From Planctomycetota bacterium (lineage in GTDB: Bacteria > Planctomycetota > UBA1135 > GCA-002686595), in the NCBI GenBank assembly GCA_027083445.1, contig JALWOP010000392.1, positions 1 through 64,000 of the forward strand: a stretch of 64,000 bases of DNA. Reading direction: 5' to 3'. Under the pieces are notes generated by a model that worked only from the letters and a program-made list of their open reading frames with translations, was not told the origin of the DNA and searched no databases. Position numbers and translations under genes: made by a program. Each line of letters starts with the position of its first letter. The stretch's first letter is position 1. Positions 1 through 64,000 of the stretch are shown here, one piece after another.

Positions 1-18
1 GCGCCCCTCCTCCCCCAC

Positions 19-3000
19 ATGCCCCGCCGCGACGATCTCGAGTCGATTCTCATCATCGGAAGCGGTCCTATCGTGATCGGCCAGGCTTGCGAGTTCGACT
101 ATTCGGGAACCCAAGCCTGCAAGGCCCTCCGCGAGGAGGGCTACCGGGTGATCCTGGTCAACTCCAATCCGGCCACGATCATGACCGACCCGGAGACGGC
201 CGATGCCACCTACATCGAGCCGATTACGCCCGAGGCCCTCGAGCGCATCCTCGAGAAGGAGAGGCCCGATGCCGTTCTGCCGACCCTCGGTGGACAGACC
301 GGGCTGAACACGGCCCTCGATCTCTACGACCGTGGGGTTTTCGAGCGCCTCGGCGTGGAGATGATCGGCGCGGACGGCGAGGTCATCCGTCGAGCCGAGG
401 ATCGCGACCTCTTTCGCGCGGCGATGACCAAGGCCGGCCTGGAGAGTCCCCGCTCCCAGATCGCCCACAGCATGGACGAGGCGCGTCACGCCTTGACCAC
501 GATCGGCCTGCCCTGCGTCATCCGTCCAGGTTTCACCCTCGGAGGCTCGGGAGGAGGCGTGGCCTACAACGTCGAGGAGTTCGAGGCCATCGTCGCTCGG
601 GGACTCGACCTCTCCTTCAACAGCGAGGTCCTGGTTGAGGAGAGCCTCGTCGGATGGAAAGAGTTCGAGATGGAGGTGATGCGCGACAAGGCGGACAACG
701 TCGTCATCATCTGCTCGATCGAGAACCTCGACCCGATGGGCGTCCACACCGGTGACTCGGTCACGGTGGCCCCCAGCCAGACGCTGACCGACCGCGAGTA
801 TCAGAACCTGCGCAACGCCTCGATTGCGATCATGCGCGAGATCGGCGTCGAGTGCGGTGGCTCCAACTGCCAGTTCGCGATCGATCCGGACACGGGCCGC
901 GTGGTCGTGATCGAGATGAATCCCCGCGTCTCTCGCTCTTCCGCCCTGGCCTCCAAAGCGACCGGTTTCCCGATCGCCAAGTTCGCCGCCAAGCTGGCCG
1001 TCGGCTACACCCTCGACGAGATTCGCAACGACATCACCCGCGAGACACCAGCCTCCTTCGAGCCCACGATCGACTACACGGTCGTCAAGGTGCCGCGCTT
1101 CGCCTTCGAAAAGTTCCCCGGGGCCGATGCCACGTTGACGACGCAGATGAAGAGCGTCGGCGAGACGATGGCCATCGGCCGCACCTTCAAAGAGGCCCTG
1201 CAGAAGGCGATGCGCGGCCTCGAGACGGGCCGTCCCGGCTTCGGCCTCGACCCGCGCGATCCGGTCGAAGCGCTCGATCCCGACCGCGAGGCGATCTCCG
1301 CCCGACTGACCACTCCAGGGCCCGAGCGCTTGATCTGGCTGCGCACCGCCTACCGCGCCGGGTGGAGCACCGATGAGATCCACGCCGCCACGAGGATCGA
1401 CAAGTGGTTCCTCGAGAACATGCGCGAGCTGGTGGAACACGAGCAAGAGCTGGCTGGTGCGCTGCTCGACCGTGCCCGCCTGCGCAAGGCCAAACGGCTG
1501 GGCTACAGCGACCAGCAGATCGCGCTGGCGGTCGGCACCACGGCTCCCGCGGTGCGTGCCCTGCGCAGCGAGTATGGAATCGAGCCCACCTACAAGCTCG
1601 TCGACACCTGCGCCGCGGAGTTCAAGGCCGCCACTCCCTACTACTACTCCTCCTGGGAAGACGAAAGCGAACTCGAACTCGAACAAGCCGATCGAATCAT
1701 GATCCTGGGAGGCGGCCCCAACCGCATCGGCCAGGGGATCGAGTTCGACTATTGCTGTGTCCATGCTGCCTTCGCGGCCCAGGAGATCGGCTGCCGGGCG
1801 GTCATGGTCAACTCCAATCCCGAGACCGTTTCGACGGACTACGACACTTCCGACAACCTCTTCTTCGAGCCGCTGACCCACGAGGATGTGATGCACATCG
1901 TGGATGCGGTGAAACCCAAGGGGATCATCGTTCAGTTCGGAGGTCAGACGCCCCTCAACTTGGCCGCCGGCCTGCATCGCTCGGGAGCTCCGCTCATCGG
2001 AACCTCGGTCGAGTCGATCGACCGCGCCGAGGATCGGGAGCAATTCAGCGCGATGCTCTCGAAGCTCAACCTGCGCCAACCCCCCAGCGGGCTCGCCTCG
2101 ACCGTCGCCGAGGCTTTCCAAATCGCACGGGAGATCGGCTACCCCGTACTCGTTCGCCCTAGCTACGTGCTGGGAGGTCGCGCGATGGAGATCGTCTACG
2201 ACGACGAATCCCTCGATCGCTACATGCAGAACGCGGTCCAGGCTTCTCCGGACCGCCCCATCCTGGTCGACAAGTTCCTCGAAGAGGCGATCGAGGTCGA
2301 TGTCGATGCGATCTCGGACGGCAGCCAGGTCATCATCGGCGGCGTCATGGAGCATATCGAGGAGGCCGGGATCCACTCCGGCGACTCCACCTGCGTCCTG
2401 CCTCCACACACCCTCTCCCCCGAGGTGATCGAGGAGATCAAGGATGCGACCCGGGCCATGGCCGCCGAGCTGGGCGTGATCGGCTTGATGAACGTCCAGT
2501 TCGCGGTCAAGGGACCGCAGGTGTACATCATCGAGGTCAACCCGCGCGCCTCCCGCACGGTGCCCTTCGTCTCCAAGGCGATCGGGGTGCCCCTGGCCAA
2601 GCTCGCGGCCAAGTGCATGGCCGGCATGTCACTCGCCGAACTCGGTTTCACCGAAGAGATCACCCCCGAGCACTGGTCGGTCAAGGCACCCGTCTTCCCC
2701 TTCAACAAGTTCCCCGGTACGGACATGCTGCTCAGTCCGGAGATGCGTTCCACCGGGGAGGTGATGGGTATCGATCCGGAACTGGGCTACGCCTTCCTGA
2801 AAGCGTTCCTCGCAGCGGGCATGCGGCTGCCGTCGGCGGGGAAGGTGCTGCTCACGGTCAAGCACGCCGACAAGCGCCACATCCTCGGGGAGGCGCGAAC
2901 CCTACGGCAGCTTGGGTATGACCTCCTGGCGACCGACGGCACCTACCGCGCGCTCAAGGCCCACGGCATCGAGGCCGAGCGCATCAATAAGGTGCACGAA

Positions 3001-3294
3001 GGGCGCCCCCACATCATCGACCGCGTCAAGAACCACGAGATCGATCTGATTCTGAATACACCCTTCGGCAAGCTGCAACGGCACGATGATTCCCACATCC
3101 GCTCCAGCGCCATCGGCATGGGAATCCCCTGCATCACCACCCTGGCCGGGATTCGAGCCGTCGTGGCCGCCCTGGAAGCTCTTCACCGCGGTCCCTTCAA
3201 GGTCCGCAGCCTGCAGGAGGTACACGCCGGTGCTCTCGAGACGGACCCTGCCTCCGAGGGCGACCTGGCGACGGAGAAGACCCCGGGGAGCTGA
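19..3294 (+). CDS. carB: Carbamoyl-phosphate synthase large subunit
   Basis: Makes carbamoyl phosphate from bicarbonate, ATP and ammonia delivered by the CarA glutaminase, for pyrimidine and arginine synthesis in the cytoplasm. The 1091-residue protein has the family's usual length and its internal duplication: two carboxyphosphate/carbamate ATP-grasp halves, each opening with a [10 protein letters not shown]- or [10 protein letters not shown]-like loop (near residues 14 and 565), followed by an MGS-like allosteric domain at the C-terminus. Conserved segments such as [13 protein letters not shown] and [15 protein letters not shown] are visible. The ATG at 19 is the first start in the window and gives the canonical N-terminus; only 18 upstream bases are visible, so carA or an operon partner cannot be judged. 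The C-terminal tail of about 20 residues is acidic and not conserved. Confidence 0.97.
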
Positions 3295-3325
3295 CCCCGG
3301 GGGAGACCGGCCGGTGGAGTGCCCC

Positions 3326-3892
3326 CTACTCCTTACGCTGGCGGCTGGTGACCGTGGCCGAGAAGGTGAACAGATCCGAGGGATACTCGGTGGGCTTGAC
3401 GCGCGTCTTCCTGGGGTTGTCCCGGTTGAGCTGATTCAAGGTCAGGCTGGTGACGCGGATGCGCGGACTCTTGTCTTCGAGGGTGAAGAGGAAGTTCGCG
3501 ATGCTCATCTTCGGGTAGGCCCGATCCCGCTTGGCGGGAGTGATCACGTACTCCTTGTCGATCGTGTTGGTCGTCCTCGAACCGGGTCGCTCCGAGGGCT
3601 GGATATCGACCTCACCGATGTCGATCTTGGGCTTGTCCGCGATCTCGGCAATGTAGGTGAGCGGGCTCTCCTGGCCGACCAGGGCGTCACCGGAGAGCGC
3701 CTTGGAGAGTTCGGCGTACTGCTTGCCCAGCTTCTGGGTCTCCCGCACGGTCGTCTCGACCCAACCGTTGGGGCGCAGCGCCTCCTTGAGCTTGGCGATC
3801 TCCTGGGTTTGCTTCCAATCGAAATAGCCCAGAGCTCCCGAGCCCACCAGGCACAGGAAGATCATGATCTTGGGAAAGGTGATCGAGCCCAT
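3326..3892 (-). CDS. PilO/GspM-like secretion platform protein
   Basis: 188 residues with one N-terminal membrane segment (about residues 8-23), a short coiled-coil-like stretch (about 25-60) and a C-terminal region that could form the ferredoxin-like fold of PilO/GspM proteins. It is the last gene of a five-gene minus-strand operon; its ATG overlaps the stop of the PilM/PilN-like gene by ATGA, the order expected for an L-M or MN-O inner-membrane platform of type II secretion or type IV pili. Sequence identity to known PilO/GspM is not evident by eye; the call rests on size, topology and neighbour. It converges on carB with 31 bp between. Confidence 0.55.
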   Translation of the reverse strand: MGSITFPKIMIFLCLVGSGALGYFDWKQTQEIAKLKEALRPNGWVETTVRETQKLGKQYAELSKALSGDALVGQESPLTYIAEIADKPKIDIGEVDIQPSERPGSRTTNTIDKEYVITPAKRDRAYPKMSIANFLFTLEDKSPRIRVTSLTLNQLNRDNPRKTRVKPTEYPSDLFTFSATVTSRQRKE

Positions 3893-5637
3893 CAGCCCTT
3901 ACCTCCAGCGGCTTTCTCGGCCAAGCGGTCGTAGTACTCCTGCACGTTGATCGTGACCTTCTGGCCAATGACCTCGATGCCGTGGCCGTCATCCAAGACT
4001 TGCGTTTTTTGCAAGGGCGCCTCTATGAACCCGGGCAGGTTGCCACAGGTGGCGAGGAATGCCTCGTAGTTGCGCACAGCCTCGCGACTCGTGGCGGCAT
4101 GGAAGACCAGGTGCAGGGTCACGACCACCGCTTCCGGCCGCTTGTCCCGAGGTCGCGGGGGCTCGGTTTCCGCCTTGATCTGCCAGATCGAGGGGCGCCA
4201 CTGCGCCGCATTCTTTTCGAAAGCCGACAGGACCAGGTGGGCCCCCACCAGGGCCGACTGCGGTTGACGGATGGCCGTATCTTGGCCCAACTGCCGGCGT
4301 ACTCCGATGATCTCCTCCTCGACCATCTCCTTGATCTTCGCCAGGGCTTCGAGGGGAGGCATGGGCGGCTCGACCCCCGAATCCGCTTTGAACTGGGAGG
4401 CAAAGTCCACGATCTCCTGGGGCGGCGGATTCATGTGCCCGCTCGTGTTGTTGCGCGGAGTCCCCAAGAGGAAGTTGTTGGAACTCTCGAGCCAGTAGCG
4501 GACCCCGTTCAAGTCGAGGTACTCCAGCTCCCGCTTCTGGAGGATGAAGACCACACCGAGGAAGGTGGTCAGGAGCAGGCAGGCGACGGCCAGGGGGAAC
4601 TCGATGCGCTCCCAGGTTCCAGTGAAACGCAGCTCCTCTCGCCGTAGGGAGGGATGCATGAGTCCACCACCGAGTTCGCGTACGGCGGCGCCATACGCGA
4701 CGACGAGCTGCCCGAAGCCGTCGGCGGGTTGGCCCGAGTCCTCTTCGAAACAGTCGAGGATGTAGACCGGAACGTCCAGCACCTTGCTCCCGACGAGCCC
4801 GGGTAGCTCCATGCCGCAGACATAGATCGCGTCGATGGCGTTGACCGTGCGCGCCCCCGAGAGGGTGCGGCCCAACTCCCGGCGAATGCGCTTGATCGCC
4901 TGGTCGATGCGGCGACTGGCTTCGATGGGATCCAGCGCAGCTTCGGCCTCTTTTTCCGCGCTTTCCTCGCCGGATTCCTCGCCTTCGCCCTCTGCCGCCG
5001 GGGGGAGTACCTCGTGGGTCAGTGCGCCGATGTGGATGACTCGCATCTCGCGCACCTCGCCGGCATCCATGACCACGACCGAGGTCGAGTGGTCACCGAT
5101 GTGCACGAGCACCTGGGCATCGTCGAGGTTGCATAGGTTGGCCGCCACGGCTGCGTTGACCATGGCCGAGGTCTCCAACTCGACTTCGAAGGGCTCGATG
5201 CCTGCCCCGGTCGTGACATCCAGCGCGGCCTGGATGTCCGCCTTGGGCACTGCGGTCACCAGAAGCTCGCTGGAGGTCTCGGTCGAGGCCAGCATGTGCC
5301 AGTCGACGATGACCTCGTCGATGTTCCACTGCGGCAGCTCCGATTCCACCTCATACTTGATGACCTGCTCGATCTTCTCCTTGTCGGAGAAGGGCATCGA
5401 GAGCCGGCGGAAGGCTGCGTGACCGGAATCGATCACCAGCCCTACGTTGTCCCTGGGGAGCGAAAGGCGCTTGGCCACATCCTTCAACGTGGCGGCGGCG
5501 GCCTTGACCCAGTCACCGGCATGGGGATCGAACTCCCCTGCCTCGAAGGCGGCGATCTTGTGTTTCTTGGGGCTGCCGTCCAGGACGACGACCTCATAAC
5601 GCCTGGGACCGAGACGTATTCCGCAGCTACGAGCCAT
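3892..5637 (-). CDS. PilM/GspL-like actin-fold protein with PilN-like tail
   Basis: 581 residues. The N-terminal 330 residues look like a PilM/GspL cytoplasmic actin-like domain: it opens with CGIRLGPRRYEVVVLDG, contains KIEQVIKYEVESELP (the PilM-typical segment preceding the ATPase core) and a phosphate-loop-like VLVHIGDHSTSVVVMD. An acidic low-complexity insert lies near residues 215-235. A single membrane helix follows at about 350-370, then a periplasmic PilN/GspL-like region of about 210 residues. It would anchor an assembly ATPase to the inner membrane in a type II secretion or pilus-like machine. No ATPase, secretin or pseudopilin gene lies nearby, so the rest must be elsewhere. ATGA overlaps join it to the genes on both sides. 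Confidence 0.7.
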   Translation of the reverse strand: MARSCGIRLGPRRYEVVVLDGSPKKHKIAAFEAGEFDPHAGDWVKAAAATLKDVAKRLSLPRDNVGLVIDSGHAAFRRLSMPFSDKEKIEQVIKYEVESELPQWNIDEVIVDWHMLASTETSSELLVTAVPKADIQAALDVTTGAGIEPFEVELETSAMVNAAVAANLCNLDDAQVLVHIGDHSTSVVVMDAGEVREMRVIHIGALTHEVLPPAAEGEGEESGEESAEKEAEAALDPIEASRRIDQAIKRIRRELGRTLSGARTVNAIDAIYVCGMELPGLVGSKVLDVPVYILDCFEEDSGQPADGFGQLVVAYGAAVRELGGGLMHPSLRREELRFTGTWERIEFPLAVACLLLTTFLGVVFILQKRELEYLDLNGVRYWLESSNNFLLGTPRNNTSGHMNPPPQEIVDFASQFKADSGVEPPMPPLEALAKIKEMVEEEIIGVRRQLGQDTAIRQPQSALVGAHLVLSAFEKNAAQWRPSIWQIKAETEPPRPRDKRPEAVVVTLHLVFHAATSREAVRNYEAFLATCGNLPGFIEAPLQKTQVLDDGHGIEVIGQKVTINVQEYYDRLAEKAAGGKG

Positions 5638-6020
5638 CAGTTGCTCTTGGGGTTCAGGATCATTCCGGCAGCCAGCTCATCGAAGTGCCGGCGCTGCCCG
5701 GGTGGCAGGACAAGGTCGCGCACCAACCGGTCGTACTCCTCGTTGAGGGGCCGCAGGTCGGGTTCGAGGGCCGCACGATAGGCGGCTTCGTGCTCTCGCA
5801 CCACCCGATTCACCTCCTCTTCATAGGCGGCGAGCAGAGTTCGCAGGTGCACCATGCGCTCCGGAGAGAGGTGGAATTCCTGCTCCAGGAGCCGGGCGTA
5901 GTCCCCGAGGGGGCTTTGGGGCTCTTCCTCCTGGGCGCGGACGGAGAGGACGCCGGCGGCGAGCCCCGCCAGGAACGCCACCCCCATCAGGACCACGATC
6001 CAAGGACGCACCCCTCTCAT
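5637..6020 (-). CDS. Spy/CpxP-like periplasmic sensor or chaperone
   Basis: 127 residues with a signal peptide or anchor (residues 6-30, ending LSVRAQ) followed by a helical domain: SPERMVHLRTLLAAYEEEVNRVV, then RPLNEEYDRLVRDLVLPPGQRRHFDEL. This layout (short exported helical protein with an LxPxQRxxFD-like second motif) fits the heavy-metal-resistance/Spy/CpxP group of periplasmic proteins. It lies between an anti-sigma factor and a PilM-like gene, joined by ATGA overlaps on both sides, so it may feed envelope-stress information into the ECF system. Family assignment is by pattern only. Confidence 0.6.
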   Translation of the reverse strand: MRGVRPWIVVLMGVAFLAGLAAGVLSVRAQEEEPQSPLGDYARLLEQEFHLSPERMVHLRTLLAAYEEEVNRVVREHEAAYRAALEPDLRPLNEEYDRLVRDLVLPPGQRRHFDELAAGMILNPKSN

Positions 6021-6583
6021 TCGCCTTGCTCATCCTTCTCCTTGGCCGGAGCCTCCCCAGGCTCTTCGGCCGCGGGAGTGCTCTCGTGGGCGTTGAGCTG
6101 CTGCAGGGCCTCGATCGCTCCCTCCCTGGAAGCGTCATCGGCGTGCAGGCCGGCCCCATCGGGCAGATCGAGCCGTCGCAGGGCGATGGAGAGGGCCAAA
6201 AGCACCAGCGCCGCCAGGGCGACCGCCGAGAGGACGAAGTTGCGCAGGCTCGTCTCCCCGTCCTCGGCACCGGCGACCCCACCCGTGCGAGGGGTGGGAG
6301 GCCAACCCGCGTTGGGCGGCAGCGCCTGCCCAACGCCGCTCTCCACGAGAGCGCCGCCCCCGAAAGCGCGCCGGGCGACCCGCGCCGGGAAGCCGGCAGG
6401 AACCGCCACCGCCGGTCCGGGAACGAACCAAGCCGAAAGCGTCCTGCCTTCTTGAACCTTCAGGCGGCACGGCGTGCAATCCCTCAAGTGTCTGCACAGG
6501 GCTCCGCTTTCGTCCTCTCCCAGTTCTCCATCGAGAAAGCGCGGGATCAGCGCAAGGGCATCGGTGCATTCCATTGCAGTCAT
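6017..6583 (-). CDS. Zinc-finger anti-sigma factor (membrane)
   Basis: 188 residues. The N-terminus carries a ZAS-type zinc motif, CRHLRDCTPC (H-x3-C-x2-C), within MECTDALALIPRFLDGELGEDE, typical of anti-sigma factors that bind ECF sigmas. One membrane helix (NFVLSAVALAALVLLALSIA, about residues 114-133) leads to a short charged region outside. The start at 6583 is preferred because its ATG overlaps the stop of the sigma-factor gene as ATGA; a second ATG at 6574 is possible. Longer upstream reading in this frame is antisense-like shadow of the sigma gene. Confidence 0.82.
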   Translation of the reverse strand: MTAMECTDALALIPRFLDGELGEDESGALCRHLRDCTPCRLKVQEGRTLSAWFVPGPAVAVPAGFPARVARRAFGGGALVESGVGQALPPNAGWPPTPRTGGVAGAEDGETSLRNFVLSAVALAALVLLALSIALRRLDLPDGAGLHADDASREGAIEALQQLNAHESTPAAEEPGEAPAKEKDEQGE

Positions 6584-7191
6584 GACTGGGCTCGGTGGGA
6601 GAACTCGGGATGCTTGGCGAGCAGCTTCTGCTTGAACTTCGCCCGCGCCCGGAACAAGCGCGATTCCACGGTGCCGATCGAGATCTCCAGCACATCGGCG
6701 ATGTCCTGGTAGGCCATGCCTTCGAGCTCTCGCAAGACGAGCACCGTGCGGAAGATCTCGGGGAGCTCTGCGAGGATGGAGTGGGTGATCGAGGCGATCT
6801 CCTCCTCGGCCAGGTTGCTGTCCGGTCGAGAGAGGCGGGCATCGGCCGTGGCGCGGATCAGGACCTCGGGATCCTCGACCGGCTGCACCGGATTGCGTCC
6901 GCGACGCTTGAGGAAGTCGAGCACCGTGTTGGTCGCGATGCGGTAGATCCAGGTATAGAAGCTGGACTGCTGCTGAAAGCCGTCGAGTCGGGTGTAGGCC
7001 TTCAAGAAGGTGTCCTGCACGATGTCCTCGACCTCGGCCGGGTCGCGGCTGTAATGGCGGACGAGGGCGAACAGACGGCCCTGGTAGCGCTCGACCAAGC
7101 ACTCGAAAGCGGCCCTGTCCCCCGCCCGTGTACGGCGTACCAGATCGGCATCATCTTGGGGCGGAGCGGCTGCCATCTCGTGTAGCACCAT
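6580..7191 (-). CDS. ECF-family RNA polymerase sigma factor
   Basis: 203 residues, the normal ECF size. Region 2 is clear (AFECLVERYQGRLFALVRHY, then AEVEDIVQDTFLKAYTRLDGF and FYTWIYRIATNTVLDFLKRR), and region 4 is clear (LPEIFRTVLVLRELEGMAYQDIADVLEISIGTVESRLFRARAKFKQ). First gene of an operon with its zinc anti-sigma factor, a Spy-like protein and two secretion-platform proteins. ATG at 7191 is used; 7176 is a possible internal start. Similar to the RpoE group, but the exact ECF subgroup cannot be set by eye. Confidence 0.93.
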   Translation of the reverse strand: MVLHEMAAAPPQDDADLVRRTRAGDRAAFECLVERYQGRLFALVRHYSRDPAEVEDIVQDTFLKAYTRLDGFQQQSSFYTWIYRIATNTVLDFLKRRGRNPVQPVEDPEVLIRATADARLSRPDSNLAEEEIASITHSILAELPEIFRTVLVLRELEGMAYQDIADVLEISIGTVESRLFRARAKFKQKLLAKHPEFSHRAQS

Positions 7192-7220
7192 GGTCGCCCT
7201 GGGACGACCTGCTCGGGCGT

Positions 7221-8495
7221 CTATTCCCGCCCTTCCGGTGTCCCGATGGGCGTCTCCCGCCCCACCAGGAGGTGTCCCATCTTGTCCCGCTTCGTACGCA
7301 AGTACTTGATATTGATAGGGTTAGGCTCGGTTTCCAAGGGCTGTTGATCGACGATTTCCAAGCCGTAGCCGCCCAGGCCGTGGATTTTCTTGGGGTTGTT
7401 GGTGAGCAGGTGCATGCGCCTCACCCCCAGGAAGTGCAGGATCTGCGCTCCGATCCCATATTCACGCAGGTCGACGGGCAGGCCCAGCGCCTGGTTGGCC
7501 TCCACCGTATCCAGCCCCTCGTCCTGGAGCCGATAGGCGGCCAGCTTCTTGGCCAGCCCGATGCCTCGGCCCTCCTGTCGCAGGTAGACCAGGACCCCCC
7601 GGGGCCGGTTCGCCAGGATGCGCAGGGCCTTCTCGAGCTGCGGACCGCAGTCGCAGCGCATGGACCCGAAGACGTCTCCCGTCAAGCACTCCGAGTGCAC
7701 GCGCACATGGACGGCTTCGTCGAGGCCGGGGCGCGGAAGGGAGGGGTCGACCCCGGTCGGGAGCGGCATGCCATGGGTCAAGGCCACATGCTCCTTGCCA
7801 TCGATCGACGAGCGAAACAGGTGCATGCGGAACTCACCGAAGCGGGTCTGCATGGGGATGTCCATCTCGAGCGGTTCGACGAGCCGCTCCGTCCTGCGCC
7901 GATACTCGATCAGGTCGGCGATGGTGCAGATCTTCAGTCCGTGTTTCTCAGCGAAGACCTCGAGCTCTGGCATGCGCGCCATCGTTCCGTCATCGTTCAT
8001 GACCTCGCAGATCACCGCCGCAGGCCGCGAGCCCGCCAAACGGGCCAGGTCGATCGATCCCTCGGTCTGGCCTCCGCGTACCAGCACCCCGCCCTCCTTG
8101 GCGCGCAGGGGAAAGACATGTCCGGGCTTGGCGATGTCCTCGGGGCCCGAGCTGGGATCGCTCGCGACCTGAATCGTGCGCGCCCGATCGGCGGCGCTGA
8201 TCCCGGTCGTGATGCCGGTACGCGCCTCGATCGAGACGGTGAAGGCCGTCCCGTGGGCGTTCGTATTGCGCCGCGTCTGGGGTTCGAGTCCCAGCCGCTC
8301 GCAGGTCGCCCCGTCCAGAGGCATGCAGATCAAGCCGCGGGCCTCCTTGGCCATGAAGTTGATCGCCTGCGGGGTTGCGAACTCCGCCAGGAGCACCAGG
8401 TCTCCTTCGTTCTCACGATCGGGGTCGTCGACCAGGATGATCATGCGCCCCTGGCGCAGATCGTCGAGGATCTCAGGGATGCTGGCGATAGGCAT
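7221..8495 (-). CDS. ribBA: Bifunctional DHBP synthase / GTP cyclohydrolase II
   Basis: 424 residues, the usual length for fused RibBA, which carries out the two entry steps of riboflavin synthesis: ribulose 5-phosphate to 3,4-dihydroxy-2-butanone 4-phosphate, and GTP ring opening. The RibB half (about 1-205) shows DDPDRENEGDLV and HGTAFTVSIEA; the RibA half shows the zinc-binding SECLTGDVFGSMRCDCG and the YLRQEGRGIGL loop. The start is ATG 8495, giving MPIASIPEILDDLRQG, the usual N-terminus; the open frame extends upstream without family similarity. I see no FMN riboswitch in the 102 bp separating it from the divergent HEAT-cyclophilin gene. Confidence 0.95.
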   Translation of the reverse strand: MPIASIPEILDDLRQGRMIILVDDPDRENEGDLVLLAEFATPQAINFMAKEARGLICMPLDGATCERLGLEPQTRRNTNAHGTAFTVSIEARTGITTGISAADRARTIQVASDPSSGPEDIAKPGHVFPLRAKEGGVLVRGGQTEGSIDLARLAGSRPAAVICEVMNDDGTMARMPELEVFAEKHGLKICTIADLIEYRRRTERLVEPLEMDIPMQTRFGEFRMHLFRSSIDGKEHVALTHGMPLPTGVDPSLPRPGLDEAVHVRVHSECLTGDVFGSMRCDCGPQLEKALRILANRPRGVLVYLRQEGRGIGLAKKLAAYRLQDEGLDTVEANQALGLPVDLREYGIGAQILHFLGVRRMHLLTNNPKKIHGLGGYGLEIVDQQPLETEPNPINIKYLRTKRDKMGHLLVGRETPIGTPEGRE

Positions 8496-8597
8496 ATCTG
8501 TTCCATATCCGGGGATTCCCCCGGCTCGAGTGCGATCCCCCATGATATCCGCGCGTGCCCTGGCGAACCATGCCGAGGGATAGCACCATCGAGTGTC

Positions 8598-10748
8598 ATG
8601 GCCCTCGCGTCCCATTCGTGGAAGCCTCTCCTGCTCCTTTCTCTGTTCGCCTCGGGTTCCTGCAAGGAGCCCATGAGCGCTCCCCCGCGGGCCGAGGTCA
8701 ACGATCGACCGGCCGCTTTCACCCCCGAGCGAGACCCGGAACCGCCGGCCCGGGTATCGCCCCAGGTACCGCCACCGCCCAGGCCCCAAGAGGCGCTCGC
8801 CACCATCGCGCGCCTGGAAGATGCCCGCTCGGACGGAGCTGGCCGCCTGGAACTGCTTGCGAAAGACTCCGATGCCGCAGTACGCGAGCGAGCCGTCATC
8901 GCCCTGGGTCGCCTGCCGGTCGGGGAACATGGCGACCCCGTCACGACGGCACTGACCGCCGCCCTCGACGATGGATCCGCCGCTGTCCGGGCGGCGGCGG
9001 CCTTCGGCCTGGGTCTGCGCGGCGACCCCGCCGCGACCGAAGCCATCCTCGCCCACTGGCAGGACCCCGAACCCCTCGTGCGCCTGCGGCTGGTCGAGGC
9101 GGCGGGGCGCATCGAAGAGCCCCGCCTACACCTGCGCGTCCTCGCCACCCTGGACAGCCCCATCCCCGCCCTCCGCCAGGCGGCGGCCGTCGCACCCCAC
9201 CGCTGGAGCGAGGACGAAAACGTCGATAGGGTCCTTGCGGAAGTGGCTGCCCGTCTCTCCAAGGGCGATCCGCGCGCCACTCGTCTCGGCCTGCCCGAGG
9301 AGTCCCTGGAGGATCCCGAGGTGCTCTGGCGCGTGCTTTTCAGCCTCTCGCGTAGACGCAGCGAATCCGGTCGAGACGCCTTCCACATCCATCGCCAGGA
9401 CGACGACCCTCGCGCACGCATCTTCTCCGTCCGCGGCCTTGCCCGCATCGAACGGCACAACGCCGGGCGAGCCGCTCTGGAAGCCTCCCTGCGCGACCCC
9501 GACTGGCGCGTGGCCGTCGAGGCGGCACGCGGGCTGGGGGTCTATGGGGATCACCGCTCCCTGGGCGCCTTGGAACAGGCTCTCGGGCATGACAGCAGCC
9601 ATGTGCGGCGCGCCTGTGTCTTGGCCCTCGGCAACTTCGACGTGGGCCGCGCGAGATTGGCGAGGATGTTCGAGAGGGTGCGCGAGGATCCCAGCCCGAG
9701 CGTGCGGGCGGCGGGACTCGTGAGCGCGGCGCGCGTTCTCGGCGCCGCGGCCCGGGGCCCCATCGAAGCGGCATTGGGCGGAGTGGACACGGTCGTTCGT
9801 GCCGGAGCCGCCGAAGCCGCGGGCGCACTGCCCGAGGAGCTCGCCGTCGAACTGCTCCTCTCGGCCAGTTACGACGGGGAGCCACGTGTCTCCGAGATCG
9901 CGATCGAAGCCCTGGGTAGCCACGCGACCGAGGCCGTGCATGCTCGCCTGATCGAGCTCTTGGGTGCGGAGGACGGAGGAGTACGCCTGGCGGCGGCCGC
10001 TGCCCTCGCAGAGCAGGCTCAAGTCGAGGATCTCCCCGCTCTGAAGCGCGCCTTCGAAACCGCTAGCGGACCGCTCGCCGTCGACCTGCGCGTCGAGCTG
10101 CTGCACACCCTGGCGACCTTGGGAAGCGCCCCGGCGCGGGACCTCTTGCGCTCGGCCCTGCGGGACAGGCAGCCCTGGGTGCGCAAAGCCGCTCGGGAGG
10201 GGCTAGGGCTGACGAAAACCCCGGCCGACGGACCCACTGGGTCTGCGGGGCCCCCAGCCGAACTGCCCCTGCCGGGGGTGGACTACGACCCACGGGCCCA
10301 TCCGAGGGTGCGCATGCGCACGACCCGGGGGGAGCTGGTCTTCGAACTCTTCCCCGATGTCGCCCCGGTGCACGTGTTCAACTTCCTCGAGCTCGCCCGC
10401 CGGGGGCACTACGGCGGCCTCACCTTCCACCGGGTGGTGGGAGACTTCGTCGTCCAGGGCGGATGCTCTCGGGGTGATGGGAACGCAGCGGGCACCTGGC
10501 GTGGGGCGGACGACCACCTGCGAGCCGAGTTCTCCCCCCGGCCCTACCTGCGCGGAGCCCTGGGGATGCCGCGCTCCGCCGAACCGGGCTCGGGGGGCTC
10601 CCAGTTCTTCGTGACCCAGCGTCCCACGCCCCACCTCGATGCCCACTACACCCTCTTCGGACAGCTCGTCGAGGGCTGGCAAGTACTCGACGCGATCGAA
10701 GTCGGTGACCGCATCCAGAGCGTCGAGCCCCTGCCGAGCGATGGTTAG
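8598..10748 (+). CDS. HEAT-repeat lipoprotein with cyclophilin domain
   Basis: 716 residues. The N-terminus is a lipoprotein signal (KPLLLLSLFASGSCKEP, lipobox Cys near residue 20). Residues from about 75 to 540 are a series of HEAT-like helical repeats with recurring patterns such as SAAVRAAAAFGLGLRGD and SPSVRAAGLVSAARVLG. From about 570 to the end is a cyclophilin-type peptidyl-prolyl isomerase domain: TTRGELVFELFPDVAPVHV, FHRVVGDFVVQGG, and GSGGSQFFVTQ with HLDAHYTLFGQLVEG. It probably acts as an outer-membrane or periplasmic folding factor whose HEAT array provides a binding surface. The start is ATG 8598, giving the lipoprotein signal; the frame is open further upstream but antisense to ribBA. 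Confidence 0.88.
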   Translation: MALASHSWKPLLLLSLFASGSCKEPMSAPPRAEVNDRPAAFTPERDPEPPARVSPQVPPPPRPQEALATIARLEDARSDGAGRLELLAKDSDAAVRERAVIALGRLPVGEHGDPVTTALTAALDDGSAAVRAAAAFGLGLRGDPAATEAILAHWQDPEPLVRLRLVEAAGRIEEPRLHLRVLATLDSPIPALRQAAAVAPHRWSEDENVDRVLAEVAARLSKGDPRATRLGLPEESLEDPEVLWRVLFSLSRRRSESGRDAFHIHRQDDDPRARIFSVRGLARIERHNAGRAALEASLRDPDWRVAVEAARGLGVYGDHRSLGALEQALGHDSSHVRRACVLALGNFDVGRARLARMFERVREDPSPSVRAAGLVSAARVLGAAARGPIEAALGGVDTVVRAGAAEAAGALPEELAVELLLSASYDGEPRVSEIAIEALGSHATEAVHARLIELLGAEDGGVRLAAAAALAEQAQVEDLPALKRAFETASGPLAVDLRVELLHTLATLGSAPARDLLRSALRDRQPWVRKAAREGLGLTKTPADGPTGSAGPPAELPLPGVDYDPRAHPRVRMRTTRGELVFELFPDVAPVHVFNFLELARRGHYGGLTFHRVVGDFVVQGGCSRGDGNAAGTWRGADDHLRAEFSPRPYLRGALGMPRSAEPGSGGSQFFVTQRPTPHLDAHYTLFGQLVEGWQVLDAIEVGDRIQSVEPLPSDG

Positions 10749-11174
10749 GAGCGAGCGGGTCGGCCGCGTCACCACCGTGGCAGGCACACAGTTGACGTCG
10801 TCGCGCGTGTAGCCGTCGAAGAGCAGTTCGCCGGGGCTGGGGATCTCGGCCCGGGGACGCGGCTCCCCGAGATGCCCCGGGGGTTTCCTGGAATCCCGTG
10901 CTCCCCTTCAGGGCTTCCGGGGAGGTGAACAGACGGGGTAGGAAGCGTGGAAAACCTGGGGAGTGCCGTGGAGAGACGGGCACCCCCATCGCCGCAAGCC
11001 GTTGGCTTGTATACGTTTGAGACTCCAGGGGCCCTGGCGGAGGGCGGTGTGGAGAACTTGCCTGTCACCTTCAGATTCGAGTCTCCAACGGGCCGATAGG
11101 TGGGCTTGCCCAACGAAGTTGCATTTAGGCTTCCGGGGCAGATTCCACCCATCCCCACCCCGAAGGGAGGTCCC
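10749..11174. other. Gene-poor gap with possible cytochrome c remnant
   Basis: 426 bases without a confident gene between the HEAT-cyclophilin gene and the trypsin-like protease. The protease has a good ribosome-binding site (gggagg) at 11166-11171. Near 10770-10860, minus strand, there is a short cytochrome c-like fragment described separately. I see no clear promoter or terminator in the rest. Confidence 0.5.
10768..10900 (-). pseudogene. Possible cytochrome c fragment (frameshifted)
   Basis: Minus-strand translation gives PSPGELLFDGYTRDDVNC, then, after a single-base frame change at about position 10787, a heme-binding-like CVPxCHGGDAAD. The combination of GxxLFDGYTRDDVNC and CxxCH-GGD looks like the heme site of a mono-heme cytochrome c. 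Upstream the frame meets a stop at about 10910; downstream the sequence becomes antisense to the cyclophilin domain. It is too short and broken to be a gene, so it is either a decayed remnant or a chance match. Confidence 0.25.
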
Positions 11175-12332
11175 ATGCAGCGCATCCTGATCCTCGGAGC
11201 CACGGCCCTGGTTGTCCTCGGTCTGGGTGTCCCCCGCCTCAAGGGCATCCACGACCGCCTCGAAGATCTCGAACAGAGGACGGCCCAGACCCCAGGCCGG
11301 GAGCGAGTCCTCAGGGCGCGCCTGGAGACCCTGACCGACCGCCTGATGCACCTGGCGCGCACGCGCAAGGCTCAGCTCGCTGCCCAGGGCGCCCAGAGAG
11401 CCCGCATGCGCAAGCAGCTCGGGGAGCTGGAAGCCGAGGTCGCAGCCGCACACGAGCGCCTGGCCGCCCTCGACCGGGCGGACGAGGAGCGTAGCGCCAA
11501 GACCGAGACCCGCTTGGCCGCCCTCGAAGGCGAGCTCAAGAGTGACTGGGCCGGACTGCGCAGCGCCGTCGAAGCCGCGGCCTCCTTGGCTGATGAGACG
11601 CGCAACGAGCTGGATCACCTGGCCGAAGCCGACGAGCAGGAACGCTGGCGTGCGATGCTCGGTCCGACGGTGCAGCTCGCGGGGATCTCCACCGTGGGAA
11701 GCGGAGTCCTGCTCACCTCTCGCCAGCTCGAGGGCGGCGACTACCAGACCTTGATCCTGACCGCCTGGCACGTCGCCCGGGACATCCGTAGTGACTCCCT
11801 CGATGGAGACGGGCCCATCCCGGTCACGATCTACGCCGAGGACGGGAGCCAACGACACGAGAGCTCCCGGCTACTGGCCCAGAACGCGGACATCGACCTG
11901 GCCCTGTTGCTGCTCGATCGCACCGATGCGGTGCCCTTTGGGGCTCGCCTGGCTACGCCGCGAGAGATCGCCGAGGCACGTGTTTTCGAGCCGGTCGTGG
12001 CTGTGGGGTGTCCCCTGGGAAACGATCCCATTCCAACCGAGGGCGAAGTCGCCGACACACTGCATCAGGTCGACGGCGCTGACTACTGGATGATCAACGC
12101 CCCGGCCTATATCGGCAACTCCGGAGGCCCCGTCTTCGATTCCCACTCCCACCACGTGCTTGGCATCTTTTCCAAGATCTACACCCACGGCAGCCTGCGC
12201 CCGACGATCGTGCCGCATATGGGTCTCGTCACCCCCATGGACAAGCTCTATGGCTGGCTCGAGGAACTCGATCAGGTGAAGGTGATCCCTACCGCCGATG
12301 GCTGCGAGCTCGAATGGGACGTGGCCGAATAG
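11175..12332 (+). CDS. Coiled-coil trypsin-like serine protease
   Basis: 385 residues. An N-terminal membrane anchor or signal (residues 3-20), a long charged coiled coil (about 25-155, rich in LExxLxxR patterns), then a trypsin-fold domain. The catalytic triad is visible: His199 in LTAWHVARD, Asp241 in [12 protein letters not shown], and Ser316 in [11 protein letters not shown]. No PDZ domain follows, so it is not a standard DegP. It is probably a membrane-tethered periplasmic protease. The ATG at 11175 has a GGGAGG site just upstream; an in-frame start at 11100 would only add a non-conserved stretch. It converges on purH with 15 bp between. Confidence 0.85.
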
Positions 12333-12347
12333 GCGCAACGGCGGGAA

Positions 12348-13940
12348 TCAGTGCCTGAAGTGGCGCGCACCGGAGAAGACCATCGGAACCCCCTGTGCGT
12401 CACAGGCCGCAATGACCTCCTCGTCGCGCACGGAGCCCCCCGGCTCGACCAGGGCGGCAACGCCGTGCTCGATCGCAACCTCGACCCCATCGGGGAAGGG
12501 AAAGAAGGCATCCGAGGCGAGGACGGCTCCCCGCGCACGCTCACCCGCCTTGGCGCAGGCCAGGCGTACCGAGTCCACGCGGCTCATCTGCCCCGCCCCC
12601 ACTCCATAGACCGTAGTTCCTCCGGAGAGGACGATGGCGTTGGACTTGACGTGCTTGGCGATCTTGTTCGCGAAGGTGAGTTCAGCCAGTTGCTCCTCAC
12701 TCGGTGCCGCCTGGGTGACTTGCCGGAACTCGCCGGCACCCTCAGCCGAGAGGTCTCGATCCTGGAGCAAGAAGCCGCCGATGAGCTTTTTCACCTCGAC
12801 ATCCCTACGCTCCCGGCACGCCGGGCCGAACTCCCCCACGTCGAGCAAGCGCACGCTCTTGCCCCACTTGGGCTTGCGCGTCAGGAGCTCGAAGGCCTCC
12901 TCATCGAATCCCGGAGCGATGATCGCCTCGACAAAGCGGTTGCCTTCGACCAAGAAGGTCGCGCTGGCGAGGTCGACCGGCCGAGTGAAGGCCAGTACCG
13001 ATCCGAAGGCCGAGATCGGGTCCCCTGACCAGGCCTCCTCCAGAGCCGTCGCCACACTCTCGGCCGCCGCCGCTCCACAGGGGTTGGTGTGCTTGAGAAC
13101 GCAGACGAAGGGCTCGTCGAACTCCTTGGCCAGGGCCAGGGCTGCATCCAGGTCGACCAGATTGTTGTAGGAAAGCGCCTTGCCGTTCAGCACCTCGGCC
13201 GTGGCTACGGAAGGCTCACGGGAACCGCTCACACGGTAGAAAGCGGCTCCCTGGTGCGGGTTCTCGCCGTAACGCAGATCGAGCGCCTTGGTCCCGGCCA
13301 GACTGAAGGTCGATGGAAAGGCGGAGGTCTCGGCGTGGCGAGCTCCGTCCTGCTCGAAAAGCCAGCGCGAGATCGCTGCGTCGTAGCGGGCCGTCAGCCC
13401 GAAAGCCTTGAACGCCAGCTCTGCACGTAGCTCGTCGGAGAGGGCTCCCTCGCAGCGTTGCAGTTCGTCCAGGACCCGTCCGTAGTCTGCCGGGTCGGTA
13501 ACGATGCCGACGAAGCGGTGGTTCTTGGCGGCCGAACGCACCATGCTCGGACCACCGATGTCGATCTGCTCGATGGCGTCCGCGCGGGAAACGCCCTCCT
13601 TGGCGACAGTCTCTTCGAACGGATAGAGGTTGACGACGACCAGATCGATCGGCTTGATCCCCTGGGCTTCCATGGCCGCCCTATGACCGGCATCGTCACG
13701 CAAGGCCAGGATCCCACCGTGAATCTTGGGATGCAGGGTCTTCACCCGGCCGTCCATCATCTCGGGGAAGCCGGTATAGCTGGAGACTTCGGTCACGCCG
13801 ATCCCCGCTTCGGTCAAGACGCGGTAGGTTCCGCCGGTAGACAGGAGCTCGACCCCCATTTGGCTGAGGGTACGGGCGAAGCCTTCGAGTCCGCTCTTGT
13901 CGGAGACGCTGAGGAGGGCGCGTTGGATGCGTTGAGCCAT
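12348..13940 (-). CDS. purH: Bifunctional AICAR transformylase / IMP cyclohydrolase
   Basis: 530 residues, the usual PurH length; performs the last two steps of de novo purine synthesis (AICAR to FAICAR to IMP). The N-terminal MGS-like cyclohydrolase domain is clear ([43 protein letters not shown]). The transformylase half shows [28 protein letters not shown] and the C-terminal [20 protein letters not shown] block ending in FSGARHFRH. The gene before it on the same strand ends 133 bp upstream, so purH probably has its own promoter. Confidence 0.97.
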
Positions 13941-14073
13941 GTTCTCTCCGGCCCACCCGGGCCTGAAGGGGACGGGGTCGAAGCAACTTCGACCGCTGGA
14001 GGGGAAACCCCCATTCTACCGGCCGAGCTATCCAAGAGACATCGCCCAGGCGGAGGAACGCGGCGACCCCGGC

Positions 14074-15075
14074 TCACTCGAAGCGCCAGTGGTCGATCTC
14101 CAAGCCGAAGAAATGGTCCTCCTGGAAGCGCCAGACCGAGAGGGGGCGCCGACCGTCGGGTCCCGGCGCCAGGCGCAGGGCGCGCTCGTAGGCCTCATCG
14201 GGGTCCGAGGAGGGGTTTTCGATCTCGCTCAACAGCAACGTCACCAGCCGGCGCGACTGGAGCCCCCCCATGCCGCGGAGACGTCGCAGGACCGCCGCCG
14301 CCGGCTCTCCCAGCACGAAGAGCGCGCGGCTAGCCTGTCCCGCGTCCCCCTTCCAGCGATTGTCGGCCAGATGCCCGGCCAGAATCGTCACCACCAGGGT
14401 GACGTCCCTCGGGCAGCGGGTGTGAGCCAGGATCAGCGCCGACAAGTAACGACGCTGAGGATCGGTGGAGAAGAGACCTGGCCGTGCGATCTCCCAGGCC
14501 TTGGAGCCCGAATCGATCAGGAGGCGCACCGCATCGCTGTCATCGTGCAGATGCATGGAGACGAACTCGTCCCCGTCCAGATTGGCGTAGGCCTCCGCGA
14601 GCAGCTCCAGGTCCACCTCGTCCCCAAGCTCGATCAGGAGACTGACGACGTACATGTGCTGCTGGCGGTCCGAAGAGTGGAGCGCCTCGCGGAGGTAGGG
14701 GATGGCGCGCGGCCCGATGATGCGGAGCTTCTCGGAGGCCTTGTAGGCGTTCTCGTAGCGGTCGTCGGAGATCAACTCCTCGACGCATCGGCGTGCTGCG
14801 CGAGCGAGCTCGACATCGTCCATGCCGGCAAGCTCTTCGGCGAAATCCACCAGGTCGACGGTCAGCCAGAGAGCGTCTTCGACGCGCGGGCGGCGCTCCT
14901 TTGGAACCGAGAGCAAGATCTCACGCCGCTCGCTGATGGAAAGTCTCTTGCCCTCCAGCTTGGGATCCTCCCTGAGGGGTGCGGCCATCACGCTGCGCAG
15001 CGCTTGCGGCGCACTGATCACGAAAACGGTGAGGATCAGGCTCGCGCTGAGCGTCGTGAGGGCAAGCAGACGCAT
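14074..15075 (-). CDS. Exported HEAT-like repeat protein
   Basis: 333 residues with an N-terminal signal or anchor (MRLLALTTLSASLILTVFV) and a helical body with HEAT-like units such as SEKLRIIGPRAIPYLREALHSSDRQQ and GQASRALFVLGEPAAAVLRRL. No catalytic motif seen. Follows the AlbA_2-type gene by 31 bp on the same strand, so they may be co-transcribed. The ATG at 15075 is preferred over an in-frame TTG at 15084; a GGGAGG is very close to the ATG, so the start is uncertain by three codons. Function unknown. Confidence 0.75.
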   Translation of the reverse strand: MRLLALTTLSASLILTVFVISAPQALRSVMAAPLREDPKLEGKRLSISERREILLSVPKERRPRVEDALWLTVDLVDFAEELAGMDDVELARAARRCVEELISDDRYENAYKASEKLRIIGPRAIPYLREALHSSDRQQHMYVVSLLIELGDEVDLELLAEAYANLDGDEFVSMHLHDDSDAVRLLIDSGSKAWEIARPGLFSTDPQRRYLSALILAHTRCPRDVTLVVTILAGHLADNRWKGDAGQASRALFVLGEPAAAVLRRLRGMGGLQSRRLVTLLLSEIENPSSDPDEAYERALRLAPGPDGRRPLSVWRFQEDHFFGLEIDHWRFE

Positions 15076-15106
15076 GCCTCCCAACCTACCGGTCCGGGAA
15101 AGCCGT

Positions 15107-15730
15107 TCAAGAACCGATGCGCCTGTACCCGCGAGGAGTCAGAGAGAAGTATCCATCCGAGCTGCATTGCACCAACCCAGCGTCGAGAAGAGGCACGACG
15201 GTGCGGCGACAGGTTCGCTCTCCGATGCACATGGCACGGGCAAGTGCGCCCTTTCGCAGGCGTCCCCTCTGGGCGAGGAGGCCCAGCAACTTGCGCGCCT
15301 TGGGGTCGAGCGGAATCCTGCGGTTCTCACCCCGCTCCAGACGCCGCAAGTCGTCCGGACTCGCCACACGGCTCGAAGCGCCATCTCTGACATAGACCCG
15401 CTCACGACCGTCTCGGTCGCGCACGCGGCATGGAATCGCTCCCCGGGCCACGCGCACCTCGAGCAACTGCACCCCCGCGACCCGGCGGCGGGAGAGATGC
15501 AGCTCCGGCGGAGGATCGCAGCAGGCGGCCGCCGCCCGGACCGCCTCTCCCGCCTCCCCCATATCGGTGATCCCCACAAGCCGACCGTCGTCCGCCACCC
15601 CGATCCAGATGCTCCCCCCCGCCCCGTTGTGAAAGGCGGCCAGGGTGCGCGCCAAGCGTTCGGGCCGGGGTGGCCGCTCCTTCCACTCACACTCGGGGCC
15701 TTCGGGCCCAAAGGGTCGGGGCCGACTCAT
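15107..15730 (-). CDS. AlbA_2/Schlafen-type domain protein with C-terminal wHTH
   Basis: 207 residues. The first half resembles the AlbA_2 (Schlafen/divergent AAA_4) domain: LARTLAAFHNGAGGSIWIGVADDGRLVGITD matches the family's ...FAN-x-xGGxIxIGVxDxGxxxG block. The second half (KARKLLGLLAQRGRLRKGALARAMCIGERTCRRTVVPLLDAGLVQ) reads like a winged helix-turn-helix. Such proteins are usually regulators or nucleic-acid binding factors. The start is ATG 15730 (MSRPRPFG); an in-frame start 14 codons upstream adds no conserved residues. Lies upstream of the HEAT-like gene on the same strand. Confidence 0.75.
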   Translation of the reverse strand: MSRPRPFGPEGPECEWKERPPRPERLARTLAAFHNGAGGSIWIGVADDGRLVGITDMGEAGEAVRAAAACCDPPPELHLSRRRVAGVQLLEVRVARGAIPCRVRDRDGRERVYVRDGASSRVASPDDLRRLERGENRRIPLDPKARKLLGLLAQRGRLRKGALARAMCIGERTCRRTVVPLLDAGLVQCSSDGYFSLTPRGYRRIGS

Positions 15731-15879
15731 ACCCCGAGTCTGACCCGGCCGCGGCCTGGACGCAGCACCCAAGTCGCAGGTCGGCCTCCCATCGCCCCTG
15801 GGCGTTCGCTCCAGTGGCCCCGTGAGCGGTCTTGAAGGGTGCAGCTCTTGCTCTGTGTGCAGGGGTTACCCTCACAGGC

Positions 15880-16254
15880 ATGGTCCGCCACCACCGTGAC
15901 CCCACGCGGCTGTTCCTCGGTCTCCTGCTAGTCCCAACCGGGCTCGGGAGCGGATGGCTCGCCTGGGGGCTTGGCTGGTCGCCGCTGGTGGCGTGGCTGA
16001 CGACCCTCAACCTGCTGACCCCTCCGCTATGGGGCTACGACAAGCTGGCCGCCAAGCGGGGTTGGAAGCGCGTACCCGAGGTCATCCTGCACACCGGCGC
16101 CGCCCTGGGAGCGGTGCCGGCATCTTTCCTCTCGATGCAGCTCTTCCGGCACAAGACCCTGAAACCGGCCTTTCGACGGCGCTACTGGATCTTCTTTTCC
16201 CTGCAGGCCATCTTGGTCCTGCTCTGGATGAAGCCCGGTCTGCGCCCCTGGTGA
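15880..16254 (+). CDS. DUF1294 family membrane protein
   Basis: 124 residues with three to four hydrophobic segments. The middle and C-terminus carry the family signature: WGYDKLAAKRGWKRVPEVILH, then a segment with ASFLSMQLFRHKTLKPAFRR, followed by a last membrane helix. DUF1294 proteins are small inner-membrane proteins of unknown function, sometimes fused to cold-shock domains, which are absent here. The ATG at 15880 is chosen; an in-frame start at 15832 adds a short hydrophobic stretch and cannot be excluded. Converges on the sulfatase gene with 19 bp between. Confidence 0.8.
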   Translation: MVRHHRDPTRLFLGLLLVPTGLGSGWLAWGLGWSPLVAWLTTLNLLTPPLWGYDKLAAKRGWKRVPEVILHTGAALGAVPASFLSMQLFRHKTLKPAFRRRYWIFFSLQAILVLLWMKPGLRPW

Positions 16255-16273
16255 GTCGGGCCGCGCTCCCCTC

Positions 16274-17731
16274 TCAATCCCCCTCCTCCGGCACGACGAT
16301 CGGCTCCAGCCAGGATGCGTCCGCGCCGATCGAGGCGATCAGTTCGGCCAGGCGTTTGTGCAGAGCTTCGACCGTACCCGCCAACTCGGGATCGTCGATA
16401 CGGTTGGTGCGTTCCAAGGGATCGCGCTCGCGATCGAAGAGGGCCTCCTCGATCTGTCCACGGCGATAGCGCACCAGCTTGTAGCGCCGGCCCACCACCG
16501 CCAGTTCCTGGGGTCCGTCCACGAACTTGCCCCAGCCGTCGATGTAGAGGAAATCCTTGCGCCAGGCTGCATGCGCCTCGGTCCAGAGCGGCCGCAGGCT
16601 GCGGCCCTGAAGAGTCGCTGGAAGGGCCACGCCCGCCCACTCGAGGAAAGTCGGCATGATGTCGATTCCCAGAGCCAGCTCATCGAGCTGGGTGTGGGAA
16701 GGAATCTCCCCTGGAAAGCGCACGAGCAGAGGAACCTGGATCGATTCCTCATAGGCGGTGCGTTTGCGATAGAGGCCGTGTTCCCCCCACATGAATCCCC
16801 CGTCGCTGGTGAAGACGACCGCCGTGTTCTCCGCCAGGCCCTGCTCATCGAGGCTGTCCAAGAGCTTGCCGACGTTGTCGTCGATCGAGAGCACCATGGT
16901 GTAGTACCCGCGCACGTTGTCCTCGTGGGTTCCCCCATCATCGAAGAAGCGGTTGCGCAGGGTCGTTCGCACGCGTTGGATGAAACTCGGATACCCCTCG
17001 GGGTCGTCCTTGAAGCTCTCGGGGCGCGGGAAAGACTGCCCCGCCAGGGCCCCGCGGTGGCGCTCGGGGATGACGTAGGGGCGGTGGAGGTTCTTGAGAG
17101 AGAGGACACACAGGAACGGAGCTTCCCGGGGCTGAGCGATCCATTCCTGGGCCAGATCGAAGAGCACGTCGGTGTTGAAGCCCGGGATGCGGCGCCGCTC
17201 TCCGTCGATGTTGAACAGCTCGTCCATGTACTGCCCCTGGCCGTCGAAGCTGACCCAGCGGTCAAAGCCGGGCTGGGGCATGGCTCCGGGGTTGTAGACG
17301 TGCCACTTGCCGAAAAAGCCGGTCGCGTACCCACTCTCCTGTAGGAGCTGGGGGAAGCCGACGTGCTCATGAAGAAAATCGACCTTGTCCTCGTTGTTGC
17401 GCACCCCATGCACGTTGGCATAGAGGCCGGTGAACAGACTCGCTCGGGCGGGACAGCACAGGGAGGTGGTCACGTAGGCGCGGGTGAAGCGCGCACCCTC
17501 CGCCGCCAGACGATCGAGCGCAGGAGTCTGGACCCGCTCACCTCCGTCGCAGGAGAGCGTGTCGTAGCGCTGATCGTCGGCCAGGATCAGAACGAGGTTC
17601 GGTCGCTGATCTCGGGGATGCTGCGCGCGACCTGCGCACGAGACGCAAGCGAGAAGCATCAGGGTCAGAGACAGTCGGCGACTGCTCGCCTTCGCTTCGT
17701 TGCTGCTGTCCATCTTCGGCTCGAAGTTCAT
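16274..17731 (-). CDS. Sulfatase, lipoprotein
   Basis: 485 residues, type I sulfatase (alkaline-phosphatase superfamily). N-terminal lipoprotein signal ([13 protein letters not shown]). The metal-binding [15 protein letters not shown] block (Asp52, Asp53) and the formylglycine motif C-x-P-x-R (Cys92-Cys93-Pro94-Ala95-Arg96, in [14 protein letters not shown]) are intact, so maturation by a formylglycine-generating enzyme is expected. Also [25 protein letters not shown], typical of choline- or carbohydrate-sulfatase relatives; substrate unknown. Its ATG overlaps the stop of the upstream DUF255 gene (ATGA), so the two are co-transcribed. A second in-frame ATG at 17713 is possible. Confidence 0.93.
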
Positions 17732-19953
17732 TTATCCTGGGTTTCCCGCCGAGCCAGGGCTGTGCGGATCGCATCCGCATCTGTCGTTGGTTCCTGGCAG
17801 GCGTAATTCTGGCAGAGGTACGCGGTGGCCTTGCCGTCCAGCGCCTGATGAGGCTTCACGTACGGAGCCAGTGCCTCGATTGCGCCGGCCTCCTCCTCGG
17901 AGGCGGGCTTGAGAATGACCACCTTGTTGGGAGCGAAGGGCTGGTGAATCGCCTGCAGCATGGCCAGGGTGTCCTCGGCACCCCTCTTCCCCACCACGAC
18001 CAACTCGAAGGTGGGGCCCAGGGCGAAGTCGACGGCAAAGAGGAACTGCGTGTGCTGACCGGGACGCTCGGCAAGGTCCCCCGAGAAGGCCGCCAGGGTC
18101 TCACGGCCCAGCTCCTCGTAGGCACTCTCTCCGGTCAAGCGGCCGAGCCGCAGGAGACACCAAGCCGCGACCGAGTTCCCCGAGGGCAGCGCCCCATCGT
18201 AGATCTCCTTGGGGCGCACGAGCAGTTCCTCTCCTCCTGCTGGGGAAAGGAAAAACCCGCCTCCCTGCTCATCGTGGAAGCGGGTCCGAATCCCGTCCGC
18301 CAGGGAGCGTGCTGTGCGCAGGTCGGCCGGGTCCTGGAAGGTCTCGAAGGCCTCGAGCACCCCCCAGAGGGCGAAGGCGTAGTCCTCCAGCATGCCCTCA
18401 CCGGCCGGCTGCCCGAGCCGGACCAACTTGTAGAGGCCGCCGTCTTCGCGCATGAGAACCGAGGTCAGGTGGTCGACCGCCCGGCGCGTGACGCGCCGGT
18501 AGCCGTCGTCGTCCAGCACCCGGGCGGCCTGAGCGAAGGCGGCGATCATGAGCCCATTCCAGTCGGTGAGGATCTTGTCGTCCTTGAGCGGATGGATGCG
18601 CGGCTCGCGCACATCGAACAACCTCTGCCGCACCCGCTCCAGATGCTCTTCGAACTCCGCCGTGGAGATCCCCTCCCCGGCCGCCAGCTCCGCCGGCGTT
18701 TGCGAGAGGTGCAGGATGTTCTTACCGGTCGTCGGAGGCCCGCTCGGATCGTGGAAGTTCCCCTTGTCGGTCACATTCCAGATCTTGGCCGCCCAAGCCC
18801 CTTCGTCTTCGCCCAGAGCCTCGTCCAACTGCTTGCGAGTCCAGAGGTAGAAGAGTCCCTCCTCGCCGTCGCTGTCGGCATCCTCGGCGGAATAGAAACC
18901 GCCCTCGGGTGAGGTCATGTCCCGCTCGACGTAGGCCAGGATTTCTCGCGCGACTCGCGAGTAGAGTGGATCACCCGTCACCTGATAAGCATCGAGGTAG
19001 GCCATCGCCAGGAGAGCCTGGTCGTAGAGCATCTTCTCGAAGTGTGGTACGAGCCACTCCGCATCGGTCGAGTAGCGGTGAAAGCCGAAGCCCACCTGGT
19101 CGAAAATGCCACCCTTGCGCATCTCGCGCAGGGTTGTCTCGACCATCGCTAGGGCCTGAGCCTCCCCCGTGCGGCGGTAGTAGCGCAGGAGAAAGCGCAG
19201 GTTGTGGGGTACGGGGAACTTGGGTGCCTGGGAGAATCCCCCGCGCCGTGAATCAAAGCGACTCGACAGGCCGCGATAGGCGCGCTCCAACACAGCGGCA
19301 CCCGGTGCCTCGCCCGGGCTGCCGGGGACCATCTTCTGCAAGGCCTCGGCCACCTGATCGGCGTGCTCGACGAGATTGGCCCTGTCCCGGGGGGAATCCC
19401 ACAGTTCCCGTACGCGCTGCAAGATCTCGACCAAGCCCGGTCGGCCGTAGCGACCGACCTTGGGGAAGTAGGTTCCGGCGAAGAAGGGTTTTTTGTCCGG
19501 AGTCATGATGACGGTCATGGGCCACCCGCCGCTGCCCGTCATCGCCTGGGTGACCGACATGTAGATGTGGTCCAGGTCCGGCCGCTCCTCGCGGTCGACC
19601 TTGATGGCGATGAAGCCCTCATTGAGTAGACGGGCCACATCGTCGTCCTCGAAGCTCTCGTGCTCCATCACATGGCACCAGTGGCAAGTGGAGTAGCCGA
19701 TCGAGAGCAGGATCGGCTTGTTCTGGGCCTTTGCGGCACGGAAGGCCTCTTCGCCCCAGGGGTACCAGTCGACCGGATTGCGAGCATGCTGCAAGAGGTA
19801 GGGACTCTGCTCGAAGATCAGCCGGTTGAATTCCTTGCCACCATCGTGCGGCAACTTCGCGATCTCGTCTGGGGAAGGAAGGGGCTTGCGCACGTCAGGT
19901 CGGTGGGGAGTCTGGGACACTAAGAGCGGGATGAGGAGGAGAGCCGTCTTCAT
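17728..19953 (-). CDS. DUF255 thioredoxin-like / six-hairpin protein (YyaL family)
   Basis: 741 residues. After a short signal-like N-terminus ([17 protein letters not shown]), the thioredoxin-like DUF255 domain starts with [21 protein letters not shown] and has a CxxC (Cys90-His-Trp-Cys93 in [17 protein letters not shown]). The rest is an (alpha/alpha)6-barrel of the N-acylglucosamine 2-epimerase-like group with [26 protein letters not shown] and [13 protein letters not shown]. Family members (YyaL, mammalian SSP411/SPATA20) have unknown or redox/carbohydrate functions. The signal peptide suggests an exported form. The start ATG 19953 is chosen because upstream sequence has no family similarity. 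Overlaps the following sulfatase by ATGA. Confidence 0.9.
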
Positions 19954-20170
19954 GAGGGGTCTTTCACAATGCGGTGCAGGCACTCTTGGAATGCGGGTGG
20001 AGTCGAGTACCAGGTGAGGGGCCCCTTGTCGTCGAAGTGAGGATGGTTCATGGTCGGGGAGCGTGTCGCGCCCCGACATTCTGCCCCGAGCCCGGTTCGG
20101 GCGGGGGCAATCCACCCGATCGAGCCCTCATTTCGACTCACGCCCCAGGCCCAGTCCGCGTACGGTAACC

Positions 20171-21187
20171 ATGCTACTCGCACTGCCCCTCACCCTGCTC
20201 CTCAGCACGAGCCCGCAGACTCCCGAGGCCCCCCCGCCTCCCCCGTACTTCACTCTCGGAGAGCCCTCGCCGGTCGTCGAGCTGTGGTGCGAACTGCGCT
20301 ACCAGGCTGAGACTGCGGGCCCCTCCCCTACGGGAGCCCTGGCAGAGGCCGTACTCACCGCCCGGGAGGTGGACTCGCTGCTCTCGCGACCTGAGATGTG
20401 GTCCCTGGTGGACGGCGCAGCGATCACCGCCGAGCCCGGGACCTGGCTTGGCGTGGAACTGGTCTTGCCCAAGCACATGATCGCCGAGGGTCACAAGCGC
20501 AAGGAGCTACGCGCCGCTTTGGACAATCTCTTTGCTGCCCTCGACTCCCTCTGGGCCGACTGGAACCGCAATGAGTGGCCGGCCCGCAAGCCGGTCCTGG
20601 AGGAGCGTCGTCTGGAACTGCAAGCACTCCTAACCCCCGAGGCGACAGAGAAGATCTGGGGTCGCATCCAGCGCTGGCTGACCTTGACCCGACCGCCGGA
20701 ACCCTTCGTCGTCCACCTGGTAACGCGCAGCGCCCCACCCGGCGGTGTCACGGTCTACTCCAAGCATCGCGCCACATCCCTGGTCTCCGTTTCTGGACGC
20801 GATCCCTCCCTCCTATGCGAGGTGGTCGTGCATGAGCTGCTGCACGCACTGGAGACGACACCGGGCAACCCCCCGCCCGTAACCAAGGAGGTGCTCGCGG
20901 CACTGACCAAGGCGAGGGTGAAGGATGCCAAGGCGCGCTATCGCTGGATGCACACGCTCTACTTCTTGGCGGCAGCCGAACTGGTTCGTCAGGTGATCGA
21001 CCCGGAACATGTCGACTACGGCATCAGCCAGGGCTACTACGACGAAGCCCCAACAGTACTCGCAGGCATCCTGCCCATCTGGAACAAGTACATCGACGGC
21101 GAGTTGCCTCGCCGCGACTTCGTCCGGGGAATCGCCAAGGCCGCACTCGCGGCCCAGGCCGCCGAGAACCCTTCCGACGGCGACTGA
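20171..21187 (+). CDS. Exported protein with HExxH motif (putative metallopeptidase)
   Basis: 338 residues with an N-terminal signal (MLLALPLTLLLSTSPQ) followed by a proline-rich stretch. The single recognisable motif is a zinc-binding-like HELLH (His221, Glu222, His225) in LLCEVVVHELLHALETTPGN; a third ligand is not obvious. Otherwise no family recognised. The ATG at 20171 is chosen because it gives a signal peptide; the frame is open from 20063. Divergent from the DUF255 gene (217 bp between) and convergent with prfB (18 bp). Protease function is inferred from one motif only. Confidence 0.65.
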   Translation: MLLALPLTLLLSTSPQTPEAPPPPPYFTLGEPSPVVELWCELRYQAETAGPSPTGALAEAVLTAREVDSLLSRPEMWSLVDGAAITAEPGTWLGVELVLPKHMIAEGHKRKELRAALDNLFAALDSLWADWNRNEWPARKPVLEERRLELQALLTPEATEKIWGRIQRWLTLTRPPEPFVVHLVTRSAPPGGVTVYSKHRATSLVSVSGRDPSLLCEVVVHELLHALETTPGNPPPVTKEVLAALTKARVKDAKARYRWMHTLYFLAAAELVRQVIDPEHVDYGISQGYYDEAPTVLAGILPIWNKYIDGELPRRDFVRGIAKAALAAQAAENPSDGD

Positions 21188-21205
21188 CCGCGCTGCCAGC
21201 CCGGG

Positions 21206-22313
21206 TTAGGTCGTCTTGCGACTGCGCAGGTAGGCCTCGATGAACGGGTCAATGGCTCCGTCGAGTACGGCCTGCACGTTGCCCACTTCCACGTTCGTGC
21301 GGTGATCCTTCACCATTTGGTAGGGATTGAGCACGTAGGAGCGAATCTGGCTGCCCCAGGCGATCTCACCCTTGGCCCCATAGAGCTTGGCCATCTCTGC
21401 GTCGCGCTTGGCCTCCTCGAAGGCGATCAGCTTGGCCTTGAGAAGATTCTCCGCCATGGCGCGGTTCTTGTGTTGGCTGCGTTGATCCTGGCAGCGGACC
21501 ACGATTCCCGTCGGCAGGTGGGTCATGCGCACAGCCGACTCGGTCTTGTTGACGTGCTGCCCTCCAGCTCCTCCGGCACGCATGGTCTCGACCTTGATGT
21601 CACCATCGTTCAACTCGACCTTGATGTCGTCGTCGATTTCGGGGGTGACGTCCACGGCCGCGAAGGCGGTCTGTCTGCGTGCCTGAGCGTCGAAGGGGCT
21701 GATACGTACGAGCCGGTGCACACCGGTCTCGGCCTTCAGGTAGCCGAAGGCATAGGGCCCCGATATGCGCAAGGTGGCGAACTTGATGCCCCCCTGGGTC
21801 TCCTCCTGTAGCTCGACGACCTGGACGTCGTATTCATGGGCCTCACCCCAGCGGGTGTAGAGACGCATCAACATGGAGGCCCAATCGCAGGCGTCGATGC
21901 CTCCGGCCCCGGCGCTGATCTGCACAAAGGCTCCGAGCTTGTCATTCGGGCCACCGAGCATGACCCGGAAGTCGAGCTTTTCGACGATCTCCCCAGCTTC
22001 CCGAGCCAGAGCCTCCGCATCGGCGAGAACCTCTTCTTCGCCGCTCTCCCCGGCCATCTCTTCCAGGACCTCGAGCTCTTCGAAGATCTCCTCCAGCCGT
22101 CGAATCGGCTCGACGACGCTACGAGCACTCTTCAGCTCGCGCACCAAACGCTGGCTCTTCTCCTGGTCGTTCCAGAAGTCCGGCTCGTTCTGCGCCTCCT
22201 CGATCTCTTTTACTCGCTCACGGTTGCGAGCGTAGTCAAAGACTCTCCGACAGCGCCACGAGGCGGCTGCGGAGCTCCTGGGTAGCATTCAGATGGTCGC
22301 GCAGGGTCGGCAT
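21206..22313 (-). CDS. prfB: Peptide chain release factor 2 (programmed +1 frameshift)
   Basis: Recognises UGA and UAA stop codons and triggers peptide release. The gene is read in two frames: codons from ATG 22313 to CTT (22241-22239), 25 codons, [12 protein letters not shown]...SESL; then the in-frame TGA (22238-22236) is bypassed by a +1 shift to GAC (22237-22235), continuing [14 protein letters not shown] to the stop at 21206. Total about 368 residues, normal for RF2. The SPF anticodon-like motif ([12 protein letters not shown]) and the catalytic GGQ ([17 protein letters not shown]) are intact. Reading only the downstream frame gives a false N-terminus ([12 protein letters not shown]). 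The frameshift autoregulates RF2 level. Converges on the metallopeptidase-like gene. Confidence 0.96.
22235..22247 (-). promoter_or_regulatory. prfB +1 recoding site (CTT TGA C)
   Basis: On the minus strand the sequence reads GGAGAGTCTTTGAC: the conserved slippery CTT-TGA-C of RF2 genes, preceded by a Shine-Dalgarno-like GGAG a few bases upstream as in known recoding sites. The zero frame ends at this TGA and the RF2 body continues in +1. Confidence 0.93.
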
Positions 22314-22617
22314 AGCGGCGGGGATTCTACGGTGCCGGGCCCAGGTGGGGAAGGTGCGGGCGGGCCCGGAGACCCGCCCGCTGACGGCACGCGGGCGATG
22401 CTGTGGTATCGAGGATGCAGGTCGACTGCCCCGAGCCCGAGGAGGCTCGTTGTGCCGCCGCTCATGGCATCGACCAGAGGGGGGGCTGCAGTGGAGAATT
22501 CCCCTCTCGAGCCTTGCCTGGGCGTCCCACTCCTGGGCCTGTGGGTCCGGCCGTCTCCAGCCCGGATTCTCACCCCCTGCCCTCCCATGGGGACGGAATG
22601 CGGATAGAAGGGGGCCC
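22314..22617. other. prfB-sfsA divergent intergenic region
   Basis: 304 bases between divergent genes with no supported ORF. It holds a perfect 9-bp inverted repeat (22356-22364 with 22373-22381, loop of 8) that could be a hairpin, and a GA-rich ribosome-binding stretch (agaaggggg) just before the sfsA GTG. No known RNA family recognised; the SRP-RNA core and RNase P signature helices were looked for and not seen. Confidence 0.45.
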
Positions 22618-23349
22618 GTGAAGATCGAAGCCCCCCTCCTCCGCGGCCGTCTGCTGCGACGCTACAAGCGCTTCCTGGCGGACGTCGAACTGGACAGCGG
22701 CGAGACCATCATCGCCCACTGCCCCAACACCGGGAGCCTCCTGGGTTGCACCCCTCCCGGTGCCCTTGCCGTCCTGCGCGACAGCCAGAACCCCGCCCGC
22801 AAGCTGCGCTACACCTGGCAGACCGTCGAGGTGGACGGAGCCTGGGTCAACGTCGACACCTCCCTGCCCAACAGCGTCGTCGCCGAGGCGATCGAGGCCG
22901 GGGAGCTGGACGAACTCGCGGGCTATGAGGAGCTCCGCCGCGAAATCAAGTACGGACGCAACTCTCGGATCGACATCCTCCTCGAACGAGGGGAAGAGCG
23001 TTGCTACGTCGAGGTCAAGAGCACCACCCTGGCGCGGGGGGGCGTGGCGCAGTTCCCCGATGCGGTCACTGTGCGAGGACGCAAGCACCTCTTGGAGCTG
23101 GCGGATCAGGTGGCCGCGGGACATAGAGCCGTGATCTTCTTCCTGGTGGCACGGGATGACGTCGAGGCCTTCGCTCCAGCCGACGACATCGACCCCGAAT
23201 ACGGTGCGACCCTGCGGGAGGTTCTCGATAGGGGCGTCGAAGCCCTCGCCTATACGACCCACGTTCGGCCGGATTCCCTCAGCGTGAGCAGGCGACTGCC
23301 CATCCGCCTGGGGGACCGGTTAGGGGACCGGGACTACATCGGGGCGTAG
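22618..23349 (+). CDS. sfsA: Sugar fermentation stimulation protein homologue
   Basis: 243 residues, the family length. Clear SfsA signatures: GRLLRRYKRFLADVELDSGE, HCPNTGSLLGC, RKLRYTWQTVEVDGAWVNVDTSLPN, and the PD-(D/E)XK-like core SRIDILLERGEERCYVEVKSTTL. E. coli SfsA binds DNA and was linked to maltose metabolism; a nuclease-like role is suggested by its fold. The GTG at 22618 follows a strong purine-rich site and gives the canonical N-terminus. Its last 16 bases overlap the end of the convergent membrane-protein gene. Confidence 0.94.
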   Translation: MKIEAPLLRGRLLRRYKRFLADVELDSGETIIAHCPNTGSLLGCTPPGALAVLRDSQNPARKLRYTWQTVEVDGAWVNVDTSLPNSVVAEAIEAGELDELAGYEELRREIKYGRNSRIDILLERGEERCYVEVKSTTLARGGVAQFPDAVTVRGRKHLLELADQVAAGHRAVIFFLVARDDVEAFAPADDIDPEYGATLREVLDRGVEALAYTTHVRPDSLSVSRRLPIRLGDRLGDRDYIGA

Positions 23350-24491
23350 CTCTCCCCATCGTCACCGACGGGGTACTGCGGACCGCCGGGGCCGCCGATC
23401 GACTGCCATGGGTCGGGTCGCTTCTTGGGCTGGCGCACCACGGTTTGGCTGACCTTGACCGCCGCGTGATAACGGGCGCCACGGATGACCTCGCGCACCG
23501 CGAGAGCCAGAAGGGAGACGAGCGCCATGGCTCCGACCAGGCCGGCCGAGGGCCGCTCGATCAGACCACTCTCGAGCCACTGCACGAAACCTCCGAGCGC
23601 GAGGGACGCGACCAGAACTTCGGTCAACCAGAGCAGACCCAGGGGTGTCAAGGTGCGCAGGGGGTGGCACACCATGGTCCAAGCCGAAAGGATGCCCGCC
23701 TTGAGGGCGGAACGTCCGTCGTGCATGGCCAGGCGGGTGCGCACATAGGTCGCCCAAGCCAGGAGTAGGGCGAAGCCGATGAAGTGCACCAAGGCCTGGA
23801 GCCCGAGGAGCAACTTCTGGGTCTTCTCACTATCCAGGCTCTCCAGGCGCGTGTCGCCGTCGGCTACACCGAAGAGTCCTTGGGCGACGTATCGATCCCA
23901 AAGCGGCCCGTAGACGAGCCAGCGCCACGCCCCCAGCAGCACGAGCAGGAGGACCAGCAGGCGGCTGAAGCGCAGGAAGTAGCGCCCGCCCCCCATACAG
24001 AAACGTCGCAGGGTGCGCCCGTGGGTGCGTTCGAGGATCACCTGCAGCCAGCCGCCCGCCAGGAAGACCCCGAGCAGCATCGCCAGGAGCCCGAGAGCCG
24101 CCCCCATCTGAGCGGTCTCGGCATTGAGGGCCGAGAGGCCGGCGCGGTGATCGAACCGAAAGCTCTCGCTCAGGGAGTAGACCAGGTCATCCCAATGAAA
24201 GCTGCCCGGAGCGAGGGATTGAGGGAAAGCCGGGTCGGGAGTCGCGGCGGTGGGGTCCTCGACGCTTTGAACCTCGATCCCCTCGCTGTGATAGCGGTTC
24301 CCGACCGCCTGACCGAGAAAGGCGTGCCAAGCAAGCCCTATCGGCAGTGCCAGGGCCGGCAAGAGCAGGGTCGGGACGATCCACAGGGGTGCACGCCCGA
24401 GCACGCGACGGATGGAACGCAGGAAGAGCAGCGGCCCTGTACGCAGGGGCTCGTCGTGCAGGAAGGGAGGGGGGTCGGTCGGCAGGGGCAT
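23334..24491 (-). CDS. Multi-pass inner-membrane protein, function unknown
   Basis: 385 residues with about six hydrophobic segments (for example APLWIVPTLLLPALALPIGLAW, LGLLAMLLGVFLAGGWLQVIL, LLVLLLVLLGAWRWLVYG and two near the C-terminus). A 60-residue soluble loop follows the first helix. Resembles uncharacterised six-helix membrane proteins (YesL/DUF975-like topology), but no signature is certain. The ATG at 24491 is chosen as the first start after the end of the M1 peptidase gene, which it follows by 5 bp on the same strand, so the pair is probably co-transcribed. Confidence 0.75.
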   Translation of the reverse strand: MPLPTDPPPFLHDEPLRTGPLLFLRSIRRVLGRAPLWIVPTLLLPALALPIGLAWHAFLGQAVGNRYHSEGIEVQSVEDPTAATPDPAFPQSLAPGSFHWDDLVYSLSESFRFDHRAGLSALNAETAQMGAALGLLAMLLGVFLAGGWLQVILERTHGRTLRRFCMGGGRYFLRFSRLLVLLLVLLGAWRWLVYGPLWDRYVAQGLFGVADGDTRLESLDSEKTQKLLLGLQALVHFIGFALLLAWATYVRTRLAMHDGRSALKAGILSAWTMVCHPLRTLTPLGLLWLTEVLVASLALGGFVQWLESGLIERPSAGLVGAMALVSLLALAVREVIRGARYHAAVKVSQTVVRQPKKRPDPWQSIGGPGGPQYPVGDDGESYAPM

Positions 24492-24496
24492 GGCGC

Positions 24497-26827
24497 TCAG
24501 CCTCCCAGGGTGGAGTACCAGTGGAGCAGGTGTGAGTACTGAGTCCAGGCGCGTTCGCCCCAGCGCAACGGCACGACGCGGTCCGGGCTGTCGTACCACT
24601 GGTTGTCACTCATGTTGGCGTCGATGTAGTAGACACGCTCTGGATCGAGAAGGACACGGCGCACCTTCTGGGTCCCAGGCTCGAGGGGCAGTTGCCACCA
24701 GGTCGCTTCCGCCTGCGCCTCGCGCGACCAAACGAAACGGTGGGTGTCGCCATCTGCGAAGGTTACCTCGATCGTGAGCGGCAACCGCAGGGTCCCGAGC
24801 CGACTGACCTTGATGTTGTAGTGCCAAAGCCTCTCGCTGGTCGACTCCGCGGAGTCCTCCTCGGTTTCTGGAGCCTCGGAAGCCTCGGCGTCCTCCTCGG
24901 CCTCTGCCCCCCTGGCCACATACTTGCCGCCTTCGAGAAACAGTCCCTGGGGTTCGGGCTCACGGAACTGCTCGACATCCACTCCCCAGTCGACGATGCC
25001 GGTCCCCTCGAACAGGTCTTGGAAGTACCAATCGAGCGAGGTCCCTGCCCCCTCCTCGAAGCTCTGGAAGAAGTCCGCAGGATAGGGGTGGCGATAGCGC
25101 CACTGCGCGGCGTAGGTGCGCATCCCCTGGTGGAACTTCGCTTCGCCGATCATCCCCTCGAGGGTACGCAGAGCCACGGCCGTGCGCGGATAGCTGTTGA
25201 CGCGATAGCTGGAGCGGTTCTTGTAGTTGAAAGCCAGGGTATCGATCGGGTCGGCTTCCGGATCGCTCAAGTAACCGCTGCGGTCTTGCCAGCGTGGATC
25301 GGTCTCCTGCTCGCCGAAGGTCAGCCAGGGCTGGTCACGCCAGAGATCCACCAGGGGCGACGCCGCCAGCGGCGCGAAGGTCTCGCCGGCGATCTTCCAG
25401 CGCTGGCCGGAGAGGATGCCCGCCAGGCCCGCGGTCCCCGGCTCGCGAGCCGCCGGTTTCCCCCAGAAGGGAAAGCCCAGATAGGTCGTCGCGGCTCGCT
25501 GCTTGCCGTAGGTGCGTACGAGGACTTCGGAGTCGGTGTAGGAGTTGAAGCCTTCGTCGAGCCAGGACGCCTCGTACTCGTTGTTACCCACCAGGCCGTA
25601 CCAGAACTGGTGACCACACTCGTGGACGGTGACGCTCTCGGGGCTATACATCCTCGGCCGGGTGAACATCGCCGTACCACAGGTGAAGAGAGTCGGGTAC
25701 TCCATACCCGACGCCCCCGGAGCACCCCAGGCGGGGTCGACGACGGTGAGTTGGCTGTAGGGATACTCGCCGAACCAAAGCCCGTAGAAGAAGAGCGAGG
25801 CCATGGCCGCATCCGCGTGGCGCTGGGCCTGGTCGGCGTGCTCGGGCTGGAGCATGACGCGCACCTTCACGTCCCGCAGGCTGAGCTTCCCCGGGCCCAG
25901 TCCAAAGGCCGCCTCCGCCTGAGCCACCTCCGCGGGGAAGCGCGCCTTCCAGGCGGCGAAGGAGAAATCCTCCTCGTGAATGACGTAGTCCGGATCGGCC
26001 GTCCAGGCGAACCCGTGAACCAGGGGCGTCGGCGGAGCCACCGCCGCGACGGGGTCGTGATAGTCCAGGTCCACGAGGGCCGGTGCGTGGAAGCGCTGGG
26101 TCACCTTGCCGTCCTTGATCTCGGGCGGCCCGGCCGCGGCCCCCGACGTCCCGATCTTGCCCGCGTACTCCTCCGGCAGGGTCAAGGTGACGTCGTAGGT
26201 ACCGTAGTCCGCATAGAACTCAGTGTTCATGTGGAACTGGTGGCAGTTCCATCCTCGACCTCCCTCGTAGACCCCCAGCTTGGGGAACCAGTGCGAGAGG
26301 AGGATGAAATCCCCCTTGACTCCGGTTCGTCTCCGTACGCGCGGCAGCTTGGAGGTCCAGCCCAGGTCGATCTCGATCGATTCCCCGGGTCCGACGGGCT
26401 GGGGAAGGACGACGGAGAAGACGGTGCGATCCTCGGCCCGTCCGGCAGGAGTCTCGCGCCAAGTCAAACTCGGAAGCACATCCGCACCGTTCACGGAGAG
26501 ACGGTTCAATTGCTGCCAGCTCCAGCCATCGCTGATCTTCACCCCCCGCAGGCGACCCCGCGCCTCCCACAGATGGGTGGAGCGATTGTTGCTGTAGGCG
26601 TTCAGGTGGAGGTGAAACCAAAGATCGGAGACCGTATCGCTGCTGCGGTTGGTCCAGGTGATCTTGGCCTGTCCGCTGAGGTCGCGCGCAAGAGGATCGA
26701 TCTCTGCCTGCAACACGTAGTCCGCCCGCGACGAACGGTTGTCCGGGGCGGAGTCCTGGCTGGCTCGCACGGGTAAGCAGCACAGGAAGAGCAGGGTGAG
26801 GAACGGAAGGTGGCGAGGTGGGCGCAT
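24497..26827 (-). CDS. M1 family metallopeptidase (aminopeptidase N-like)
   Basis: 776 residues, exported (signal MRPPRHLPFLTLLFLCCLPVRA). The gluzincin active site is complete: HECGH (His402, Glu403, His406) and Glu425 in WLDEGF, i.e. HExxH-x18-E. A SGMEYPTLF segment replaces the GAMEN exopeptidase motif of classical family members. N-terminal beta domain (residues 35-260) and a C-terminal extension with an acidic stretch near 690-710. Likely a periplasmic or surface peptidase. Two further ATGs at 26839 and 26842 could extend the N-terminus by four or five residues. Confidence 0.9.
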   Translation of the reverse strand: MRPPRHLPFLTLLFLCCLPVRASQDSAPDNRSSRADYVLQAEIDPLARDLSGQAKITWTNRSSDTVSDLWFHLHLNAYSNNRSTHLWEARGRLRGVKISDGWSWQQLNRLSVNGADVLPSLTWRETPAGRAEDRTVFSVVLPQPVGPGESIEIDLGWTSKLPRVRRRTGVKGDFILLSHWFPKLGVYEGGRGWNCHQFHMNTEFYADYGTYDVTLTLPEEYAGKIGTSGAAAGPPEIKDGKVTQRFHAPALVDLDYHDPVAAVAPPTPLVHGFAWTADPDYVIHEEDFSFAAWKARFPAEVAQAEAAFGLGPGKLSLRDVKVRVMLQPEHADQAQRHADAAMASLFFYGLWFGEYPYSQLTVVDPAWGAPGASGMEYPTLFTCGTAMFTRPRMYSPESVTVHECGHQFWYGLVGNNEYEASWLDEGFNSYTDSEVLVRTYGKQRAATTYLGFPFWGKPAAREPGTAGLAGILSGQRWKIAGETFAPLAASPLVDLWRDQPWLTFGEQETDPRWQDRSGYLSDPEADPIDTLAFNYKNRSSYRVNSYPRTAVALRTLEGMIGEAKFHQGMRTYAAQWRYRHPYPADFFQSFEEGAGTSLDWYFQDLFEGTGIVDWGVDVEQFREPEPQGLFLEGGKYVARGAEAEEDAEASEAPETEEDSAESTSERLWHYNIKVSRLGTLRLPLTIEVTFADGDTHRFVWSREAQAEATWWQLPLEPGTQKVRRVLLDPERVYYIDANMSDNQWYDSPDRVVPLRWGERAWTQYSHLLHWYSTLGG

Positions 26828-27139
26828 GGCAGGTGGCATCATGCGGGGCGTCCTGCGAGTGGGCAAGGTTCCCCCCGCCCCTCGATTCCGTCTCACATTG
26901 GGTTCAAGTTGCGCCGCGACCCTGCCGATCACACCCTCCGAGGGACTCCACCCTCCTCTCCTTCGCTCCCGCTTCGATCATCGACAACCCCGTACTCGGT
27001 AAGGACTTGCGCTTGGCAGGGCCGGCTTGCGGCCCCCGAGGGCCCGCTTCCCGCGAAGAAACCACTCAGGCCCGCCGCGGGGCATCCGATAACCGAGGCA
27101 CGGGGCCAAGCCCCCCCACCCCCGAAGGGGACACCTGGA
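26828..27139. other. Intergenic region ahead of flgM-like gene
   Basis: 312 bases between the divergent M1 peptidase and the FlgM-like gene. It contains a sigma-28-like promoter (26904-26931, listed separately), about 200 bases upstream of the flgM-like ATG, implying a long leader. The leader is GC-rich with several short inverted repeats; an AAGGGG stretch near 27125-27130 may be the ribosome-binding site. Confidence 0.5.
26904..26931 (+). promoter_or_regulatory. Sigma-28 (FliA)-type promoter of flgM-like gene
   Basis: TCAAGTTG at 26904 and GCCGATCA at 26924 match the flagellar consensus TAAAGTTT / GCCGATAA. The TCAA-to-GCCGAT spacing is 16 bases, identical to the motA promoter at 63510-63537. 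Confidence 0.75.
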
Positions 27140-27478
27140 ATGGAACTCCACAACAAGAGACTCGACAACGACCCTGCGCGCCGCTTCCCGGCGGGTAGCC
27201 TCCGGAGAGATCTGGAGCCGACGGTCAAGCGCGTGGCTACCGGGCGTGTTCTACGTCAGGAACAGGTCAAGCAGCTCACCGAGCAGCTCCGCACCCACCG
27301 CGAGAAGGGGAGTGATTCCATCGACCTCTCCCAGACCGCCCGCATGGTCCGAGACGACGCATCCCAGACCGAGCGCGCGACCCTCGTGGACGGACTCCGT
27401 GCCGCCTACAAGAACGGCAACCTGAACACCCGAGAGCGCATCGAGCGAGCCGCCCACAACCTCTTGGCCGGGGAATAG
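27140..27478 (+). CDS. flgM: FlgM-like anti-sigma-28 factor
   Basis: 112 residues. The C-terminal half (DSIDLSQTARMVRDDASQTERATLVDGLRAAYKNGNLNTRERIERAAHNLL) has the FlgM pattern: a D-xxxLSxxA segment, a helix with R-x-x-x-V-x-x-L+xA, an NG-turn and the terminal I-x-x-AxxLL. The N-terminal 45 residues are basic and unlike enteric FlgM. FlgM holds FliA inactive until it is exported through the finished hook. The start is ATG 27140; upstream in-frame sequence is GC-rich leader. A sigma-28-like promoter upstream supports the call, since flgM genes are commonly FliA-dependent. It lies outside the main flagellar operons. Confidence 0.78.
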   Translation: MELHNKRLDNDPARRFPAGSLRRDLEPTVKRVATGRVLRQEQVKQLTEQLRTHREKGSDSIDLSQTARMVRDDASQTERATLVDGLRAAYKNGNLNTRERIERAAHNLLAGE

Positions 27479-27527
27479 GACCACGGGGTCCAGCCCTGTC
27501 GGCTCGGCCCCGTCTGCCCGACATCAC

Positions 27528-27559
27528 GACGCCGCGCCCCCTGCGGGGGTCGCGGCGTC
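27528..27559 (+). terminator. Strong hairpin after flgM-like gene
   Basis: Arms gacgccgcg and cgcggcgtc (perfect 9-bp pairing) enclose an inner cccc/gggg stem with a small loop. Lies 50 bp past the flgM stop; followed by att rather than a long T-run, so termination is likely but not certain. It could serve both strands, since the methyltransferase gene converges here. Confidence 0.65.
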
Positions 27560-27589
27560 ATTCGTGCGTCCATGGCCGGCTGTGGCGGG

Positions 27590-28294
27590 TCAACGCTTAC
27601 GGAAGCGTGCGGCCCAGGTCTCCTTCAAACCGGGGACCAGGTCACGCTCGACGAGGTCGAAGCCGAAGGACTCCATCTCTGAGATGACCTGCTCCTCGCC
27701 GGCTCGCACGTGATTCAGGATCCACTCACTGCTCTCGCCCGGTACGCGTTTGAAGTCCACGATCACGACCTCGCCGCCGGGACGCAGCGCAAAGCGGATC
27801 GACCCCATGCTGCTGTGGGGGAACTCGAAGTGGTGGTAGACGTCGCAGATCAGCGCCACATCGATCGATTCGCGGGGGAGTTCCACCGACCGCTCGCTGC
27901 AAATCCGGGTCTCGACGTTGGTCAGACCCTCCTGCTCGGCCCGCTGGGCCATGTACTCGACGAAGCGAGGAGCGATGTCGATGGCGTAGACCTTCCCCTC
28001 CGGACCAACCGCCCGACTCAAGGCGGCGAGGAACAACCCCGTCCCAGCACCGACGTCCGCCACGACCTGGCCGGGCTCGAGGTCGAGGGCCGAGACGATC
28101 TGCTCCCGTGCCTGATAGACCTCTCGACTCTCTCCCTCGAAACGCTCCACGAAGGCCTCGACATCCAGATCGGGGCTCTGGAAGGGAGCGTTGATGCCGG
28201 GATGGACACTCTCCTCGGCCGGAATCTCGTAGGTATCGGCAGGAGACTCGCAGGCTGCCAGAAACGCCAGGGACAAGAGCAGGGGTCGCAACAT
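27590..28294 (-). CDS. Lipoprotein SAM-dependent methyltransferase
   Basis: 234 residues. The N-terminus is a convincing lipoprotein signal (MLRPLLLSLAFLAACES, lipobox ending at Cys15). The body is a class I Rossmann methyltransferase: motif I VVADVGAGTGLFLAALS, motif II VYAIDIAPRFVEYM, motif III-like IDVALICDVYHHFEFP and the LRPGGEVVIVDFKR strand, closest to the UbiE/methyltransferase-11/25 style. SAM is not normally present outside the cytoplasm, which makes the export signal odd; it may be a repurposed or cytoplasm-facing protein. Preceded by the DAHP synthase gene on the same strand with 54 bp between. Confidence 0.85.
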   Translation of the reverse strand: MLRPLLLSLAFLAACESPADTYEIPAEESVHPGINAPFQSPDLDVEAFVERFEGESREVYQAREQIVSALDLEPGQVVADVGAGTGLFLAALSRAVGPEGKVYAIDIAPRFVEYMAQRAEQEGLTNVETRICSERSVELPRESIDVALICDVYHHFEFPHSSMGSIRFALRPGGEVVIVDFKRVPGESSEWILNHVRAGEEQVISEMESFGFDLVERDLVPGLKETWAARFRKR

Positions 28295-28348
28295 GACCCA
28301 AGGTTACCCCCGCGTCGGACATCGCGCTCGTGGGGAATGCAGCGAAGG

Positions 28349-29686
28349 TCAGCGCCGCAGACGGCGGGCGAGGACGAACGCCAGTTCCAAGCTCTGCTGG
28401 TAGTTCAACCTGGGATCGCAAGCACTCGCGTAGTTGCGGCCCAGCTCCGCCTCGGTAGGGCCACCCGACCCACCCACACACTCCGTGACGTCCTCGCCGG
28501 TCAACTCGAAGTGCACGCCTCCCAGCCAGGTGCCCCGCTCCTCGTGAATGTCGATCGTGCGCTCCAGCTCCGTCAGGATGTCTCCGAACGAGCGCGTCTT
28601 GACCCCCCCCCCGGTCTTGCGGGTATTCCCGTGCATGGGGTCGCAGACCCAGAGAACCGGTCGATCCCCGAGAGCCTCGATCAGCCCTGGGAGGTGCTCC
28701 CCCACCCCCTGCGCGCCCAGCCGAGTGATCAGCATCAGCCTGCCCGGCTGCCGCTTGGGATCGATCCGCTCCGCCAGCTCGGCGACCTCCCCCGGCGTGG
28801 CTCCCGGTCCGACCTTGATCCCGACGGGGTTTTGGATCCCTCGAAAGAACTCCGCGTGGGCTCCGTCCAACTGGCGGGTGCGGTCTCCGATCCAGGGCAG
28901 GTGCGTGGTCAGATCGTAGTACCCTTCACGGCGGGGGACACGTCGCGTGAGCGCCGCTTCGTAGTAGAGGTTCAGCCCCTCATGGCTGGTGTAGAAGTCG
29001 ACCCGCGAGAGTTCCTCGATGCGCGCTTCGCCCAGGGCCTCCATGAGCTTGAGCCCGTCCGCAAGGTTCTGGGACATGCGCTCATACTCTTCACGCTGCT
29101 GCGGTCGCAGCGCGGCGTTGCGCACGAAAGAGAGGTCCCACTGCCGGGGATGGTGCAGGTCGGCAAAGCCGCCCTCGACCAGAGCACGGATGAAGTTCAA
29201 GGTCAGCGCGGCATGCTGGTAGCCCGTGAGTAGGTGGCTCGGGTTTGGCCGGCGCGCCTCGGGGTCGAATTCGATCCGGTTGACCAGATCACCGAAGTAG
29301 CTCGGCAATTCAACGCCATCGCGGCACTCCGTGACCCGGGAGCGAGGCTTGGCGTACTGTCCGGCGAAGCGCCCAACGCGCACGATGGGTCGCTGCAGTC
29401 CATGGACCAGCACCATCGACATCTGCAGCAGTATCTTGAGCTTGGCCGCGATCGCCGCCGAAGAGCACTCTGCGATCGTCTCCGCGCAGTCCCCCCCCAT
29501 GAGTACGAAGCGGCGTCCGGCCTGGGCCTCCGCGAGAAGCCCCCTCAGACGCTCGATCTCCCACGAGGTCACCAAAGGCGGGAGCGCGGCCAGGCGTTGC
29601 TCGGCAACCCGTAGCTCGTCCGGGCTCTCGTAGGGCGGAGCCTGGGCGTAGAGCTTCTCCCGCCAACTGCTTGGAGACCACGTCAT
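28349..29686 (-). CDS. Class II (plant-type) DAHP synthase
   Basis: 445 residues; condenses phosphoenolpyruvate and erythrose 4-phosphate, the first step of the shikimate pathway. Type II signatures: WSPSSWREKLYAQAPPY at the N-terminus, FVLMGGDCAETI, GRFAGQYAKPRS, DFYTSHEGLNLYYE, PVGIKVGPGATP, RLGAQGVGEHLPGL and VLWVCDPMHGNT. ATG 29686 gives the family start; upstream in-frame sequence is unrelated. Probably co-transcribed with the methyltransferase gene behind it; separated from the flagellar operon by a terminator. Confidence 0.95.
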   Translation of the reverse strand: MTWSPSSWREKLYAQAPPYESPDELRVAEQRLAALPPLVTSWEIERLRGLLAEAQAGRRFVLMGGDCAETIAECSSAAIAAKLKILLQMSMVLVHGLQRPIVRVGRFAGQYAKPRSRVTECRDGVELPSYFGDLVNRIEFDPEARRPNPSHLLTGYQHAALTLNFIRALVEGGFADLHHPRQWDLSFVRNAALRPQQREEYERMSQNLADGLKLMEALGEARIEELSRVDFYTSHEGLNLYYEAALTRRVPRREGYYDLTTHLPWIGDRTRQLDGAHAEFFRGIQNPVGIKVGPGATPGEVAELAERIDPKRQPGRLMLITRLGAQGVGEHLPGLIEALGDRPVLWVCDPMHGNTRKTGGGVKTRSFGDILTELERTIDIHEERGTWLGGVHFELTGEDVTECVGGSGGPTEAELGRNYASACDPRLNYQQSLELAFVLARRLRR

Positions 29687-29726
29687 GGCCGGGATTCTAG
29701 CGTGCCGCGGTGAGACCCGAGAGAAA

Positions 29727-29756
29727 CGCGCCCCCAGCCGGTACGACGGGGGCGCG
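29727..29756 (-). terminator. Intrinsic terminator of the fliO-fliA operon
   Basis: Perfect 9-bp stem cgcgccccc/gggggcgcg with a 12-base loop; on the minus strand it is followed by TTTCTCT. It lies 51 bp beyond the last gene of the operon. Confidence 0.8.
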
Positions 29757-29807
29757 CATCTCTGTCCGTCCGGCCCCACGCATGGAACCAGACAGCCCGT
29801 GCCGGCT

Positions 29808-30413
29808 TCACAGAAGCGAAGCCAGGTGAAAAGCGGCGAAGCGGGCGAAGCGCTTGGGGGAGAGAAGCGTGACCTCCCAACTATGGTCGTCCAGGTCTCC
29901 GCCCTCAGAACGGGCCCAGCTCTCGATGCCCTTGCGCGTCGCGGCCTGCGCCGCGTCGAGCTGGACTGAAGCGGTCCAGAGAGCCTGGCCCGTCTCAGCC
30001 GAGAGCAGGTCCATCGACAGGCCCAGCCTCTGGGGAGAGTGGACCTGGAGGTCGGTCACGGTCGGGACGAGGAGGGCGTCGAGCCGATAGCGTCGAGCCA
30101 GCGCCAGAATGGGCGCGGCGGAGTAACTCCCCAGTCGATGCGGCTCGATGCTCGGAATCGCTTCGAGCTCGGTCTCTCCGAGGCGCACGACTTCCAGGTT
30201 TGCGTGAGCACTGAACTCTGCCAGACAGGCGGCCTGCAAGTCCTCTTCCTGTTGCTCGGTGAGCTTCACCCCCACCGCCGGCAGGAGGCCGACGCGGTGA
30301 AGCTCGTAGGTCTCGAAATCCGAGACCATGCGCGCATGTGCCAGGGCCGGAATCTGGCGTGGGGCCGCACAGCCTGCCAAGACGAGCCAGGGAAGCCACC
30401 AGCGTGCGTTCAC
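29808..30413 (-). CDS. Lipoprotein, CsgG/FlgO-like fold suspected
   Basis: 201 residues, lipoprotein signal WLPWLVLAGCAAP (Cys15). The body alternates strands and helices with RVGLLPAVGVKLTEQQEEDLQAACLAEFSAHANLEVVRLGETELEAI and LARRYRLDALLVPTVTDLQVHSPQRLGLSMDLLSAETGQALW, a layout recalling CsgG/LpoB/FlgO-type proteins (small-subunit assembly of outer-membrane rings); the specific family is not certain. Last gene of the flagellar operon, its ATG overlapping the stop of the coiled-coil lipoprotein (ATGA). A role in an outer-membrane ring or cell-surface support of the flagellum is inferred. Confidence 0.65.
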   Translation of the reverse strand: MNARWWLPWLVLAGCAAPRQIPALAHARMVSDFETYELHRVGLLPAVGVKLTEQQEEDLQAACLAEFSAHANLEVVRLGETELEAIPSIEPHRLGSYSAAPILALARRYRLDALLVPTVTDLQVHSPQRLGLSMDLLSAETGQALWTASVQLDAAQAATRKGIESWARSEGGDLDDHSWEVTLLSPKRFARFAAFHLASLL

Positions 30414-31063
30414 AGCTGTTCCTCCCCAAGCTCGGCCTGGGATCCATCATCCGCACCTTCGCGGACCAGGGCCGTCGGGACCGCCTCCGCTTGCCACTGA
30501 ATCGCAGATTCGAGCCAGGCCTTCTCGGCTTGGAGGCGCCGAATCTGGGCGGTGGTCAGCCGAGCAGCGAGATCGCGATTCTGCTGCTCGACAGCACTCT
30601 TCTCAGCCGAGAGGATGTCGAACTTCTGTTCCAGATCGAAGTAGCGTTGCTCGAGTTCCTTGGCCTTCTGCCGGGCCTTCTCCAACTCCGCCTTCTGTGC
30701 CTCGACTTCGAGAGCCAGCCGTTCCCGCTCCTGGACGGTCTTTTGGTACTGCTCCAGGAGTACGAGCCGACTTCCTCCCCCCTCACTCCCCTCCAAACCA
30801 TGCGGCAGGGGCTGACCGGAGACCTCGACCGAACCGGGAGAGGCGGAGTGGATGGGTCCCGCCACCGGGGCTCCATCCCAGCCGTAGAGCGGAGCTGCGG
30901 CGCCGGTGCCGCGTTCCCAGCCGCTGGGCTGTTGGGCGGCGGCTTGGGCGGGGGTCGACCCTGCACCGCTCTTGGGGAAGGGGCTTACGACGGAATAGGG
31001 ACTACCGGCACAGGACGCCAAGAAGGCCGCCGTGAGCAGGGTGGGGACGCGTAGATGAAGCAT
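30410..31063 (-). CDS. Coiled-coil lipoprotein in flagellar operon
   Basis: 217 residues. Lipobox signal (LLTAAFLASCAGS, Cys near residue 18), a glycine/proline-rich spacer up to about 95, then a strong coiled coil (about 98-185: YQKTVQERERLALEVEAQKAELEKA, AKELEQRYFDLEQKFDILSAEK). Joined by overlaps to the 80-residue gene before and the CsgG/FlgO-like gene after. Not a recognised flagellar protein; a periplasmic scaffold anchored in a membrane is plausible. Confidence 0.7.
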   Translation of the reverse strand: MLHLRVPTLLTAAFLASCAGSPYSVVSPFPKSGAGSTPAQAAAQQPSGWERGTGAAAPLYGWDGAPVAGPIHSASPGSVEVSGQPLPHGLEGSEGGGSRLVLLEQYQKTVQERERLALEVEAQKAELEKARQKAKELEQRYFDLEQKFDILSAEKSAVEQQNRDLAARLTTAQIRRLQAEKAWLESAIQWQAEAVPTALVREGADDGSQAELGEEQL

Positions 31064-31305
31064 CAGGCCTCCTCCGAGGGGGGCTGGGTGGTGGGAGTGG
31101 GCTCGTCGTACTCGAACTGGACCAGGGTGCGCTCCCCACAGGAGCAGGTGACTTGCAACGCCACGACCTGCCCGCGATCGCGTACGAGTTCTAGGCTTGC
31201 TTCGCAGTCCCCCGCATCGGTGTGCGGAGAGCGCCTGCGCTCCTGGCGCTGTGAAGGGTCGGCTTCACGCACCTCGATCCGTGTCTTCTTGATGATGGAT
31301 GCCAT
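31063..31305 (-). CDS. Small conserved-looking protein with CxC motif
   Basis: 80 residues, cytoplasmic. N-terminal strand ASIIKKTRIEVREAD, a central DAGDCEASLELVRDRGQVVALQVTCSCGERTLVQFEYD with a CSC motif preceded by a lone Cys (possible metal site), and a disordered acidic/proline tail. Joined by a start/stop overlap to the coiled-coil lipoprotein downstream and 3 bp from the 72-residue gene upstream. Unrecognised; coding is supported by operon position and tight spacing. Confidence 0.6.
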   Translation of the reverse strand: MASIIKKTRIEVREADPSQRQERRRSPHTDAGDCEASLELVRDRGQVVALQVTCSCGERTLVQFEYDEPTPTTQPPSEEA

Positions 31306-31308
31306 GGG

Positions 31309-31527
31309 TCAAGCTGTAAGGTCAATGCGGATCCCCACCTCATCGTGGGTCGCATGGCCCACCGGCTTTGAAGGAGCAACGGCAGGCTTGGAGCGCGGTT
31401 CGTCATCGTCGGAAGTGGTCTCAAGAGCGGGCTTCAGGGTGAAGGGGCGCTTCCCCCCTCGCTTCTGATCCCTGCGGGCTGGGACGATGCGCACTTGCGG
31501 AAGAATGCGTTCGACGGAACTGTCCAT
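31309..31527 (-). CDS. Small basic protein downstream of fliA, unknown
   Basis: 72 residues, low complexity and basic with an acidic patch (TSDDDEPRSK). Only an N-terminal SVERILPQVRIVP and C-terminal HDEVGIRIDLTA look structured. One base after the fliA stop and 3 bp before the 80-residue gene, so translationally coupled. No family recognised. Confidence 0.55.
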   Translation of the reverse strand: MDSSVERILPQVRIVPARRDQKRGGKRPFTLKPALETTSDDDEPRSKPAVAPSKPVGHATHDEVGIRIDLTA

Positions 31528-31528
31528 G

Positions 31529-32287
31529 TCAACTCTCCGCGCTATCGGTTAGAGCCGTTAGGGTCCGGTTCAGGCGGAAGATGGCGCGGCTGTGAATCTG
31601 GCTCGCGCGCGACTCCGTCACGCCGAGGATCTCCCCGATTTCCTTGAGGTAGAGTTCCTCCCCGTAGTAGAGGGTGATCACCGTCTGCTCTTGTTCGGGT
31701 AGGTCTGCAATCGCATCGGCGAGCAGCGCCTTCATCTCCGCGAACTCGGCGCTCTCCACCGGATCCGCGCAGGAGGGATCCGAGAGCATGGCCCGCAGGC
31801 TGTCCGAGGGACCATCCTCCAGGGAGACCTGCGAAGCGCTGGCGGCACTGAGCAGCACCTCGTCAACCTCCTCGGGGGTGACGTCGAGTTCTCGGGCCAA
31901 ATCCTCCGGGCTGGGCGGTATTCCCAGTTCGTGTTCCAAGCGCGCGACAGCCGCATCCAAGGCACGCACCTTCTCGCGACGCCCCCGGGGCAGGAAGTCC
32001 ACACGGCGCAACTCATCCAGAATGGCCCCGCGAATCTTTCGATAGGCGAAGGTCGAGAATTGAAGACCCCGTTCCGGCTCCCAGGCATCGGCAGCGGCGA
32101 GGAGACCGAGCATCCCGATGCCAAAGAGGTCGTCACGCTCCAAGCCTCCGGGGATGTCGAAGCACATGCGTCCGACGATGTGCCGCAGGAGCGGCACATG
32201 CTCGAGCACGATTTTCTCGCGCTCTTGCGCCTGAGCCTCGCCTTGTACCTGCCAGTCAGGCATGGCGTTCTCGGCTGTCTTCCCCAT
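31529..32287 (-). CDS. fliA: Flagellar sigma factor sigma-28
   Basis: 252 residues, usual FliA/WhiG length. Region 2 (LLRHIVGRMCFDIPGGLERDDLFGIGMLGLLAAADAWEPERGLQFSTFAYRKIRGAILDELRRVDFLPR), region 3 (ARLEHELGIPPSPEDLARELDVTPEEV) and region 4 (LPEQEQTVITLYYGEELYLKEIGEILGVTESRASQIHSRAIFRL) are intact. Directs late flagellar transcription, consistent with the sigma-28-like promoters before flgM-like and motA in this window, and would be held by the FlgM-like protein. Embedded in the export-apparatus operon after flhG; a second start at 32263 is possible. Confidence 0.96.
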   Translation of the reverse strand: MGKTAENAMPDWQVQGEAQAQEREKIVLEHVPLLRHIVGRMCFDIPGGLERDDLFGIGMLGLLAAADAWEPERGLQFSTFAYRKIRGAILDELRRVDFLPRGRREKVRALDAAVARLEHELGIPPSPEDLARELDVTPEEVDEVLLSAASASQVSLEDGPSDSLRAMLSDPSCADPVESAEFAEMKALLADAIADLPEQEQTVITLYYGEELYLKEIGEILGVTESRASQIHSRAIFRLNRTLTALTDSAES

Positions 32288-32319
32288 GGATCATCACGGA
32301 CGGATCGCTCCACCCCCGG

Positions 32320-32613
32320 CTATCGACCCGGGGTCTCCGAAGGCTTGAGGGTGGAATCGTTTTCCGACTCTTGGGATTCCTCGGATGGGACAGTCAGCGG
32401 AACACTCCCACCGAGACGGCGCAGGAGCCAGCGGATCGAGTGGCCGGTGACCAGGGCGACCCCCCAGGTCGAGGCACCTCGCAGGCTGGCCCCCGCCGCG
32501 GTCTCACCCGCAAGAAGGGCGATCAGACCCGCAGCCGCTCCCGTAAGGGCTGCGGCTCGATGCACGAACGCCGTCCAGGTGGCATCGAGGGGAATCTGTA
32601 CGCCTTCGGCCAT
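32320..32613 (-). CDS. Small membrane protein between flhG and fliA
   Basis: 97 residues with one or two hydrophobic segments (AAALTGAAAGLIALLAGETAAGA, then WGVALVTGHSIRWLLRRL) and a charged serine-rich tail. Follows flhG by 9 bp and precedes fliA by 32 bp. Not a recognised flagellar component; might be a local anchor or regulator of FlhG or FliA, but this is a guess from position. Confidence 0.65.
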   Translation of the reverse strand: MAEGVQIPLDATWTAFVHRAAALTGAAAGLIALLAGETAAGASLRGASTWGVALVTGHSIRWLLRRLGGSVPLTVPSEESQESENDSTLKPSETPGR

Positions 32614-32622
32614 GTCAGATGG

Positions 32623-33411
32623 TCAGATGGTGAGGGCCCTACCCCTCGAGCGTCCCAGGCGGGCCCCGAGTTGACGGAGACAGAGAGTCTCTAGGCCGTC
32701 GTTCCCCAGGGCGAAGGGCCGCCCGCTACGTGCGCTTCGCTCGATGACACCCGAGCGCGGGAGCCAGCCGGCCTGCCGGGGTGAGCGACACAGGAAACGT
32801 TCACAAATCGAACGCAGCTTGCGTGCAATCCCATCGGCTTCCGCCACATCACTGGCCTGGTTGACCACCAGCTCCGGTGTGGGCACATCCATCCCCAACC
32901 TGGCGCTATAGCTGTCCAGTGCCTTGATCAGTCCGTAGGCATCCGTGAGCGCCGCGACCTCGGGCGTTGTCGTGACCAAGACCCGGTCGGCGATACCCGC
33001 GAAGGCGAGCACATCCGGTCCGATACCCGCAGCGCTGTCGCCAATGACCAGCTCGTACCGTCCCGCGAGGGAGGCCAACTCCTCGAGGAGTCGCTCGCGC
33101 AACTCCTGGGATCCACGGGCCAAGCGCTCGTTCCCGCTGGGTGCGGTGAGCACATCGAGACCCGCCGGTCCCCGTCGCAGGCAGCTGGCCAGATCCTTGC
33201 CCTGCAACACCTGTTCGACACTCGGGCCCGCCGGAAGAGAAAGTAGGGTCTCGATGTCTCCCAGGCCCAGATCCAGGTCGACCAACAGAACACGTCGACC
33301 TTCACGGGCCAAACTCAAGGCCAGGTTGAGTGCCAGGGTGCTCTTTCCGACCCCTCCCTTGCCTCCGGTAATCAGGACGAAGGGCACGGATAGGCGCGGA
33401 GAAACCTTCAT
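32623..33411 (-). CDS. flhG: Flagellar number regulator, MinD-like ATPase
   Basis: 262 residues, FlhG/FleN/YlxH. Deviant Walker A PFVLITGGKGGVGKSTLALNLA, LLVDLDLGLGDIETLL, and GRYELVIGDSAAGIGPDV are present. FlhG partners with FlhF to control the number and position of flagella. The start ATG 33411 overlaps the flhF stop as ATGA. The C-terminus lacks the enteric FleN amphipathic helix in obvious form, though the region after 240 is basic. Confidence 0.93.
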   Translation of the reverse strand: MKVSPRLSVPFVLITGGKGGVGKSTLALNLALSLAREGRRVLLVDLDLGLGDIETLLSLPAGPSVEQVLQGKDLASCLRRGPAGLDVLTAPSGNERLARGSQELRERLLEELASLAGRYELVIGDSAAGIGPDVLAFAGIADRVLVTTTPEVAALTDAYGLIKALDSYSARLGMDVPTPELVVNQASDVAEADGIARKLRSICERFLCRSPRQAGWLPRSGVIERSARSGRPFALGNDGLETLCLRQLGARLGRSRGRALTI

Positions 33412-34406
33412 GCGACCCTCCCACGCAGGAAAATGTCCGCGAGTCCCGCTCCGCTGGCTCGATGCAGATGCGCTTCGATCCGCGGTCCATCGCAGAGAAA
33501 GGCGATGGGCAAGCCCCCATGCAGGGCCGTTTCGAGCACCCTTGCCGGGTGCTCCGTCTCGTCCAGCCGCGTGATGACGCACCCATCAAAGCGCCCGGCC
33601 TCGACGGTACGCCCCAGCGCCTCCTCGCTCGCGCTGGCAGGAAGGACGGCGTAACGCGTCAGGCGCGCCGGATACTCTTCGACGGCAAGGGCCGCTTCCA
33701 GGCGGTCGAGCTCCGACTCGTCCTCCTCGACACGCCCCGTCGTGTCAACCAAAACGACGTCGGGTCGAGGAGAGGAAGTAGCCAGGGCTTGGGCCAGTCT
33801 TGCCGGATCCCCCAAGGCAATCGCGGTACAGCCGATGTGCCGTCCGAGTGCCTTGGCCTGCTCGACGGCACCGACACGGTGAGTATCGGTGGTCACGAGG
33901 GCAACACGCTTGCCGGCCTGCTTCAGACGCAGAGCCAGCTTGGCTGCTGTGGTCGTCTTCCCACAGCCCGGAGAGCCGAGGAACGCAAGGACGGACACCG
34001 TACCGCGGGGAGCGTGTAGGTTGGCCACGGGAAAGATCGCAGCCAGCTCCTCGCCTGCGAGGTCGAGTGGGTGGCCACCCTCCGCGGTGCGTCCCGCGAC
34101 CGCCTCGGTAACGCGCTCCACGAGGGCCTTCGATGCACCCGCGGCCTGAAGGCGACGCTCGACTTCGGTCGTTCGCGGCCGCGGCGGGGGTACGGTCTGG
34201 GGGGCGTGCGCCAAGATCGCTCGAGCACGTCCGCGCAGGCGTGTCAGCTCATCTCGAGTGCGGGGAGCGGAGTCCGCTACCGCCAGTGTGATTCCCGAGG
34301 GTGCCTTGCGCCGAGAGAGGACAACCGCTTGGTCGCCAACGGTCTCGCGAGCACGTTCGAGTGCGTCAACTAGGTCCCTACCCTGTACTTGATGAATCCG
34401 AGTCAC
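33408..34406 (-). CDS. flhF: SRP-type GTPase for flagellar placement
   Basis: 332 residues. SRP GTPase G-domain with VLAFLGSPGCGKTTTAAKLALRLK (G1), VALVTTDTHRVGAVEQ (G2), DVVLVDTTGR (G3) and VITRLDETEHPARVL (G4). The N-terminal 110 residues (VQGRDLVDALERARETVGDQAVVL) form the FlhF-specific basic domain, shorter than in many relatives. Starts one base after the flhA stop and overlaps flhG. Confidence 0.92.
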   Translation of the reverse strand: MTRIHQVQGRDLVDALERARETVGDQAVVLSRRKAPSGITLAVADSAPRTRDELTRLRGRARAILAHAPQTVPPPRPRTTEVERRLQAAGASKALVERVTEAVAGRTAEGGHPLDLAGEELAAIFPVANLHAPRGTVSVLAFLGSPGCGKTTTAAKLALRLKQAGKRVALVTTDTHRVGAVEQAKALGRHIGCTAIALGDPARLAQALATSSPRPDVVLVDTTGRVEEDESELDRLEAALAVEEYPARLTRYAVLPASASEEALGRTVEAGRFDGCVITRLDETEHPARVLETALHGGLPIAFLCDGPRIEAHLHRASGAGLADIFLRGRVA

Positions 34407-34407
34407 T

Positions 34408-36495
34408 TCAATCCTCCATCTTCACGACAGCCACGGTTTCCACCGCACGGGCGGGGATTACCTCGTTGTAGGAAAGGACGCTCACCTTGGGCAGCGAGGC
34501 TTTGACGAGCTCGCCGACGAAGCGGCGCACGTTGGAGCGGACCAAGAGGACCACATCCAATCCGGCTTGCGTTGCCTGAGCGATGCTCTCGCCGATTCGC
34601 TCCATGAGCCCCTGGAGCCAAGCCGGGTTCACGGGTGGAGCATCGCTATCCCCCGTTCCAACCGCCGCCGCAAGTCGCATCTCGATCTCGGGATCGAGGG
34701 CAATGGCATGCAGAGTCCCGTTGTCCTTGGTGTGCTGCTCGCAAAGCACACGAGCCAGGCGTTGGCGTACGAGCTCGGATAGAGTCTCGATGTCCTTGGT
34801 CGTGCCCACGTGATCCGCGAGGGCCTCCAGGATGACCGGCATGTTGCGGATCGGTACATCCTCAGCCAACAGATTGCGCAAGACGCGCTGGATCTCCCCA
34901 TAGGTCATGCGCTCGGGGATCAGCTCCTCGACGACGGCGGGCGAGATCTGCTTGGCGTTCTCAACCAGCGCCTTGACGTCGTCGCGGGTCAGCAGCTCGC
35001 CCAGGACACTGCGCAGGGTCTCCGAGAGGTGTGTAATCAGGACACTGGTGGGATCGATGACGGTATACCCAAGTACCTCGGCCTCGTCCCTGCGCGCTTC
35101 GTCGATCCACCAGGCCGGAAGCCCGAAGGCCGGATCGGTGGTCTCGTCTCCACGGATCTTCCCCGCAACTCCGCCCGCATCCATGGCTAGGAACCGTCCC
35201 GGGTGGACCTCGCCACTGGCGACCTCTTGGCCACCGATGGTGATGCGGTAGGCACGCGGTGGTAGCTTGATGTTGTCCTTGATGCGCACTGGCGGAAGCA
35301 CGACCCCATGCCGCAAGGCGAAACGGCGGCGGAGCTGGGCGACGTGTTCGAGGATGCCGCTCCCAGCCTTGTCCTCGACGAGCGGGATCAGGCGGTAGCC
35401 GATCTCCAGGCCGACGCGATCGACCTGCAGGAGTTCGTTGACTTCTTCGTCCTGCGCCTGCGCGGCGTCGGCTTGCGTACCGGCCTCGGCCATCTGCTCT
35501 GCGTGGGCCGCAGCCGTCTCCTCCTCGGTCACTCGAGTCTGGTTCCAGAGGATCGCCAGAATCGTGGACAGGACGAAGAAGGGCAGCTTGGGCATGCCGG
35601 GCAGGATTCCGATCAGGAACATGGTCCCCGCGGCGATCAGGGTCGCCTTGGGGCGCCCGCTGAGCTGCCCCAGGAGCTTCGGACCCAGGCTCGATTCGCC
35701 GGTGTCCTTGGTGACCAGCACACCGGCTGCGGTCGAGATGAAGAGGGCGGGGATCTGGCTCACCAGCCCATCACCGATGGTCAACTTGGAATACCGATCG
35801 ACAGCCTCCCCCATGTCCATCCCGGCCAACGTCCCGATCGTGATACCCCCCACCAGGTTCAAGGCGGTGATGATGAGCCCGGCAATCGCATCGCCTCGAA
35901 CAAACTTGGAGGCGCCATCCATCGCTCCGTAGAACTCCGCCTCTCCGGCGATCTGTTGCCTGCGCAGCTTGGCTTGCTCACTGTCGATCAATCCGGCGTT
36001 CAAGTCGGCATCGATCGCCATCTGCTTGCCAGGCATGGCATCGAGCACGAAGCGTGCTGCCACCTCACTGATTCGTCCTGATCCCTTGGTGATGACGACG
36101 AACTGGATGATGATCAGGATCATGAAGACCACCAGGCCGACGGCCAGGTTGTCTCCCCCGACGTACTCCCCGAAGGCAGAAATGACCCTGCCCGCTTCAC
36201 CTCCGGTCAAGATGAGCCGCGTGCTTGCGACGTTGAGGCCCAGGCGAAAGAGGGTAGAGAAGAGCAGAATGGTCGGAAACGTCGAAAGCTCCGTCGAGGA
36301 GCGCGCGTTCATCGTCACCATGAGCAGCAGCACGCCCGCTGTCATGTTGGTCGCAAGCAAGAGATCCAAAGCCCACGCGGGCATCGGCGTCACCAGAGTG
36401 ACCAAGAGGCCGATCACTCCCAGCCCCAGGAAGAGGTCTGAGTAGCGCTTCAAGGCCGCGCCCAATCGATCGGTTTTCGTCGAGGAATCGTGCAT
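34408..36495 (-). CDS. flhA: Flagellar export gate protein
   Basis: 695 residues; a core membrane component of the type III flagellar export gate. Multiple N-terminal membrane helices, the FHIPEP region with ELSTFPTILLFSTLFRLGLNVASTRLIL, FVVITKGSGRISEVAARFVLDAMPGKQMAIDADL and ADLNAGLID, then the cytoplasmic domain (about 350-695) with YTVIDPTSVLITHLSETLRS, YGEIQRVLRNLLAEDVPIRN and EHVRRFVGEL-type end. One base upstream of flhF and 6 bp after flhB. Confidence 0.97.
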   Translation of the reverse strand: MHDSSTKTDRLGAALKRYSDLFLGLGVIGLLVTLVTPMPAWALDLLLATNMTAGVLLLMVTMNARSSTELSTFPTILLFSTLFRLGLNVASTRLILTGGEAGRVISAFGEYVGGDNLAVGLVVFMILIIIQFVVITKGSGRISEVAARFVLDAMPGKQMAIDADLNAGLIDSEQAKLRRQQIAGEAEFYGAMDGASKFVRGDAIAGLIITALNLVGGITIGTLAGMDMGEAVDRYSKLTIGDGLVSQIPALFISTAAGVLVTKDTGESSLGPKLLGQLSGRPKATLIAAGTMFLIGILPGMPKLPFFVLSTILAILWNQTRVTEEETAAAHAEQMAEAGTQADAAQAQDEEVNELLQVDRVGLEIGYRLIPLVEDKAGSGILEHVAQLRRRFALRHGVVLPPVRIKDNIKLPPRAYRITIGGQEVASGEVHPGRFLAMDAGGVAGKIRGDETTDPAFGLPAWWIDEARRDEAEVLGYTVIDPTSVLITHLSETLRSVLGELLTRDDVKALVENAKQISPAVVEELIPERMTYGEIQRVLRNLLAEDVPIRNMPVILEALADHVGTTKDIETLSELVRQRLARVLCEQHTKDNGTLHAIALDPEIEMRLAAAVGTGDSDAPPVNPAWLQGLMERIGESIAQATQAGLDVVLLVRSNVRRFVGELVKASLPKVSVLSYNEVIPARAVETVAVVKMED

Positions 36496-36501
36496 GGCTC
36501 A

Positions 36502-37593
36502 CTATGCCGTCAGTGGGGCTTTTCCTTGGACGCGATAGACGTAGGCCAGAACACCCGCCACAGCGGCAAAGAGATCCTCGGGAACCTCGTCACCGATGTC
36601 GCAGCTGCGGTGCAAGGCCCGTGCAAGAGGCGGATCCTCGTAGATGAGCACACCGGCCTCTCGGGCCACGCTCTTGATGCGCTGCGCAACCTGATCGACC
36701 CCCTTGGCCACGACGCGAGGTGCGCCGCTGCTCTGGTCGTCGTAGTCGAGTGCCACGGCGAAGTGGGTCGGGTTGGTCACTACAACCGTTGCATCCGGCA
36801 CCGCCTCCATCATGCGCCGACTCGCCACCTCACGCTGGATCTGCCGGATACGGGCCTTGACCATTGGGTCGCCCTCGGTGCTCTTGTTCTCGTCCTTGAT
36901 CTCCTTCTTCGACATGCGCATGTCCTTGGCGAACTGTGTTCGCTGGAACCACAGATCGAAGATCGAGAGCGCCAGAATCGCCAAGACTCCGGCAATGGCG
37001 ACCTTGCTCGCTAGGAAGCCGATGGCCCTCACCACCGGACCCAGGTCCCCCCCGGCCAGATTCCCGACGCGCAGGATGTCTTTCCAGGTCACCAGGACGA
37101 CTGTGGTCCCCAGTGCGATGAGCTTGAGGGCCGCGAGCCCCGTGCGTGTCCAAGCGGTGACGCTGAACATGCGCTTCAGACCGGCGATGGGGTCCAGCTT
37201 GTTCGGCTTGGGTTGCACGGCCTTGGGCGAGAGGCGCAGGCCCCCGACCTGAGCTAGACCGATCACTGCCGCCAGAATCACGACGGGCAGGATCAGCATC
37301 AGCAGGGTGGGCAGGACTCCCTGGACGGCACCGCGCAGCAGGGCGACGAAGCTGTGATCATCCAACTCGGCCGGTCCGAGGTCACCGACGCGCGCGAGTC
37401 CCCCGGCGACCCCGGCTCCCGCTGCCTGAGCCAGGCGTGGCCCGACCGTAACGAAGGCGAGCAGGCCGGCCACGAGAGTCGCGGCCGACATGATCTCGCT
37501 GGAGAAGGGCACCTGTCCCTCTTCGCGAGCTTCGTTCAGCCGCTTGGCAGTGGCCTCTTCAGTCTTCTCGTCCTTCTCGGGTCCGTCTGCCAT
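36502..37593 (-). CDS. flhB: Flagellar export substrate-specificity switch
   Basis: 363 residues. N-terminal membrane region followed by a C-terminal cytoplasmic domain with the autocleavage motif NPTH (VVVTNPTHFAVALDYD near residue 270) and the conserved AREAGVLIYEDPPLARAL. Also SKKEIKDENKSTEGDPMVKARIRQIQREVA linking the two. Cleavage switches export from rod/hook to filament substrates. One base after the fliR stop. Confidence 0.97.
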   Translation of the reverse strand: MADGPEKDEKTEEATAKRLNEAREEGQVPFSSEIMSAATLVAGLLAFVTVGPRLAQAAGAGVAGGLARVGDLGPAELDDHSFVALLRGAVQGVLPTLLMLILPVVILAAVIGLAQVGGLRLSPKAVQPKPNKLDPIAGLKRMFSVTAWTRTGLAALKLIALGTTVVLVTWKDILRVGNLAGGDLGPVVRAIGFLASKVAIAGVLAILALSIFDLWFQRTQFAKDMRMSKKEIKDENKSTEGDPMVKARIRQIQREVASRRMMEAVPDATVVVTNPTHFAVALDYDDQSSGAPRVVAKGVDQVAQRIKSVAREAGVLIYEDPPLARALHRSCDIGDEVPEDLFAAVAGVLAYVYRVQGKAPLTA

Positions 37594-37594
37594 C

Positions 37595-38368
37595 TCAGAC
37601 CACCAGGGCGTCCAGAGTCTCTGCCAGGCCGGCCATCAATCGCTGGAGGAGTCGATCGAGAGCAGGCGCCAGCATGGGTGCAAAGATGAACATGGCCACC
37701 AGTCCGCCGGAGATGCGCAGACTGAAGCCGAACTCCAGCACGTTGATCTGCGGAACCGCGCGTGTCAGAAGCCCCAAGACCAGCGAGATCATCATCAAGA
37801 GGATCAAGACAGGGGCTGCCAGGGTCATTCCGGCCGCAAACATCTGGCTGAACTGCTCGACCGCAACCCCGGGCAGGGCACCCGACAGAGAGAGCCTTGC
37901 GATAGGCGCACGCTCATAGGAATCCACCAGGGCTCGAATGACCCAGTGGTGACCATCGACGGCCAGGAAAGCCAGGAAGAAGAGCAGCTCGTATAGATGA
38001 GCGATGATGGGCACGCTCGTTCCAGAGCCGGGATCGACGACGCTGGCCATATTGAAGACCATCTCGGTCCCGATCAGCTCCCCGGCCACCCGCACCGCCA
38101 ACACCGCCGCGTGGAGGGAGAAGGCCAGGATCAGGCCGATCAACAGCTCGCGCAGACCGAGGATCCCGAGCTCAATGACACTGGAGGTCGGTACCACAGG
38201 GAACCCCGCCAATGAGAAGAGCAGACATGCCAGAACTCCGATCAGCCCGATCTTGTAACCACTGAACGTCGTCCCCGTCCCGATCAAGGGCGAGGCAAGC
38301 ACCAGGGCGCTCGTCCGAACCAGGAAGAGCGCAAAGGCCTCGAGCATTCCGGGCGGAGGGAAGTTCAC
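37595..38368 (-). CDS. fliR: Flagellar export gate protein
   Basis: 257 residues with about six membrane helices, beginning LEAFALFLVRTSALVLASPLIG and including LGLRELLIGLILAFSLHAAVLAVRVAGELIGTEMVFNMASVVDPG, the most conserved FliR block. ATG at 38368 overlaps the fliQ stop as ATGA. Confidence 0.95.
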   Translation of the reverse strand: MNFPPPGMLEAFALFLVRTSALVLASPLIGTGTTFSGYKIGLIGVLACLLFSLAGFPVVPTSSVIELGILGLRELLIGLILAFSLHAAVLAVRVAGELIGTEMVFNMASVVDPGSGTSVPIIAHLYELLFFLAFLAVDGHHWVIRALVDSYERAPIARLSLSGALPGVAVEQFSQMFAAGMTLAAPVLILLMMISLVLGLLTRAVPQINVLEFGFSLRISGGLVAMFIFAPMLAPALDRLLQRLMAGLAETLDALVV

Positions 38369-38646
38369 GACAGGCCGAACTCCACCATCTGTTGCAGAAT
38401 GCGGCGGGTGAAGTCGCCCAGGAGCTGCAGCGCGGGAGCGAGCAGCATGAGAGTGACGAGCATGACCGCCATCATCTTGGGTACGAGGGCCATGGTCTGT
38501 TCCTGGACACTGGTCAAGGCCTGGAACAGAGAGACGAGCACGCCGACGATCAAGCCGACTAGAAGCACCGGACCCGCGACCGCCAGGGTCGTCAGGAGCA
38601 ACTCACGCGCCAGGTCGACAATGCGTACGTCGATGGTCTCCATCAT
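38365..38646 (-). CDS. fliQ: Flagellar export gate protein
   Basis: 93 residues, two membrane helices, with VLLVGLIVGVLVSLFQALTSVQEQTMALVPKMMAVML, the FliQ signature. The start is the ATG at 38646, overlapping the fliP stop as ATGA; a longer open frame upstream is antisense-like shadow of fliP. The stop overlaps the fliR start in the same way. Confidence 0.95.
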   Translation of the reverse strand: MMETIDVRIVDLARELLLTTLAVAGPVLLVGLIVGVLVSLFQALTSVQEQTMALVPKMMAVMLVTLMLLAPALQLLGDFTRRILQQMVEFGLS

Positions 38647-39485
38647 CAACCTCCCACGAAGCTGGTCACGACCGACTGACAAACCAGATGCCAGCCATCG
38701 ACGAGGACAAACACGAGGATCTTCACCGGCGTCGAGATCATCACCGGTGGCAACATGAACATGCCCATCGACAGGAGCACGCTGCTGACGATCAGGTCGA
38801 TGACCAGGAAGGGCAAGAACAGCAGGAAGCCCATTTGGAAAGCCGTCTTGAGCTCGGAGAGCACGAAGGCCGGAATGACGACGCTCACTGGCAGCTCTCC
38901 GGGCTCCGGCAATTCCTCCGCCTTTTCGGCCGCGAGAACGACACCGTCCTGGCTCAGATCCGCGAACAGGGCGAGCTCGTTCTGACGGGTGTTGTGCACC
39001 AGGAAGTTCGCCATGCGCGTCCAAGCCACATGGGCGGCATCCGAGGTCGAGAGTTCGCCCTCTTGGTAGGGCTCCCAAGCGGCGTGATAGATGTCGCCGG
39101 CCACCGGCCCCATGACGAACATGGTCAGGAAGAGCGACAACCCGATCAGGACCGGGTTGGGCGGGAGTTCGTTTACCGAAAGCGCACGGCGGACAAACGA
39201 GAGAACAATCACGATGCGTGTGAAGCTCGTGATCGTGATCAGAACGGCGGGGAGTAACGAGAGGACGGTCAGCAGCAGCGCCACCTCGACTGCGGTCGAG
39301 AGACGCGAGCCGCTCTTCTCTTGACCCGTGGCCGCATCGACGGCTTGGTCAAGGTCGAAGGGCACGCCAAGCTCCGCTGCGGATACCTCGTCCGGTCCCG
39401 GCGCACTCTCTTGGGCCGCCGCAGGCGAGACGCAGAGAGTCCCCAGGAGCAGGCAGAGCGCCAGCCACCAAGTCTTGGGCTTCAC
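38646..39485 (-). CDS. fliP: Flagellar export gate protein
   Basis: 279 residues with a signal peptide (TWWLALCLLLGTLCVSPAAAQ). FliP signatures: LLTVLSLLPAVLITITSFTRIVIVLSFVRRAL, PPNPVLIGLSLFLTMFVMGPV, and PAFVLSELKTAFQMGFLLFLPFLVIDLIVSSVLLSMGMFMLPPVMISTPVK. Residues 22-60 are an acidic spacer. Forms the pore with FliQ and FliR. Overlaps fliO by ATGA. Confidence 0.97.
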   Translation of the reverse strand: MKPKTWWLALCLLLGTLCVSPAAAQESAPGPDEVSAAELGVPFDLDQAVDAATGQEKSGSRLSTAVEVALLLTVLSLLPAVLITITSFTRIVIVLSFVRRALSVNELPPNPVLIGLSLFLTMFVMGPVAGDIYHAAWEPYQEGELSTSDAAHVAWTRMANFLVHNTRQNELALFADLSQDGVVLAAEKAEELPEPGELPVSVVIPAFVLSELKTAFQMGFLLFLPFLVIDLIVSSVLLSMGMFMLPPVMISTPVKILVFVLVDGWHLVCQSVVTSFVGG

Positions 39486-39859
39486 GAAATGAGCTCCTTG
39501 GTGCGCATGGGCGCCGGCTCTTCACCCCTGCGACGGCGAGCCAGGCGAGCCTTGGCCACCTCGAAGAGGCGTTCAAAGGCCTCCGGTTCGTCCTTTTGGG
39601 TCGGCCTCTTGCCGATGACCGCGTCCAACTCCGCAACCAGGGAGACATCCTTGTCCCCTAGTCCAAGGGCGAAGGTACGGTCGTAGCAGCGCACCACCGC
39701 CAACTGGCGCTTGCCTCCCAGGGGCAGCACGTCGATCACGGCCAAGGATCGTTTCGAGGCCCGTGCGGTGAGCGATCCGGCGATCAATCGCTTGATCACG
39801 AATCCAGCCAGGAACACCAGGGCCAAGAGGACCCCCACCACCATGAAGTAGTGGGTCAT
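39482..39859 (-). CDS. fliO: Flagellar biosynthesis protein FliO
   Basis: 125 residues from ATG 39859: one membrane helix (residues 5-22, YFMVVGVLLALVFLAGFVI), then a soluble FliO-type domain with RASKRSLAVIDVLPLGGKRQLAVVRCYDRTFALGLGDKDVSLVAEL. FliO assists FliP assembly. A GTG at 39916 would add 19 residues, but the predicted sigma-54 start of transcription (about 39918) leaves almost no leader for it, so ATG 39859 is preferred. First gene of the long minus-strand export operon; its stop overlaps fliP. Confidence 0.9.
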   Translation of the reverse strand: MTHYFMVVGVLLALVFLAGFVIKRLIAGSLTARASKRSLAVIDVLPLGGKRQLAVVRCYDRTFALGLGDKDVSLVAELDAVIGKRPTQKDEPEAFERLFEVAKARLARRRRGEEPAPMRTKELIS

Positions 39860-39928
39860 GTCCAGGCCATCCGAGCCCAGGCGGGCGGGACTTTCGAGCA
39901 GGGAGAAGAGGGTCACGCCCCCCCCCTG

Positions 39929-39944
39929 TGCAAGGGGTATGCCA
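39929..39944 (-). promoter_or_regulatory. Sigma-54 promoter of the fliO-fliA operon
   Basis: On the minus strand TGGCAT, then five bases, then TTGCA. The GG and GC doublets are 10 bases apart as the -24/-12 class requires; 14 of the conserved positions agree with TGGCACG-N4-TTGCA apart from two. It lies just upstream of fliO. Confidence 0.75.
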
Positions 39945-40073
39945 AGCCCCGCAAGTCCCCTGACGAGGCCTGGAGCGCCCCTGTCAGGCGGGGACTGTCG
40001 GGAACTACCTCAGGGTGTCGGCATTCCCAACACGCGAGGCCCCGACGAGGGCCACGGGCTGGGGGGCCGATTC

Positions 40074-40430
40074 TCAGGCGGACCAGGCCTGTGAAGAGCG
40101 TTCGCCTGCGCTGGCTGCCTTCATGGCCGCGCTCGAGAGCTGCGCGCGCTCTAGGAGCGCGCACAGGCGATCTCGATCCCGGGTCACAGCCAGGACGAGC
40201 ACGGCGTGCACGCGAGCCAGGTTGCTGAGCTCCTCCCGAAGGCGCTCACGCTCTTCCCCCTGGGCCTGTCGCAGAAGGAGGGCCGGATCCCCCAGTTCGG
40301 CGAAGCCGGTCTCCAAAGTTCGGAAGGCACGCCCGACATCCGGATCCTCCGGGGAGGCCGCGTCGATGGCAGCCAGACACTCGCGTACCACCCCTTGAAG
40401 GGCTCGGATCCGGTCGAAGGCGTCCGTCAC
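40074..40430 (-). CDS. FliT-like flagellar chaperone (small helical protein)
   Basis: 118 residues, all helical: FDRIRALQGVVRECLAAI, DVGRAFRTLETGFAELGD and LREELSNLARVHAVLVLAVTRDRDRLCALLERAQL. Its GTG overlaps the fliS stop (TAGTG), the position usually held by fliT or another export chaperone. The sequence itself is too divergent for a firm family call. Last gene of the fliD-fliS unit; 157 bp of intergenic sequence with a sigma-54 promoter separate it from fliO. Confidence 0.6.
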   Translation of the reverse strand: MTDAFDRIRALQGVVRECLAAIDAASPEDPDVGRAFRTLETGFAELGDPALLLRQAQGEERERLREELSNLARVHAVLVLAVTRDRDRLCALLERAQLSSAAMKAASAGERSSQAWSA

Positions 40431-40816
40431 TAGGCCGCCTGCCCTTCCAACTCCACATGCCTCCAGGCATCGAGCAACGTGCGCAGAATGCGCGTTACCC
40501 CGGGAAGACGCTCGCTACTGCGCTCCATCCCCGCCTTGCCAAGCTCGTCCTCGCAGAACAGATAAAGGCGCTCCAGATTCCGAGTGACCTCGGGCGCATC
40601 GACGGAGTGATCGATGGCCAGCCGTAGCTCGGTGATGATGGCGTCGGCTCGTCCCACCAGGTAGAAGAAGCGACCTTCAGGGTCTTCGACATTCTCCCGC
40701 TGGGCCTGCTCCAGGAAGCGGAGAGCTCCCTCGTAGAGCAGGCGCACGATCTTGATGGGAGGAGCGTTCTCGATCGTGGAGTTGCGGTAGGCGTCGGCGG
40801 CGGCTCGAGTATCCAT
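40430..40816 (-). CDS. fliS: Flagellin export chaperone
   Basis: 128 residues, the FliS size. Begins AAADAYRNSTIENAPPIKIVRLLYEGALRFLEQA, which is the canonical FliS start (YRxxxxxxAPPxxLVxMLYDGALRFL), with LVGRADAIITELRLAIDHSVDAPEVTRNLERLYLFCEDEL. Binds flagellin C-termini in the cytoplasm before export. 17 bp downstream of fliD. Confidence 0.94.
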   Translation of the reverse strand: MDTRAAADAYRNSTIENAPPIKIVRLLYEGALRFLEQAQRENVEDPEGRFFYLVGRADAIITELRLAIDHSVDAPEVTRNLERLYLFCEDELGKAGMERSSERLPGVTRILRTLLDAWRHVELEGQAA

Positions 40817-40833
40817 GGCTTCGATAGCAGAGG

Positions 40834-42369
40834 CTAGGCGGATGCATTCAAGGCTCCCGACAGGGCCGCGCCCTGAGCATTGAGAGCCCCCATGAGTTCT
40901 TCTAGGCGGGAGAAGCGCAAAACGAGGTTGCGCCGGAAACCCTCCAGACGCTGTTCCATGGTTGCGATCTGATCATCGAAGCGTGACATGGACGAACGAA
41001 TCGTGCTCTCCTTCAAGTCGAAGAGAGCGTCCAAGCTCACGCGCTCGCCCGTGTTCGGGTCGATGTCACCCTCGTAGGTGCCGAACATGCGGTCGATCTC
41101 GCGCACGAGAGAGGCAGCCAGCCCCGAGTCCGCAGTCGTGTCCTCGTAGTAGGCGCTGGTGTTCGGATCGGCCCCCCCGTTGTCGAAACCGTCCGAATCG
41201 ACGAAGAGGTCCCCAAAGAGATCGACGTCGTTCGCGAGCTTCTCGTCGAAGACGGTGCTGTCGATCGAGAGCGTGCCGTCGTTACCCTGTTTGATCCCGA
41301 TCAGCGAAAGCGTCGAATACCCCTGGGTGTCGTTGGAGACGACGGTGGGATCCACATTGAAGAGAGCTCGATCGATGTTGGCCCGCACCGTGGACAGGAT
41401 CGAGTCTCCGAAAAGGGCTCCGGTCGTACCCGCCTCGCCCTCGGTCTCTGAAGGCGTGTAGGTGGACTGTGTGTTGATGAACCCCACCACATCGTTGTAC
41501 GCGCTGATGAAGGTGTCGATGTTCTCACGGATCGCTTCCTTGTCCGAATCGACGGTGAACGTGATGGGGGTGTTCGCCGGCGTGGTGGACAGCAGGTTGA
41601 TCTCGAGGCCGGTGAAGACATCGGAGAAGTCGTTGCTGGAACGTTCGAACTGGAGATCATCGATGATCGCTTGGGCATTGTTGCCCACGGTCAGGTTGTT
41701 CGCGCTCGTAGGGTCCCCGTTGGCGTCCGGAGCCGAGTAGGTGATCGAGAGCCCAGCGATGTCCGTGGCGATGTTGGCGATGCGGTTGTCTTCCCCTGAA
41801 TCCTTGGACGAGAGCACCAAGCGGTACTGCGGGCTTGTCGATGTCCCGGTGTTGACCACCTCTGCGTTGACCACATCCCCGGCCATGTCTTCGATGGCGC
41901 TGGCAAGGTTGTTCAGGGATGACGACGAGGCATTCACCGTCAATGAATAAGAGGTCGTCCCGATGTCGAAGGTCAGTTGCTGGCCGTCGGCACTGGCCAG
42001 GTCGGTATCCGGATCGCTGACCGCATCAAAGGCCCAGCGGTCGACCGAGGCCAGCTTCAGAACCTCGAGGCTGTGGCTCCCAGCCTGAGCCCCACCCGTA
42101 GCGTTGATCGTCGCTACGCTGCTATCGGTGTTGTCGACCTTCCAGGCAAAGAAGTCGTCCACAGTGGAGAGGGTCTCCGCCGCCGTCTTGAGCGCCTTGA
42201 CCTTCGTGCCGAACTCATCGAGCTTGTCGAGCTTGTCCTGCTCGGCGGCCTTCTTCTGCTCGATGAGCTGGATCGGAATCCGCTCCAGCGAAACGAGCTG
42301 CTGAATGATCGCCTGGGTGTCCAACCCGCTAGCGAGTCCGGAAAAGGAGATGCCCGTACTGTTGACCAT
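40834..42369 (-). CDS. fliD: Flagellar hook-associated protein 2 (filament cap)
   Basis: 511 residues. N-terminus VNSTGISFSGLASGLDTQAIIQQLVSLERIPIQLIEQKKAAEQ is the FliD signature; the C-terminus (residues 440-511) is a coiled coil with RFDDQIATMEQRLEGFRRNLVLRFSRLEELMGALNAQGAALSGAL, matching FliD. The middle is threonine/aspartate rich as in other caps. Caps the filament and promotes flagellin folding. The ATG at 42369 is preferred over 42456, which is upstream of the family start. Confidence 0.95.
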   Translation of the reverse strand: MVNSTGISFSGLASGLDTQAIIQQLVSLERIPIQLIEQKKAAEQDKLDKLDEFGTKVKALKTAAETLSTVDDFFAWKVDNTDSSVATINATGGAQAGSHSLEVLKLASVDRWAFDAVSDPDTDLASADGQQLTFDIGTTSYSLTVNASSSSLNNLASAIEDMAGDVVNAEVVNTGTSTSPQYRLVLSSKDSGEDNRIANIATDIAGLSITYSAPDANGDPTSANNLTVGNNAQAIIDDLQFERSSNDFSDVFTGLEINLLSTTPANTPITFTVDSDKEAIRENIDTFISAYNDVVGFINTQSTYTPSETEGEAGTTGALFGDSILSTVRANIDRALFNVDPTVVSNDTQGYSTLSLIGIKQGNDGTLSIDSTVFDEKLANDVDLFGDLFVDSDGFDNGGADPNTSAYYEDTTADSGLAASLVREIDRMFGTYEGDIDPNTGERVSLDALFDLKESTIRSSMSRFDDQIATMEQRLEGFRRNLVLRFSRLEELMGALNAQGAALSGALNASA

Positions 42370-42535
42370 ACTTGTGTTCTCGGCTGGACGGCTGGAGAGG
42401 TGAGTCCAGCCGAGGGATTCCTGTCTGCCATCGCCCGAATCGATCCATCCCGACACGGAAAAGCCTTCCGGAATCTTTTTCGACCCCTCTGCTGTGTCCG
42501 CCTAGCGCAGGTGGGGCTCAGGCAAGCACGACAAA

Positions 42536-42565
42536 CGAGGGCCCCGCCAACCGGCGAGGCCCTCG
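42536..42565 (-). terminator. Intrinsic terminator after flagellin 1
   Basis: Hairpin with arms cgagggcc and ggccctcg plus an inner cgcc/ggcg pair; followed on the minus strand by TTTGTCGT. Confidence 0.75.
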
Positions 42566-42577
42566 AGGTTTCCGGTT

Positions 42578-42600
42578 CGAACCTGGGAGCCCCAGGTTCG
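42578..42600 (-). terminator. Second hairpin directly after flagellin 1
   Basis: Perfect 10-bp inverted repeat cgaacctggg/cccaggttcg with a 3-base loop, eight bases after the flagellin stop. No T-run follows, so it may stabilise the mRNA 3' end rather than terminate. Confidence 0.6.
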
Positions 42601-42607
42601 TTCTGGA

Positions 42608-43423
42608 CTAGCCGAGCAGCGACAGAGCGAGCTGCGGCTGGGTGTTGGCCTGGGCCAGCACCGCCGTAGCGGCCTGCTGCAGGATGGAGTTCCGGGTCAG
42701 GTCCGCGGTCTCGGAGGCCACGTCCACGTCGCGGATGCGGCTTTCGGCGCTCGAGAGGTTCTCGCGCACGCTGAGGATGGAGGCCAGAGACGAGCTGAGG
42801 CGGTTTTGGTCCGCACCCAGTTGCCCGCGCGCGGTGTTGACCGAGCTGATGGCGGTGTCGATGGCGGCAAGAGCGGTCGAGGCGTTGGTGGTCGTGGTGA
42901 CCGCCAGGGTGTCGGTACCCAGGGTAGCCGACTGCACATCGACGGTGTTGACCGTGATGGTCTGACCGGAATCCAGGCCCACCTGGATGGTGGCGCCCGT
43001 GGTGTTGTTCAAGAGGGCGATGCCGTTGAACTCGGTCTGGGTCGCGATTCGGTTGATCTCGCTGTCCAGGGCCTGGAATTCGGTGTCCAGGGTGGCACGG
43101 TCTTCCGTATCGAGGGTCCCGTTGGCGGATTGCATGGCGAGCTCGCGCATCCGGCCGAGGATGTTGGAGACCTCGTTGAGGGCTCCTTCCGCGGTCTGAG
43201 CGAGAGAGATGCCGTCCTGCGCGTTACGCGCAGCGACACCGTAGGAGCGGATCTGGGAGCGCATCTTCTCGGAGATGCCCAGACCGGCAGCGTCATCGGC
43301 CGCCGTCGAAATCCGCAGTCCAGAGGACAGGCGGGCGTAGTTTCCCTGCAGCCGAGAAGTGACCCCAAAGAGGTTCTTCTGGGCGGTCAGGGACGCCACG
43401 TTGGTATTGACTCGAAGTCCCAT
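42608..43423 (-). CDS. fliC: Flagellin 1
   Basis: 271 residues; filament subunit. Typical N-terminal D0/D1 (MGLRVNTNVASLTAQKNL, RLSSGLRISTAADDAAGLGISEKMRSQIR, LAMQSANGTLDTEDRATLDTEFQALDSEINRIA) and C-terminal D1/D0 (AESRIRDVDVASETADLTRNSILQQAATAVLAQANTQPQLALSLL). The variable outer domain is minimal, so the filament is of the slim type. A near-identical-length paralogue lies 441 bp upstream. Ribosome-binding-like aagga precedes the ATG. Confidence 0.97.
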   Translation of the reverse strand: MGLRVNTNVASLTAQKNLFGVTSRLQGNYARLSSGLRISTAADDAAGLGISEKMRSQIRSYGVAARNAQDGISLAQTAEGALNEVSNILGRMRELAMQSANGTLDTEDRATLDTEFQALDSEINRIATQTEFNGIALLNNTTGATIQVGLDSGQTITVNTVDVQSATLGTDTLAVTTTTNASTALAAIDTAISSVNTARGQLGADQNRLSSSLASILSVRENLSSAESRIRDVDVASETADLTRNSILQQAATAVLAQANTQPQLALSLLG

Positions 43424-43863
43424 TCGGTTCGGTTCCTTGGATGGTTACGAAAAGAGATGCGGACAGTTTCTCTCCGGGCGACACGCGAAGCGCCTGCGCC
43501 CTGTCCGTCCCAGACCGCCGCTGTCCGCGAAACGGCGGTGGGTACGAACCGGGCGCCGACACGACGCCCGGAAGACGGACCCTCGCGGCGGGGCGCACTT
43601 GGGGCTCGCATCGCCGGCGCTCCCCAGTGGCACGAAGGGGAGAGATGCGTTCCCACAGCCACACCGGCTGAGGACAGTGCGACGGTGCAGCCCAGGATCG
43701 AGGCACGGTGATCCAGGAGGCCGCGAGGGTTGATCGGTGTGGTAAAGAGCGTGAGCCGATTCCGTGGGGGCTCTTGGCCCTGCCGCGCGCCGGGGAAAGA
43801 GGGGACCGCCTTGCGACGGCCCCCCCCCTCAGCGATCGGCACGAAGGCCGTTGTCTCCGTCTG
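43424..43863. other. Long flagellin 1 upstream region
   Basis: 440 bases between the two flagellin genes without a supported gene. Two hairpins lie 90-147 bases before flagellin 1: a 7-bp perfect stem (43514-43520 with 43533-43539) and a 6-bp stem (43550-43555 with 43565-43570). No clear sigma-28 or sigma-54 promoter was found. The length suggests an independent promoter or processed leader for flagellin 1. Confidence 0.45.
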
Positions 43864-44682
43864 TTACTGGAGGAGCGACAGTGCGACTTGCGGCTGGACG
43901 TTCGCCTGCTGCAAGACCGATACGGCCGCTTGCTGCATGATGGAGTTCCGCGTCAGGTCCGCTGTTTCCGACGCCACGTCGACGTCACGGATACGACTCT
44001 CCGCGGAGGAGAGGTTCTCTCTGGCGTTGAGGATGCTCGACAGGGCCGAAGACATCCGGTTTTGGGTGGCACCCAAGTTGCCTCGGGTGGTGTTGATGGT
44101 GCTGATCGCCGAATCCAGGGCGGCCAGCGCGGTCTCGGCGGTGGTGATGGTGGTCACATCGAGAGTGTCCACGCCCAGGGTCGAGGACTGCGTGTCCCCG
44201 CCGGAGACCGAGATCGTGTCTCCCGAATCCAGTCCAACCTGGATCGGGATGGAGGTCGAGGATCCATCGAGCAGATTGATTCCGTTGAACTCGGTCGTCG
44301 TGGCAATCCGATCGATCTCGGAGTCGAGTGCCTGGAACTCGGTGTCCAGAGTCGCTCGATCCTCGGTGTCCAGGGTGCCGTTGGCGGCCTGCATGGCGAG
44401 TTCGCGCATCCGTCCGAGGATGTTCGAGACCTCGCCCAGCGCCCCCTCGGCGGTCTGGACCAGGGAGATGCCGTCTTGGGCATTCCTGCCCGCCACGGCG
44501 TAGGACCGGATCTGCGAGCGCATGCGCTCGGAGATGGCCAAGCCGGCGGCATCATCGGCTGCGGTGGCGATCCGTAGGCCGGATGCCAGCCGGGCGTAGT
44601 TCTCTCCTAGGCGACGCGTCACCACGGTCATGTGGCGTTGCGCCGTCAGGGACGCGATGTTGGTATTGACCCGAAGGCCCAT
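43864..44682 (-). CDS. fliC: Flagellin 2 (paralogue)
   Basis: 272 residues; same architecture as flagellin 1, with MGLRVNTNIASLTAQRHMTVVTRRLGENYARLASGLRIATAADDAAGLAIS at the start and SIMQQAAVSVLQQANVQPQVALSLLQ at the end. Most differences lie in the central segment (residues 150-200), so the two may build distinct filament regions. Last residues and the N-terminal cores are strongly conserved between the paralogues. AGGAG precedes the ATG. Confidence 0.97.
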   Translation of the reverse strand: MGLRVNTNIASLTAQRHMTVVTRRLGENYARLASGLRIATAADDAAGLAISERMRSQIRSYAVAGRNAQDGISLVQTAEGALGEVSNILGRMRELAMQAANGTLDTEDRATLDTEFQALDSEIDRIATTTEFNGINLLDGSSTSIPIQVGLDSGDTISVSGGDTQSSTLGVDTLDVTTITTAETALAALDSAISTINTTRGNLGATQNRMSSALSSILNARENLSSAESRIRDVDVASETADLTRNSIMQQAAVSVLQQANVQPQVALSLLQ

Positions 44683-44816
44683 CAGAGGCTCCTTTGCAAC
44701 GGTCTAGTGCGAAAGCTGAGTGTCACGGCCCGGGGCTCATCCCGGGCACGTCGGGGTTCTCGGCAGGCTCCCCACTCGGATGAGCGCGAGGTCCATTTTT
44801 CTCGGGAGACAGCTCT

Positions 44817-44839
44817 GATCCGGAAAGTCTTTCTGGATC
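44817..44839. promoter_or_regulatory. 23-bp near-perfect palindrome (candidate activator site)
   Basis: Arms gatcc...ggatc and gaaag/ctttc mirror around 44828 with one mismatch in 11 pairs. It sits 30 bp before the NtrC-type regulator ATG and 135 bp before flagellin 2, so it could be an enhancer or operator for either. Confidence 0.5.
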
Positions 44840-44868
44840 GGCCTCTCCGCTGCTTAGGATCGCGGGAA

Positions 44869-46236
44869 ATGCCTGCGCACCTGTTGATCGTCGACGACGA
44901 CGCCGGCGTGCGCGCCGGCCTAGTTGCCGTCGCGCGCGCCGCGGGCCACCGCACGAGCGAGGCCGCCGATGGAGAGGAAGCCCTCGAACTGGCCCGAACC
45001 CTGACCCCTGACGTGGTCATGCTCGACCTGGTGATGCCCGTACGCACCGGACTCGACGTCCTACCCGAGCTCCTGGCGCTCGACTTCCCCCCCGCCGTCA
45101 TCATCCTGACCGGCCATGCGGATGTTCCGACTGCCGTCCGCGCCATGCAACTCGGGGCATCCAACCTGCTCCAGAAGCCGATCGAACCCGATCTCCTGCG
45201 GGACGTCCTCGCCCGCGTGATCGCTTCCCGCGGGGTGCGGGCCGAGCGGGATCGCCTGCGCGATGAACTCGCTCGCCTGCGGGCCGGACCGGTGATCGGA
45301 CGCTCGGCCGGGATTCGCCGTGTCCTGGAGCATGTCAGGCGCGTGGCCTCCACACCGCGCACGACCGCCCTCATTCTGGGGGAATCCGGGGTCGGCAAGG
45401 AACTGGTCGCCCGTGCCATCCATGAAGGCTCCGCACGCTCCGCCGGCCCCTTCGTCGCAGTCAACTGTGCTGCGATCCAAGCCGGACTGCTCGAGCCCGA
45501 GCTCTTCGGCTATGAGCCGGGCGCTTTCACCGGAGGTGATCCAGCGGGTCATGACGGCCTCATCGCCGCAGCGGACGGGGGGACGCTGCTCCTGGACGAG
45601 GTCGGTGAGATGGACCCCGCCCTGCAGGCCAAGCTCCTGCGAGTCCTCCAGGAACGCAGCTACCGACGCGTGGGAGGGACGGTGGACCTCATCATGGATG
45701 TGCGGGTCATCGCCTCGACCAACCGGGACCTGGCAGCCATGGTCGAGGAGGGCACCTTCCGGGAAGACCTCTACTATCGCCTCAACGTCCTCTCGATCCA
45801 GGTCCCGCCCCTACGCGAGCGACCGGAGGATATCCCTGCGATCGCCACCCACTTTCTGGCCCTCTTCGCTGAAGAGCTGGGACGTGATTTCACGGGCTTC
45901 TCCGAGGCGGCCATGTCCCTGCTCACTCGATACTCCTGGCCGGGCAACGTGCGAGAGCTCAAGAACGCTGTCGAACGCGCCGCCATCCTGGCCGAGGAGG
46001 GTTTGGTCCGACCCGAACACATCTCCCTTCCATCCAAGGACGGGTCCGTATCGGCCGCACAGGGATCCTCGGTCCTGCCCCTGCGGGACTGGAAGCTCAA
46101 ACACATGGAAGAGCTGCTCATCCGCAGGGCCCTGTCGGAGTTCGGAGGGAATCGCAGTCAGGTCGCCCGCGAACTGGGAATCAACCGCACGACGCTCTAC
46201 AGCAAGCTCAAGATCTACGGGATCGACAAGACTTGA
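44869..46236 (+). CDS. Sigma-54-dependent response regulator (NtrC family)
   Basis: 455 residues: receiver domain with phosphoacceptor Asp in VVMLDLVMPVRTG, AAA+ ATPase with Walker A GESGVGKELVARAIH, sigma-54 contact loop GAFTGG (GYEPGAFTGGD), DGGTLLLDEVGEMDPALQAKLL and a Fis-type C-terminal HTH (RRALSEFGGNRSQVARELGINRTTLYSKLKIYGI). A probable flagellar activator. No cognate kinase adjoins it. ATG 44869 gives the family start. Divergent from flagellin 2. Confidence 0.93.
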   Translation: MPAHLLIVDDDAGVRAGLVAVARAAGHRTSEAADGEEALELARTLTPDVVMLDLVMPVRTGLDVLPELLALDFPPAVIILTGHADVPTAVRAMQLGASNLLQKPIEPDLLRDVLARVIASRGVRAERDRLRDELARLRAGPVIGRSAGIRRVLEHVRRVASTPRTTALILGESGVGKELVARAIHEGSARSAGPFVAVNCAAIQAGLLEPELFGYEPGAFTGGDPAGHDGLIAAADGGTLLLDEVGEMDPALQAKLLRVLQERSYRRVGGTVDLIMDVRVIASTNRDLAAMVEEGTFREDLYYRLNVLSIQVPPLRERPEDIPAIATHFLALFAEELGRDFTGFSEAAMSLLTRYSWPGNVRELKNAVERAAILAEEGLVRPEHISLPSKDGSVSAAQGSSVLPLRDWKLKHMEELLIRRALSEFGGNRSQVARELGINRTTLYSKLKIYGIDKT

Positions 46237-46249
46237 GCGACGCGTGGAC

Positions 46250-48016
46250 TCAGGAGGCCTGCACCAAGAGCTCGCTGCGGTAGCGGTCGAAAAGCGTCGC
46301 CTTGCTGAGCAGACCGACGAAGCGCGACCCGTCGAGCACCGGTAGGACCCAAACCCCGGTGCGTTCGAACAACTCGACCGCTTGGCGGAGATTGGCGCTG
46401 AGGGCCACCGTCGGAGGATCGCTGTCCATGACCGTCCCCACGAGGGTCACCCGCGCCAAGTCAGGGTCGAAGAGCAACTGGTGGACGCTCCGAATGTCGA
46501 GCAGGCCTCGGAACTCACCCGTATCTCGGTCGATCACCGGCACCTGAATGCGTCCCGAGAGCCGCACCACCTCAACCGCTTCGACGAGGGTCTGCTGCTC
46601 GTCGACCGTTGCCACGTTCTCATCTAGGGCTTCTTGGAGGTTGATCTCGGAGAGGATGCGGCGATCCGTTCCCAAACGCAGCAGGTCCCCCCTCTCGGCG
46701 AGTTCCTTGGTGTAGATGCCGTAGCGATCGAAGCGCCGCGCAACCAAGAGCGAGAGCACTGCCACAATCATCAGGGGCAGGATGACTTCGTAGCCCCCCG
46801 TCACCTCCATCACCAGAAGGATGCCGGTCAAAGGCGCCTGCATCACACCCGCCACGAGACCCGCCATGCCGACGAGGGCATAGCTCCCCTCGGGTCCGAG
46901 GCCCTGAAGCGAAGGCAGGGCCATGCAGACTGCTCGGTAGAACCCAGCTCCTACGAATGCCCCAAGCACCAGACATGGCGCGAAGACACCTCCCGGGGCT
47001 CCGGAGCCCAGGGTCAGGCTGCTGGCCGCCATCTTGGCCGTGACCAGGAGCATGCAGGCGCCGAGTCCCCCGCTCGCCTCCGGCCCGATGACCCGAACGA
47101 CCGTCTCGTATCCCTCTCCGATCGCCTCCGGGGCGACCAGCCCGATCGCACCGACCCCGAGCCCGAACACCAGCGGTGCGGTGAAGCGCGAATGGGGCAG
47201 GCGCTTGGCCAGGGTCGAAGTACCGTCGAGCATGCGCGAGAGAGCCGTAGCGGTCACCCCCGCCAAGAGTCCCAAGGGAATGCAGAGCAAGAGGTCGATG
47301 CCCCCCATCGAGAAGGTCGCATCCAGAAAGGACTTCTCGTTCCCAAGGACCAGTCGCGAGAGTTCGGTCGCCGCAACAGCGCAAACGATCACCGGGACGA
47401 CGGTCAGCGCGGTCCATTCGACGAGCACGACCTCGAGCGCGAAGATCATGCCGGTCATCGGAGCGTTGAAGATGGCGGAGATCCCTCCCGCAACGCCGCA
47501 GGCGAGCAGCACCGAGCGGCGCCGGTCATCCATCCCGAAAAGACTGCCGACCGTGGAACCGAAGGCCGCTCCGGTATAGACGATCGGGCTCTCCAGCCCG
47601 GCGGATCCCCCGGAACTGACGTTGACCAGACTTCCCAGCCAGAGGGAGAAGATGCCCCGACGCTGCATGCGTCCGCCTCCACGGCAGACGGCGAGGATCA
47701 CATTGGGTACCCCGTGGCCCGCGTGCTCACGGAACGCAGCAACGATGAGCACCGCCAGCAGTGCGCCAAGGCCGGTGACGAGCACGGAGGCGATGCCCGT
47801 ACGCCATGGCTCTAGGGCGTGGAAGAGGTGGTGTACCCCGCTGCGCAGCCCGACTGCAGCCAAGCCGCTCAGGATGCCGGTCAGCACCGCGAGCAGGAGA
47901 AGTGTCCCCCAGGTCTCGTCCGGCGGGCCAAGAACGCGAAGCACCCGGCGCATGCTGGGTGCCAGGTCGCGCCAGGATCGTTCGCGGGGTTCGGTGGACT
48001 CGGCGGGGTCACTCAC
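46250..48016 (-). CDS. ClC-type chloride channel/transporter with CBS pair
   Basis: 588 residues. About ten membrane helices with ClC signatures: SSGGSAGLESPIVYTGAAFGS (the GxExP gating region; Glu retained), GVAGGISAIFNAPMTGMIFALEV and LGSGAPGGVFAPCLVLGAFVGA. The C-terminal 140 residues carry two CBS domains (INLQEALDENVATVDE..., TVMDSDPPTVALSANLRQAVELFERTGVWVLPVLDG). Its start overlaps the end of the HTH-EIIA gene (ATGA), so the two are co-transcribed and functionally linked. Confidence 0.92.
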   Translation of the reverse strand: MSDPAESTEPRERSWRDLAPSMRRVLRVLGPPDETWGTLLLLAVLTGILSGLAAVGLRSGVHHLFHALEPWRTGIASVLVTGLGALLAVLIVAAFREHAGHGVPNVILAVCRGGGRMQRRGIFSLWLGSLVNVSSGGSAGLESPIVYTGAAFGSTVGSLFGMDDRRRSVLLACGVAGGISAIFNAPMTGMIFALEVVLVEWTALTVVPVIVCAVAATELSRLVLGNEKSFLDATFSMGGIDLLLCIPLGLLAGVTATALSRMLDGTSTLAKRLPHSRFTAPLVFGLGVGAIGLVAPEAIGEGYETVVRVIGPEASGGLGACMLLVTAKMAASSLTLGSGAPGGVFAPCLVLGAFVGAGFYRAVCMALPSLQGLGPEGSYALVGMAGLVAGVMQAPLTGILLVMEVTGGYEVILPLMIVAVLSLLVARRFDRYGIYTKELAERGDLLRLGTDRRILSEINLQEALDENVATVDEQQTLVEAVEVVRLSGRIQVPVIDRDTGEFRGLLDIRSVHQLLFDPDLARVTLVGTVMDSDPPTVALSANLRQAVELFERTGVWVLPVLDGSRFVGLLSKATLFDRYRSELLVQAS

Positions 48017-48681
48017 GGCTCGCGACGGATGGTTCGCAGGTAGTCGACGAGTTCTTGCTGGGATCGAAATCTCTCCAGCATGACCCTAAACCCCGGATTG
48101 CGCAGCATGAAGGCGATCCGCCCAAGCACCTGCAGGTGGACGGTGGCGTTGGGAGAGAGGATCAAGAAGACCGCGAAGACAGGCTCACCGTCCTGGGCGG
48201 CCCAATCCACCGGCTTCTCCAGGAAGAGCAGACTGATGGTGGCTTCCTGAATGATGTCGGCGGGTGGGCGACGCGGATGGGGCATGGCAACCCCGTGGCC
48301 CAGGGCTGTCGTCGCCATGCGCTCGCGTTCGAGGACGTCTCGCAGCAGCGTCTTGCGCTGCTCCTCGTCCAGGCCCTCGAGCCCTTGCAGGGCGAGCTCG
48401 ATCGCGGAGACCGCGTCATGCCCCTCGGAGCTGACCTGGACGGCTCCGCGCTCGATTGCGTCTGCCAGGAGATCCGCGGCCGGCTTGGGCAGCCTGGTGG
48501 TATGGACCTCTGGGGTGATCCCGTGCTCCCGGGCCCAACGCAGCAGAGCATCCCGCTCGATTCCGCGCCCGCTGAGCAGCGCGGAATTCAGCAGGCCCTG
48601 ACGCAACCATCGCTGCATCGTCGCCTCGGTGACATGCAGGAAGCGGGCGGCCTCGGAGGGGGTCAAGTACGACCGGGACAT
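48013..48681 (-). CDS. HTH - PTS EIIA-Ntr-like fusion protein
   Basis: 222 residues: an N-terminal excisionase/MerR-like HTH (YLTPSEAARFLHVTEATMQRWLRQGLL) fused to a PTS EIIA fructose/Ntr-type domain (residues 65-215) with active His135 in ALGHGVAMPHPRRP. Residues such as LFLEKPVDWAAQDGEPVFAVFLILSP are typical of PtsN-type EIIA. A phosphorylation-dependent regulator of the ClC gene it overlaps is plausible. ATG 48681 opens at the HTH; the longer frame adds no conserved sequence. Confidence 0.87.
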   Translation of the reverse strand: MSRSYLTPSEAARFLHVTEATMQRWLRQGLLNSALLSGRGIERDALLRWAREHGITPEVHTTRLPKPAADLLADAIERGAVQVSSEGHDAVSAIELALQGLEGLDEEQRKTLLRDVLERERMATTALGHGVAMPHPRRPPADIIQEATISLLFLEKPVDWAAQDGEPVFAVFLILSPNATVHLQVLGRIAFMLRNPGFRVMLERFRSQQELVDYLRTIRREP

Positions 48682-49011
48682 GGGCGCGCACGATAGCACG
48701 CACGCAGCCCCGCGGGGCCCGCTCCAGATGGAACCGCGGGCCGCTGACCCGGAACCGGCCGGCCAGCCGAGCAGCCCTTTCTTCCCCCCCGGAAGGAGCC
48801 GTGGGAAATCCCTTCCGATGCGTCGAATCAATGAACACCTGTCGAGAAACGCGACCGCGAAAGAAGCTCCCCCCGGGCCGGCCTGTGCTTCCCGGTCGTG
48901 AAGTTTCTTCCGCTTTCCGGCCTGAAGCACTCAACCCGAGACACACACCCGGCCGAAAGACGGGCTTGGCACCGGCCTTGCTCACCCAGGGCTGTGATGC
49001 CGCCCCAAGCC
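48682..49011. other. Upstream region of the main flagellar operon
   Basis: 330 bases between the divergent HTH-EIIA gene and the plus-strand flagellar operon, holding the sigma-54 promoter at 48967-48982. GC-rich sequence (48700-48960) upstream could contain activator sites; I could not define them by eye. Confidence 0.55.
48967..48982 (+). promoter_or_regulatory. Sigma-54 promoter of the plus-strand flagellar operon
   Basis: TGGCACCGGCCTTGCT matches the consensus TGGCACG-N4-TTGCW at all but one position, with -24 GG and -12 GC correctly spaced. Predicted start of transcription about 48993. Confidence 0.85.
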
Positions 49012-49650
49012 ATGTCTTCCAAGCCGACCACAGCTCACCACGATCCCGAACTGGCCCTGGCCTTCGAGTTGGCCCTGGCACGCCCTCTGCGTGCCATCGA
49101 GGCGGCCCTCGGGCGTCACATCGGCGAGAGCGGGAGTGCGGATCTGGGCGCCTGCTACCAGGCCCTGGCCCAGGTTCGCCGGGAGGCGGAGGCCGCTGTC
49201 GACCTCTTGGAGCGCCATCCCCTGCGGATGGATCAGGCCACCCTGCGAGAACTCGCCGCCAGCGCGATGGCCTTGATTCCCGCCGCCGAACGCGAGCGGG
49301 TTTGGATCGCGATTGAGCCCACCGACCAGACCGTCGTCCTCGACGCTCCCACCTATGCCCGCTCCCTGGCGGCCTTGATCGCCCGAGCCCTGCAGTCCAA
49401 CGGCGTGGAGGTGCTCCTGCACGGGCATCAAGAGAACGGAAGCGTGACCTTCGCCTTGGTGCAGGACCTGACCGCCGACGGCTCGCCCTACGAGGAGCCC
49501 GAGGATCTCCCGCCTACGCCCCAGTACCTGCTGGCCCTGTCCGACTTCGAACGCATGGGAGCGGAGGTCGCCGATCACGCCGCCGGACCCCATCGCTGCA
49601 CGACCGTCAACCTCTCTTCCGTACCCGCAGGGAGCCCATGCGCGTCCTAA
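49012..49650 (+). CDS. Degenerate histidine-kinase-like protein
   Basis: 212 residues. The helical N-terminus (ALARPLRAIEAALGRHIGESG, residues about 17-60) resembles a HisKA dimerisation hairpin without a phosphoacceptor His in the expected place; the rest (LDAPTYARSLAALIARALQSNGVEVLLHGHQENGSVTFALVQDL) follows the HATPase_c fold but lacks clear N, G1 and G2 boxes. Probably a pseudokinase or protein-interaction module. First gene of the operon; overlaps the receiver-ATPase gene by 13 bp. An in-frame ATG at 48997 exists, but 49012 fits the predicted transcription start better. Confidence 0.65.
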   Translation: MSSKPTTAHHDPELALAFELALARPLRAIEAALGRHIGESGSADLGACYQALAQVRREAEAAVDLLERHPLRMDQATLRELAASAMALIPAAERERVWIAIEPTDQTVVLDAPTYARSLAALIARALQSNGVEVLLHGHQENGSVTFALVQDLTADGSPYEEPEDLPPTPQYLLALSDFERMGAEVADHAAGPHRCTTVNLSSVPAGSPCAS

Positions 49651-50597
49651 TCGTAGATAGCGACCGCGCACTCGCGGCGAGCTGGAAGGCCGCGCTCCTG
49701 CGCGTCGGTCATGAGGTCACCTGCGTCACCAGCGCCGAGGAGGCCCTCTCGCTGGGCGAGCACGAGGTGCTCCTGGCTGAAGTCGATCTCCCCGGAATGG
49801 ATGGACTGGAGCTTCTGGAGGCTCTGCATCTGCTGGGACAGCACCCGCGCGCCATCATCGTTTCGGCTTGCGCGAATCTCGAGACCTGCCAACAGGCGCT
49901 GCGCCTCGGCGCGGACGACTTCCTGGCCAAGCCCGTCGAGATGCAGACCATCCTGGATGCCGTCGAGGGCAGCCCTTCGACCTGGGCACCGACTCCCGCG
50001 GTATTCGAGCGCACCTATCCCGCCTGCAGGGGAACCGATGAGCGCGCCGCGCGCGAACTCGCGGCCTATTGCCTGCGCTGTTACGTCGCCCCCGCCACTC
50101 GCGCACGCATCGCGACCACCTGTGCCGAGCTGGTGGGCAACGTCATCCAGCACGCCTACCCGGGCACTCCGGGTGAGGTGCAAATCGAGGCGACGGTCGA
50201 TCGCAGCGACCTGACCCTGCGAGTGAGCGATTCCGGCATCGGCTTCGATCCACTCTGCACGAGCCTCGACCACCTGGTCGACTGCCTCTCGGGAGGCCTG
50301 GCACGAGCTGCGGCTCTTTCCGAGGATGTGCGCATCGACGCCGCTCCCGGGGAGGGGACGCGAGTCGAAGCACGCTTCTCGGTCACGCGCTCCCTCTTCG
50401 ATGACGAGGCCACCGTGGACCTCTCCGACCTCGATTGGATGCCGCCCGAGGTCGCACGCGAAGTCCTCGCAGCCTGTGATGAGGACCCTGACGGGGCCTC
50501 CCGCTTCGTTCTCTCGCCAGCTCTGGCCGTTTCACTCGGCCGCCTCCTGGCGGGACCCGATCCCCGGCACGTGCTGCGCACGGCCCTTTGGAGCTAG
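49638..50597 (+). CDS. Receiver-HATPase protein with Glu at the phosphosite
   Basis: 319 residues. Receiver domain (1-115): acidic pair Asp7/Asp9, Ser76 and Lys98 are conserved, but the phosphoacceptor position four residues before Pro52 is Glu48 (LLAEVDLPGMDG), not Asp. Second domain (125-255): RsbW-type HATPase_c with N box TCAELVGNVIQHAYPG (Asn168), G1 VSDSGIGFDP and G2-like GGLARAA. The C-terminal 60 residues (SLFDDEATVDLSDLDW...) are unknown. A constitutively active-like receiver linked to a serine-kinase/anti-sigma-type ATPase. Overlaps the gene before by 13 bp and ends 2 bp before the next start. Confidence 0.85.
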   Translation: MRVLIVDSDRALAASWKAALLRVGHEVTCVTSAEEALSLGEHEVLLAEVDLPGMDGLELLEALHLLGQHPRAIIVSACANLETCQQALRLGADDFLAKPVEMQTILDAVEGSPSTWAPTPAVFERTYPACRGTDERAARELAAYCLRCYVAPATRARIATTCAELVGNVIQHAYPGTPGEVQIEATVDRSDLTLRVSDSGIGFDPLCTSLDHLVDCLSGGLARAAALSEDVRIDAAPGEGTRVEARFSVTRSLFDDEATVDLSDLDWMPPEVAREVLAACDEDPDGASRFVLSPALAVSLGRLLAGPDPRHVLRTALWS

Positions 50598-50599
50598 CC

Positions 50600-51634
50600 A
50601 TGGCCCTCGACGACTTCGACGAAGCCGACCAGGAGCTCGAGCTCGACCTGGAACAACTGGATCTCACCGCTCGCGGGAAGATCGATCCCAGCGATCCCCT
50701 GGACGAAGACCTATTCGACTTCCCGGACATGGGGATCTTCGAGTCCCTGGAGGAAGCGGCCGAGGCCAGCAGTTCGGCGAGCGTGACCGAAGCGTCGTCT
50801 CCAGTCCACGCGGACGAACCTGAGGTCGAAACGGACACTTGGGTCGCCGGCACGCCGGGAAGCCCGGGCTACGACCCGGAGCTGGACGAGGACATCTTTG
50901 ACTTCGGCGGCATGCCCGGCATGGCCGTATCCAGTGCCGGCGAGAGTCCGTCCGAAACGGCTGCGCCACAGGGCGAGGACACCTTCATCGTCCCCGAGGA
51001 GCTCACTACCGCGCCCAGCTCGACCCCGACCGAAGCGAAGTCCGAGGCGCAGGAGATTCCCCGGCCCACCCCCGGCGCAGACACCACTGCGGCGCCTCCC
51101 GCTGCTCACGATCTCGATGTGGAACTCGCCGCCCTTGCCGGGAGCATGCCGGTGCCGGTGACCGTCCCCATCGCAGCCGAGGGTGGCAGGGACAAGGTCA
51201 TCCTCGCTCTGGCCGCGGCGTTCCTGCTCGTGAACACGGCCCTGATCTTCCTCGCCTGGCAGGCCAATAGCTCCTTCCACGGGACGCTGACGGAGGTTAC
51301 GCGCAGTCTAGCCGAGGGTATCGCCAAGGCATCTCCTCCCGTACAGGCCGCCCCAAGCGTCGAATTCGTGCCGGTGCCGACCACCGGCCATGAACCTCAC
51401 ACTCCCGATCTCGATCCGAGCGACCTCGACAGCCTGCCGGATCAAGCTCTGACCGCCGCGCGCCGCATGATGAGCGAGGGGGCTTACATCGATGCGCGCA
51501 AGCAACTGAACCACCTGCTCGCGAACGCGGATCTCTATCCGCTCGACCGCGAACTCATCGCCGAAGCGGAGTTCTTGATCGCCGAGACCTATGAACTCCA
51601 GGGCTCGGCCCTGCTGGAGGAGGCCGGCCGGTGA
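50600..51634 (+). CDS. Acidic single-pass membrane protein with TPR tail
   Basis: 344 residues. A long acidic cytoplasmic N-terminus contains a repeated LDED[LI]FDF motif (near residues 35 and 96), suggestive of a short linear binding motif. One membrane helix (VILALAAAFLLVNTALIFLAW, about 198-218), then a periplasmic stretch ending in TPR-like helices (LTAARRMMSEGAYIDARKQLNHLLANADLYPLDRELIAEAEFLIAETYELQG). ATG 50600 is preferred to an in-frame TTG at 50588. Its stop overlaps the start of the STN-TPR gene. Unknown flagellar envelope protein. Confidence 0.75.
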   Translation: MALDDFDEADQELELDLEQLDLTARGKIDPSDPLDEDLFDFPDMGIFESLEEAAEASSSASVTEASSPVHADEPEVETDTWVAGTPGSPGYDPELDEDIFDFGGMPGMAVSSAGESPSETAAPQGEDTFIVPEELTTAPSSTPTEAKSEAQEIPRPTPGADTTAAPPAAHDLDVELAALAGSMPVPVTVPIAAEGGRDKVILALAAAFLLVNTALIFLAWQANSSFHGTLTEVTRSLAEGIAKASPPVQAAPSVEFVPVPTTGHEPHTPDLDPSDLDSLPDQALTAARRMMSEGAYIDARKQLNHLLANADLYPLDRELIAEAEFLIAETYELQGSALLEEAGR

Positions 51635-53166
51635 TGCGCGCGCTACTCCTGCTCTTGCCCTTCCTCTCCCTCGGCGCTCACGCCCAGGATGAGGTCCAGT
51701 TGCGCGACCAGCGTTTCATGTGGGTGGAGCTCAACTGGGGCGAAGATGGCCAGCCGCTGCTCTCCATCCAGGCCAAGGACGTCTCGGCCGAGGCCCTGAC
51801 GCGCTTGATCGCACGCCGCCTGAATATTTCGCGCGTGGAGGGATTCGATCAACTCGACGACGATCCCCATGTAACCGTCAACGTAACGCTGCGGCCGGCG
51901 GAGCAGGTACTGCGCTGGACACTTGGCACCGTCGGGCTCACGGCCGTCGTCGGCAACGATGCCCTCGTGGTAGCTCCTGATGTGGGTGCGAATCCCGACG
52001 GCAAGGCCATGCTGCGCAAGGCTACGACCCGCTATCTCGATGCACTGCGCCGCTTCCCCGACTACCCCGATGCCGACCGCGCCCAAATGGCGCGCGCGAC
52101 CATCGCGGAACGCCTCGGCCAGGAGGAATGGAGCACGGCCGTCCTGAACTACGACCAGCTCATCGAGGAATACCCCCACTCCGACCTTGTTCCGGAAGCA
52201 CTGCAGCGCTGCGGTCACCTCTACGGAGAGATGGGCGTCTGGGATCAAGCCATCCTGCGCTACGAGGAGCTCAGCCGTCGCGAGGATCCGCACCCCTACC
52301 ACGCTATCGCGCGCCTCGAACTGGCCGATGCCCTCTGCCACCGAGGCGAGACGGAGTCGGAGCCCGCCGTCGCGGTGGGGATGGGAAACAAGGCTCTCTA
52401 CGTCCTCGAAGCCCTCGATGCCAGCTATCCGACAAAGGAACCCCAGCAGCGCTACGAGCGACTTCTCGTCCAAGCTCGCGCGCATGCGCTGGCCGGGAAC
52501 GGCATACGAGCCCTACAAACTCTCGACGCCGCCGCACGCTACTCACGTGCGGGAGTCAAGGATGCGCGCATCCTCGAACTGCGAGCGCGTGCCTTGGAAC
52601 ACGCGGGTGAACTGGCTGCCGCCTCGAGTGCATGGCTGGCCTGGGCCGAGTCCATGGAGGGTCAGGCGCGTATCGACGGTTACCAGCGAGCAGCACGTGC
52701 GGCCCTCCGCGCGGGCGAGGACCTGGCCGTCTTGATGATCCATGCCCGTGCCGAGGAGCTCGGCTTCGGCGATGAGCTCGCCTCCGCCGAAGCGCAGGCA
52801 CGCGCCACCCTGGGACTACCGGTAACCACGGCATCGGCCCTAGACCCCGCTGCCGACCTGGCCCGAGGGGAGAATCACGTCACCGCCCGTCGTTGGAAAG
52901 CCGCCCGCGAGGTCCTGCGTGGCGTCTACCAACAGCGCTCGCAACTCTCGCCCGAGGAGGAGGTGCGGCTGGCTACGGCCTATGCCAAGAGCCTCCACAA
53001 GCTCGGGCATGAAGAGGCCGCCATCGATGTCCTGCGTGCCATCGTCGGCGACCTCGACAAGGAACCGCTCCGCCGCCAGCTCTACCTGTTGGCTGCCGAC
53101 CTCTACGAAAACCGCACCCAGCCGCGCTTCGATCTCGCTGTCGAGGCCTTGAAAGGACGACTCTAG
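51634..53166 (+). CDS. STN domain plus TPR periplasmic protein
   Basis: 510 residues, signal peptide MRALLLLLPFLSLGAHAQ. Residues 35-105 resemble the STN domain of secretins and TonB receptors (VSAEALTRLIARRLNIS..., PHVTVNVTLRPAEQVLRWTLGTVGLTAVVGNDALVVAP). The remainder (115-510) is TPR/SEL1-like: YPDADRAQMARATIAERLG, WSTAVLNYDQLIEEYPHSDLVPEALQRCGHLYGEMGVWDQAILRYEELSRRED. Not a known flagellar protein. ATG 51634 overlaps the preceding stop (TGATG); a GTG at 51631 is equivalent. Confidence 0.78.
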   Translation: MRALLLLLPFLSLGAHAQDEVQLRDQRFMWVELNWGEDGQPLLSIQAKDVSAEALTRLIARRLNISRVEGFDQLDDDPHVTVNVTLRPAEQVLRWTLGTVGLTAVVGNDALVVAPDVGANPDGKAMLRKATTRYLDALRRFPDYPDADRAQMARATIAERLGQEEWSTAVLNYDQLIEEYPHSDLVPEALQRCGHLYGEMGVWDQAILRYEELSRREDPHPYHAIARLELADALCHRGETESEPAVAVGMGNKALYVLEALDASYPTKEPQQRYERLLVQARAHALAGNGIRALQTLDAAARYSRAGVKDARILELRARALEHAGELAAASSAWLAWAESMEGQARIDGYQRAARAALRAGEDLAVLMIHARAEELGFGDELASAEAQARATLGLPVTTASALDPAADLARGENHVTARRWKAAREVLRGVYQQRSQLSPEEEVRLATAYAKSLHKLGHEEAAIDVLRAIVGDLDKEPLRRQLYLLAADLYENRTQPRFDLAVEALKGRL

Positions 53167-54045
53167 ATGCTGCGCCATCACTCCTCTCTTGCACTGGGCT
53201 TGGCCGCTCTTTTCGTCCTGCCCGCCACTCTCCCCGGAGAACAGGATGGACTCGACCTCAAGGCACGTCTCGAGGCGACGGTGACAGCCATCGGTCGTCT
53301 TGGTGGCCTCGAAGAACGCCTTCGGGCAGGGGATGACTCCGTCATTGATGAACTGCTGCTCCTTACCGAAGCACCGGACCGCGGCGCGGAAGAACGCGAT
53401 CAGCAGCTCAGCATGTTGCGCACCCAGCTCGCCGCTCTACAGCAGAGATGGGATGAACTCTCCTCGAGCGGCTCTCCCCTACGAAGCGTCCCTTCCCAAG
53501 CATCCGTGGTTTCAGAGGTGACGCCGGGTACCGTGCCAATGGACCCCGACTCCGCAGGTTCCGAGCCGCTCGGTCCGGGTCACACGGGCCTCGACGCCAG
53601 CGCGCGAGAACAGCTCATCCAGGCGCTGCAGTCCCGCAAACCCAGCCATTCGAAAGATGGAGACTCCTCTTCGAGTGCTGATGTTGCGGATGGAGTGCGC
53701 TCCTTCGAGGAGGACAAGAACTACAGCGCCGATCCCCTCCGGGAGGGGCGCCTCTTGGCTCGCAGTCAACGCTGGGAGGAGGCCTTGACCTTCCTGGAGC
53801 CCCTGCAAGACGATCCCGAGGCACGCTACTGGACGGCTCGTTGCTACGAGTCCCTGGGCCGCACGGGAGAGGCCATAGAACTTCTCGAGGGCCTTGTCGC
53901 ACTCGGTCAGGCGGATCCGGACAGCCAGGAGCAGCCCTCCGCTGCGCTTCGCACTCTCGCGCGCCGTGCGGGTTATGACCTGGAGTTTCTGAATCTACGG
54001 CGCGAGCTCAGCGATCGCCGCAAGCGCCAGGAGGGTGGCAAGTGA
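53167..54045 (+). CDS. Exported TPR-like protein
   Basis: 292 residues, signal peptide (SSLALGLAALFVLPATLPG). A central coiled coil (ERDQQLSMLRTQLAALQQRWDEL), a serine-rich linker, and C-terminal TPR-like helices (REGRLLARSQRWEEALTFLEPLQDDPEARYWTARCYESLGRTGEAIELLEGL). Third of three envelope proteins in a row; directly abuts the STN-TPR gene and its stop overlaps the kinase GTG as GTGA. Confidence 0.75.
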   Translation: MLRHHSSLALGLAALFVLPATLPGEQDGLDLKARLEATVTAIGRLGGLEERLRAGDDSVIDELLLLTEAPDRGAEERDQQLSMLRTQLAALQQRWDELSSSGSPLRSVPSQASVVSEVTPGTVPMDPDSAGSEPLGPGHTGLDASAREQLIQALQSRKPSHSKDGDSSSSADVADGVRSFEEDKNYSADPLREGRLLARSQRWEEALTFLEPLQDDPEARYWTARCYESLGRTGEAIELLEGLVALGQADPDSQEQPSAALRTLARRAGYDLEFLNLRRELSDRRKRQEGGK

Positions 54046-55253
54046 CGGCCTTCGACCAGGTCAGTGCGGCCCTCGCCGCCGGCGGAACCGCGCAGGTAGA
54101 AGCGGCCATCGCCGAGTTTGGGCGTGTCTTGGAGGATCTGCACCAAGCCCATGCCGAACTCGCCGACCGTGCAGCACGCATGGAGCAGGAACTCGAGGTC
54201 CGGGTTGCGGAACTCGAAGCCATCCTCAACGGCCTTCCCGCCGGCGTCATCGTCAGAGACGCCGAGGGGGTCGTCCAGAGAACGAACCCTGCCGCCCGGG
54301 AACTCCTGGGGGCCTCTCCAGGAGAGCTGGAGGGAAAAGGGAGCATCCCCCTCTTGGACGGGCTCGCTCGGGATGGGTCCCCCTGCACGCTCGATCTCGA
54401 TCGCAGCCCCGCAACGGTCGTGGCTCTCAAACGCTCCGAGGTCAGGCTTCCGGACGGAGCGGTGATCGGAACCGTCGAGATCTTGGACGACCGCACGCAG
54501 CTCGAGCTCATGAGCCAACGCATGCTGCAGCAGGCCAAGATGGCGGCCCTGGGAACGATGGCGGGGGGCATCGCCCACGAGATCCGCAACCCGCTCAACG
54601 CCGTGCGCGGTTTCGCTTCGCTGCTCACCGAACGGCTCGCGGATGGCTCCACCGAGGAGCGCTGGGCCCACTTGATCGAAGAGGGAGTCGACGAGTGCGA
54701 TGCCATAGTCGGCTCCGTAATGGCCTTTGCGGCTCCCGAACGCCTCTGCCTGGAGCCGCTCGACGCACGCACGGTCTGCGAATCCGCCCTGGGCGCTGTC
54801 CGCCGAGATCTCGCCCGCAACTGTCGCGATGAAGCCTTCGAGCTGCGCTGCTCGGCACCCGATTCGCTCGCCTTTTGCGGAGACCGCATGCAGGTACGTC
54901 AAGCCCTACGCAACCTGATCGCCAATGCGGTCGATGCCCAACCCCACGGTGGAATCGTCTGCATTGAAGCCACGCAACACGGCGACTGTGTCGAGTTTCG
55001 CGTCCACGATGCCGGTCCCGGCATCGCCCCAAAGAACAGGGCGCGCTTGACCGAACCCTTCTTCACAACCCGCGCCGAAGGCACGGGCCTGGGCCTGGCC
55101 TTGGTCCACACCGTAGCGCGGCTGCATGGCGGCTCCTTCCAGGTCGGACCGGATCCCGGTCCCCTCGGCGGCGCCGACATGCTTCTCACCCTCCCCCTCG
55201 GAGACGACTCCACTCCCCCTACCCAGAGCCCCACCCCCTGCGACGCGCGATGA
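54042..55253 (+). CDS. PAS-type sensor histidine kinase (FlrB-like)
   Basis: 403 residues, cytoplasmic: N-terminal coiled coil, PAS domain (about 60-150: LEAILNGLPAGVIVRDAEGVVQRTNPAARELLG), HisKA with phosphoacceptor His179 in GGIAHEIRNPLNAVRGF, and HATPase (LRNLIANAVDA N box, VHDAGPGI G1, EGTGLGLALVHTVARLHGG G2). Immediately followed by an NtrC-type regulator, ATGA overlap, the arrangement of flagellar FlrB-FlrC/FleS-FleR pairs. GTG start at 54042, overlapping the TPR-gene stop. Confidence 0.92.
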   Translation: MTAFDQVSAALAAGGTAQVEAAIAEFGRVLEDLHQAHAELADRAARMEQELEVRVAELEAILNGLPAGVIVRDAEGVVQRTNPAARELLGASPGELEGKGSIPLLDGLARDGSPCTLDLDRSPATVVALKRSEVRLPDGAVIGTVEILDDRTQLELMSQRMLQQAKMAALGTMAGGIAHEIRNPLNAVRGFASLLTERLADGSTEERWAHLIEEGVDECDAIVGSVMAFAAPERLCLEPLDARTVCESALGAVRRDLARNCRDEAFELRCSAPDSLAFCGDRMQVRQALRNLIANAVDAQPHGGIVCIEATQHGDCVEFRVHDAGPGIAPKNRARLTEPFFTTRAEGTGLGLALVHTVARLHGGSFQVGPDPGPLGGADMLLTLPLGDDSTPPTQSPTPCDAR

Positions 55254-56644
55254 CTGTTCAACGCATCCTCGTGGTCGATGACGACCCCCTCTCACGTCAA
55301 TTCCTCACCGAGGCCGTCCAAGCCCTCGGGTTCACGGTCCTCGCGGCCAAGAGCGGTGAAGAAGCACTGGAACGCGTGGGTGATGCCCACCCCGACCTGG
55401 TGCTGACCGACCTACGCATGCCCGGTGTGGACGGACTTTCCCTGACCAAGGAACTGGCCCATCGCTGCGAAGACCTTCCGGTGGTCGTCATCACTGCACA
55501 CGGCAGTGTTCAGACGGCGGTCGAGGCCATGCAGTCAGGGGCGGCCGATTTCCTGCTCAAGCCGACCTCTCCGGACGCGCTGCGAGTGGTCATCGAACGG
55601 GTCGCGCGTGAACGTCGACTGCAAGCCGAGAATGCCCTCCTGCGAGCCGAAGCCTGTGGAGCCGCGGCTCCTCCGATCGTCGCCGAGAGCGACGCCATGA
55701 TCGAGGTCCTGCGCTCGGCCGCACGCATCTCACAATCGAAGGGCACAGTCCTCATCACAGGGGAGAGCGGCACGGGTAAGGAGCGCGTGGCCCAGTACCT
55801 CCACCAGGCCAGTCCGCGCTCCGACGGGCCTTTCATTCGCGTCAACTGCGCCGCCCTCTCCGAACAACTGCTCGAATCCGAACTCTTCGGACATGAGCGG
55901 GGCGCCTTTACCGGTGCCCACAAGCAGCGGCCGGGGCGCTTTGAACTCGCCGATGGCGGAACCCTGCTCCTCGACGAGCTGGGCGAGATCTCCCCCAAGA
56001 TGCAGGCCAAGCTTCTGCGGGTCCTGCAAGAGGACGAGTTCGAACGCGTGGGCGGCTCCCAGACCTTGAAGGTGGATGTCCGCGTCATCGCAGCCACGAA
56101 CCGCAACCTCGCCGATGAAGTCGCCGCCGGTCGCTTCCGTGAGGACCTCTACTATCGCTTGCACGTCCTTCCCCTGCACGTCCCGCCTCTGCGTGAGCGT
56201 CCCGAGGATATCCTTCCGCTGGCGCGACACTTCTGCAAGGTCTATGCGGAACGCAACGGTCGCCCGGTACCTAGCCTCAGCCCAGAGGTTGCCGAACGCC
56301 TGGTCGACCACACCTGGCCGGGTAACGTCCGGGAACTGGAGAACGTCATTCAACGCGCGGTGGTACTGGGAACCTCGAGGGAGCTCGACCCCGAGAACCT
56401 GGTCTTCGGTCCGACCAAGGACTTGCTCTCCTCCCGCGCCGCTGAAGACCTCACCCTGGAGGACTACGCAGTCGCTCACGCGATCGCCAACCGCACGCTG
56501 GCGGACATCGAACGCGTCGCCTTCCTGACGACACTCGAATGCAGCAACGGCAACAAGACCGAAGCTGCGCGCCGCCTTGGAGTCACGGCCCGCACGATCT
56601 CCAACAAGCTCAAGATCTGGCGCGCCGCTGGTCTAGTGGGGTGA
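55250..56644 (+). CDS. NtrC-type flagellar regulator (FlrC-like)
   Basis: 464 residues: receiver with Asp in LVLTDLRMPGVDG, Walker A GESGTGKERVAQYLH, sigma-54 contact GAFTGAHKQ, DGGTLLLDELGEISPKMQAKLL, NLVFG linker and Fis-type HTH (ECSNGNKTEAARRLGVTARTISNKLKIW). Partner of the kinase before it; the operon carrying it starts at a sigma-54 promoter, so autoregulation is likely. Four bases before flgB. Confidence 0.94.
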   Translation: MTVQRILVVDDDPLSRQFLTEAVQALGFTVLAAKSGEEALERVGDAHPDLVLTDLRMPGVDGLSLTKELAHRCEDLPVVVITAHGSVQTAVEAMQSGAADFLLKPTSPDALRVVIERVARERRLQAENALLRAEACGAAAPPIVAESDAMIEVLRSAARISQSKGTVLITGESGTGKERVAQYLHQASPRSDGPFIRVNCAALSEQLLESELFGHERGAFTGAHKQRPGRFELADGGTLLLDELGEISPKMQAKLLRVLQEDEFERVGGSQTLKVDVRVIAATNRNLADEVAAGRFREDLYYRLHVLPLHVPPLRERPEDILPLARHFCKVYAERNGRPVPSLSPEVAERLVDHTWPGNVRELENVIQRAVVLGTSRELDPENLVFGPTKDLLSSRAAEDLTLEDYAVAHAIANRTLADIERVAFLTTLECSNGNKTEAARRLGVTARTISNKLKIWRAAGLVG

Positions 56645-56648
56645 CACC

Positions 56649-57014
56649 GTGAGCCTCGCGCCCAAGACCGCCGACCTCTCTCTGCGCCTGTTGAGCGCCG
56701 CGACCCTGCGGGCCAAGGTCATCGCAGGCAACGTAGCCAACCAAAACACACCCAGCTACAAGCGCCGCGAGGTCACCTTCGAGCAGCAACTCCTTCGGGA
56801 GTTGGAACGTGGTAAGAGCCTCGAAGAACTGTCTGGGATGAGACCGGTCATTACGGTCGACAAGGACGCCGTAGCACGCGCGGACGGCAACTCCGTCGAC
56901 ATGGAGTCCGAAGTCACCTCCAGCCGCGAGAACCGGCTGCTCTACGAACTCTACTCATCGATCCTTCGCGGCCAGATGCGCCTGGTCGAAACCGCCATCC
57001 GGAGCGAACGCTGA
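56649..57014 (+). CDS. flgB: Flagellar proximal rod protein
   Basis: 121 residues from GTG. FlgB pattern: ATLRAKVIAGNVANQNTPSYKRREVTFEQQL at the start and VDMESEVTSSRENRLLYELYSSILRGQMRLVETAIR at the end. Stop overlaps the flgC start (TGATG). Confidence 0.95.
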   Translation: MSLAPKTADLSLRLLSAATLRAKVIAGNVANQNTPSYKRREVTFEQQLLRELERGKSLEELSGMRPVITVDKDAVARADGNSVDMESEVTSSRENRLLYELYSSILRGQMRLVETAIRSER

Positions 57015-57445
57015 TGCAACCTCTCCAACGCATTTTCGGCGGGCTACGCATTGCCAGTACGGGCCTCAAGGCGGAGCGAGCCCGCGTAGACACCATCGCC
57101 AAGAACATCGCCAACGCTCAGGTCACCCGGGTCGAGAGCACCGGCGAGGCCTATCGCCGCGAGGTCGTCGATCTTGCGCCGATGATCCGCAGGACCGCTG
57201 CAGGCAACGAGATTGTCGGAGTGGAGGTCCGGGGTACGAGTGCGGATATGCGCACCCCCTTCCAAGAGGTCCACGACCCCGGTCATCCGGATGCGGGCCC
57301 CGATGGAATCGTGCGCTATCCGAACGTCAACACCGTGCGGGAAATGGCCGACTTGATCACGGCTGCCCGCGCTTACGAAGCCAACCTCTCTGTGCAGGAT
57401 AACTTCGAGCGCATGCTCGACCGCGCCCTGCGCCTGATGGAGTAA
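57014..57445 (+). CDS. flgC: Flagellar proximal rod protein
   Basis: 143 residues. FlgC signatures: GGLRIASTGLKAERARVDTIAKNIANAQVTRVESTGEAYRREVV and VRYPNVNTVREMADLITAARAYEANLSVQDNFERMLDRALRL. Overlaps flgB; 6 bp before fliE. Confidence 0.96.
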   Translation: MQPLQRIFGGLRIASTGLKAERARVDTIAKNIANAQVTRVESTGEAYRREVVDLAPMIRRTAAGNEIVGVEVRGTSADMRTPFQEVHDPGHPDAGPDGIVRYPNVNTVREMADLITAARAYEANLSVQDNFERMLDRALRLME

Positions 57446-57451
57446 CCGGTC

Positions 57452-57787
57452 ATGGTCCAAGGAGTAGGTAGCGGCCTAGGCCGCGCGGCCATCGAAGCTG
57501 CGTTGAAGCAGATGCAGGAGCGTGCAGCTCGTGCCAAGGGTGATGCCGTCCTGCCGCAACAGCCCTCCGGAATCTCCTTCGGCGACAAGTTGAAGACCTC
57601 TGTCGAGCAAGTCGATAGCGCCGTCAAGGCAACCGACGAGCTCCCGGTGAAGGTTCTTCGGGGCGAGATGGATTTCCATGAAGTCGCAGCCCAACTCAAG
57701 GAGTCTCAGCTCTCCTTCGAGTTCGCGATGCAGGTACGCAACAAGCTGATCGATGCCTACCGCGAAGTCATGCGGATGAACGTGTAA
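57452..57787 (+). CDS. fliE: Flagellar MS-ring/rod junction protein
   Basis: 111 residues. C-terminal FliE block: GEMDFHEVAAQLKESQLSFEFAMQVRNKLIDAYREVMRMNV, with FGDKLKTSVEQVDSAVKATDELPVKVLRGE before it. 3 bp before fliF. Confidence 0.94.
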   Translation: MVQGVGSGLGRAAIEAALKQMQERAARAKGDAVLPQQPSGISFGDKLKTSVEQVDSAVKATDELPVKVLRGEMDFHEVAAQLKESQLSFEFAMQVRNKLIDAYREVMRMNV

Positions 57788-57790
57788 TCC

Positions 57791-59347
57791 ATGAAGGACC
57801 TCCTCGCGACACTCTGGGAGCACGTCAAGAACACGACCGCCGAGACGCGGATCGTGATCGCGAGCGGCGTCGTGCTCGTCTTCCTCACCGCCGGCTGGAT
57901 GGCCTACCGCTCCGCCAACCCGCGTATGGTGCCCGCCTTTTCGGGGCTCGATAACTCCAGCTTCAGTGCCGTCACCAACGCCCTTGCGACCGCCGGAATC
58001 CGCTTCGACGCCAGTTCGCCCCCCGGCCCCTTCATCGTCTTCGTTCCCGCGGACGACATCTACAAGGCTCGCAACGCCGTCGCCACCCATTCGGCACTCG
58101 ATCTGGGCTCCAAGGGTATCGACACCAGTCAGGGCGTCAGCAGCATCTTCGACCCGGCCGCCAAACGCCTGCTCGAGAACAACAAGCGCGACTGGCAGGA
58201 TCTAGAGAAACAGCTCGAGGCCTTCACCTTCGTCCAGACCGCGGTCGTCCGTGCCTCCGGGCCTCCGCCCTCTCCCTTCAGGCCCACCCAACCCCAGACC
58301 GTCTCCGTCGTCGTGCGCCTGCGGGGCAGTGCTGCCCTCGATTCCGGTCAGCGGCGAGCCCTAGCGAGTACGGTACGCAACGGGGCTCACGTTCCCGAAG
58401 AGAACATCACGATCACCGATCAGAACGGCCAGTTGATCTTCGACGGCGCCGAGGATCAGAGCCTGGATGAATACATCCGCTTCGAGAAGGAATGGGCCGA
58501 TCTGTGGACCGCCCGCGCCCAAGCGCAGCTCGACACCATGTTCGGGCCGGGCCTGACCAAGGTCAGTGTCTCGGGAGAGTTCGATTTCTCGACGACCGAA
58601 TCGGTCAACGAAGCCTTCGATCCTACGAAGTTGAAGGTCTCCGAAAACGCGACCGAATCCAAGACCCCCATCGAGCTCGATTCCGGTGTGCCTCTCAGCA
58701 CCCCCTCTGGGGGACCGGCGGGATTGCAGGCCAACCTCCAGGCCACTCCCAAACCTCTCGCATCCGGTGTCGCCGAAGCATCCGAGTCACAGACATCCTC
58801 CAGCTACGTCTATGGCCGAACCACCACGCACACTGAAGTCGGCGCACCTCTCTTGAAGCACATCGCGATCTCGCTTGCAGTGCACGACTCGCTCAAAGAT
58901 CGCTTGGCTGAAGCGGAGCAGATGATCAAGGGTCTCGTCCGCTTCGACCCTGAGAGGGACGAGCTCTACAGCGCCGCGCTGCCCCTGGCCAGTGTCACCC
59001 TGGATGATGAAGGCCAGCCGGTCTTGCCCACCGCCGAGCCGGCTCCCGAGCCTCCCAGCCGCATCGTCACGCTGCTCATCGAGCACGGTGTCGAGATCTT
59101 GGCCGCGGGTGCCTTTCTTCTGGTTCTCCTACGAAGCCTGCGGCGCGGAGTGGCAGCCCCGCCCGCCGTCGAAGTCGAGAATGCCGCCCCGAGCATCACG
59201 GACCTGATGTCGGAGGAGGAACTCGACATGGACCTGCTTGCCCGCAAGCACGTCGAGCAGATGCTGGAAGAGGATCCGGAGAAGGTCGCCTCGTTGCTCT
59301 CGCGCTGGGCCCTCGGTGAGAACTTCTACGCGAAGGCCAAGTCATGA
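57791..59347 (+). CDS. fliF: Flagellar MS-ring protein
   Basis: 518 residues. N-terminal membrane helix (VIASGVVLVFLTAGWMAYR), YscJ/FliF ring domains (residues 45-230), an extended threonine-serine loop (270-340), and a second membrane helix (VEILAAGAFLLVLLRSLRR, about 437-455). The last 45 residues are the FliG-binding tail, including HVEQMLEEDPEKVASLLSRW. Overlaps fliG by ATGA. Confidence 0.95.
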   Translation: MKDLLATLWEHVKNTTAETRIVIASGVVLVFLTAGWMAYRSANPRMVPAFSGLDNSSFSAVTNALATAGIRFDASSPPGPFIVFVPADDIYKARNAVATHSALDLGSKGIDTSQGVSSIFDPAAKRLLENNKRDWQDLEKQLEAFTFVQTAVVRASGPPPSPFRPTQPQTVSVVVRLRGSAALDSGQRRALASTVRNGAHVPEENITITDQNGQLIFDGAEDQSLDEYIRFEKEWADLWTARAQAQLDTMFGPGLTKVSVSGEFDFSTTESVNEAFDPTKLKVSENATESKTPIELDSGVPLSTPSGGPAGLQANLQATPKPLASGVAEASESQTSSSYVYGRTTTHTEVGAPLLKHIAISLAVHDSLKDRLAEAEQMIKGLVRFDPERDELYSAALPLASVTLDDEGQPVLPTAEPAPEPPSRIVTLLIEHGVEILAAGAFLLVLLRSLRRGVAAPPAVEVENAAPSITDLMSEEELDMDLLARKHVEQMLEEDPEKVASLLSRWALGENFYAKAKS

Positions 59348-60369
59348 CCGAACAGGAACGCACCAGCCCGGGAACGCATCGGGTGGCTGCCTTCCTCCTG
59401 TCTCTCGACAAGGAAGCCAGCGCGAACATCATGCGTCACCTGGACCCCAAGATCATCTCTGATGTCGCGGAGGCAATGACGGAACTCGAGCCCGACCTCT
59501 GCACGCCCGAAGCCGTGGACGCTCTCTATGAAGACCTCGCCCGTACGGTCTACAAGCGTACAGGCGTGCGGCCGCAGGACGATTTCGAACTGCATGAGAT
59601 TCTGGAATCGACCTTCGGTAAGGAGGAGGCCGAGCGCGTCATCCGAAGCATCTATGAGCGGCGCCGTAAGGAGCAGCCCTTCGGTTTCGTGGAGCAGCAT
59701 CAGCCCGAGGTCGTGGTACGCGTCCTGGCCGAGGAATCTCCCGCCGTCGTCGCCCTGGTCATGGCCCACATCGCCCCCACGGTCTCTGCGGAGGTCCTGG
59801 CCCGCTTCAGTGAGAGCGAGGCACTCGACATCGTCAAACGCATGGCCAACATCAACCCCCCTGGAATCGAGACGATGCTCGCCATCGCCGACGACCTCCA
59901 GGGACGCCTGATCTTGGAGGCCTCCATGCCCCCCCCACCGGATCCGGCCGACAGCTTGAAGAGCGTCGCTGAGCTGCTGAATTACTCTGCCAGCGACGTC
60001 GAGAAGGCCGTTCTCGAGGGCCTCGAAGAGGAAGACGAATCGATGGCGGCCCAGGTGCGTGAGTTCATGTTCACCTGGGAGGATCTGGCCACGATCGAGA
60101 AGCGTGCCATGCAGAAGATCCTCGCTTCGGTCGACACGCGCACCCTCTCCCTGTCTCTCAAGGGTTGCTCTCCGGAAGTCGAACGCAACATCATGGCCAA
60201 CCTCTCCTCGCGTGTGCGTGAGATGGTGGCCGATGAACGCGAACTCCTCGGCCAGGTTCCTCTCTCCGAGGTCGTCCAGGCGCGCAACGAGGTCATGCTG
60301 GCCGTGCGCGGCCTGATGGAATCCGGTGAGTTCAACCCCGCCCGCGCCGGAGAGGAGCTGGTGAGCTAG
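59344..60369 (+). CDS. fliG: Flagellar motor switch protein FliG
   Basis: 341 residues, usual length. FliG blocks: VAAFLLSLDKEASANIMRHLDPKIISDVAEAM at the start, QHQPEVVVRVLAEESPAVVALVMAHI, VSAEVLARF and the C-terminal torque-generating EFMFTWEDLATIEKRAMQKILASVDTRTLSLSLKG, SSRVREMVADERELLGQVPLSEVVQARNEVM. Overlaps fliF and shares one base with fliH. Confidence 0.96.
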   Translation: MTEQERTSPGTHRVAAFLLSLDKEASANIMRHLDPKIISDVAEAMTELEPDLCTPEAVDALYEDLARTVYKRTGVRPQDDFELHEILESTFGKEEAERVIRSIYERRRKEQPFGFVEQHQPEVVVRVLAEESPAVVALVMAHIAPTVSAEVLARFSESEALDIVKRMANINPPGIETMLAIADDLQGRLILEASMPPPPDPADSLKSVAELLNYSASDVEKAVLEGLEEEDESMAAQVREFMFTWEDLATIEKRAMQKILASVDTRTLSLSLKGCSPEVERNIMANLSSRVREMVADERELLGQVPLSEVVQARNEVMLAVRGLMESGEFNPARAGEELVS

Positions 60370-60917
60370 TGGCCCCCACCATTCGGCTACACGCCCCCCC
60401 CAGCGGGGTGCACAGGCTCCACTCCAGCCTGCAGGAGGTACGCGACGCACATGTTGCGACCATCGAGCGCGAGGCCTTTGCACAAGGATTCGAGGCCGGG
60501 CGTCAGGAAGCGATGGATTCGGGTGTGAAGGCACTGGACAAGGCCATCGCCCAGCTCGAACAGCGCGCCGGTGAAGCCAGCAAGGAACTCGGGCAGATAT
60601 CAGTCGAACTCGGGGTCGAGATCGCACGTGCGCTCGTGCAAGTCCAGATCGAAGCCGGTGACTACGACCTGGAACGCATCTTGCGCAGTACGCTGGCCGA
60701 TTCGGGGATTGGGCGCGGTGATGTCGTCGTGCATGTCAACCCGGAGGATCACGCCACCATCGAAGCGGCCGGTTTCCGCAGCGGAACGACCTTTGCCGTG
60801 GATCCCAGCCTCCCACGTGGCGACGTCCATCTTGCGACCCCCCGTGGTCTTCTCGTGCGCGATGTCGAGGACATCCTGAGCACGGTTCGAGAGCAACTCC
60901 TGGAGGATCTGGCGTGA
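60369..60917 (+). CDS. fliH: Flagellar export regulator of the FliI ATPase
   Basis: 182 residues from GTG (TAGTG overlap). Central coiled coil with a glycine-x3-glycine-like AFAQGFEAGRQEAMDSG, and the C-terminal vacuolar-ATPase E-like fold (GQISVELGVEIARALVQVQIEAGDYDLERILRSTLADSGIGRGDVVVHVNPEDHATIE). Overlaps fliI by GTGA. Confidence 0.88.
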   Translation: MAPTIRLHAPPSGVHRLHSSLQEVRDAHVATIEREAFAQGFEAGRQEAMDSGVKALDKAIAQLEQRAGEASKELGQISVELGVEIARALVQVQIEAGDYDLERILRSTLADSGIGRGDVVVHVNPEDHATIEAAGFRSGTTFAVDPSLPRGDVHLATPRGLLVRDVEDILSTVREQLLEDLA

Positions 60918-62242
60918 TCGCTCTCGACAGGGACCGGATGCGAGCCACCATCCAACGTAGCTGTAAGCCCCACTTCCGGGGCCACGTCGAGGAGGTGTCT
61001 GGAGTCCTGGTCGAAGCCCAAGGCGTTCCGTCAGCCGTTGGAGAGATCTGTCGCATCGAGCTCCGACAGGGCGCCATCGATGCCGAGGTAGTCGGTTTCC
61101 GCGGCACGAGGACGCTGCTCATGCCCCACGGGAACATCGACGGCATCGCGCCGGGACAGAACGTCTTCGCTTTGGAGCGCTCCTTTTCGATTCAAGTTGG
61201 AGAGGATCTCCTGGGCCGAACACTGGACGGCTTCGGAGCTCCTCTCGATGGCCGCTCGTTGCCCTCCGGCGGCACCCCACGCTCGGTGCGGCAGGAGGCT
61301 CCTCCCCCTCTACAACGCCCTCCGATCCGTGAGGCTCTGACAACCGGAGTGCGAGCGATCGACGGCCTCAATACGCTAGGGCGGGGCCAACGCCTAGGGA
61401 TCTTTGCCGGGTCCGGCGTCGGCAAGTCCACCCTCCTTGGGCAGATCACACGCGGAACCGATGCGGACGTCGTCGTCGTTTGCCTCGTCGGAGAGCGGGG
61501 AAGAGAGGTCGAGGATTTCCGCAGCCAGGTGCTCGGCGAAGAGGGCCTGAAGCGCAGCGTGTTGGTCGTCGCGACCTCCGACCGCCCTCCCATCGAGCGC
61601 TACCTGGCCCCCTTCGTGGCGGTAACCATCGCGGAGCACTTCCGGGATCAGGGCGGGGATGTCCTGCTCGTCTTGGACTCGATGACACGCTTTGCCCTGG
61701 CCTCGCGTGAGATCGGTCTGGCTGCCGGGGAGCCGCCCACGGTGCGCGGCTTCCCTCCGAGCTTCTTCGCCACCGTCCCCAAGCTCGTCGAACGCATGGG
61801 CCGAACGACCAGCGGCAGCATCACCGGACTCTTGACCGTCTTGCTCGAGGGTGATGATCCCCACGAGCCGGTAGCCGACACCCTGCGTGGCTTGCTCGAT
61901 GGGCACCTCTTGCTCTCTCGGGACCTGGCTGCCGAAGGTCACTATCCCGCGATCGACGTCTTGCAGAGCCTCTCCCGCCTAATGCCCGAGCTGGCCGACG
62001 CCGATCACTTGGCCGCCGCCGGAGCGATGCGGGCGGACCTAGCCGCTTACCAAGCGGGCCGGGACTTGATCGACATCGGAGCCTACCGCGAGGGTGCGAA
62101 TGCACGCCTCGACCAGGCCCTGGCGCGTCTCCCCGCCATTCAGGCCTTCCTCCGCCAGGGAACCCATGACCCGACCACGCTGGACGAGACGCGTGAGTTC
62201 CTCTCCTTGATCGCAGCCGCCGGCCATGAGGAGCAAGCATGA
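60914..62242 (+). CDS. fliI: Flagellar export ATPase
   Basis: 442 residues from GTG. RecA-like ATPase with Walker A GIFAGSGVGKSTLLGQI, GERGREVEDF, Walker B VLLVLDSMTRFALASREIGLAAGEPPTVRGFPPSFFATVPKLVERMGR, and the FliI end FLRQGTHDPTTLDETREFL. Energises export with FliH and FliJ. Overlaps fliJ by ATGA. Confidence 0.96.
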   Translation: MIALDRDRMRATIQRSCKPHFRGHVEEVSGVLVEAQGVPSAVGEICRIELRQGAIDAEVVGFRGTRTLLMPHGNIDGIAPGQNVFALERSFSIQVGEDLLGRTLDGFGAPLDGRSLPSGGTPRSVRQEAPPPLQRPPIREALTTGVRAIDGLNTLGRGQRLGIFAGSGVGKSTLLGQITRGTDADVVVVCLVGERGREVEDFRSQVLGEEGLKRSVLVVATSDRPPIERYLAPFVAVTIAEHFRDQGGDVLLVLDSMTRFALASREIGLAAGEPPTVRGFPPSFFATVPKLVERMGRTTSGSITGLLTVLLEGDDPHEPVADTLRGLLDGHLLLSRDLAAEGHYPAIDVLQSLSRLMPELADADHLAAAGAMRADLAAYQAGRDLIDIGAYREGANARLDQALARLPAIQAFLRQGTHDPTTLDETREFLSLIAAAGHEEQA

Positions 62243-62691
62243 CCCTGCGCTCCAAACGACTGGCACGCATCCTGCGAATTCGGAAGGTGCAGGAAGAGCA
62301 GGCGCGCGCCCTCTGGCTCGAAGCCGAACTGGCAGCGACGCGCTCGGAAGAGCGGGCGTCGGAACTCGGCCGGGCACGCCGGAACATGGTCTCCCACCTT
62401 GGAGAACGGCTCTGTGGCCTCCCCCCTGCATGGGTCCTGCTCTCCCACGAGCAGCTCGAGCGGGTAGGACAGAAGCTCAGGATTCGACGCGAGCGGGCCA
62501 GGACTCTGCGCTCGCAGGCTGAGGCGGCCAGAGAACCGTGGGCGGAGAGACGTACTGCTGCCAAGGGGCTCGAACGCCTCCTCGAGAGAGCGAAGAGCAA
62601 GGAATACATGCAGGCCCTGGCCCTCGAAACCCGAGAGCTCGACGAACTCAACATGGAACGCGCCGCGCGTCGGCCAAGGAGTGAGCAATGA
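62239..62691 (+). CDS. fliJ: FliJ-like coiled-coil export protein
   Basis: 150 residues, almost entirely coiled coil (KRLARILRIRKVQEEQARALWLEAELAATRSEERASELGRARR; RRTAAKGLERLLERAKSKEYMQALALETRELDELN). Position after fliI and size fit FliJ; sequence conservation is weak as usual for this family. Confidence 0.8.
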   Translation: MTLRSKRLARILRIRKVQEEQARALWLEAELAATRSEERASELGRARRNMVSHLGERLCGLPPAWVLLSHEQLERVGQKLRIRRERARTLRSQAEAAREPWAERRTAAKGLERLLERAKSKEYMQALALETRELDELNMERAARRPRSEQ

Positions 62692-63443
62692 ACGGAAAGA
62701 TCCTGAAATACGTGGCCTACGGACTCGGCGCAGTCACGCTGCTCGCCGGCTCCTTCTTCCTGTTCGCCGCCCTCTCGGGTACTCCCCTCTCGGAGATGCA
62801 GGGAGTCGGTGCCGCCTTCCCCGAGAAAGAATCCACCCCAGCAAACGCCAGCCAGGCCTTGCCTCATCCCCAGGATGAGCTCGACGGAGACCGCCGCTCT
62901 TCGGAGCAGATCCTGCAGGAGGCAGCCTCTCCTCTGAAGGCTTTCCTCTTGCCCTCGGGCTTCAGCGCCGCGGAATTGAGCGAGCTCGAGAGTGCTCTCA
63001 AGAAGCGCATGGCCGAGCTCGATCGTCGTAGCCGCGACCTGGACGAGCGCGAAAAGCAACTCGAGGAGGATCGCGCGCTCTATGACGAGCTCTTCGCCGA
63101 ACTCGAGGTACTGCGCAACAACCTCCTCGAACAGAGCGAGGAGGCCGAGGCTCGCTCCGAAGAGGTCGCCGCCAAGGAGGCTGCCCTGCAACAGAGTCGC
63201 CGGGCCAACTTCGCTGCCCTGGCTAAGACCTTCTATGGGGAGGATGCCGGCAAGCCTGAAGAGGTCGCTCCCTTGCTCGTCAAGTACAGCCCCGAGGATG
63301 CAGCCCTGATCCTGATCGCCCTACCCGATGAGCGCGCCGCCAAACTCGTGACCGCGGTCATGCGGCAGGCCGGGGGAGACGAACGGGCCATGGCACTGCA
63401 GCGGGCCTACATGGATGCCCGAGCGGGAGCAGCGGCAAAGTAG
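62688..63443 (+). CDS. MotE-like flagellar protein
   Basis: 251 residues. N-terminal membrane helix (VAYGLGAVTLLAGSFFLFAAL), a coiled coil (about 100-185) and a C-terminal MgtE-N-like segment (YGEDAGKPEEVAPLLVKYSPEDAALILIALPDERAAKLVTAVMRQAG), the MotE arrangement. MotE is thought to support the MotC/stator ring or FliL region. Overlaps fliJ; last gene of the sigma-54 operon. Confidence 0.8.
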   Translation: MNGKILKYVAYGLGAVTLLAGSFFLFAALSGTPLSEMQGVGAAFPEKESTPANASQALPHPQDELDGDRRSSEQILQEAASPLKAFLLPSGFSAAELSELESALKKRMAELDRRSRDLDEREKQLEEDRALYDELFAELEVLRNNLLEQSEEAEARSEEVAAKEAALQQSRRANFAALAKTFYGEDAGKPEEVAPLLVKYSPEDAALILIALPDERAAKLVTAVMRQAGGDERAMALQRAYMDARAGAAAK

Positions 63444-63509
63444 TTCGCCCGCTGAGCCTAACCAACGCCGTGGCAAGGGTTTAGGGCCGGGAACCCCCTG
63501 AGCAGCCCA

Positions 63510-63537
63510 TCAAGGGATCGGCCCATTCAGCCGATAA
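63510..63537 (+). promoter_or_regulatory. Sigma-28 (FliA)-type promoter of motA
   Basis: TCAA at 63510-63513 and GCCGATAA at 63530-63537, separated by 16 bases; the -10 element is a perfect match to the flagellar consensus. motA starts 28 bp further on. Same layout as the flgM-like promoter at 26904. Confidence 0.85.
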
Positions 63538-63564
63538 CGACTGCGGTAGCCCCAGCCGACCCCC

Positions 63565-64000
63565 ATGGACATCAACACCATCATCGGTACCGCCCTGGCC
63601 TTCATCCTGGTCCTCGTGGCCATGGCGGTCGGCCCTGGCGGCATCGGCATCTTCATCCACATCCCCTCCGCGACGATCGTGCTCGGCGGAACGGTGGCGG
63701 TGACGATGATGGCCTTCCCGCTCGAAGAGTTGAAGGCCCTCATCAAGGTGATGATGGTGACGGCGATCCGCAAGCAATCCACTCCTACCGAGGAGATCGA
63801 GCGCATCGTCAGCTACGCGAACCTGGCCCGCAAGGAGGGCTTGCTCGCCCTGGAGACGAAGCTACAGAGCGTCGACGACGCCTTCTTCGCCAAGGGCATC
63901 CAACTCGTCATCGACGGATTCGGGGCCGACACGGTGCGAGACATCATGGAACTCGAGGCGGAGTGGGAGAAACAGCGCCACGAGACGGGCCGCAAGATCC
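63565..64000 (+). CDS. motA: Flagellar motor stator protein MotA (partial)
   Basis: First 145 residues; runs off the window. MDINTIIGTALAFILVLVAMAVGPGG is the MotA start, followed by HIPSATIVLGGTVAVTMMAFPLEELKAL and the cytoplasmic segment with YANLARKEGLLALETKLQSVDDAFFAKGIQLVIDG, conserved in MotA. motB presumably follows. Transcribed from its own sigma-28-like promoter. Confidence 0.95.
   Translation, partial: MDINTIIGTALAFILVLVAMAVGPGGIGIFIHIPSATIVLGGTVAVTMMAFPLEELKALIKVMMVTAIRKQSTPTEEIERIVSYANLARKEGLLALETKLQSVDDAFFAKGIQLVIDGFGADTVRDIMELEAEWEKQRHETGRKI

Follow-up and report, generated by a model that had tools for sequence, protein, structure and literature searches.

What does a response-regulator receiver fused to an anti-sigma-type ATPase do in the flagellar operon of a planctomycete, and does it still depend on phosphorylation to do it? 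The gene in question lies in a 64,000-nucleotide stretch of Planctomycetota DNA (the whole stretch analyzed, hereafter the window), where a sequence-only reading had proposed it as a new regulator of flagellar gene expression that a Glu at the phosphosite of its receiver might lock on. The best explanation, to which we assign a probability of about one half, is an ATPase switch resembling the Leptospira protein LvrC, with a receiver that now works without phosphorylation and a kinase-like neighbor, UP, that signals to it by binding.

A receiver-ATPase protein in a flagellar operon

The features on which the argument depends are as follows.

44863 to 46236, plus strand: NtrC2, sigma-54 activator with REC-AAA-Fis layout (Pfam)
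48967 to 48982, plus strand: sigma-54 (-24/-12) promoter TGGCACCGGCCTTGCT, heading the operon (mismatch-free site)
49012 to 49650, plus strand: UP, histidine-kinase-like protein (homology to the operon kinase, AlphaFold fold)
49638 to 50597, plus strand: REC-HATPase, LvrC-like protein of 319 aa (ORF, Pfam, AlphaFold model)
49644 to 49967, plus strand: receiver domain of REC-HATPase, residues 3-110, with D7, S8, E48, S76 and K98 (Pfam, FleR receiver alignment, family alignment)
49995 to 50384, plus strand: SpoIIAB/RsbW-type ATPase domain of REC-HATPase, about residues 120-249 (Pfam, family alignment, profile match)
50385 to 50594, plus strand: C-terminal extension of REC-HATPase, residues 250-319 (family alignment; no Pfam match)
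50600 to 51634, plus strand: G3, conserved operon protein with no Pfam match (Pfam, gene order)
51631 to 53166, plus strand: G4, TPR-like protein conserved in the operon (Pfam, gene order)
53167 to 54045, plus strand: G5, TPR protein conserved in the operon (Pfam, gene order)
54042 to 55253, plus strand: FlrB-like PAS histidine kinase, H-box intact (AHEIRNPL) (Pfam, alignment)
55250 to 56644, plus strand: FlrC-like sigma-54 response regulator, receiver and GAFTGA intact (Pfam, alignment)

The REC-HATPase gene is real. Pfam recognizes Response_reg at residues 3-110 of its product (E 1.4e-18) and HATPase_c_2 at residues 137-246 (E 8.5e-12), and the AlphaFold model has a mean pLDDT of 88.6. As the sequence-only reading had it, an RsbW-type ATPase is fused to the receiver; Pfam, profile search and model show the two joined directly with nothing between. 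The best solved match of the ATPase domain is SpoIIAB, aligned over its whole length (SpoIIAB 3-140, E 1.5e-13), while RsbW matches at 2e-9. The domain has the Bergerat ATP-site residue set (E, N, DxGxG, G) of the SpoIIAB/RsbW anti-sigma kinases, with E164/N168 as the N-box and D198/G200/G202 as the G1 motif, and E164, N168, D198, G200, G202, G220 and G240 are each found in 59-60 of 60 relatives (98-100%). REC-HATPase thus shares fold and motifs with SpoIIAB and RsbW but differs from them in carrying a receiver and in having no sigma or STAS partner gene alongside. Between the window protein and its closest relative, L009, the most conserved part is the C-terminal extension (79% as against 47% for the receiver), which is missing from the outgroup family.

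Over the whole protein, the best match in both sequence profile (8.2e-20) and fold (1.5e-15) is LvrC of Leptospira interrogans (LIC11110, PDB 9qih), which likewise consists of an N-terminal receiver and an RsbW/SpoIIAB-type Bergerat ATPase. The suggestion that the arrangement was unusual and new must be qualified accordingly, since a 2026 paper already presents the Rec-RsbW architecture in LvrC, a putative anti-sigma factor under the control of its receiver, which is canonical (D53) and phosphorylated by LvrB (PMC13269768). REC-HATPase departs from LvrC in its degenerate receiver, in the His-less kinase-like UP beside it and in its added, conserved C-terminal extension; judged from the Glu phosphosite and the missing His, its receiver would not be phosphorylated by a cognate kinase as that of LvrC is. 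HsbR of Pseudomonas aeruginosa, which we take to combine a receiver with a kinase domain of the RsbW type, resembles REC-HATPase in this combination and in its link to flagella. It differs in its PP2C phosphatase domain, which Pfam did not find in REC-HATPase, so that the REC-PP2C-HATPase layout of HsbR does not apply, and in that the planctomycete operon holds no HsbA-like STAS gene. The HsbR-HsbA-FlgM pathway touches flagellar control (PMC6482189, PMC5085249).

The flagellar context was confirmed by genes for FliE, an FlgC-type rod protein, FliF, FliH, FliJ, flagellins, FliD, FlhA, FlhB, FliR and FliQ. The order flagellins, NtrC2, UP, REC-HATPase, G3, G4, G5, histidine kinase, response regulator and basal-body genes recurs across the family, and the proposed place of REC-HATPase in a flagellar operon with sigma-54 regulators is upheld, as that of a conserved member. 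Just before UP, the promoter at 48967-48982 is the window's only sigma-54 match without a mismatch; many flagellated relatives have similar sites upstream of UP, 37% of loci reaching the threshold compared with 2% of shuffled regions, and flagellin-less relatives stay below it. Every relative examined has the phospho-accepting His of the FlrB-like kinase, and in nearly all flagellated species with readable regions the receiver and GAFTGA/GSFTGA of the FlrC-like regulator are retained.

Other genes of the cluster vary more or are less easily named. NtrC2, intact in the window, is degenerate in many relatives (e.g., L061, L064, L066 and L079), in several of which the receiver is absent or changed and GAFTGA is gone. 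G3 to G5 (50600-54045) are kept with the family's flagellar operon and carry no specific family name; G3 has a putative membrane segment, and G4 and G5 are TPR-like and exported by appearance. On the minus strand at 46250-48930, inside the flagellar cluster, are a chloride-channel-like gene and a PTS EIIA-2 gene with an HTH_17 domain. Like several relatives, the genome of the window has two genes for RpoN-type proteins (Sigma54_DBD matches on G000 C23 and C354).

Retention of the gene after flagellar loss

REC-HATPase occurs as a single copy in 61 of the 81 genomes of the window's GTDB family, and a shorter outgroup version is found in two genomes from another family of the same order. All named relatives, which were found with a profile from the alignment of one genus, belong to Planctomycetota; they include the cultured Planctomycetes bacterium Poly30, which we take to be Saltatorellus ferox, the genus Saltatorellus being placed in Planctomycetota. 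In Poly30 (CP036434.1), REC-HATPase lies at about 650955-651935. The single protein gave no match in the genome contigs, and pooling all 60 proteins produced a profile of too great a diversity for scanning. The evidence throughout is sequence-based, and the genomes are mostly incomplete assemblies.

The gene is not confined to flagellated species: within the family, 10 of the 12 genomes without flagellin have it, as do 51 of the 69 flagellated ones; some of the 18 flagellated genomes without it are incomplete. The ten flagellin-less genomes that have it lack FlhA and keep RpoN. The flagellin-less genomes have lost G3 to G5, the kinase and every flagellar gene but keep REC-HATPase and the response regulator. 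At L070, L078, L083 and L065, REC-HATPase is followed by the FlrC-like regulator, with no kinase and no flagellar genes, and the sequences flanking the pair bracket the whole flagellar cluster on the window's contig (C392), on the left at window 21.2-26.7 kb (the RF2-SfsA side) and on the right at about 69.6 kb (the FAD oxidoreductase side), which indicates that the cluster was deleted around these two genes. The excised cluster spans 40 kb (window about 27000-69600) and was lost from between the same flanks in several lineages. A single clade of flagellin-less proteins is rejected (p 2e-6), with a minimum of four changes on a gene tree that calls for some caution; flagella were lost in about four lineages, with REC-HATPase kept beside the FlrC-like regulator. 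UP was kept in three of the four flagellin-less groups and was not detected in the flagellin-less genus g11. In g8 and g11, the FlrC-like regulator lacks GAFTGA and the Walker B residues and keeps its DNA-binding helix.

Retained in ten flagellin-less genomes, REC-HATPase evidently does not serve flagella only. The description of it as a flagellar regulator is supported by its conserved place in the flagellar operon but is too narrow for the flagellin-less genomes that keep the module. This bears directly on the possibility of a flagellar checkpoint, in which the ATPase would act as an anti-sigma factor for FliA (sigma-28) and couple basal-body building to the late genes. Homology to SpoIIAB, the LvrC precedent, the operon context and a fliA gene in the same cluster (31529-32287, on the other strand, about 17 kb from REC-HATPase) all point that way, but we consider it unlikely, given that most of the flagellin-less genomes with REC-HATPase have no flagellar-type FliA, that 18 flagellated genomes do without the gene, and that some relatives give a signal for FlgM, a conceivable alternative anti-sigma factor, if only a weak one (22 of 81 genomes). 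FliA as the sole target is likewise weakened by retention without flagella. Another FliA/WhiG-class sigma factor, besides the flagellar FliA, is present in all tested genomes, among them every flagellin-less genome with REC-HATPase.

RsbW and SpoIIAB are kinases, and the ATPase could instead phosphorylate a STAS protein encoded elsewhere, with the receiver tuning the kinase in a partner switch. The conservation of all ATP-site residues and the N-box Glu would suit such an activity, and two STAS genes exist elsewhere in the genome, but the absence of any STAS (PF01740) match from the operon and from the window's contig leaves this a little less credible still than the FliA checkpoint.

Receiver chemistry and the kinase-like neighbor

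When the protein was aligned with the receiver of FleR (7w9h) and with others, Glu48 (codon 49779-49781, GAA) fell on the phospho-Asp, as had been claimed, Ser76 on the Thr/Ser position and Lys98 on the Lys position. The accompanying claim that all other receiver residues are kept did not survive the alignment: the acidic pair is D7/S8 (S8 codon 49659-49661, AGC), so that one Mg-binding acid is missing, and D9 occupies the third, non-catalytic position. The window receiver (D7 S8 E48 S76 K98) therefore fits in fold and Pfam family but lacks the residue set of a phosphorylatable CheY/NtrC-type receiver. Glu48 of the window species rests on one assembly and is one base change from an Asp codon; an assembly error behind S8, which is two base changes from an Asp codon, is unlikely.

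The same-genus relative L009, which is 56% identical to the window protein and forms a fully supported pair with it on a tree of 57 placed proteins, has the complete receiver E7 D8 D48 T76 K98. Only 13 of these 57 relatives have a complete active site. Across 60 proteins, D48 is found in 28, D8 in 13 and K98 in 24, and position 48 is occupied by D, E, A, G, N, P, R, S, T or C; on the tree, changes between Asp and not-Asp at this position number at least 13. Parsimony by itself gives these changes no direction, but the outgroup proteins L063 and L067 have canonical receivers, which makes repeated loss of phospho-chemistry the simpler history. The residues thus suggest that the phosphorylation site was lost many times among the relatives while the ATP-binding site was kept.

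UP has lost catalytic residues as well. Its likely start is the ATG at 49012, in a frame open from 48898, and its end overlaps the start of REC-HATPase. It is homologous to the histidine kinase of its own operon (E to 1e-17), and its AlphaFold model (mean pLDDT 87.6) finds histidine kinase cores, including ZraS, RetS and DivL, as top fold matches. In the window, however, the phospho-His is replaced by Leu and the N-box Asn is lost, and of 38 aligned relatives only 4 still have the phospho-His, the two of the outgroup included. A linked loss of the UP His and the receiver Asp was rejected, as the two states do not correspond one-to-one across relatives. Rates of UP and receiver showed no correlation; UP was linked to the ATPase domain, weakly and with saturated distances.

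Were Glu48 a mimic of phospho-Asp, the receiver would be locked on and the regulator permanently active. Glu does occupy the phosphosite, a D56E exchange makes the receiver of Leptospira LvrB constitutively active, and Glu is the commonest replacement of Asp48 (7 of about 17 inferred on the tree). LG rates predict such a share (43%), and it is only nominally high against BLOSUM/PAM-type frequencies (15-22%). With no clear excess over substitution-model expectation, the idea of selection for Glu at site 48 was dropped. The lock is further contradicted by the loss of the second active-site acid to S8 in the window protein, by A, G, N, P, R, S, T and C at position 48 in other lineages, and by L009, precisely the close homolog with a normal Asp that the sequence-only reading had named as evidence against its own idea. 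We consequently regard locking as improbable and not as a general explanation, although such an effect in the window species alone is possible.

Least credible is the view that this two-component pair is in decay and no longer does anything, for although catalytic residues are lost in UP and receiver, some flagellated genomes lack the gene and one match contains an in-frame TGA, the gene is single copy in most of the family with its ATP site intact, and dN/dS between pairs of close relatives is 0.03-0.37 in all domains, flagellin-less species included. Degenerate receivers give dN/dS of 0.06-0.27 (L020/L021 0.07, L041/L045 0.10, L044/L050 0.13), indicating purifying selection and hence a receiver maintained as a protein and not as a phospho-switch. 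The in-frame TGA, in a single-contig flagellated genome (G066:C1:4756995-4757603), may mark a recent pseudogene.

A candidate switch without phosphorylation

In the LvrC-like switch that we favor, the receiver would control the SpoIIAB/RsbW-type ATP-binding domain, which would hold or release a partner protein in an ATP-dependent manner, sequestering or perhaps phosphorylating it. The receiver, having repeatedly lost its phospho-chemistry in this planctomycete family, would persist as a folded domain for docking or allostery. UP would bind REC-HATPase and probably signals by binding instead of phosphotransfer, as DivL and RetS do, and receiver and UP would together form phosphorylation-independent control surfaces. 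Like UP, DivL of Caulobacter and RetS of Pseudomonas have the histidine-kinase-core fold and are repurposed kinases, and DivL reads a receiver by binding it (PMC4211667). UP differs from both in being short, in having no sensory domains, in having lost ATP-site residues as well, and in being coupled to a receiver-ATPase.

The FlrC-like regulator would belong to the same pathway. As putative targets, the FlrC-like protein is favored by its co-retention and a sigma factor by homology. More tentatively, and at somewhat less than even odds, a two-component pair (UP and the receiver-ATPase) became a phosphorylation-free switch that acts in some more basic process by way of the FlrC-like DNA-binding protein and was for that reason spared at each of the roughly four deletions of the flagellar cluster.

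With this family, the LvrC architecture, itself described only recently, reaches into Planctomycetota, and a flagellar-operon regulator stands out that evidently has a role beyond flagella. Its members also form a natural series that runs from receivers with full chemistry to dead ones, and from species with flagella to species without, while the ATPase output is preserved. Such a series allows tests of how a two-component pair can turn into a switch that does not depend on phosphorylation. At the intact end of this series, the 13 relatives with a complete receiver, L009 included, usually have a UP without the His, which suggests that phosphorylation by another kinase, such as the FlrB-like one, may still be relevant there.
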